Below, piece after piece: positions 1-35,496 of a stretch of DNA of 35,496 nucleotides. Position 1 is the stretch's first letter. Every line of letters begins with the position of its first letter. The position numbers were made by a program, and so were the translations under genes. The DNA comes from Bacteroidales bacterium (GTDB taxonomy: Bacteria > Bacteroidota > Bacteroidia > Bacteroidales > Prolixibacteraceae). The DNA lies in NCBI GenBank assembly GCA_031285325.1, contig JAITWJ010000138.1, positions 1 to 35,496 of the forward strand, read 5' to 3'. Under the pieces are notes generated by a model, which made no database searches, was not told the origin of the DNA, and worked only from the letters and a program-made list of their open reading frames with translations.

Positions 1-2
1 TT

Positions 3-113
3 GAACTTAACGATGAAACTGTTAAAGAGATGATGAACGACAGTACAAAGTATTTTGAGCCTACTCCGGAATGGGACAACCCTGGACGGACATACGATAA
101 ACTGTGGATTTGA
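3..113 (+). CDS. C-terminal fragment of an unidentified protein (truncated by window start)
   Basis: Open frame from base 3 (ELNDETVKEMMNDSTKYFEPTPEWDNPGRTYDKLWI) ending TGA at 111-113, followed by a strong terminator hairpin. Confidence 0.6.
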   Translation, partial: ELNDETVKEMMNDSTKYFEPTPEWDNPGRTYDKLWI

Positions 114-140
114 TATAAACTAAACCGATGCTTATACAAG

Positions 141-173
141 AAGAGCGGGCACCGGCTGGTGTCCGCTCTTTTA
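141..173. terminator. Rho-independent, probably bidirectional terminator
   Basis: AAGAGCGGGCACC-GGCT-GGTGTCCGCTCTT stem-loop followed by T's, between convergent genes. Confidence 0.8.
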
Positions 174-192
174 GCAAGTTAAATAAGAATTG

Positions 193-468
193 TTATTTTA
201 CCTTCTCAAAAGTATAGAGGTAGCTGTATGTTCCGCTTAAACTCCAATTCTCTGTTGGCGACATGTAAATTCGGCACGTAACCTCGTTCTCGGATGTGAA
301 TGTCAATTCATATTTGTGCCCCTCTTCTATCGGCTCTATTTGCCCCGAAAAAAGTTCACCTTCAGCCACCCAGTATGTACCGGTAAGAGATTCAATAGGC
401 TCATCTTTACACGAGTATAACAGGGAAAGGCAAACTGCCATAACTAACAGAAATAATGTAATTTTCAT
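193..468 (-). CDS. Small lipoprotein, possibly C-terminally truncated paralogue of the next gene
   Basis: SPII signal MKITLFLLVMAVCLSLLYSC; shares (D)E-IESLTGT-W with the 476-868 product. Confidence 0.65.
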   Translation of the reverse strand: MKITLFLLVMAVCLSLLYSCKDEPIESLTGTYWVAEGELFSGQIEPIEEGHKYELTFTSENEVTCRIYMSPTENWSLSGTYSYLYTFEKVK

Positions 469-475
469 GGCTATA

Positions 476-868
476 TTATTGTTTTTTTAGTTCCAAAGTC
501 CACAATATGTCGCCTGTCAACACTTCGACCGTTATACTATGCCCTTTCACGGTTCCGTAGGTTGACTGCACATAAGTTTCTCCGAACTCCTCGATCGGCT
601 CCACATGGAGAGTAACTGTCGGATAGTCGAATGTGTAAGTTCCTGTATTTGGCCCGCCAGTATTACCGTACCAAGTTCTACGTATGTATGAGTACTCCGT
701 GTCGGTGAATGTCAATTCATCTTGATACCATTGGTTTTCTGTTCCAATGCGCTCCGATTTCCATACCGTACCTGTAAGAGACTCTATAAGCTCATCCTTA
801 GCGTCATCTTTGCACGAAATTAAAAATATAACTCCTGTAATAACGATTAAAAACAATATATTTTTCAC
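476..868 (-). CDS. Small lipoprotein with lipocalin-like TGTW...TGTY pattern
   Basis: GTG start at 868 gives VKNILFLIVITGVIFLISCKDD (SPII signal). The ORF-track ATG at 922 would overlap the upstream CDS and bury the signal peptide. Confidence 0.65.
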   Translation of the reverse strand: MKNILFLIVITGVIFLISCKDDAKDELIESLTGTVWKSERIGTENQWYQDELTFTDTEYSYIRRTWYGNTGGPNTGTYTFDYPTVTLHVEPIEEFGETYVQSTYGTVKGHSITVEVLTGDILWTLELKKQ

Positions 869-879
869 GGCGATAAATT

Positions 880-2670
880 TTAATAGTAAAGGTTTACCCA
901 ATTGTCGAAAGCCGCTATCCATTCGTTAAATTGAGCGGTTGTGTAATATTTCCCTGTTCCTGTTCCGGCATAACTCAGGAGTTTCGCTCTACACTGCGTC
1001 CAAGTATAGCTGGTAGAAGCAATACTCCACACAACGGAAGGCAGCACCCCTTGAATGTTGTCGTTCGGACGATAAGTGTTGTTCGTACCTTGATTGTAAT
1101 TGTCAGTCAGATCGACAAACAGAGGCGAGTATTCACCCTGTCCTGTATTTCCCATTGCATCAATTTTTTCCCATGCCTGCCGCGCATTTCTAGTTGTAAT
1201 ATCATAACTGGGGTAAGGAGATACCCATCCGAGTGATTTGTAGTACTCATGTCCCAAATACCAACTGGCATAACACGCAAAAGATTCATACAGAAAAGTG
1301 TGGGTATAATATAAAGGATATTGATCATTTAAATCATGGACAAGATGGCCGAGTTCGTGTAGTGCAGAACCTACAACGTCTCCGCTTGTTCGGCCATAGC
1401 CATAAATATTTATATAATGATTACTTGACGAATAGTTACTCCTTCCGGACACATCGTGTGCGATTATTCGGGTTCCACCTGAGGGATAATATTTCGGGAA
1501 TACCGTTTGGTTACGATAGAAATAATTAACAGCCCTGTGTATTTCATTAACATTATATGAATTGGCAGGCAGAACATATTCATTGTCGTACGAGCCGGCA
1601 GGTACGCCGGGTAGAGCAAGCATAATATCTGTAGTAAAAGTATATGGATTCGTACTATTTGGGGTTGTAATTTTCCATTTTCCTGCCGGGTCTTGAAATA
1701 TAATATTAAACGCAGAGTGGCCTATTGCTATTAGGCTTGGTGATGGCGGCGAACTTTCAGATATTGTATAAGAATAACCGCCATTTGAGTCTGTTTGGAA
1801 GTTCACTATATTAGACCCTCTTTGATATTGAAGTTTAAGATTGGGCATAGGAACAATCTGCCCTAAAACATTATCATAGCAATTCATGGTTCCATAGGCG
1901 GTAACATAATAAGGTGCCCGTGTAGCCGTTGCTGGTACCAGTATAGGAACGGCGTACCCCAGCGCTACCGTAACCGCTTCATTTTCGAGTACCCTCAACG
2001 CATCGAGACTCAGGTATTCTGCAGATTCCTGCTGAAAAGACGGCAGGAATACCTCATAGTCTATAACATATTCCAATTCGTCGGGGAGTGGTTTATCAAC
2101 AGGCCAAACCGTATATAAAATCGGAAGTTGATATGTAACCGGCCCGGTAGGGCCGCCGTCAGTAACATCTGTATAATTATGGGTAACGGTGTAAGGGCTT
2201 TTCTCTGTGAAAGTGTTGGCGGCTGGTTTTGTCTTAGTTACCTTTTCAACTTCTTCATGCGTTAGTTGTGCATAATTGAACGGAATATAAGCCACGTTAA
2301 CATCCTCCATTGTTTCAACCTTCCATTGCTCATCTTCACTTTTCGGATAAATCCTCAAGGCGTAGTGGGTGGGTTTTAGTTTCTTTTCGGCAACAAATTC
2401 AGCGGCCAATGCCTCTGTGAAGGTTTCGGATGACTTATTGGCAACAATATTGTCGTAAGTCTTTTGGAAATTATCCAAAGTGTAGGGGTCTGGTTGCGGA
2501 ATCATCCATACATCGGTAACCGCATTATAAACAACACCATCCAAAGATCGCGTATGAATTTCAGACGCTCCAAAACTACCCGTTTCGTTTGATGGTTCAA
2601 TTAGCTCGGTGTCTTGAATACATCCTGCTAATAGCAACATAACAGATAAACAAATAAATTTAGTCTTCAT
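880..2670 (-). CDS. Putative zinc metalloprotease lipoprotein
   Basis: SPII signal MKTKFICLSVMLLLAGC; SALHELGHLVHDLN (HExxH) with downstream Glu in LYESFACYASW, gluzincin-like spacing; carboxypeptidase-regulatory-like segment N-terminal to it. Confidence 0.75.
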   Translation of the reverse strand: MKTKFICLSVMLLLAGCIQDTELIEPSNETGSFGASEIHTRSLDGVVYNAVTDVWMIPQPDPYTLDNFQKTYDNIVANKSSETFTEALAAEFVAEKKLKPTHYALRIYPKSEDEQWKVETMEDVNVAYIPFNYAQLTHEEVEKVTKTKPAANTFTEKSPYTVTHNYTDVTDGGPTGPVTYQLPILYTVWPVDKPLPDELEYVIDYEVFLPSFQQESAEYLSLDALRVLENEAVTVALGYAVPILVPATATRAPYYVTAYGTMNCYDNVLGQIVPMPNLKLQYQRGSNIVNFQTDSNGGYSYTISESSPPSPSLIAIGHSAFNIIFQDPAGKWKITTPNSTNPYTFTTDIMLALPGVPAGSYDNEYVLPANSYNVNEIHRAVNYFYRNQTVFPKYYPSGGTRIIAHDVSGRSNYSSSNHYINIYGYGRTSGDVVGSALHELGHLVHDLNDQYPLYYTHTFLYESFACYASWYLGHEYYKSLGWVSPYPSYDITTRNARQAWEKIDAMGNTGQGEYSPLFVDLTDNYNQGTNNTYRPNDNIQGVLPSVVWSIASTSYTWTQCRAKLLSYAGTGTGKYYTTAQFNEWIAAFDNWVNLYY

Positions 2671-2714
2671 AATTATTTTATTTAAAATTATATTTTACAA
2701 AAATAAAACGTAAT

Positions 2715-2756
2715 TATTACAATTATGTTACAATCCTATTACAATTGTGTTACATT
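2715..2756. promoter_or_regulatory. Pair of 20-bp imperfect direct repeats, 22-bp period, upstream of the metalloprotease gene
   Basis: TATTACAATTATGTTACAAT (2715-2734) and TATTACAATTGTGTTACATT (2737-2756), 45-86 bp upstream of the start codon at 2670. Confidence 0.4.
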
Positions 2757-2905
2757 TTTTCAAGCATGATTTGGCGGCATATATGCAGAACCGGACAATT
2801 AATATTAAGGCCCCAGATAACCTCAAAAAAATATCATGATGTTTTTACGGGAAAGTAGAGGATGTATAAAAACAGTTTCTACAAAATGCATTGGAGATAA
2901 AAAAG

Positions 2906-2934
2906 AAAAAGGCGCCTTTGCAAGACACCTTTTT
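2906..2934 (-). terminator. Rho-independent terminator downstream of the RRM gene
   Basis: AAAAAGGCGCCTTTGCAAGACACCTTTTT imperfect hairpin with A/T tracts. Confidence 0.55.
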
Positions 2935-3029
2935 CTGAAAGTTAATCATTCTTTTTTATGACATGAAAAAATTCATTTCATGAGTTTTTTCAAATCTTAA
3001 CAAAGAACCGGAATTACACCAAACCGTTA

Positions 3030-3356
3030 TTAATAACGGTTACGCGAACGGTTAAAGCCACCGCCGCCACTACGGCGATCTCTACCATCTCTACCACCGC
3101 CGCCGCTACCGGCAGGACGAGGCTGCGATTCATTCACTTTAATGTTTCTACCACCTACTTCAGCATTGTTCAATTCCTCTATAGCCGTTTTTGCATCATC
3201 ATCACTTTTCATTTCAACAAATCCGAAACCTTTACCTTTTCCGGTAAATTTATCGATAACAATCTTTGTTGATACTACTTCACCATACTCTTCAAAAATT
3301 TTTTTTAAATCTTCTTCTTCAACATTGAACGGAAGATTTCCAACATAAATGTTCAT
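3030..3356 (-). CDS. RRM-domain RNA-binding protein with Gly/Arg-rich tail
   Basis: RNP2 IYVGNLPF and RNP1 KGFGFVEM; tail GGGGRDGRDRRSGGGGFNRSRNRY. Confidence 0.95.
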   Translation of the reverse strand: MNIYVGNLPFNVEEEDLKKIFEEYGEVVSTKIVIDKFTGKGKGFGFVEMKSDDDAKTAIEELNNAEVGGRNIKVNESQPRPAGSGGGGRDGRDRRSGGGGFNRSRNRY

Positions 3357-3682
3357 TGTTATTATTTATAAAAATTAATAAATCCTATTTTAACTTCTTT
3401 CACAGTACATAATTACCAACATTCGCTGCACGGTTTTTACATGAAAATAGAATTATCAAATTTTAATTTGCGAAGAAAAAACGCGAAGAAAGAACAAGGA
3501 AGAAATACTGTTCCGGATTACTTAAAACATCAATAAAAAAAGACCAAAGCACCAATTTTAAGACAATTCGAACAAGACAAGATTCAAAATCATCTTAAAA
3601 TTAGCGACACAAAGGTAAAATTAAAAAATAATAATCAAATAAAATGAGAATAATTTTTTGATTAAAATAAAATTGTTATTTG

Positions 3683-4396
3683 TTAAATATCAATTAAATC
3701 ACGCACAACAACACCGGCAATAAAACATCCAAAAACAGGCGGCATATATGAAACAGTACCAACTGTCGATTTTTTATTTTTTTCCTCTTCTATTCTTATT
3801 GATTCTTTAATTATTTCTTCAGGCGAAAAAACCACCTTAACCCCTGTAGTAATCCCAAACCGTGATAATCGTTTACGGAACATTCTTGCAAGTCGGCAGT
3901 TGTACGATTTGGAAATATCGGCAATCTGAATTTTACCAGGGTCCATTTTCCCTCCAGCCCCCATAGAACTCACTACTTTTAATCCAAGTTGAACTGCGTG
4001 ATAAACCAGAAAAACTTTAGGTGAAAGTGTATCAATTGCATCAATAACATAATCAAACGACTGGCTATTTAGCAAGTTAACAGTTTTTTCGTTGTGAATA
4101 AATTCGTTTACCGCAGTCAATTCAATTTCAGAGTTTATATCGCGAAATCTTTCAGCTAAAATTTCGGCTTTAAATTTTCCGGTTGTACTATTCAACGCCG
4201 GAAGCTGTCGGTTTATGTTTGTAATTTCAATAATATCGCCATCTACAATGGTCATTTTTCCAATTCCTGCCCTGCAAAGCTGTTCAGCTGCATAAGCGCC
4301 CACGCCTCCCAATCCAACTACCAAAACATTGGCGCTTTTCAATTTTTTTATTTTTTCTTTTCCCAAAAGAAGTTCTGTACGTTCAAGCCAACTCAT
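3683..4396 (-). CDS. tcdA: tRNA threonylcarbamoyladenosine dehydratase (ThiF/MoeB/HesA family)
   Basis: VLVVGLGGVGAYAAEQLCRAGIG, VDGDIIEITNINRQ, DAIDTLSPK, SSMGAGGKMDP. Confidence 0.88.
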   Translation of the reverse strand: MSWLERTELLLGKEKIKKLKSANVLVVGLGGVGAYAAEQLCRAGIGKMTIVDGDIIEITNINRQLPALNSTTGKFKAEILAERFRDINSEIELTAVNEFIHNEKTVNLLNSQSFDYVIDAIDTLSPKVFLVYHAVQLGLKVVSSMGAGGKMDPGKIQIADISKSYNCRLARMFRKRLSRFGITTGVKVVFSPEEIIKESIRIEEEKNKKSTVGTVSYMPPVFGCFIAGVVVRDLIDI

Positions 4397-4418
4397 AAAG
4401 AGATTAATTTACTTTGTA

Positions 4419-5102
4419 TTAAAAATCAGTTATAAATTTATTTACAATCTGGCTGAAATTATGCCAAACAGCTTTTTTAAATTCATTATTCGATATTTTT
4501 TTTAGCAACGCACCTTGTTTGTACATTTGCTTAACACTTTCGCGACTCTCATCGGTTTCAAAAAATATTTTGTTAAGTGGAAGGTATTTAAACGATTCTA
4601 TGGCTTTTATACCGGGAAGAAAAAGATATTCTCCAAATGAGAACATAAAATTTTCTGCTGCCAATTGCCGTGTCATTTCGATACTTCCATTATATGCATG
4701 AAAAATCCAAGTCATTTTTGGGTTCAATTTTTTATATATTGCAAGTACTTCGTTATATGCTCTTATACAGTGAATAATAATTGGCCTGTTATTTTTTTCG
4801 GCAATAATTGCCTGTGCCTCGAAAATCCTTTTTTGTTCCTCAAAATCAGTTGTGCAACGTTTATCGAGTCCTGTTTCTCCAACAAAAACGCGATCAATTT
4901 TTGTTTTTTCTCTTACCAAAGAAAGTAATACGTTGTTTTCTTCAGGTAATTTAAGATGCCATGGATGTAGTCCTGCTGAAAAAAAATTACTGCCCGATGA
5001 ATTTGTAAATTCTAACTCCTGACCAATATTACGAACAGCTATTACTTCTTCATCAATATTGCATGAATGGGTATGGATATCAACAAAATAAATATCATTC
5101 AT
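4419..5102 (-). CDS. TatD family hydrolase
   Basis: VDIHTHS, GETGLDKR, PIIIHCIRA, WIFHAYNGS, FETDES metal-site pattern. Confidence 0.85.
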   Translation of the reverse strand: MNDIYFVDIHTHSCNIDEEVIAVRNIGQELEFTNSSGSNFFSAGLHPWHLKLPEENNVLLSLVREKTKIDRVFVGETGLDKRCTTDFEEQKRIFEAQAIIAEKNNRPIIIHCIRAYNEVLAIYKKLNPKMTWIFHAYNGSIEMTRQLAAENFMFSFGEYLFLPGIKAIESFKYLPLNKIFFETDESRESVKQMYKQGALLKKISNNEFKKAVWHNFSQIVNKFITDF

Positions 5103-5291
5103 TGTTATATTCGATGTATTAAATGAATCTGTATTTCTAACATACTAATATCGTAAACAATAACAGGTTAAGTTAATATTCAACAAAAAAGGCAATAATG
5201 TTATTTAAATCACACAGAAAATATTCTTAAGAATTTTTTGTTACGGTTACTAAAAACTATTTTTACTATCAGAAACAAATGTATAAAAACT

Positions 5292-6455
5292 ATGCCAAGA
5301 ATTCTTGTAATTGATGATGAACGAAGTATCCGGAACACGCTGAAAGATATTTTAGAATATGAAAAATATGAAGTGGATTTGGCTGAAGACGGATTGAAAG
5401 GAATTGAAAAAGTAAAAAATGCAGAATATTCCATAGTCTTATGCGATATAAAAATGCCAAAGATGGATGGCATTGAAGTACTTGAGCAGTTTGCAGAATT
5501 GGCTCCCGATATGCCTGTAGTTATGATTTCGGGGCACGGAAACATTGATACAGCCGTAGAGTCAATAAAAAAAGGTGCTTTCGATTATATTGAAAAACCC
5601 ATTGATTTGAACCGGTTACTTATTACTATCAGCAATGCAATAGACAAATCAAACTTAGTTTCGGAAACAAAAATACTTAAAAAGAAAATCAATAAAAAAT
5701 TTGAAATTATTGGCGAGTCAGAAGTGATAAAAGCTGTTATTGACATGGCTGACCGCGTGGCGCCAACCGATACCCGCGTTTTGATAACCGGCGCAAACGG
5801 TACCGGAAAAGAATTGATTGCCCGTAGAATTCACGATATGAGTAACCGTGTATCAGAACCTTTCGTTGAAGTAAACTGTGCAGCAATTCCTTCCGAATTA
5901 ATTGAAAGCGAATTGTTCGGGCACGAAAAAGGCTCTTTTACATCTGCTATTAAACAACATAAGGGAAAATTTGAACAAGCCAATGGAGGTACGCTTTTTT
6001 TAGATGAAATTGGCGATATGAGCTTGTCGGCTCAGGCAAAAGTTTTGCGGGTTCTTCAAGAAAATGTGATTAGCCGTGTTGGTGGAAACGGGCAAATTAA
6101 AGTTGACGTTCGTATAATTGCAGCTACAAATAAAAATCTTGCCAACGAAATTGCCACTAACAGATTCCGCGAAGATTTATATCACAGGCTAAGTGTAATA
6201 TTAATCAGTGTACCATCTTTAAACCAAAGAGTTGAAGATATTCCACTGTTAACCAACTATTTTATCAGGCAAATTTGCGGCGAGTACGGAAAAACAGAAA
6301 TAAAAATAACCGATAGTGCAATTATCGAATTGCAAAAAATTACATGGACAGGAAATATACGCGAATTAAGAAACGTAATTGAAAGGCTCATTATTTTGTG
6401 CGATAAAACTATAACAAATGAGGATGTTTTGCGTTTTGCAGTACCGTTGAAGTAA
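5292..6455 (+). CDS. NtrC-like response regulator (REC + AAA+) without C-terminal HTH
   Basis: Start MPRILVIDDERS at 5292 preferred over 5238; receiver DIKMPKMDG; AAA+ GANGTGKE, ESELFGHEKGSFTSA, GGTLFLDEIGDM; protein ends just after GNIRELRNVIERL. Confidence 0.9.
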   Translation: MPRILVIDDERSIRNTLKDILEYEKYEVDLAEDGLKGIEKVKNAEYSIVLCDIKMPKMDGIEVLEQFAELAPDMPVVMISGHGNIDTAVESIKKGAFDYIEKPIDLNRLLITISNAIDKSNLVSETKILKKKINKKFEIIGESEVIKAVIDMADRVAPTDTRVLITGANGTGKELIARRIHDMSNRVSEPFVEVNCAAIPSELIESELFGHEKGSFTSAIKQHKGKFEQANGGTLFLDEIGDMSLSAQAKVLRVLQENVISRVGGNGQIKVDVRIIAATNKNLANEIATNRFREDLYHRLSVILISVPSLNQRVEDIPLLTNYFIRQICGEYGKTEIKITDSAIIELQKITWTGNIRELRNVIERLIILCDKTITNEDVLRFAVPLK

Positions 6456-6525
6456 ATTTATCAGAGTATCTTCCTGTACTAACCTGTTGTTGCAGTACGC
6501 CTGTTCTAAATTATACGATAATATT

Positions 6526-6570
6526 GACAATTGATATTAAGCATTAACAACTAAACAACTGTCAATTGTC
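6526..6570. repeat. Inverted repeat GACAATTGA / TCAATTGTC
   Basis: Perfect 9-bp arms at 6526-6534 and 6562-6570. Confidence 0.6.
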
Positions 6571-6715
6571 TGGCGCGGAGTTGGGCAAAAAAATTTAGCG
6601 CCAGCACCTGCAACTATGTACCGGATACTGACGCTAACGAATTATTAAAGGTTAAAGCCATGAAAAATAAACCTCTAAAACCACTGCAAAGATATGTAAT
6701 TAATTTATAATAAAC

Positions 6716-6861
6716 AATGGACAATTAATAATTAAGAATATTAAGAGAAAGGATACGCACCGTTACTGCGGGGCACGAAACAGTCCATAAAAACAGCAAC
6801 ACTCTATATTGTTTTCCGTTTCGCAGGCTCGCAGTGACGAATCACTATCTAATTGTCCATT
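6716..6861. repeat. MITE-like composite element: outer IR enclosing a GTTACTGCG...CGCAGTGAC palindrome
   Basis: Outer arms AATGGACAATTA (6716-6727) / TAATTGTCCATT (6850-6861); inner arms CGTTACTGCG (6761) / CGCAGTGACG (6839). Confidence 0.65.
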
Positions 6862-6932
6862 ATTAGGGGGCAAGGGAGGTAATTTCTTTCATATTAAGTT
6901 GATTTACATATTTATATTTAGTGATTTTGGCT

Positions 6933-7096
6933 GTTGCTAAGGTTTAGCAAGCAGTGAATCGTGTCATTTGGTCGTTGCTAAGACTTAGCAGGCAGTAAAT
7001 CGTGCGATTTGGTTATTGCTAAGACTTAGCAAGCTGTGAATCGTGTCATTTGCCTGTTGCTAAGGTTTAGCAAGCCGTGAATCGTGCGTTTGCCAT
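6933..7096. repeat. Four tandem 41-bp repeats, each with a short hairpin
   Basis: Units begin at 6933, 6974, 7015, 7056; each contains TTGCTAA-(GGT/GAC)-TTAGCA(A/G). Confidence 0.9.
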
Positions 7097-7100
7097 TGCC

Positions 7101-7237
7101 GTCATCTTTGCGAAACACGAAACGGGAAACAATCCACAGCAATTAAGAATTTACAACAATTAAGAGAGCTGTTAGCTACTATTCTTTTAATTTTAGATTG
7201 TTCTGTATTGTTTCGGCGTTGCCCTTACAATGGCGAC
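7101..7237. repeat. Probable diverged copy of the GTCACTGCG-type palindromic element
   Basis: GTCATCTTTGCGAAACACGAAACGGGAAACAATCC (7101-7135) roughly inverted relative to TTGTTTCGGCGTTGCCCTTACAATGGCGAC (7208-7237). Confidence 0.45.
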
Positions 7238-7327
7238 AGGCATACTCTCTCTTAATATTCAATGTCCATTGTCAATTATCAATTGTCCATTGTTTTTCTA
7301 TGTTTCCCCGAAATTCAAAACAGTTTC

Positions 7328-8074
7328 TTACAATTTTATTTTAAAAAAATAGAATAAGATATTCAGAAGAATATATGCGAAAACACAGAAAATAAGCCCG
7401 TAAAATTTCAGGGAAAGTATCAATCCCAAAGATAAAATGAGAAAAATACAGCGAAACCAATTGTCTTCGAATTTAATTGTTTTAAACTTAAGCGAAAACA
7501 TGTGCAAGTTACTTACCATCATAATGGAAGTAAATAAGCCAAGAAATAATATTGCTTGAGTAGAGAAAATTATTTCAAATAAAACGTTGTTACCCGAATC
7601 TTCAATTATTAGTCCAAGCGAAGCCCAAATCAATCCATTGGCAGGTATGGGTAATCCTCTGAAAAAGGCATTATTTTCAGTACTTACATTAAACCGTGCT
7701 AACCTGATAGCTCCAAAAACAGGGATTAAAAAAGCTGAAAAAAGCGCCAACCACTCATACCAATTAGCCGAAATTTCGTAAACAGGCCGGTTTATTCCAA
7801 ACATCGAAAATTCGAGCAAAGTAAAAAATATAGCGCCCGGCGCAACACCGAATGAAACTACATCGGCCAACGAATCTAATTGTTTTCCAATATCGGAATA
7901 TGCTTTTAATAAACGTGCCACAAACCCGTCCAAAAAATCAAAAACTGCTGCAAGACAAATAAAAAATCCAGCCCATGCAAGGTGTCCGTCTATGGCAAAA
8001 ACAACAGCCGAAAAGCCGGAAACCAGGTTCAGGGAAGTAATAAAATTAGGTATCTGACTGATAATTTTCTTCAT
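7328..8074 (-). CDS. pssA: CDP-diacylglycerol-serine O-phosphatidyltransferase
   Basis: CDP-alcohol phosphotransferase signature DGFVARLLKAYSDIGKQLDSLAD; multiple TM segments. Confidence 0.93.
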   Translation of the reverse strand: MKKIISQIPNFITSLNLVSGFSAVVFAIDGHLAWAGFFICLAAVFDFLDGFVARLLKAYSDIGKQLDSLADVVSFGVAPGAIFFTLLEFSMFGINRPVYEISANWYEWLALFSAFLIPVFGAIRLARFNVSTENNAFFRGLPIPANGLIWASLGLIIEDSGNNVLFEIIFSTQAILFLGLFTSIMMVSNLHMFSLKFKTIKFEDNWFRCIFLILSLGLILSLKFYGLIFCVFAYILLNILFYFFKIKL

Positions 8075-8145
8075 GCCTGTAAGGTTTCAATAATCTTTGC
8101 ATAACAACACGTGTCTAAAAACAAACCTGCTACTTTGTTCCTTAT

Positions 8146-8802
8146 CTAAGAAAATGAAGCAAGTATAGTTTTTCCGCCAATTGATTTCTGGTTTAATTTC
8201 AAATTAATTTTTACATTTTTTGGAACAAAAACATCAACACGGGAGCCAAAACGGATAAATCCGTATTCCTGGCCCTGTTCAATTATGTTTCCCTGTTTTT
8301 TATATGTTACAATCCGGCGGGCAACTGCACCTGCAATTTGCCGCGATAAAATTTCAGTATTGTTTTTCATCCTGAAAACCGTTGAACAACGTTCATTCTC
8401 TTCGGAAGACTTGGCAACAAACGCACAGTGAAAATGTCCGGGAATGTGGTTCACGTAAACAATCTCTCCACCAACAGGTGCCAGGTTTTGATGAACATTT
8501 AACGGCGACATGAAAATTGAAATTTGTATTCTTTCGTCTTTAAAATATTCTTTTTCAAATACGGGTTCAATTACAACAATTTTACCATCGGCCGGGGCAA
8601 GAATGTAGTTTTCGTTAACGTTTGCCTTCCTGTTTGGTACTCTGAAAAAATACACAACCAATAATGCCAGAACAAGCGATACTGCCATAAGAAAATAAAA
8701 AATCAGAAAATTTTTCAATAATAGATAAATAACAATATCTATAGCCGCCAAAACCAAAAAGGCCACAGGTATTATTTTAAATCCTTCTTTATGTAATTTC
8801 AT
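8146..8802 (-). CDS. psd: Phosphatidylserine decarboxylase proenzyme
   Basis: PADGKIV, SIFMSPLNVHQN, IPGHFHCAF, FIRFGSRVDVFVP (pyruvoyl Gly-Ser site); next to pssA. Confidence 0.93.
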   Translation of the reverse strand: MKLHKEGFKIIPVAFLVLAAIDIVIYLLLKNFLIFYFLMAVSLVLALLVVYFFRVPNRKANVNENYILAPADGKIVVIEPVFEKEYFKDERIQISIFMSPLNVHQNLAPVGGEIVYVNHIPGHFHCAFVAKSSEENERCSTVFRMKNNTEILSRQIAGAVARRIVTYKKQGNIIEQGQEYGFIRFGSRVDVFVPKNVKINLKLNQKSIGGKTILASFS

Positions 8803-9630
8803 TTAAATGTTTCCTCCAAATATTAGCCAAATATATATAATAGGAATAACAAAAAGCAGGCTGTCGAAACGATCGAGAAAACCACCATGTCCGGGCAAGG
8901 CAGTTCCCGAATCTTTTATGTTAAGGTCGCGTTTTATTTTAGATTCAAATAAATCGCCGGCAGTTCCGAATACAACAATAATTATTGCAGAAACAATCCA
9001 GTTGAATATTGACAGTGACTGAAATATTACCGCATTCATAATACCCGCCATTATAGCAAAAACAGCCCCCGATATTACCCCTTCCCATGATTTTTTCGGC
9101 GAAATGTTTTTACACATTTTATGTTTGCCGAACAAAATGCCACCGGCGTATGCCATTGAATCGTATGTCCAAACTACAATGAAAATACCTATTAAAATAC
9201 ATGAATTAAATTGGCTATCGCCAGGAAAACCGGGATAAACAATAAAATTAAGCAAGCTAAACGGAATTACCGTATAAACAAAACCACCAAGCGTTAACAT
9301 GCTGTTTTGCAGGGCATGTGGTTTCTTTCGCAACACTTCAAAAGAGAACATAACAATTATGGCAGGAATAATTATTAAGCAGTAATTGTATGGAATAATT
9401 TTTTGAACAGTTAAACTGCAAATGATAAAAAACAGCCCACCAATTACAGAACCTACCAAAGTTTGGGGTGTATATCCTGCTTTTTCAATAAGTTTATAAA
9501 ACTCGTATTGTGTAAGTATAAGAAAAAAAAGAAAAACAGGTATGAAAATGAGCGGATGTATTACAGTACCGGCTAAAATTAGCGCCACAAAAATAATTCC
9601 GGTAAGTAAACGTTTCAAAAATTCATTCAA
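8803..9630 (-). CDS. cdsA: Phosphatidate cytidylyltransferase
   Basis: C-terminal signature GDLFESKIKRDLNIKDSGTALPGHGGFLDRFDSLLF. Confidence 0.93.
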   Translation of the reverse strand: MNEFLKRLLTGIIFVALILAGTVIHPLIFIPVFLFFLILTQYEFYKLIEKAGYTPQTLVGSVIGGLFFIICSLTVQKIIPYNYCLIIIPAIIVMFSFEVLRKKPHALQNSMLTLGGFVYTVIPFSLLNFIVYPGFPGDSQFNSCILIGIFIVVWTYDSMAYAGGILFGKHKMCKNISPKKSWEGVISGAVFAIMAGIMNAVIFQSLSIFNWIVSAIIIVVFGTAGDLFESKIKRDLNIKDSGTALPGHGGFLDRFDSLLFVIPIIYIWLIFGGNI

Positions 9631-9833
9631 TGTTTCAGGTTTTTAAGAAGTTCAACTGCTTGTTCAACATTTTCTTCTTTTACATAAACATACATCTCGC
9701 CAAATGCCTGATAAGCAGTATCCTTCTGGTTCATAATAACCACACCGATACCTTCGTTTTCCAAAATTTCCTTTGCCATTTCGGCTCTATACTCATAAAC
9801 GGTCATATATATTTCTTTCCATCCTTCTTCCAT
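9627..9833 (-). CDS. DUF2007-like putative signal-transducing protein
   Basis: MEEGWKEIYMTVYEYRAEMAKEILENEGIGVVIMNQKDTAYQAFGEMYVYVKEENVEQAVELLK; ATGA overlap with cdsA; start at 9833 preferred over 9863. Confidence 0.75.
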   Translation of the reverse strand: MEEGWKEIYMTVYEYRAEMAKEILENEGIGVVIMNQKDTAYQAFGEMYVYVKEENVEQAVELLKNLKH

Positions 9834-10185
9834 GATACAAAGATATAAAATTACTGCCAGCATAAAAAATTAGAAGATGTTGCTTTTTTAAAATCACCCT
9901 CAAATTTATACCATTGCCGTACAAATAAAAACAGACAATTAATTTAACAAATAGCCAATTACGAAAATCACATATTATATTTAGCCATAATACTAATCCT
10001 GAATAAATTTTTTGTTTAACTCGTTCTTAAAGTTTTTAGGTAAAATTATAAGTTATTCATAAACAATAAAATTTGTAAAATATTGACTAACCGCGATAAC
10101 CGGAGCGCATTAACAAGCGAAATAAGGAATTATATAAAATTTGTTTATAAATACACTTATCAACAAGTTACATAAAACTAACATG

Positions 10186-12015
10186 TTAATCTTTAAAAAC
10201 ATCTATTTTTCTTCGTAATACATCGTAATCGCGTGTGTATGTAATAACCGAAACACCACGGTTCACATATCCGCCAAGTTGTGAAACTTTTTCAAAACGA
10301 TAGTTTCCTTGAATAAGGTCAACTTTCAGTTCGGGTAGGTAATTGCGAAAATCGCGGCCATAATTTTTTAATGCATTAAGAAAATAAAATGCAACATCAT
10401 ATCCCTGCCTTCCGAAGTTGTTTGGCTCGGTATAGAAGTAACGTTTAAATTTTTCAATATAATTAACCGTTTGGGTATTTTCATAATCAGTCCAATATGG
10501 CGCTATATAAGTAAGTTTAAGGTTGTGAAAATATTCTAATTGAATACTTTCGTAACGAGGATATTGGTTTGTTCCTATTAGTGTTATTTGATACTTATCT
10601 GCCAAATTGTTAAGATTCGACAATCCAATACTTAATTCGCCCTCGTCAGATGAAGGTATAAAAATTACATTCTCCCTGTCGGGCGATAACATTGCCGTTA
10701 ACCCTGCAATTCCGTTAGTCTTAAAATCATAAACCCTAAAACGTGCATTATATCCGCCTGATAAACCGTTGAATTTTTCGCGTATTAAATCCGCCATTCT
10801 TGTTTCCGGTGTGTTATAAGAATTTCCTGTTTTAAAAACAATAAAATTGCAGTTTGAAAAATCACGTACTACCATTTCGGCGGTTTCGCGTAACAAATAA
10901 TCACGATCAGGGTTGATTTGGTAAAAATACGGATTAGCAAGCACTTCGTCTGTTTGTGCCATCAAAGGAGAAATCATAAATATCCGGTTCATAGCCGAAA
11001 AAGCAGATATATCTTTTTGTTCTTGCTGAAAAACAGGACCAATTATAAGATCAGTGTTAAGAAATTCGCCGGAAGATAAAAATTCTTTTGCTACAGCAGG
11101 GTTCTCCTGAGTATCATAAACATTAAGCCTTATTTTCATACCTTGTTTTTGCATTGAATCAACCGCAAGTAAAACACCTTCATAAAATTGTAAATAGTCT
11201 TCGGTATTTCGGTAAAATCCAACAAACATGTCTTTATTCTTTTCAATCTCAACAACAGTATCGCTAATAACTGTTTCTATTTCTGGGTAAACATTGTTAT
11301 TCATATCACTTTCAAAATCGGAATGTATGTTCATTGAATAATTTGTTTCCAAAAAAAGTGGCAAAAAAAGCGCTACATTAAAAATTGTATTTGAATATTC
11401 GCTTGCAGGTAGAGGCTGGCATGAAACTGTTGAAATAACATCAACTGTATTATTTGCCGATTCTTTTGTTTTTACAGGAATTTTAATAACAGCTCCTGCC
11501 GGAAAACTATTATTTAGCACAGGGTTGGCGACTTTTAAATCTGCTTCGCTCACATCGTATTTATGTGCAATTCCCCAAAGTGTTTCTCCAGAAACAATCC
11601 TGTGTTCAATTATAGAAACATTCGATACAGATTCTCCAGATTTATAAACATCAGGCGCAGGCGAAGTTTCAGTAACATCCCATATCGGTATTCTTATTGT
11701 TGCGCCCCGTCTAAATTGCTTTATATCAGAGTTATATTTATATATATCCTCTACGGTAACACCATATTCCTTTGAAATAAAATAAGGAGTTTCATGTCGC
11801 GATTCAATAACATGAAACTCAAACCGTACAGGCTCGTCTTTTTGAAATCCCAAATCAGGGATAGCTTTATTAAAGCCTTGCGATACTGACAGTACGGTTT
11901 CTCCAGAATTTTTTATATTGGCAAAAAGCAACTGCGAAGAATAAAGAATAAATAAAAATAATATTACGACCTTGACTGATCTCATCGAACTTTTAATTTT
12001 TTTTGAATGTTTCAA
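10186..12015 (-). CDS. LysM-domain protein with C-terminal periplasmic-binding (type I) fold
   Basis: Two LysM-like segments (YFISKEYGVTVEDIYKYN...IRIPIW; HRIVSGETLWGIAHKYDVSEADLKVANP...IKIPVK), then FNVALFLPLF...LIGPVFQQEQ...QGYDVAFYFLNAL. Confidence 0.8.
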   Translation of the reverse strand: MKHSKKIKSSMRSVKVVILFLFILYSSQLLFANIKNSGETVLSVSQGFNKAIPDLGFQKDEPVRFEFHVIESRHETPYFISKEYGVTVEDIYKYNSDIKQFRRGATIRIPIWDVTETSPAPDVYKSGESVSNVSIIEHRIVSGETLWGIAHKYDVSEADLKVANPVLNNSFPAGAVIKIPVKTKESANNTVDVISTVSCQPLPASEYSNTIFNVALFLPLFLETNYSMNIHSDFESDMNNNVYPEIETVISDTVVEIEKNKDMFVGFYRNTEDYLQFYEGVLLAVDSMQKQGMKIRLNVYDTQENPAVAKEFLSSGEFLNTDLIIGPVFQQEQKDISAFSAMNRIFMISPLMAQTDEVLANPYFYQINPDRDYLLRETAEMVVRDFSNCNFIVFKTGNSYNTPETRMADLIREKFNGLSGGYNARFRVYDFKTNGIAGLTAMLSPDRENVIFIPSSDEGELSIGLSNLNNLADKYQITLIGTNQYPRYESIQLEYFHNLKLTYIAPYWTDYENTQTVNYIEKFKRYFYTEPNNFGRQGYDVAFYFLNALKNYGRDFRNYLPELKVDLIQGNYRFEKVSQLGGYVNRGVSVITYTRDYDVLRRKIDVFKD

Positions 12016-12069
12016 AATTAATAATAATTGATAAACTCTTCTTTTTAACGTTTTCTTTTATAAATAAAT

Positions 12070-12969
12070 TTATTTCTGTCCAATTATATAAATCAAACTT
12101 GAATAATCACCTGTTCTTTTTGCCGAAATATTCGATCTCAAACCCATGTATATGCCCCTTAAAAGAGATAATACCTCTTTTTTCCCTCGAATCTGTTCAC
12201 TGAGCATAGAAACGTAATACGCATCAATCTTCATGGGAATAATCTTTTTTACCACCATACCATGTTTCTCTGCCAGTAATCTGACTGAAACGGGGCTGAA
12301 ATGAGACAAATGACGCGGCACATCGAAAGCTGCCCAGTTACTGCCGTATATTCCAGCATCCATACTGCATTTATTAGGCAACGCAAATATCATAAACCCG
12401 TGCGGGGTTAACATAGATTTAAGCTGTTCGAACGATTTGTTTATATTAAACAAATGCTCAAACACATGCCAAAGGGTTATTACATCAAATTTTTTTCCTG
12501 TAACTGCGTATATCGAAGTATAAACAGAGGCATTAATCCGCTCTTCTGTCTTTTTACGGGCAATGGTATTTCTCTCAACCCCGGTAATGTTCCATCCGTG
12601 TTTTTTACAGTAAGCGAGAAAAAATCCTGTTCCACAGCCCACATCAAGCAAATTGTTTCGGCTACAGGCAATACGTTTTACAATATTTAATTTTGCCCTA
12701 ACGTTGAACCATCTTATAAGAAGATACAGTTTATTCACAATACCGTTATGGGTTTCTGAATGAGAAACATAATAATCGGTTTCATAGTATTTATCTATTT
12801 CAGATTCGTTGGGTAAGGGAAAAGTCTGCGCATATCCACACGGTTTGCATTGTACAATATCAAATACTTCTCCGGTTACACTGTGGTCAATACACTGAAA
12901 AACAGTTTCTCTAATAACACTACCACAAACAGGACAGGCAAAAAATTCCATATTATTTTCTATTTTCAT
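12070..12969 (-). CDS. Class I SAM-dependent methyltransferase with N-terminal zinc-ribbon-like motif
   Basis: CPVCG...CKPCG; LLDVGCGTGFFLAYCKKHGWNITGVE; WHVFEHL. Confidence 0.88.
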   Translation of the reverse strand: MKIENNMEFFACPVCGSVIRETVFQCIDHSVTGEVFDIVQCKPCGYAQTFPLPNESEIDKYYETDYYVSHSETHNGIVNKLYLLIRWFNVRAKLNIVKRIACSRNNLLDVGCGTGFFLAYCKKHGWNITGVERNTIARKKTEERINASVYTSIYAVTGKKFDVITLWHVFEHLFNINKSFEQLKSMLTPHGFMIFALPNKCSMDAGIYGSNWAAFDVPRHLSHFSPVSVRLLAEKHGMVVKKIIPMKIDAYYVSMLSEQIRGKKEVLSLLRGIYMGLRSNISAKRTGDYSSLIYIIGQK

Positions 12970-13118
12970 TAATGTTTATAATTATGCCAAATACGAACTG
13001 TATATACCTATTCGTTGTAAAGGTATATATTAAACAATATGTTATCAAGAAAATTTTAACCAAGAATAGCGAGTTTTCGTTTTATGCCTTTAAACAGACA
13101 ATTAATTATTGTGTAAAA

Positions 13119-13146
13119 AAAAAGCCGGTGAATTCACCGGCTTTTT
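13119..13146 (-). terminator. Strong rho-independent terminator at end of the TonB operon
   Basis: AAAAAGCCGGTGAATTCACCGGCTTTTT, perfect palindrome. Confidence 0.93.
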
Positions 13147-13175
13147 ACATTATACGCTATATAAGAGTTTTTTAA

Positions 13176-13979
13176 TTAAAGCTCAACTAGCTGGAATCTA
13201 ACTGGAACTGAGTACCACACAGGAACAGCTACCCCACCTTGCCTGCCAGGCCTGAAAGCTGGCAGTTTTTTCACAGCGTCTATAGCTGCTGCGTCAAGCA
13301 TTGCATCCACTCCTCTAATTACCTGTACTTCACCGACATTTCCTGTAGAGGTAACGGCAAATCGTAAATATACTGTACCTTGTATATTATTCTCTTTCGC
13401 CCTTTCAGGATACACAACATTCTCAGTAATAAACTTCAAAAGTTCAGCATCACCACCTGGGAACATGGGCATTTCTTCCACAATCAGGAATGGTTCCGGT
13501 TCAGCTACTTCTTCGGCCACTTCCTCAGTTGTAACGGTGGTAACTATTTCTATTACCTCATCAACCGATCTGTCCACAACTTCTTCACGTATTTCGTCGA
13601 AAGTCATAAATGCAACTTCCTCTTCGAAACTCACCGAGTCAACAACAACCGGCGGCACGTATCTCTGCTGCTGAACAGCATCGGTCGGCGGTGGAGGCGG
13701 CGGCGGTGGAGGTGGTGCGAAGTCTTCGCTTGGCAATTCCAAGTTCTCCATTTCTACAACTACTTCTCTCTCTTCACGCACTTCTCCACGATCGAAAGCT
13801 GCTTTGGCGCTAAGATAGGGAGTAATAAGCGCTGCACAAATAAATACAATTCCTATACACAACGAGATGGTCATGTATTTATTATACTTCTTACGAAGAA
13901 TATATGCTCCGTACTCCTTATTTCTATATTCGAATACTATTTCATCGAATGTAGGCGCTTTAATTTTGTTTTTAGCCAT
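13176..13979 (-). CDS. tonB: Energy transducer TonB
   Basis: N-terminal TM, ten-proline run, C-terminal MFPGGDAELLKFITENVVYPERAKENNIQGTVYLRFAVTSTGNV...VPVRF. Confidence 0.95.
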   Translation of the reverse strand: MAKNKIKAPTFDEIVFEYRNKEYGAYILRKKYNKYMTISLCIGIVFICAALITPYLSAKAAFDRGEVREEREVVVEMENLELPSEDFAPPPPPPPPPPTDAVQQQRYVPPVVVDSVSFEEEVAFMTFDEIREEVVDRSVDEVIEIVTTVTTEEVAEEVAEPEPFLIVEEMPMFPGGDAELLKFITENVVYPERAKENNIQGTVYLRFAVTSTGNVGEVQVIRGVDAMLDAAAIDAVKKLPAFRPGRQGGVAVPVWYSVPVRFQLVEL

Positions 13980-13997
13980 ATTTTTTAGGTTTACGGT

Positions 13998-14660
13998 TTA
14001 ATTTGGCGAGGCCGTTGAAGAAATGCCTGCGGCAATTTCAACCATCTGCTCCTCGTACCATGCAATTTTCATAAAAGTATAACGGGCTATTCCGCAAATA
14101 TTCATTTCGTCTAAAATATCTACAAAATTACCGTAATTAGCATCTTTATATGCTTTAATAAGCACAATAGGGCCTGTATCGTCGTCGCTCTTAAGCCGGC
14201 TTATTGACGAAGCCAACGAGTCGCGCGATATTTGCAGCCTGCCTGTAAGAACCTCCTGCTCCAAATCATTGATTCTACGGGCAAGGGTTGCGTTACGTTC
14301 AAGCAGTTGCCTGCGAATTCCTTCAGAACTGTAATCTGTTTCCATTAGAGGTGGCAAATTATTAAAATCTTCAACTCTTCCCGGATACATATAAACTTTG
14401 TCTTCAGGGCCAAGAATTACGTTAACTGTACGGCTCGCTGCAATTCGCGGGCCTGTTTGTTCCTCTTCATTCTGAAGTTTTTCAGGCAATACAATCTCCA
14501 TTACCTTCGATTTGGTAAATGCTGTTGTAAGCATGAAGAACGTAATCAGCAGACACATAAGGTCCACCATCGGGGTCATATCTATAAAGGGAGGGGCTTT
14601 TACTTTCCTTTTCCCTTTTCCTTTTCCTTTTTCTTCTCCTCCTCCTCCTACTTGTGCCAT
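13998..14660 (-). CDS. exbD: ExbD/TolR biopolymer transporter (second copy)
   Basis: PPFIDMTPMVDLMCLLITFFMLTT. Confidence 0.92.
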   Translation of the reverse strand: MAQVGGGGEEKGKGKGKRKVKAPPFIDMTPMVDLMCLLITFFMLTTAFTKSKVMEIVLPEKLQNEEEQTGPRIAASRTVNVILGPEDKVYMYPGRVEDFNNLPPLMETDYSSEGIRRQLLERNATLARRINDLEQEVLTGRLQISRDSLASSISRLKSDDDTGPIVLIKAYKDANYGNFVDILDEMNICGIARYTFMKIAWYEEQMVEIAAGISSTASPN

Positions 14661-14661
14661 A

Positions 14662-15300
14662 TTATTCGGGTATTTCGTCTAAGTTAATAGTAGCAGATTC
14701 GAGATTGGTAACCAAACTAAACCGGTTAACATTTCTTGTCTGCAATACATCAAGAATTTTCTCTACGGTTGAGAAATGTGTAGTAGCATCGCCCCTAATA
14801 GCAGCCTGTATGTTAGGATTAACCTGCCGTGCACAAAGAATCCACATCGACAATTGGTTATCGGCCGAATCAATAGGAATTCCTACCTGTAATTCTTTCC
14901 TTAAGGCTGCATCCGGGGTGTTGAGGAACTGTACCATATTTTGCATTGGAACACCGATAGACGAGGGATATTTTTCAAATTCCCTCTGTTGTTCTTCTGT
15001 GAATTCAATTCCATACAAATTGCCCATTTCAACCAAAATTTTAGGCCGGTATCTGAGCAAAGTATCGGGCCCGTTATCAAAATTCATAAAAACGCCATCG
15101 TCCGACAACAGAAAAGACATAGTATTAAAGTCGGGAGTAGGTGTTTCCGATATTGAAAAAGGCGTATTAACTTCGATTGGTTCCGGCTGTCTCATTTGTG
15201 CTGTAAGCATTAAAAATGTAAGTACAACGCAAAACGTATCAACCATCGGAGTCATATCGATGTTAGGTTGAGGTTTCTTTTTTATTTTAATCTTCTTCAT
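14662..15300 (-). CDS. exbD: ExbD/TolR biopolymer transporter (first copy)
   Basis: PNIDMTPMVDTFCVVLTFLMLTAQM; 1-bp gap to the next exbD. Confidence 0.92.
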   Translation of the reverse strand: MKKIKIKKKPQPNIDMTPMVDTFCVVLTFLMLTAQMRQPEPIEVNTPFSISETPTPDFNTMSFLLSDDGVFMNFDNGPDTLLRYRPKILVEMGNLYGIEFTEEQQREFEKYPSSIGVPMQNMVQFLNTPDAALRKELQVGIPIDSADNQLSMWILCARQVNPNIQAAIRGDATTHFSTVEKILDVLQTRNVNRFSLVTNLESATINLDEIPE

Positions 15301-15408
15301 TAATTATTTTTTTAAATAATAAAAATAATAACTTCTTATAAACTTGAACTTAATAAAAATCTTAATCTCTGAAAATAAACACTAATGTTTCTTATGAAAA
15401 TAATTTAT

Positions 15409-15978
15409 CTAAAAAGTATATGTAATAAAACATTCTAAACCTTTGGGATTAACAAAGTTATATCCCCATCGTCCTTCATCAAAAAGCCTGATATCCATTC
15501 CAAAGTTTTTATGAGGCTGTAAACTTAATCCCGCCAAAAGGTTGAGAATCTGTTGATCAGGAACCTTCAAAGGTTCAGACAGACGAGATTCGTCAACTTG
15601 AGAACTACAGTCTGTTCTAAATCCAATCTGCCCCCCGACATAAACACTAAGTGGTGTAAATACCTTAACTTTCAAAAGTACAGGAAAATTTATGCATGTA
15701 CCGGAAATTTTATAATAATCATAAGGAATTGCATTATATTTATTTTTGTAATTACTTTTTGCGAACAAAAATTCAAACTGCACCGATATGGGTTTATATA
15801 TTTTAATATCCGAAAAAACTCCCAATTGATAACCTGTTCCCGGGTCATAATTCTCTGAAATCAACACCGGTCCTGAATAGTTAAGGCCAGCCTTAAACCC
15901 GAATTTACTGTTGTCATGAGCATTACATATACTTTGTGTAAATAAGACAATCAAAAAAAACATCAGACATCTTTTCAT
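15409..15978 (-). CDS. Outer-membrane beta-barrel (PorT-like) protein
   Basis: Signal MKRCLMFFLIVLFTQSICNA; FGFKAGLNYSGP; alternating strands ending in ECFITYTF. Confidence 0.8.
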   Translation of the reverse strand: MKRCLMFFLIVLFTQSICNAHDNSKFGFKAGLNYSGPVLISENYDPGTGYQLGVFSDIKIYKPISVQFEFLFAKSNYKNKYNAIPYDYYKISGTCINFPVLLKVKVFTPLSVYVGGQIGFRTDCSSQVDESRLSEPLKVPDQQILNLLAGLSLQPHKNFGMDIRLFDEGRWGYNFVNPKGLECFITYTF

Positions 15979-16112
15979 AAGATTAATTATTTATTATCTT
16001 GTTTCAAAATACAAAGTGAAATTCGTACAAACAGTTAAATCCGTAATTTTTGGATTCAAAAAACACAATCCGTAAGCTCCAAATTTCAAACTCATATTAA
16101 TTCAAAAAATAA

Positions 16113-16931
16113 TTAACCCTTTTTCAATGATGCTGCAAAATTTTGTGTTAAGCTAAATCCTGCTTCGTCAATTTTAAATGTGTAACTGTCGATACTTGTT
16201 GAAAAAATGTTAAACAGTATTAATGAAATTAATGAACCTGTAATACCGAGAGCCGTGTTGATAAGAGCTTCAGAAATACCCTGCGAAAGAGCAAGAGCAT
16301 CGGGTGCACCCGATTGTGCAAGAGCTGCAAATGCGCGAATCATACCAAGTACTGTTCCGATAAGGCCTATTAACACTGTGCCGGGTGCAAGAGTTGAAAA
16401 AATAACCATGTTTCTTTGGAAACTTGGAACTTCAATTGCAGTAGCTTCTTCGGTTGCTTTCTGAATAGAAAGAATTTTTTGGTCGTTAGCAAGAGAGGTG
16501 TCTTTTTGAAGGTCGCGGTAACGCAAAAGACCTGCTTTCATAATGTTTGCAAGAGATCCTTTTTGTTTGTCGCAAGCTTTTACAGCGTCTTCAATTTTGT
16601 CTTCCGACAACAGTTGCTGAAGCTGGCGTACGAACACATTAAGCCTTCCTTTTCCTTTAGCTCTCGAAAGCGTAATAATTCTTTCGATAGCGAAAATAAG
16701 AACTACCATACTACAGGTAAATAAAACAGGAACAACAAAACCTCCTTTGTAAATAATTCCGAGATAGTTGCCTTCCAAAGCATGACCGGCAGGATTACCG
16801 CCTTCAAAATTCACAGGATTTCCCATTACATTGTCAAACAAAAGTTTACACACAATGTAAGATACTACAATAACTACCAAAGCGAAAACGCTTTTCAATG
16901 AATCCATAAATGTACTTCCTTGTTTACTCAT
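16113..16931 (-). CDS. exbB: MotA/TolQ/ExbB proton channel protein
   Basis: FSTLAPGTVLIGLIGTVLGMIRAFAALAQSG...GISEALINTALGITGSLISLILFN. Confidence 0.93.
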   Translation of the reverse strand: MSKQGSTFMDSLKSVFALVVIVVSYIVCKLLFDNVMGNPVNFEGGNPAGHALEGNYLGIIYKGGFVVPVLFTCSMVVLIFAIERIITLSRAKGKGRLNVFVRQLQQLLSEDKIEDAVKACDKQKGSLANIMKAGLLRYRDLQKDTSLANDQKILSIQKATEEATAIEVPSFQRNMVIFSTLAPGTVLIGLIGTVLGMIRAFAALAQSGAPDALALSQGISEALINTALGITGSLISLILFNIFSTSIDSYTFKIDEAGFSLTQNFAASLKKG

Positions 16932-16997
16932 TTTTGATTAGTTTAAGTTTAGTTTTAAATTAAATTATACAAATATTTAGTTTGAAAAAATCAAATT

Positions 16998-19256
16998 TTA
17001 TTTAGATAATGTCAGATTATAAACACGTGCGGCTGTTATAGGAATTTCTATTGTTCTGTAATCTCTTGCACTTACAACCAAAACTTCAGAACTTGCCGGT
17101 ATTTCAAACCTGAACTCGCCTCTCTGGTTTGTTAAATTTTCAGCAGCCGTATCTTTTACTCTTATTGATACAAAAGCGATTGGAGCATTCGTGGCAGCAT
17201 CGGTTACCACGCCCCTAATTTCGTTCGGATTAATGCCTTTTCTTACCGAGGCATCATAACTCCTGAGATATGCTATTTGATTTCTTGCTGATGCATTGTT
17301 TGGGTCAAGAGCAAGAATTCTGTTAAAATATTCTGTTGACCTTGATATAACAGCCAATCTGCCTTCGTTGGTTTTTTCGTTAGCTACAAGCCTTTGTTCA
17401 ATAAGGCCAAGCCCGTTATATGCGCGAATTTTATATTCATTATTGTCGGGAGCAAGCTCGGCAAGCCTGTTGTAATAAGCTCTGGCCTGAGGATAATCTT
17501 CTTCCGAGGTATAATAAAAACCTAAAAATGTGAGCCCTTCGGCTAATTCTGCAGCATTGGCCACAGGGTCTTTCGACGCTACTTCAATAAGGTTGTCGAA
17601 TTTCGGTTTTGCAAGCCCCAGTTTAGTATCGGGGTCAAGTCTTGAATATGTTCTTGCAACCCAAAGGTGTGCCGGAATATAGTCGGGCGACGACTGAATT
17701 ACCATGTTGAAAATGGAGTCGGCCGACTGATATCTCGCTCCATTATAATACGCCCTTCCTACCTGCATGTAAGCATCTATGCTTTCCGGAAGCGAACCCA
17801 ACGAGAGAGACAGTGTTTTAGCAACGCCGGCATAGTTCCTGAGCGAATTATACATAGACGTAATTTCCTGTGGCAAAGCTCTGTCTCCAGGACTGCCGTC
17901 GGGTAACACGTCAGCATATTTGAGATAAAAATCAAATGCTTTGTCAACATTGCTGTTCATACCGGCAATAACAGCATCTAAACTGTCAGCTTCTGCTGTT
18001 TTACTCGCGATAGCGGCATTTAAGGCGTCTCTTTCGGCCGCTGCTACTGTGGCCGCCCTTGCCCTGTCCCTGTCTATCTCGGCCCTTAATGTTGCCGCTT
18101 TATTGGCAAGTTCTGCCGCACCAACATTCTTTCTGACGAGAATTCTTGCCATGTACTGATAATCTCTCGGGAGAAGCCTGTCCGGATCTAACGAAGAGAA
18201 AAGTGTTTCCATATAGCTCAGAGCCTGATCGTAATCGGGCGGGGTTTTGTCCAAACTTGAATATCCTGCTATACGGTTCATATACGTTCTTGACCTGTCG
18301 AGTTGAAATATTTCTTCAACATTTTGAATAACTCCCTCAAAATCTCCCGCATAGAAAAGTGCGTTTACATACCTGATTTTAGCGGGAATGTTTCCTGCCG
18401 TAAGAGCGAGATATTTTTCAAAATATTCTTTTGCCTGTTCAAATCTTTGAGCAAGCAAGTATAACTGTCCTAACTCACGATATGCAGGGGCATAATTTTC
18501 GTCGAGCTGAATTGCTTCTTCAAAATACGGTATAGCAGATTGTAATGCACGGCCTTTAACGTATATGTATCCTATTTTCATGTTTGCAGTAGGAGATTCA
18601 GTATCGGCCATCTGAGCCAAATTATAGTAGTATATGGCCCTTGAAGCATCATTTTTAAGGATGACAATATCTCCGGCAATTAAATAAACATCACTGTTTT
18701 TACTGTCAATACCAATAGCCTCTCTTATAATAGGAAGAGCCAATGACGTGTCAACATCGTTAGCCAAATTAATGTATGATTCTGCAATTTTTGCAAGCGT
18801 ATAAGCATATTCAGGGGCGGGAGGACTTATTCTTTTTAAGTTCTTTGGAACAGGAGGAAGAAGGCTTCTTGCCTTTTCTCTTTGTTCATTGGCACTTTGT
18901 TCATCGCCGAGATAAGATGCTATTTTTGCAAGCCCAACATAACTCAGAGGATCATTCGGACCAACATCTACACCCTTTTGGAATGCGTTTCTCGCATTGT
19001 TCATTGCCACGGTTAACGTGTTTGATATTGTGTCGGAAAAATACTCTAACAAATAATTTTCCCCCAAATAGAAATAATTTTTACTGTTCGATGGTTCGCT
19101 TTGTATCAGCTGGTTTAAAAGCTCGTTTGCTTTATCGTACTGTTCGCTTTTCGTAAACAGAATCGCAGAGTTCAAATCTTGCGTTTTTGCCGTAAACACC
19201 GAACCAACCAGCAAAGCAACCATAATTAGAACTGATCTTAAAGTTATAGATTTCAT
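16998..19256 (-). CDS. TPR-repeat protein with C-terminal carboxypeptidase-regulatory-like domain
   Basis: Signal peptide, many TPR-like helices (e.g. APAYRELGQLYLLAQRFEQAKEYFEKYLAL), C-terminal IRGVVTDAATNAPIAFVSIRVKDTAAENLTNQRGEFRFEIP. Confidence 0.85.
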   Translation of the reverse strand: MKSITLRSVLIMVALLVGSVFTAKTQDLNSAILFTKSEQYDKANELLNQLIQSEPSNSKNYFYLGENYLLEYFSDTISNTLTVAMNNARNAFQKGVDVGPNDPLSYVGLAKIASYLGDEQSANEQREKARSLLPPVPKNLKRISPPAPEYAYTLAKIAESYINLANDVDTSLALPIIREAIGIDSKNSDVYLIAGDIVILKNDASRAIYYYNLAQMADTESPTANMKIGYIYVKGRALQSAIPYFEEAIQLDENYAPAYRELGQLYLLAQRFEQAKEYFEKYLALTAGNIPAKIRYVNALFYAGDFEGVIQNVEEIFQLDRSRTYMNRIAGYSSLDKTPPDYDQALSYMETLFSSLDPDRLLPRDYQYMARILVRKNVGAAELANKAATLRAEIDRDRARAATVAAAERDALNAAIASKTAEADSLDAVIAGMNSNVDKAFDFYLKYADVLPDGSPGDRALPQEITSMYNSLRNYAGVAKTLSLSLGSLPESIDAYMQVGRAYYNGARYQSADSIFNMVIQSSPDYIPAHLWVARTYSRLDPDTKLGLAKPKFDNLIEVASKDPVANAAELAEGLTFLGFYYTSEEDYPQARAYYNRLAELAPDNNEYKIRAYNGLGLIEQRLVANEKTNEGRLAVISRSTEYFNRILALDPNNASARNQIAYLRSYDASVRKGINPNEIRGVVTDAATNAPIAFVSIRVKDTAAENLTNQRGEFRFEIPASSEVLVVSARDYRTIEIPITAARVYNLTLSK

Positions 19257-19357
19257 TGTTTATGTTATTTAATATCAATTAATTTAATTAGTTTTAAGTT
19301 TCAAAGTCTATTTTGCAGCGTGCAATTAAATAAAAATCTCGTTATGTTCAAAATATT

Positions 19358-20314
19358 TTAACGTTTTATTTCAACAAGCCTTATCGGCATGGTAGCCGGA
19401 ACAAGCCCCGACTTCAATACTATTCTCTGTCCCTGTTCGGCAGTAGCCCATTGTATGAAACCTGTACCGAGCCCTGCAAACGTTTCGCGCGATACGAAAT
19501 AAATTTCTCTTACAAACGGGTACGATTTTTCATAAATCGCCCCCAAATACGGGCGACTATATGTTCTATCATCTAAAAATTGATGCGATACTGCAAGAAC
19601 GTTAATTTTTTCCATAAAACTCATGCTAAGCGAATCTTTGCTATCGCTTATCCAGTTTACGCTAATAATACCAATGGCGTTTTTGTTCCTGCTTACAAAA
19701 TTTACAACTTCGGGATTGGTTCTCACAGCGTAGAAATTACCTGGCAAATTGCCGTTTATTCCAAACTGTTCTTTAAAATACCGTATATTTCCCGATCCGT
19801 TGTTGTCAAAAATTACCTGTATTTCGCCCAAGTCCGATTTCGGATTTATCTGATTCCAGTTTGTTATGTTTCCGAGAAATATATCTCTTACGGTGTTATA
19901 TTTCATCAGGGTATCGCGGTTATCCTTGTGTGTAACCAAAGCTAATGCGTCATATGCAAAAGTTACCGTACGCGCTATTACTAATGAATCTCTTAGATAT
20001 TGAGTTTGATAGTCTGTAAGTTTTTTACTGGTTACCATCACTTTTACCGAATCGTTCATAAAATCTTCCATTATGTCGTATTCGGATTTATACTGAGGCG
20101 TAATATATGCATTGGGGTATAAATGCGTAAAAGTAAATATTTCGGTTTCTAAAACAGGTTGAAACGATTCATCAACAGCTATTTTGATGTCGCCTCTTGT
20201 AGGCGTTTCGTTCAGTGGCTTGGCGCCCCTGTTTAAACAGGATGTAAAAAACACCACACCCGCCAAAGCTACAACAACACCTGGCAAAAACATTTTATAT
20301 TTATTTTTATTCAC
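19358..20314 (-). CDS. PstS-like substrate-binding lipoprotein
   Basis: SPII-like signal ending FFTSC; GDIKIAVDESFQPVLETEIFTFTHLYPNA, VIFDNNGSGNIRYFKEQF, NAIGIISVNWISD. Confidence 0.85.
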   Translation of the reverse strand: MNKNKYKMFLPGVVVALAGVVFFTSCLNRGAKPLNETPTRGDIKIAVDESFQPVLETEIFTFTHLYPNAYITPQYKSEYDIMEDFMNDSVKVMVTSKKLTDYQTQYLRDSLVIARTVTFAYDALALVTHKDNRDTLMKYNTVRDIFLGNITNWNQINPKSDLGEIQVIFDNNGSGNIRYFKEQFGINGNLPGNFYAVRTNPEVVNFVSRNKNAIGIISVNWISDSKDSLSMSFMEKINVLAVSHQFLDDRTYSRPYLGAIYEKSYPFVREIYFVSRETFAGLGTGFIQWATAEQGQRIVLKSGLVPATMPIRLVEIKR

Positions 20315-20592
20315 TGCTCGTTGTCTGTTTCTTCCTTGTCAAAAAAAAGTCTTTTTATCTGAAAGACTGCTTTAAATGTCCTGAAAGTTCCATAAATCAA
20401 GAATGCCGAACCTATAATTGTTCTTGTTTCTTTATCAATGATACTCTTCTCAAAAAAGAAAATAAGAAATATGCCTGCACCAATATAGAATACGATCATA
20501 AATATCGAAAATATTGAGGATATTTGCTGTAATATTTTATTATCGTCCATACCGCTAAAACTACTTAATTTTTTGAGCAAGCGAAGAAACAA
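20311..20592 (-). CDS. Small membrane protein, operon-linked (ATGA overlap) to the PstS-like gene
   Basis: Two predicted TM helices; 4-bp overlap; alternative start MDDNKILQQ at 20550. Confidence 0.65.
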   Translation of the reverse strand: MFLRLLKKLSSFSGMDDNKILQQISSIFSIFMIVFYIGAGIFLIFFFEKSIIDKETRTIIGSAFLIYGTFRTFKAVFQIKRLFFDKEETDNEQ

Positions 20593-20702
20593 AATAATAT
20601 TGAAAAAACAATACCTTATTGATAATTTTTTTAACTGATTAAGAAACTGTTTTGAATTTCAGAAAATATATAAAAACAATTGACAGTTGACAACAGGGAT
20701 GT

Positions 20703-20866
20703 CTGAACCACGATTTACAGGATTAAAGGATTGGCATGATTTTCTTTGTGAACTTTGAGTAAACTTTGTGTTCTGTGTGGTAAAATATAAACCACAAAGG
20801 GCGCAAAGAATTACGCAAAGGACACAAATCATATCAATCATTAAAATCATATAAATCACGATTCAG
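20703..20866. repeat. Nested palindromic repeat element
   Basis: CTGAACCACGATTTACAGGATTAAAGGATT... inverted against ...AATCATTAAAATCATATAAATCACGATTCAG; inner TTTGTGAACTTTGAG.../...GCGCAAAGAATTACGCAAAGGACACAAA. Confidence 0.7.
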
Positions 20867-21075
20867 CCTCTCTTTTAATTGTGAACTGTCAACTGTCAAT
20901 TGTTAACTGTCAATTAAAAAAGCGCAACATGCACCGAATTTTTAAATCCTTATTAGCCGCCGTACATTTACTCCCTGATAAGGCCAAGGCCATACCCGGT
21001 CAATACCTGGTCAATACCAAGTCCAAGTGAAACATAAAAAATTGACAATGGACAACTGACAATTATATAACGTAC

Positions 21076-21146
21076 CGTCACTGCGAGCTTGCGAAGCAGT
21101 CCAGAAAAACATCTGGATTGCTTCGGGCGTTGCCCTCGCAAAGACG
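21076..21146. repeat. GTCACTGCG-type palindromic element
   Basis: CGTCACTGCGAG (21076) / CTCGCAAAGACG (21146); inner GAAGCAGTCCAGA-aaaaca-TCTGGATTGCTTC. Confidence 0.75.
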
Positions 21147-21160
21147 TGATGGTATCACGG

Positions 21161-21317
21161 CTCCGTGAAAGTATCGCACACTACTGCACGAGGGTTTCAC
21201 AACCTTGTGAAAGGATTATGCAGGGGTGCATAAGGGATCACAACTCCGTGAAAGGATTATGCAGGGGTACACAAAGGTATCACAACTCCGTGAAAGTATC
21301 GCGCACTGCTGCACGAG
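21161..21317. repeat. Four tandem 41-42-bp repeats, each with a short palindrome
   Basis: Units begin at 21161, 21203, 21244, 21286 (CTCCGTGAAA/CCTTGTGAAA); palindromes TCACGG-CT-CCGTGA and TTTCACAA-CC-TTGTGAAA. Confidence 0.85.
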
Positions 21318-21520
21318 TCGCAAACCCTAAAATCACTAATTGTCAATTGTGAAGCAGTTTATGGAATGGTATCAAAAAAGCTTATCCTGTAAATTCAAAA
21401 CAGTTTCTAACTCCGAAAGTTTGTTAATTCTGCAAACTTAGATTCCTAAAATTTCCGTTTCAATACTTTTTTCAGTCTCGAGCAAGGCGAAATATCATTG
21501 TTTTGCCACACTAAAAAGTA

Positions 21521-22834
21521 ATGCTTAACAAATATAAATCAAAAATGATAAAACAGTGTATTATTACTTTAATGCTTACAAGCGTGTGCTTACAAGTGTT
21601 TTCGCAGCAAACAAACCATAATGTCTTGCGCCTTAATGTTTCTGAAGCAAAGGAATATGCGGTTCAACACAACAAGAATGTATGGAATGCCGGCTTGTCG
21701 GTGTCGGAAGCTCAAAAGAAAACGTGGGAGGCCATTTCGGCCGGATTGCCGCAAATAAATGCCAGCATAAATTATCAGAACATGATGGGTTTTAAAATGG
21801 AGTTTGCCGGAATGAGCATAGGGATGGTGCCTACAAGTAATTTTCAGGCGCAGGTTACACAACTGCTTTTCAGTGCAAGTTACTGGGTAGGCATTAAAAT
21901 GTCGAAAATTGGCGAAGAGATGAACGAAATAGCTTGGCAACAGGCAGAACTTGACGTTAAACACCAAACACAGTCGGCTTACTACACTATTCTTGTAGCT
22001 CAGGAAAATAAAGAGATTCTGGAACAAAACCTTAAAAATCTTGAAACAATAGCAAAAACTACCGAAGGGCTTGTTAATGCAGGCGTAGCTGAACAAACAG
22101 ACGTTGACCAAATAAAAGTGCAGATTCTAACAATGGCGAATATTATAAAATCGATAGAACGCAACATTGAACTTGCGTATAATTTATTGCGTTTCCAATT
22201 GGGTGTTGACGCTGATACCGAAATAGTATTGACGCAAACTCTGGAAGACGGATGTATTCCTTGCCAAAGCAGTGAATTGTTATTAAAATATATTGATCTG
22301 AATGACAATTATAACATGCAGTTGATTGAAGAACAAATAAATTTAGCAAATATGCAAATTGGACTCGAAAAGGCCGCAGCATTGCCAAATGTGTCTGCAG
22401 TGTACAGTTATACTTATAAAATTGCGAAATCTACTTTCGATATGTCGCCAAATCACGTAATTGGCTTACAGGCAAATATTCCACTTTTTGCATCTGGTCA
22501 ACGCTATGTAAGGACAAAACAGGCCAAAATAAATCTCGAAAAAGCCAAAAACGATCATGATTTGCTTACCGAAAATTTGTTACTACAAGAAAAACAACTG
22601 CGTTTTAACCTTAACAGTGCTGTAGAGGCACTTGAACAGCAAAAAGAGGCAATGGATGTTGCACAGCGCGTTTTTGAAAGTATAGCACGGAAATATCAGT
22701 ATGGAACAGCTTCAAGCTTAGACGTTACAACAGCAAATACAAGCCTTCTGCAAGCACAAAGCAATTATGTAAATGCTATGATGGATGTTTTAACGGCACA
22801 AACAGAACTCGAAAAACTGTTGAATACAATTTAA
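21521..22834 (+). CDS. TolC family outer membrane efflux protein
   Basis: Signal peptide; paired coiled-coil repeats; first gene of an adaptor/RND cluster. Start may be MIKQC at 21545. Confidence 0.9.
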   Translation: MLNKYKSKMIKQCIITLMLTSVCLQVFSQQTNHNVLRLNVSEAKEYAVQHNKNVWNAGLSVSEAQKKTWEAISAGLPQINASINYQNMMGFKMEFAGMSIGMVPTSNFQAQVTQLLFSASYWVGIKMSKIGEEMNEIAWQQAELDVKHQTQSAYYTILVAQENKEILEQNLKNLETIAKTTEGLVNAGVAEQTDVDQIKVQILTMANIIKSIERNIELAYNLLRFQLGVDADTEIVLTQTLEDGCIPCQSSELLLKYIDLNDNYNMQLIEEQINLANMQIGLEKAAALPNVSAVYSYTYKIAKSTFDMSPNHVIGLQANIPLFASGQRYVRTKQAKINLEKAKNDHDLLTENLLLQEKQLRFNLNSAVEALEQQKEAMDVAQRVFESIARKYQYGTASSLDVTTANTSLLQAQSNYVNAMMDVLTAQTELEKLLNTI

Positions 22835-22870
22835 AATTAAAAAAATAAATATTTAAAAACATAATAAATT

Positions 22871-23887
22871 ATGAAATCTTTTCAAAATATTTTGATTTTG
22901 GCGGTTATTGCACTGTATTCCTGCAACAGTAACGTAGAACAGTCGCAAACCACAACAGTGCAAGACTCAATTGTTATAGTGAAAGTGCAAACAGTAAACG
23001 AACAGCCGGTAGAACAATTGACAGAACTTACAGGAAATACAGAAGCCTACAGAATAAATTACATAGCGCCTACAATCCCGGGGCGTATCGAAAATATTTT
23101 AGTAGAAGTCGGCAGTCGCGTACGTACAGGACAGTTACTTGTAAATATGGACAGGACAAATCTTGTGCAGGCACAATTGCAGTTAAACAACGCCGAAAAA
23201 GAACTTGGCCGTATTACCGAGCTTTTCAAATACGGAAGCGCCACACAGCAACAGTTAGACCAATTAACGTCGCAGGTGGATATTTTAAAGGAAACAGTCC
23301 GCAACCTCGTAGAAAACGTTGATTTACATTCGCCAATCGACGGAATAGTAACTGCTCGTTCGTTCGACTCTAAAAATATTTATGGCGGCACACAGCCTAT
23401 ACTTACTGTGATGCAAATTGCTCCTGTGAAAGTTTTGGTAAACATTTCAGAAGTTTATTTTCCATTAGTAAAAACAGGTATGGAAGTACGTGTAAAACTC
23501 GATGTTTATCCCGATAGAGATTTCACAGGCAAAATAAACATAATTTATCCCACCATTGACCAATTGTCGCGTACATTCAGCGCCGAAGTAACTATCGCAA
23601 ACATTGATATGGCTATTCGGCCAGGAATGTTTGCACGGGTAGAGCTTAATTTTGGCACTTTAAATAATGTAGTAATACCCGATTTGGCAATAATAAAGCA
23701 GTCTGGCACCAATACTCGCTACGTATATGTCATAGATAACGGAGTTGCTAACCGTCGCGAAGTGCAATTAGGGCGCCTTATTGGCGATCGTTACGAGATA
23801 ATTTCGGGTATAGAACCGGGTATGCAAGTGGTAGTTGCCGGACAATCGCGCCTACTCGACAAAATGCCGGTTAAAATTGAAAATTGA
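22871..23887 (+). CDS. RND efflux periplasmic adaptor subunit
   Basis: Lipoprotein-like signal; NYIAPTIPGRIENILVEVGSRVRTGQLLVNMD, LHSPIDGIVTARS, VVAGQSRLLD. Confidence 0.93.
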   Translation: MKSFQNILILAVIALYSCNSNVEQSQTTTVQDSIVIVKVQTVNEQPVEQLTELTGNTEAYRINYIAPTIPGRIENILVEVGSRVRTGQLLVNMDRTNLVQAQLQLNNAEKELGRITELFKYGSATQQQLDQLTSQVDILKETVRNLVENVDLHSPIDGIVTARSFDSKNIYGGTQPILTVMQIAPVKVLVNISEVYFPLVKTGMEVRVKLDVYPDRDFTGKINIIYPTIDQLSRTFSAEVTIANIDMAIRPGMFARVELNFGTLNNVVIPDLAIIKQSGTNTRYVYVIDNGVANRREVQLGRLIGDRYEIISGIEPGMQVVVAGQSRLLDKMPVKIEN

Positions 23888-23893
23888 TAACAA

Positions 23894-26800
23894 ATGAAAA
23901 TATACGAATCATCCGTCAGAAAGCCTGTATCTACTATTCTTATTTTTGTAGGAGTAATAGTTTTTGGGCTGTTTTCACTGCAAAGGCTGTCCGTCGATCT
24001 TTATCCGGATATGGATGTGCCTTATATAATGGTTTTTACGCAGTATTCAGGAGCAAGTGCCGCCGATATTGAAACAAATATAACCAGGCGGTTGGAAGAC
24101 AACCTTAATACGGTAAGCAACCTCAAAAAGTTGCAATCAACTTCAAGCGACAATTTTTCATTAGTTTCTCTGCAGTTTGAATGGGGAACTAACTTAGATG
24201 AAGCGTCTAACGATATCCGCGATGTAGTGTCGCGCGTGGAGCAGTATTTGCCCGAAGATGCTGAACGTCCTACAATCATGAAAATAGACATGAACATGAT
24301 TCCGGTAATGTTCCTCTCGGTAACTGCCAACGAAAGTTTTCCTGCATTGGGTAAACTGCTGGACGACGGAGTGGCTAATCCATTGAACCGTATTGACGGA
24401 GTAGGCTCTGTAAGTATTGGCGGAGCACTTACACGCGAAATACAAGTTAACTTAGATCCTGTGAAAATGGATGCGTACAATCTTACTATTGAGCAAATAG
24501 GACAGATAATAGGAAGCGAAAACCTCAATATGCCTGCCGGAACAATGGATATTGGTTCGGGTACATTTTCAATACGTTCAGAAGGTGAATTTCACGAAAG
24601 CGATGAAATTAAAAAATTAGTGGTAAGCCGTCTTGGCGGAAATACCGTACTTATGAGCGATGTGGCTGAAGTGAAAGACACTGTCAGAAAGGTCACGCAG
24701 GAGCAATTAATTGATGGTAAATTAGGTGCACAGATAATTATACAGAAAGAGTCTGGCGCCAACCCAGTAGATGTATCTAAGGCAGTGCGTTCAGAAATAC
24801 CAAATTTGGTAAAAGCCCTGCCGCCAGATGTAAAAATAGATATATTGATTGATACGTCAGAATTTATAGAAGACAGCATAAATAGTCTTTCCGAAACTGT
24901 GATGCTCGCATTTCTTTTTGTGATACTCGTAATTCTGTTCTTCCTCGGACGTTGGCGTGCTACGTTTATCATTGTACTTACAATACCGGTTTCGTTAGTA
25001 ACAGCTTTCATTTACCTCTTCGCCACAGACGGATCGCTTAATATTATATCATTAAGTTCAATATCAATAGCCATCGGCATGGTGGTTGACGATGCCATTG
25101 TAGTATTAGAAAATATTACCAAACACATAGAGCGTGGCAGTTCGCCGCGCGAAGCCGCCATTTATGGAACAAATGAAGTCTGGTTAGCCGTTATTGCCTC
25201 AACACTGACGGTTATTGCCGTATTCTTTCCCTTGACTATGGTTGGAGGCATGGCAGGTATTTTATTTAAACAGTTAGGATGGATTGTTTGCGTGGTAATT
25301 GGCGTATCGTTAGTTGCAGCAGTAACGCTTACTCCGATGCTCGCAGCAAAATTACTTCGTTTTCAACAAGTAGGACATACATACAAGGGGCTGGGCGTTC
25401 TGTTTAAACCAATTGACAAATTTTTAGACAGTTTAGACAATGGTTATGCTCGCATTCTTACCTGGTCGGTGCGTCATCGTGCATTTCTATTAATTTGCTC
25501 TATTGTAATATTTATTTCGAGTATTTTTGTGATGATGCAGGTACCTTCTGAATTTATGCCTAAAACAGACGATGGACAAATTTCAGCTACTATTGAGATG
25601 GAAATGGGACGCGGACTGGAATATACAAAAAAAATAACCAACGAAATAACTGAATATATTCAAAATAATTTTCCCGAAATAGAATCTGTTTCAACAAGCA
25701 CAGGTGCAGCTGATGGAAGCAATTTTTGGGGTGCTTTGGGAACATCGGGTTCACACGTAATTAGTATCACTATGCGATGTGTGGACGCCACAGACCGCGA
25801 ACGGGATATTTTTCTTATGGCTGACCTTATGCGCGAAAGGTTCAACACTATTCCCGAAATAGTTAAATCTACAGTTACTGTTGGCGACAACGGTTTTGGC
25901 TCTGGAGCTGACGTTGAGGTGAAAGTATTTGGTTACGATTTTGAAACTTCCGGAAATTTTGCCGGAGAGTTAATGACAAAGATGCAGGTAATAAATGGTG
26001 TACGCGATTTGAGACTAAGCCGCGAAGATATGAAATCAGAATATCGTGTAGTGTTCGACCGCGAAAAACTTGCCCTATACGGATTGAATAGCGCCACAGC
26101 ATCTACATTTATACGTAATCGTATAAATGGACTAATAGCGAGCCTATACCGTGAAGATGGCGACGAATTTGATATTGTGGTGCGTTACGATGAAAAATTC
26201 CGCGAATCTATAGAGGATATAGAAAACATCAAAATATACAGCTCAACAGGCCAGGCAGTTCGCGTTAAAGATGTAGGCAGCGTAGTTGAATATTTTTCGC
26301 CGCCTTCTATTGAAAGAGAAGACCGTCAGCGCGTAATTTCCGTACAGATGTCGCTTTATGGAGCGGCTTTAGGTACTGTGGTGGAAGAAATAAATACAAT
26401 ACTTGATCAAACGGAAATGCCTGAGGGGATAAACGTTGCCATAGGCGGTGCAGCCGAAGAACAGGCTGAATCGTTCGGAGATATGGGGACACTCTTAATA
26501 TTGATTATTCTGTTGGTCTTCATTGTAATGGCTACGCAATTCGAATCGTTTCTTATGCCATTCATAATTATGTTCTCTCTGCCATTCGCATTCTCAGGGG
26601 TATTTTTAGCACTGTTTATTACCAATACTACGTTAAGCCTTATAGCTCTCATTGGTTCTATTATGTTGGTAGGTATAGTAGTTAAAAATGGTATTGTTAT
26701 GGTTGACTTTACCAATCTGTTGCGCGAACGCGGACTTACAGTTAATCGTGCGGTCATTGAAGCGGGCAAGTCGCGTTTGCGTCCTGTATTGATGACTACT

Positions 26801-27004
26801 CTGACAACTATTCTTGGTATGTTTCCATTAGCGCTCGGCCTCGGCAACGGCTCTGAAATATGGCAACCTATGGGTATTGCTGTCATCGGCGGTTTAGTCT
26901 TTTCTACTATATTGACACTTGTAGTAATACCTGTTGTTTATTCGGTATTTTGTAATCGTTCACTTAAACGAAAAAAGAAAAGAATAATTCAATATGAAGA
27001 TTAG
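23894..27004 (+). CDS. Efflux RND transporter permease (AcrB/HAE1 type)
   Basis: 1036 aa; GMVVDDAIVVLENI, MVGGMAGILFKQLGW, GIVVKNGIVMVDF, RLRPVLMTTLTTILGMFPLALG. Confidence 0.96.
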   Translation: MKIYESSVRKPVSTILIFVGVIVFGLFSLQRLSVDLYPDMDVPYIMVFTQYSGASAADIETNITRRLEDNLNTVSNLKKLQSTSSDNFSLVSLQFEWGTNLDEASNDIRDVVSRVEQYLPEDAERPTIMKIDMNMIPVMFLSVTANESFPALGKLLDDGVANPLNRIDGVGSVSIGGALTREIQVNLDPVKMDAYNLTIEQIGQIIGSENLNMPAGTMDIGSGTFSIRSEGEFHESDEIKKLVVSRLGGNTVLMSDVAEVKDTVRKVTQEQLIDGKLGAQIIIQKESGANPVDVSKAVRSEIPNLVKALPPDVKIDILIDTSEFIEDSINSLSETVMLAFLFVILVILFFLGRWRATFIIVLTIPVSLVTAFIYLFATDGSLNIISLSSISIAIGMVVDDAIVVLENITKHIERGSSPREAAIYGTNEVWLAVIASTLTVIAVFFPLTMVGGMAGILFKQLGWIVCVVIGVSLVAAVTLTPMLAAKLLRFQQVGHTYKGLGVLFKPIDKFLDSLDNGYARILTWSVRHRAFLLICSIVIFISSIFVMMQVPSEFMPKTDDGQISATIEMEMGRGLEYTKKITNEITEYIQNNFPEIESVSTSTGAADGSNFWGALGTSGSHVISITMRCVDATDRERDIFLMADLMRERFNTIPEIVKSTVTVGDNGFGSGADVEVKVFGYDFETSGNFAGELMTKMQVINGVRDLRLSREDMKSEYRVVFDREKLALYGLNSATASTFIRNRINGLIASLYREDGDEFDIVVRYDEKFRESIEDIENIKIYSSTGQAVRVKDVGSVVEYFSPPSIEREDRQRVISVQMSLYGAALGTVVEEINTILDQTEMPEGINVAIGGAAEEQAESFGDMGTLLILIILLVFIVMATQFESFLMPFIIMFSLPFAFSGVFLALFITNTTLSLIALIGSIMLVGIVVKNGIVMVDFTNLLRERGLTVNRAVIEAGKSRLRPVLMTTLTTILGMFPLALGLGNGSEIWQPMGIAVIGGLVFSTILTLVVIPVVYSVFCNRSLKRKKKRIIQYED

Positions 27005-27216
27005 TTAGTATATTACTTTAATGGTAATAAAGGTATGTAAACTGTAAGTTTTACTCTATTGAATTAGCAAGAAAAGAAAAATTAATACTGTATTGCAACA
27101 ATATAAACCAGCTAATTAAATTTGGAGAATACTCCATAAAACTATGAACTGTTGTTTATAGAGAGTAAATATGTAAACATTACTATATAAATAAATTTAA
27201 TAACAATAAGATTAAT

Positions 27217-27510
27217 ATGAAAGCAGTATTCATAGCCTATAACAAGGCACTCACAGAAGCGATTGACAGTGTTCTCGACCGCAATCACATTAGAGGATAC
27301 ACCAAAGTTACAGACGTGCAAGGGCGCGGCACACATAGCGGCGAACCGCACTTAGGCAGTCACACATGGCCTTCAATGAATTCGGCTATACTTACTGTCA
27401 TTGAGGAAGAAAGGGTAAAACCTCTGCTCGAAAGCCTCAAGAAATTAGATGCAAAAGCCGAACAGCAGGGGTTAAGGGCGTTTGTTTGGAATGTTGAAGA
27501 TATGATATGA
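27217..27510 (+). CDS. PG0541-family transporter-associated protein (PII-like fold)
   Basis: MKAVFIAYNKALTEAIDSVLDRNHIRGYTKVTDVQGRGTHSGEPHLGSHTWPSMNSAILTV; follows the RND pump. Confidence 0.85.
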   Translation: MKAVFIAYNKALTEAIDSVLDRNHIRGYTKVTDVQGRGTHSGEPHLGSHTWPSMNSAILTVIEEERVKPLLESLKKLDAKAEQQGLRAFVWNVEDMI

Positions 27511-27616
27511 ATAAATTTAAACATAATGATATATGCATACAGAAAATGGCACCAAACAGGATGAATATATTGTTGCAGATTTCATCTGATCATTAAAAAA
27601 AACAAATTATATACAT

Positions 27617-28489
27617 ATGAAAAAAGTTATTATAAGTGCAGTAATCAGTATTTTGACAGTTTGCGGAGTGTATGCGCAAGATGTAAAATTTGGTTTCAGA
27701 GGCGGATTAAACCTTCCAAATATAATGGCAGGAAACAATGATACGCCTATAAGCAAAGGGTACGTGTCGCGAATGGCCACCGGAGCCGGTATTTTTACTG
27801 AGTTACAGCTTAATCAGACAATTTCGCTGCGTCTTGGCGTAGAATACAGCGAGATGGGCGGCAAAAAAGACGGAATGCAAGCCATGCCTACAAAAAGGCT
27901 TATTACCGAAATGGGCAACAGTATAGGTACAGGTATAACTAACCAGCAGCTTGCTGTATTGGAATCACTTACTACAAATATGCCGCAGTACTACTATGCA
28001 AATATAAACAACACCGTAAAATTCGACTATATAATTATACCGCTTATGGTGCAATTTGGGAAAAACATCGGCCAATCGCCATGGCGTGTGTATATCAATA
28101 CAGGCCCATTTGTATCGTTTTTTTTATCTGGCAAGCAATTGACCAAAGGAACCAGTAAATTATATTCGGATGTATCTGGAACGACTACTTTGTGGGATAA
28201 TATGTCAGCAGATATAAAAGATTTTGTTAAAACAGAATTCCCCGATATAGAACAAAAACTTGGTAATCCCGTTCCTTTCGGCACAACAAATGTTACTGAT
28301 GAATTGAAAAGCACTAATTTCGGTATAACCGGTAATTTAGGTATCCGTTATCAATATAGACGTAACTATTTTTTCATTGAAGCAGGTGGCAATTATGGCC
28401 TCGTTACAGTACAAAACGACAGTACTAACGGTAGTAACCGCATTGGCGCAGCCTCAATAATGGCAGGATACGCGTTTTCTCTGTTTTAA
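27617..28489 (+). CDS. PorT-family outer-membrane beta-barrel protein
   Basis: Signal MKKVIISAVISILTVCGVYAQ; DVKFGFRGGLNLPN; IMAGYAFSLF C-terminus. Confidence 0.85.
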   Translation: MKKVIISAVISILTVCGVYAQDVKFGFRGGLNLPNIMAGNNDTPISKGYVSRMATGAGIFTELQLNQTISLRLGVEYSEMGGKKDGMQAMPTKRLITEMGNSIGTGITNQQLAVLESLTTNMPQYYYANINNTVKFDYIIIPLMVQFGKNIGQSPWRVYINTGPFVSFFLSGKQLTKGTSKLYSDVSGTTTLWDNMSADIKDFVKTEFPDIEQKLGNPVPFGTTNVTDELKSTNFGITGNLGIRYQYRRNYFFIEAGGNYGLVTVQNDSTNGSNRIGAASIMAGYAFSLF

Positions 28490-28562
28490 AACAGTTTCTT
28501 TTGTAAATTTATATTGAAGAATTAATCAGGTTGCCTATAGTAAAAATTTTAACTGACCATCA

Positions 28563-29636
28563 ATGATAATATTCATAATATTACTTGCTATTTTTGGAAA
28601 GAATTTTTACGTTTTCTTTCGTCTTTGGCACATTCTGCCTGCAGGTAGAATATTTCTTTCGGTGGTGGCAATCTTACTTATGTTGTGTTTTTTTGTCGGG
28701 ATGTTGGGCGGAGGCTTTTTGCCATCAGGTATTGTTGGTTTTGCCTATCGTATTGGTACGGCATGGTTTTTTATTGCTCTGTATCTACTGTTGATATTTC
28801 TTTTTCTTGATTTGCTGCGCCTTGTGTTGCCAATGCATAAAATTTTATATGGAAACTGGCTTACAATTGTCATTTTGGCATTTGTTCTGACTATTGTTTT
28901 TGTTTATGGATACTTTAATTACCGCAACAAGCAGCGGGTAGAGTTAAATTTAACCATCAATAAACCAATAAATCCGTTGAAAATTGTTGCAATTAGCGAT
29001 TTACATCTGGGTTACAACATTGGTACGGCAGAATTAAACGAATGGATAAAATTTATTAATCTTGAAAAACCCGATCTGGTTCTAATAGCAGGCGATATTA
29101 TAGACAACCATATCGAAGGAGTTGTGAAACAAAATTTTTCTTTTGAGAAAGTAAAGTCTCGTTACGGGGTGTATGCTTGTTTGGGCAATCACGAATATAT
29201 AGGTAATTCCTCAAAAATTACTCAATCGTTAAATTTTATACAAGATGCAAAAATTACCGTTTTACGCGATACGGCATTGTTGATAAACAATGAATTTTAC
29301 CTTATAGGTAGAGATGACCGTACAAATACAAAACGTAAATCGCTACCTGAATTACTACAAACACTCGATACGACAAAACCCATCATTCTACTCGACCACC
29401 AACCCTTTAATCTTGAAGAAACAGCAAAAAACGGTATCGATTTACAGTTTTCGGGACATACACACTCCGGACAACTATTGCCTGTTTCATGGATTACCAA
29501 ACTAATGTATGAAATTTCGCACGGCTATATCCGCAAAAATGACAGTCATGTTTATGTAAGTAGCGGTATTGGAATTTGGGGCGGAAAATTCCGTATAGGT
29601 ACTCGATCGGAATATACAATAATTAATCTAAAATGA
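28563..29636 (+). CDS. Membrane-anchored metallophosphoesterase
   Basis: N-terminal TM helices; ISDLHLG, AGDIIDN, LGNHEY, GHTHSGQ. Confidence 0.93.
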   Translation: MIIFIILLAIFGKNFYVFFRLWHILPAGRIFLSVVAILLMLCFFVGMLGGGFLPSGIVGFAYRIGTAWFFIALYLLLIFLFLDLLRLVLPMHKILYGNWLTIVILAFVLTIVFVYGYFNYRNKQRVELNLTINKPINPLKIVAISDLHLGYNIGTAELNEWIKFINLEKPDLVLIAGDIIDNHIEGVVKQNFSFEKVKSRYGVYACLGNHEYIGNSSKITQSLNFIQDAKITVLRDTALLINNEFYLIGRDDRTNTKRKSLPELLQTLDTTKPIILLDHQPFNLEETAKNGIDLQFSGHTHSGQLLPVSWITKLMYEISHGYIRKNDSHVYVSSGIGIWGGKFRIGTRSEYTIINLK

Positions 29637-29741
29637 TAATTATTTTATGTTCAGGAAAACTTTATCATTTTTTGTCAAAACGACTATGGTTATTACATGT
29701 AACACACATATAATCAGATAAATTATTTCAAAATATTTAAT

Positions 29742-30782
29742 ATGATGAATAAAAAAACAATGACTATGAGAAATGCCCTAAAGCTATCTCTGCTATTGAG
29801 TTTATTCTGGTTTTTGATGGCTTTGTTGGGACATAGGGGTATTTTTGCTGAATGGACAGAAAACAGCATAAATTTATCGTATATAGTTGGCAATGGGATA
29901 AGGCATATTATTATAAGTACATTATCATTCTTTATTTTATTTTGTTCTCAATTTTCAATTTTCAACAAAAAATGGAAAGTAAGTAAAAAAATTCTGGTAT
30001 CAATATTGGTTTCTTTTATAATCATGTCATTTTTCATGATACTAAGTTGGATCATATTATATTTTCTTGATATGCTGTCATACAGTCCAGATAATGTGTT
30101 TATTTTCGCTGCTTTCGCCATTGCAGTTATAACAATAACTATTTTGTTGACGTGTTTTTTATACATAGTAGATGAAAGAGCAAAAACAATCGAGGAAAAT
30201 CAGAAACTATTGACTGAGAACATGCGGGCTCGTTACGAAACTTTGAAAAGCCAGATTAATCCTCATTTTTTGTTCAACTCGCTCAATACACTCAACGGAC
30301 TTATTGAGTCTAATAACTATAAAGCAAAAGATTTCTTGCAGCAGTTGTCGCTCGTATTTCGATATTCTATTCAAAAAAAAGAAAATACAACGTTTAATGA
30401 CGAACTTGTTTTTATAGATGCATTTTGTATTCTCATGAATATACGGTATGGACAAAGCCTTAGCATAAAATATAATATAGACGATAAATATCGTTCATAC
30501 TTCGTTGTTCATCTAAGCCTGCAAATGCTTGTAGAAAACGCTATAAAACACAACACTATAAGTAATCGTTATCCACTTACAATAACCATCGAAACAACAG
30601 AAAACAATACAGTAAGAGTTTGGAACAGGATACAACCCAAAAACGAGTATGAATCTGGCGAAGGTATTGGGCTTGCAAACATAAACGAACGTTACAAAAT
30701 GCTGTATAAAAAGGAAATTACCATTTCTGCTTCAAACGAAATTTTCAGTGTTGAAATACCTTTAATAAAAGACGGAAAATGA
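29742..30782 (+). CDS. LytS/YehU-type sensor histidine kinase
   Basis: Four TM helices, NPHFLFNSLNTLNGLIE, MLVENAIKHNT, GEGIGLANINERY. Confidence 0.93.
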   Translation: MMNKKTMTMRNALKLSLLLSLFWFLMALLGHRGIFAEWTENSINLSYIVGNGIRHIIISTLSFFILFCSQFSIFNKKWKVSKKILVSILVSFIIMSFFMILSWIILYFLDMLSYSPDNVFIFAAFAIAVITITILLTCFLYIVDERAKTIEENQKLLTENMRARYETLKSQINPHFLFNSLNTLNGLIESNNYKAKDFLQQLSLVFRYSIQKKENTTFNDELVFIDAFCILMNIRYGQSLSIKYNIDDKYRSYFVVHLSLQMLVENAIKHNTISNRYPLTITIETTENNTVRVWNRIQPKNEYESGEGIGLANINERYKMLYKKEITISASNEIFSVEIPLIKDGK

Positions 30783-31546
30783 ATACAGTTATTATTGAAG
30801 ATGAATTTATTGCGGCACAAACTCTACAAAATGCCCTGCATAAAATTAACCCATCAATTAAGATGCTCGCCGTACTGCAAAGTATAGAAGAGAGTGTAGA
30901 ATGGTTTTCATGCAACAAATCTCCCGATTTGGTTTTTATGGATATACATATTGCTGACGGTTCATGTTTTGCGATATTCGAAAAGGCAACAATTGCATGT
31001 CCAGTTATTTTTACCACCGCCTACGATGAATATGCACTAAAAGCTTTCGAAGTAAACAGTATCGACTATCTGCTCAAACCCATAGAACAGAAAAAACTCG
31101 AACGGTCGTTAAATAAATTCAAAATGCTCTCTTCGAAACAGTGGCAGTTCGACTCCGATTCGTTAGCAGAACTTGTAGCATCTATAAAAACTGACAAATC
31201 ATATAACAGTAAATCGAACCTTCTAATTCCACATAAAGATAAACTTATACCATTGTCGGTTGATAAAATAGCATTCATATATTTTGAGAATAAAATGTCG
31301 AATATATATACTTTCGACGGCGAAAAATATTACTTGGACATTTCGCTTGATGAATTTTGCCGACAACTTGATGATGAAAAATTTTTCCGCGCCAACCGCC
31401 AATATATTATTGCTCATAAGGCTATAAAAGATGTTTCGCTGTGGTTTACAAGTAAACTTTCGGTTAATCTTACAGTTGTTGTTCCTGAAAAAATTATCAT
31501 AAGTAAAGAACGTGCTCCTAAATTTAAAGAGTGGTTAACAATATAA
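30779..31546 (+). CDS. LytTR family response regulator
   Basis: VIIEDE, VFMDIHIADG, YLLKPIEQ; C-terminal LytTR region; ATGA overlap with kinase. Confidence 0.93.
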   Translation: MNTVIIEDEFIAAQTLQNALHKINPSIKMLAVLQSIEESVEWFSCNKSPDLVFMDIHIADGSCFAIFEKATIACPVIFTTAYDEYALKAFEVNSIDYLLKPIEQKKLERSLNKFKMLSSKQWQFDSDSLAELVASIKTDKSYNSKSNLLIPHKDKLIPLSVDKIAFIYFENKMSNIYTFDGEKYYLDISLDEFCRQLDDEKFFRANRQYIIAHKAIKDVSLWFTSKLSVNLTVVVPEKIIISKERAPKFKEWLTI

Positions 31547-31560
31547 GGGTAAAAAACAAG

Positions 31561-32535
31561 ATGTTAGGTAAGGATTTACGTATTGTATTTATGGGAACTC
31601 CGGATTTTGCTGTTGCAAGCCTGAAAACTCTTGTGGAAAAAGGATACAATATTGTTGGAGTAGTTACTGCTCCAGATAAACCCGCAGGACGTGGAAAACT
31701 ATTGTCCGAATCGGCAGTTAAAAAATATGCAGTTAAAAATAATTTGTTGGTTTTACAACCTGAAAAACTTAAAAATAAGGAGTTTATTGATGGACTTACA
31801 AGCTTACAGGCCGATTTGCAGATAGTTGTTGCGTTTCGCATGTTGCCCGAAATAGTTTGGGTAATGCCACGTCTGGGTACATTTAACCTTCACGGTTCAC
31901 TATTGCCGCAGTACCGCGGTGCAGCACCTTTAAACTGGGTAATTATAAACGGCGAAACCAAAACAGGTGTTACAACTTTCCTTCTCGATCACGAAATTGA
32001 TACAGGAAAAATTCTGTTTAAACAGGAAATTAAAATCGATGATAATTATACTGTTGAAAATATCCATAATAAATTAATGGAAATTGGCGCAAATTTAGTA
32101 GTCAAAACAATTGATGCCATTGCCGGAGGAAATATTAAACCTGTTCCGCAACAGGAATTAACTACCTGCCATGAACTGAAACATGCTCCAAAAATATTTA
32201 AGGAAAACTGCAAAATAGACTGGTCGAGAAGTACTGAATCAATACGTAATTTAATTCGAGGACTTTCTCCGTACCCTGCCGCCTGGACAGTAATTATAAA
32301 TAATGAAACAAGGGCAGAGATTCAGGTAAAAATATTTTTCGCCATGAAAAATAATTACACAAAAGACTTAACGCCGCCTGGAACGATTGAATCTGACGGG
32401 AAAACTTTTTTAAACATAGCTTGCGGCGACGGCTGGCTTCAAATAACCGATTTGCAGCTTGCAGGAAAAAAAAGAATGAAAACAGACGAATTTTTACGGG
32501 GATTCCAACAAATAAACAGCTGTTCGTTCAAATAA
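31561..32535 (+). CDS. fmt: Methionyl-tRNA formyltransferase
   Basis: RIVFMGTPDFAVASLKTL, APDKPAGRGK, NLHGSLLPQYRGAAPLNW, IDTGKI. Start at 31561 preferred over 31531 (overlap). Confidence 0.95.
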   Translation: MLGKDLRIVFMGTPDFAVASLKTLVEKGYNIVGVVTAPDKPAGRGKLLSESAVKKYAVKNNLLVLQPEKLKNKEFIDGLTSLQADLQIVVAFRMLPEIVWVMPRLGTFNLHGSLLPQYRGAAPLNWVIINGETKTGVTTFLLDHEIDTGKILFKQEIKIDDNYTVENIHNKLMEIGANLVVKTIDAIAGGNIKPVPQQELTTCHELKHAPKIFKENCKIDWSRSTESIRNLIRGLSPYPAAWTVIINNETRAEIQVKIFFAMKNNYTKDLTPPGTIESDGKTFLNIACGDGWLQITDLQLAGKKRMKTDEFLRGFQQINSCSFK

Positions 32536-32569
32536 GACAACAACACAACGGTTTGTTGCTTTTACACCT

Positions 32570-32776
32570 TTAAATTCCCAAAAACATGGTAGAAATAAGA
32601 GCTAAAGCAATAGTTGCCACTGATATTAAAACAACAATTGCAATTACCTTGGCAAGTAAACCAGCGCCATCGCCTGTTGTTTCATGATATTCTACAGTTT
32701 CTTTCCCGTCTTCATCAACTTTTGTGATTTTTGTCGTTTTTGTGTTAGGTTTATTAATAAATCTAAAAAGTTTAAT
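32570..32776 (-). CDS. Unlisted small membrane protein without canonical start (ATT start, or frameshifted longer gene)
   Basis: Own translation of the reverse strand: (I/M)KLFRFINKPNTKTTKITKVDEDGKETVEYHETTGDGAGLLAKVIAIVVLISVATIALALISTMFLGI*; absent from the ORF track because no ATG/GTG/TTG opens it. Confidence 0.5.
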   Translation of the reverse strand: MKLFRFINKPNTKTTKITKVDEDGKETVEYHETTGDGAGLLAKVIAIVVLISVATIALALISTMFLGI

Positions 32777-32905
32777 ACCAAATCACAACCAACAAAGCAA
32801 TAAAGCCAATACCAAATATTATTTTAAATTATCACCAACCATACAACACACATTTGTTATTTTGTCATAATAACACGGTTATTATTTATACAAAATAAGT
32901 TCTAC

Positions 32906-33502
32906 TTATTTTTTAGATGCGTAACGGGCGTTTAAGGCAGCCAGCACTTCGGCAGTGAAATTGTGTGCATCGCTGCCAATCAAAATGTCGGCTGCATCGA
33001 ATATATAGTCATATTGTTTTTGCGCATTCAAAATTTCAATATAATTCAACAAACTATCGAGTAATTGCTGGTTGTTGGCTGCTTGAAGTTCTGCCAGTCT
33101 ATTTGTTAAGTCCTGATCGAGCTGCAAAATTTCCTGCTCTCTTCCCAGCAAACGGTCGCGTTCCTGTACTGCCCTTTGTTCTGTTAAAAAGCCACCTCTT
33201 TGAACTTTTTCCTGAAAAGCCGCTGCTTCTCTATCGAAAGTTTGGCGTTTTGTACTGTACTCGGCCATGTAGGCTTCCTGTTTTTGTGTAAAATCGTCAT
33301 GCAGATCTTGAGCCAAATCGTAATTTAAGAAAATTGAATCTGCTTTAATGTAAGCAACTTTTAATCCTCCTGTTTCAATATTACCTGATTGTTCTCCAAC
33401 AATTGAGCCGCTTACACGGGGACTGGCAAAATAAAGTACATATAAAACTGCAACTGCTATAAAGAGTACAATGATGCTTACAATTAACGAAGTTCCTTTC
33501 AT
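32906..33502 (-). CDS. OmpH/Skp family periplasmic chaperone-like protein
   Basis: N-terminal TM, KVAYIKADSIFLNYDLAQDL, long coiled coil, NYIEILNAQKQYDYIFD. Confidence 0.87.
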   Translation of the reverse strand: MKGTSLIVSIIVLFIAVAVLYVLYFASPRVSGSIVGEQSGNIETGGLKVAYIKADSIFLNYDLAQDLHDDFTQKQEAYMAEYSTKRQTFDREAAAFQEKVQRGGFLTEQRAVQERDRLLGREQEILQLDQDLTNRLAELQAANNQQLLDSLLNYIEILNAQKQYDYIFDAADILIGSDAHNFTAEVLAALNARYASKK

Positions 33503-33781
33503 CCTGTTATTAATTTAGTTAAAATGATTCAACGACTTGGCAAATATAATTCTTTCAATTAAATGTAGCAACGTAAAAATTACTTTTTTTATATAGCGAA
33601 ACATCCACAAACAAAATACATATAACGCGAACTTTTAATAATCTGTACTAACTTTGAGCCAATTAGTCAGAAATTAATTTTATTGTAGATGTTTTTTATT
33701 GAAAAAATATGCAGAATAATTTTGTTGTTTCAAACAGTATGGCCAAACTTGTGTTATATTAATCTTCTAAAATTTATACTT

Positions 33782-34052
33782 ATGAAGAAAAAAACTTATT
33801 GGCGGCATAGCCGCGTTAGCAATTGCGGCTGCAATTGCTTTTAATGTGGGTTTAAACACAAACAGTAACAATTTGTCGGATCTCTCTTTGGCTAATGTGG
33901 AAGCGCTTTCACAGCCTGAAGAAGGCTACTGCAATGGACTTGGAATGACTTTGTACGTATGTGCTTCGCACATGGATCAGTTTTTTTATGACATGCAGTA
34001 TAATTGTGCTGGTACTTATTATGGTAGAATAATTTGGTTGTGGGATTGTTAA
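33782..34052 (+). pseudogene. NVEALA-family secreted protein with a 1-nt frameshift in an A7 tract
   Basis: ATG AAG A7 CTT: with six A's reads MKKKLIGGIAALAIAAAIAFNVGLNTNSNNLSDLSLANVEALSQPEEGYCNGLG...WLWDC*. As given, the ATG frame stops after ~20 codons. Confidence 0.75.
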
Positions 34053-34098
34053 TGAGGCTCTAACTGAACACATAAATGTAAAAAAAAATAATTTAAAA

Positions 34099-35199
34099 TT
34101 GATAAAAGTAAAATTTATCATAAAAGTTTGTTTGTATATATTGCCTGTTGTGGTGGCATGTACTAATAGACAGAATAAACAAAATGCAACAGAATCATAT
34201 TCCGTTCAATTTGATACGATATTAATCCATTTGCCACCCAATGCCTTACAGAATTATGCTAAAATTGTAAGTGATCCTGATAATATTGATTTATTGTATG
34301 GATATAATCATCTTTTACATAAGATTGATGTTTTTGATATTGCAAAAGGCAAGTTTGTAGAAGATATTTCGTTAGAACATGAAGGACCTAATGGATTACA
34401 AAATATTAGTGATTTTGTAATACTGAATAATGAAATTTATGTAAGCCAATATCTATTTTATTATAAAATAAATAAAGTCGGTAAGGTTATCAAAAAATTA
34501 GATAAAAATAAAGTCGTAAACATTGATAATGCTAATTACTATTTGGAAAGAAAAGGGTTAAGAGTTGCAAATTATACTGAGTTACCCATAAATTGTTCTG
34601 TCGGCATGCTTCCTGTTTCTGTTTATACAGGGGAAAATATACTCAAAGAAATAGGTTTTATAGAACTTGACTCATGTAAATATACGCCGTTTTCTATTCC
34701 TTTACCGCAAATTAAGAAACATTATGGGGATTTAGAAACTCCCAATGTCACATGGCTTGGCGACAGTGTGATATACAATTTTCCCTTTTCGTCTTCCATA
34801 TATGTGTTTTCTATAACAGAAGGCACTCAAAGAGAGATTCAGATTCAAAGTATTTTCACGAAAAATCTTGCAGAACCATTACCTGAAAATGCAAATTTAC
34901 GACAAGAGACTGAATATCAAATGAAATCTCTACAATTTCTTTCAATAAAATACGATCCTTTTAGGAATTTGTTTTATCGTGTACACATTTCGCCCATATC
35001 AAGTATTGAAAAGATGCCAGACAGAGACTATTATTTTACTGTAATGGATGAAAACTTTAATAAAATAAATGAATTTAAATTACCATCAAGTATTTTTTCT
35101 CCATTGTATAACATAATGCCACAAGGAGTGGTTTTTCAGATGAGTTCAAAAAATATAGAAGATGAAAATTTAATAGGCTTTTTATGCTTAAAGATTTAG
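34099..35199 (+). CDS. DUF4221 / 6-bladed beta-propeller-like lipoprotein
   Basis: TTG start; SPII signal KFIIKVCLYILPVVVAC; propeller-like repeats (IDVFDIAKGKFVEDISLEHEGPNGLQNISDFVILNNEIYVSQ). Confidence 0.65.
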   Translation: MIKVKFIIKVCLYILPVVVACTNRQNKQNATESYSVQFDTILIHLPPNALQNYAKIVSDPDNIDLLYGYNHLLHKIDVFDIAKGKFVEDISLEHEGPNGLQNISDFVILNNEIYVSQYLFYYKINKVGKVIKKLDKNKVVNIDNANYYLERKGLRVANYTELPINCSVGMLPVSVYTGENILKEIGFIELDSCKYTPFSIPLPQIKKHYGDLETPNVTWLGDSVIYNFPFSSSIYVFSITEGTQREIQIQSIFTKNLAEPLPENANLRQETEYQMKSLQFLSIKYDPFRNLFYRVHISPISSIEKMPDRDYYFTVMDENFNKINEFKLPSSIFSPLYNIMPQGVVFQMSSKNIEDENLIGFLCLKI

Positions 35200-35384
35200 C
35201 GAAACACAGGGAATAAATTGATGAAACAGAGAAAAGGGGATATATTATTGCTGAAGATCCGGAAGATACTTTAATGTATTTTAATTTAGAATAATATATG
35301 TTTGGAAATATAATTCTGATGGTTCATTAACTTGTCCTGCACCATGACTTGATAAAAGTTTTAAAATAAAATAATTCACACAAA

Positions 35385-35496
35385 ATGTATAGAATATTAA
35401 CTGTTATTTTTGCTGTTTTGATATTTGCAGGGTGCCGTTCAGAAACAGATACAAGTGATAAAATTCCCGTTAATTTTGACGACAACGGACATTTTG
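35385..35496 (+). CDS. Lipoprotein, truncated by window end
   Basis: MYRILTVIFAVLIFAGCRSETDTSDKIPVNFDDNGHF, SPII signal, open to the end of the window. Confidence 0.75.
   Translation, partial: MYRILTVIFAVLIFAGCRSETDTSDKIPVNFDDNGHF

Follow-up and report, generated by a model that had tools for sequence, protein, structure and literature searches.

Repeat families are usually found by sequence similarity, and an array class in which only the period and the hairpin layout are kept escapes such searches. Among the described systems, the REP/BIME sequences with GTAG or CGTC tags are short palindromes clustered in intergenic regions (PMC3733652). Among the published repeats of the order Bacteroidales, BrickBuilt of Porphyromonas gingivalis (PMC4596501) comes nearest. 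Type III antitoxins are described in PMC8860590 as tandem RNA repeats. In TIGR arrays, palindromic units stand in tandem beside one gene, which in some cases is a solo Nop domain (PMC12045711).

The window, which is the whole stretch of 35,496 nucleotides from a Bacteroidales bacterium of the Prolixibacteraceae (contig JAITWJ010000138.1), contains two hairpin arrays (Table 1). It is concluded with high confidence that they belong to an architecture-conserved array class of Bacteroidota that is linked to the protein family DUF6261. The class is apparently undescribed: the literature searched contained nothing on 41/42-bp two-hairpin arrays, and BrickBuilt was found instead.

Table 1. Coordinates of the features in the window.
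Feature	Position	Strand	Description	Basis
MITE-like composite element	20642..21408	.	767 bp, contains the window array	TIR pair
Left terminal inverted repeat (TIR)	20642..20659	+	AGAAACTGTTTTGAATTT	perfect 18-bp pair
CGTC-type REP-like palindrome	21076..21146	+	CGTCACTGCGAG...CTCGCAAAGACG	family name after PMC3733652
Hairpin array (window array)	21155..21319	.	4 units, spacing 42/41/42, order A-B-B-A	TRF, direct repeats
Hairpin P1, unit 2	21195..21212	.	TTTCACAACCTTGTGAAA	sequence
Hairpin P2, unit 2	21216..21233	.	TTATGCA-GGGG-TGCATAA; 21.0 bp from P1 centre to P2 centre	sequence
Right terminal inverted repeat	21391..21408	-		perfect 18-bp pair with left end
Sister array	6926..7089	.	4 x 41 bp; TTGCTAA-loop-TTAGCAA and AATCGTG(C)GATT-type hairpins	TRF score 217, fold z -5.4
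Right TIR of the element holding the sister array	7311..7328	-	left end not recognised

The direct repeats of the window array start at 21155, 21197, 21238 and 21280, and TRF reported a period of 41 with a score of 150 over 21193-21296. The preliminary description, which had proposed four units in the order A-B-B-A, was therefore right on both points: units 1 and 4 are 90% identical and units 2 and 3 are 85% identical, against 60-65% for unlike units. The two palindromes named there were also located. TCACGG-CT-CCGTGA lies at 21155-21168, and TTTCACAA-CC-TTGTGAAA is hairpin P1 of unit 2. Hairpin P2 of the same unit was absent from that list. Both hairpins are perfect only in unit 2; units 3 and 4 have an imperfect junction hairpin (TCACAACTCCGTGA). 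Folded as single-stranded DNA, the window array is moderately better than shuffles (z -1.9, 7/200). No DUF6261 gene adjoins it, and an Rfam covariance-model scan of the window gave 0 matches. The window array is a somewhat degraded example of the class, to which it is assigned because of its period, its hairpins, its element ends and its similarity to other arrays of the same genome.

The sister array, described earlier from position 6933, is present with a period of 41 and four units, and it folds strongly as single-stranded DNA (0/200 shuffles). The A-B-B-A order ascribed to it comes down to the loop bases GGT/GAC/GAC/GGT only.

The element around the window array occupies a divergent intergenic region between an ORF at 20311-20592 (-) and a TolC-like ORF at 21521-22834 (+). 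Its 18-bp TIRs face outward, and the window contains three matches to them against 0.3 expected. Genome-wide, about 104 such ends were found at up to two mismatches, with 0-1 in the control. Elsewhere, such ends form pairs separated by 160-860 bp. Outward AGAAACTGTTTTGAATTT ends (at most three mismatches) are carried, at least one per array, by 23 of the 45 arrays of this genome, and inward ends by none. The 22 paired TIR elements that were read are 162-1536 bp long and are mosaics of blocks, which include REPs, AATTGAC repeats and arrays. AATTGAC/TCAATTG heptamers are seen in the window at 20880-20915, 21040-21066 and 7259-7293, and recur near REPs and arrays throughout the genome.

The TIRs, short size, non-coding sequence and high copy number of the element agree with those of a MITE. 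The target-site duplication typical of MITEs was sought across the 22 paired elements, and no consistent one was found. None of the five DDE_Tnp_1 genes in the draft assembly, the family searched for a parent transposase, has the TIR pair. As neither a duplication nor a matching transposase was found, the element is no more than MITE-like on available evidence.

Inside the same 767-bp element, a CGTC-type REP adjoins the window array. The preliminary description had asked whether the arrays sit next to GTCACTGCG elements. This association is modest: 13 of 45 arrays lie within 400 bp of one, against 5.5 +/- 2.1 for random intergenic positions, in a sample that is partly biased, since some of it was fetched with a REP-containing BLAST query. 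The arrays are more strongly associated with the TIR-bounded element, in this genome, and with DUF6261 genes, across the phylum. The Y1 transposase (RAYT, PF01797) had 0 matches in the genome, and the positive controls were detected.

The period was surveyed in 481 kb of this genome, made up of the window and two groups of stretches that were picked by contig number, mostly blind to repeats; the array surveys refer to sampled stretches. Of 48 non-redundant tandem arrays of all periods, 26 have a period of 40-44. The period 41/42 and its multiples dominate the tandem repeats and account for about half of all arrays. This enrichment with palindromes, together with independent genomes, bears out the earlier proposal that the class is defined by architecture rather than by sequence. 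The A-B-B-A order, proposed as a class feature as well, is incidental, as it was seen in 2 of 55 four-unit stretches against 3.7 expected.

In the arrays, units of 41 or 42 bp follow one another head to tail, 2-12 per array, and the sequences differ from array to array. Two layouts were recognized. The TTGC class follows TTGC-nnn-loop-n'n'n'-GCAA (17 nt, 3-nt loop, period 41), and the TTTC class follows TTTC-nnn-loop-n'n'n'-GAAA (18 nt, 4-nt loop, period 42). In both classes a second hairpin lies half-way along the unit. Units tend to have two fold-back hairpins with 3-4-nt loops, whose centres are 20.5-21 bp apart where both are clear. Genome-wide, adjacent pairs of TTGC-N9-GCAA occur 90 times and those of TTTC-N10-GAAA 50 times, against 0 for reversed control patterns. 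The class is also present elsewhere in the phylum Bacteroidota. Outside the genus of the window, the clearest TTGC-type 41-bp arrays are in the genome G062, and one of them adjoins DUF6261. Genomes of the same genus (L123-L125, L084, L085) have 42-bp arrays (TTGCCGCAGC..., TTTGCTACCCTG...) with no DUF6261 seen beside them. Arrays of a single ~22-bp palindrome (e.g., AAAAGGTGCGCACCTTTTACCC) were observed at L053:9821-9964, L058:2424-2607 and L075:11230-11357; they are perhaps a monomeric form of the two-hairpin unit.

The stems covary. In the TTGC class, the two outer variable stem pairs are 97-100% complementary (29-30% expected), and in the TTTC class the inner stem pairs are 78-94% complementary (31-35% expected). 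For 18 hand-picked stems, of which 17 are types of this genome and one is from G062, the covariation score is 0.541, against 0.086 for shuffled and at most 0.082 for slid sequences, with 98.4% of the cells paired. At separations of 1-3, that is, at the start of the loop, complementarity falls to chance or below, and this central drop recurs in arrays of other genomes. Identity within arrays is 0.94 in stems, 0.81 in loops and 0.87 in the rest.

Since complementarity stops at the loop, where a duplex operator has no reason to stop, fold-back of one strand is implied, and the palindromes are hairpins rather than duplex dyads. Operator-like duplex dyads were rejected, as the symmetry ends at the loop in this and in other genomes. 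The same interruption is unlike a dyad bound as duplex by general chromosome proteins. Architectural sites of the BIME kind, serving gyrase, IHF/HU, the nucleoid or transcription ends with DUF6261 as a bystander, would fit dyads every 20.5-21 bp, or two helical turns, as well as multi-copy intergenic arrays near REPs. This reading is considered very unlikely, also in view of the strong DUF6261 link described below, which is seen in genomes with few other arrays.

Neither strand is favoured by the mismatches in stems (on the gene-sense strand, G-T 107 and A-C 93; further counts of 8:10 and 24:12), and no tetraloop type recurs among the array hairpins. Selection at the RNA level through a wobble bias is thus unsupported by the 107 G-T against 93 A-C mismatches. 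The simplest reading is that the hairpins are formed by the DNA, with RNA as a less simple alternative.

Correction of quasi-palindromes by template switching could yield the same paired changes. The arrays may be plain minisatellites, functionless passengers of intergenic regions that undergo hairpin-driven replication slippage and have their stems paired by such correction. Paired changes with free loops are the expected trace of hairpin-templated correction, the MITE-like ends fit, and only 5 of 45 arrays fall for the most part within ORFs of 150 aa or more, which make up 80% of the sampled DNA. Slippage alone, however, does not explain why arrays of unrelated sequence in several classes of the phylum keep to a period of 41/42. 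Nor does it place arrays upstream of one gene family, and this explanation is regarded as improbable.

The link with DUF6261 is seen in the largest TIR element (C6:10534-12069), which contains a REP, a 41-bp array and a 245-aa ORF whose only Pfam match is PF19775 (DUF6261). In this genome, an array is located directly upstream of all four intact DUF6261 genes and of two of three remnants. In other genomes, DUF6261 genes were found by protein profile only, and arrays were sought afterwards. Of 72 DUF6261 genes in Bacteroidales, 50 are preceded by an array at a distance of up to 700 bp, against 7 arrays in the rest of the sequence (336 kb). The same is true of 9 of 16 loci taken from different orders and classes of the phylum. 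In the combined set, a 40-43-bp array lies in the 700 bp ahead of the gene in 57 of 86 cases. Of the 29 remaining loci, which have no TRF array, 15 show their best self-match at lag 41/42 of 56 lags, where about one is expected; 14 of the 86 loci have no 41/42 signal. The array background is 2 per 200 kb in other genomes with DUF6261; where DUF6261 is lacking, it is 0 per 120 kb.

There are several paralogous DUF6261 loci per genome, and the array unit sequence varies from gene to gene. The palindromes of about half of the 50 upstream arrays are not significant individually. At two loci (L161 and L162, on C17 and C107), DUF6261 is cut to its first 38-42 codons and the upstream array is intact; there the arrays outlast the gene. 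TIRs were rejected as a general feature of DUF6261 loci: here the C6 copy alone is flanked by a pair, and 18 loci of another genome, G253, have no common flanks beyond the gene. The MITE ends look lineage-specific.

Free-standing arrays are common in this genome and in G253, and the background is low otherwise. The complete genome G253 has about 25 arrays per 400 kb, a density as in this genome, and only two are near DUF6261; arrays therefore also exist without DUF6261. Some of its 42-bp repeats may be coding. Two readings fit G253: its arrays have dispersed away from DUF6261, as in this genome, or DUF6261 is one partner among several. Two G253 arrays (L238:8237-8514 and L248:13648-13736) adjoin two related Cro/C1-type HTH_26-like proteins, one of which scores just under the Pfam cut-off. 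Two others (L241:3784-3988 and L253:10157-10512) lie beside genes for a distantly related pair of helical proteins, of which one has a CarboxypepD_reg-like tail; the pair may be a further family associated with arrays.

DUF6261 is predicted, with high confidence, to be all-helical (pLDDT 96), and R74 is its most conserved residue. No convincing relative by sequence or fold was found in the PDB or among viral models, and the fold search revealed no DNA-binding relative. The matches to solved structures and in fold searches were dismissed as helical-bundle noise, and those in PADLOC and NCBIfam as scattered, weak and limited to single members. In the literature searched, only one paper, on an unrelated matter, mentions DUF6261. 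A guide-RNA stem-loop array of the TIGR kind with an unrecognised Tas-type effector is suggested by the palindromic units beside one gene. It is hardly credible, because the Nop domain (PF01798) is absent from the genome by HMM, a comparison of the DUF6261 model with the PDB gave nothing at E<=0.001, its top 50 matches include no Tas/Nop chain, and the identity values given above leave no hypervariable spacers.

A system in the style of type III toxin-antitoxins, in which the array gives tandem small RNAs that neutralise or regulate the downstream DUF6261, is unlikely. It would account for ~41-nt units directly upstream of one gene, for gene-specific arrays at several paralogous loci per genome, and for hairpin loops of at least 3 nt. 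The mismatches lack the G-U preference and the loops the recurring tetraloop that such RNAs would lead one to expect. In addition, the all-helical DUF6261 has neither a solved relative nor a convincing padloc model match, no terminator lies between array and gene at the one locus scanned, and many free-standing arrays of this genome have no gene. The RNA system and the functionless hairpin minisatellites are the main rivals to the favoured explanation, in which the array is a platform for DUF6261.

In many genomes, the usual site of such an array is just upstream of a DUF6261 gene. In the favoured explanation, in single-stranded or negatively supercoiled DNA, the array would extrude a regular row of small hairpins. 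What is recognised may be the shape and spacing of this row rather than its sequence. The protein most likely to recognise it would be the cognate DUF6261, which is all-helical and would use the row as a cis platform for autoregulation or for maintaining the array. Each array would be homogenised by slippage and by hairpin-templated correction, which would also alter its stems pairwise. Free-standing arrays appear to have multiplied in this genome and in G253, about half of those here having one or both TIR ends, and MITE ends may disperse them in this lineage, if the elements are mobile. The explanation as a whole, with array class, platform and MITE dispersal, is evenly balanced between being right and wrong. 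Slightly more doubt attaches to the proposal of a new two-part system of Bacteroidota, composed of DUF6261 and its own upstream 41/42-bp two-hairpin array, the two co-evolving pairwise and the array recognised not by sequence but through its geometry, at two hairpins for roughly four helical turns, with free-standing arrays as dispersed derivatives. The binding-platform mechanism of array and cognate DUF6261 is tentative and rather doubtful.

A phylum-wide array class coupled to DUF6261 is the first functional handle on this family. The many natural array-protein pairs per genome are a test bed for the recognition of DNA shape, for homogenisation, and for a regulatory, selfish or defence role.

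The comparison with known systems is as follows. With type III toxin-antitoxins (ToxIN and its kin), the DUF6261 loci, though not the window array, share a gene-specific tandem array directly upstream of a single gene. They differ in that the protein is all-helical, matches only DUF6261 in Pfam and is no recognisable ToxN/AbiQ-type endoribonuclease, in that the array period is constant across the phylum, and in that there is no sign of RNA-strand selection. TIGR-Tas (PMC12045711) is alike in its tandem palindromic units beside one gene, whereas the arrays here have neither a Nop domain nor spacers that vary from unit to unit. For BrickBuilt (PMC4596501), the available excerpt reports neither a two-hairpin grammar nor a link to DUF6261. 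As described there, BrickBuilt is likewise a multi-copy intergenic tandem repeat of Bacteroidales within inverted-repeat ends; its unit is 23 nt with one common consensus (AGAYCATARTATCCTCTCRTRTG) and a fixed leader and tail, in contrast to the 41/42-bp units of unrelated sequence here. REP/BIME sequences (PMC3733652) are similar as short clustered intergenic palindromes, and a CGTC-type REP is part of the same element. REPs are, however, defined by a common sequence and a tag, whereas the arrays here share their period and layout and differ in their stems.
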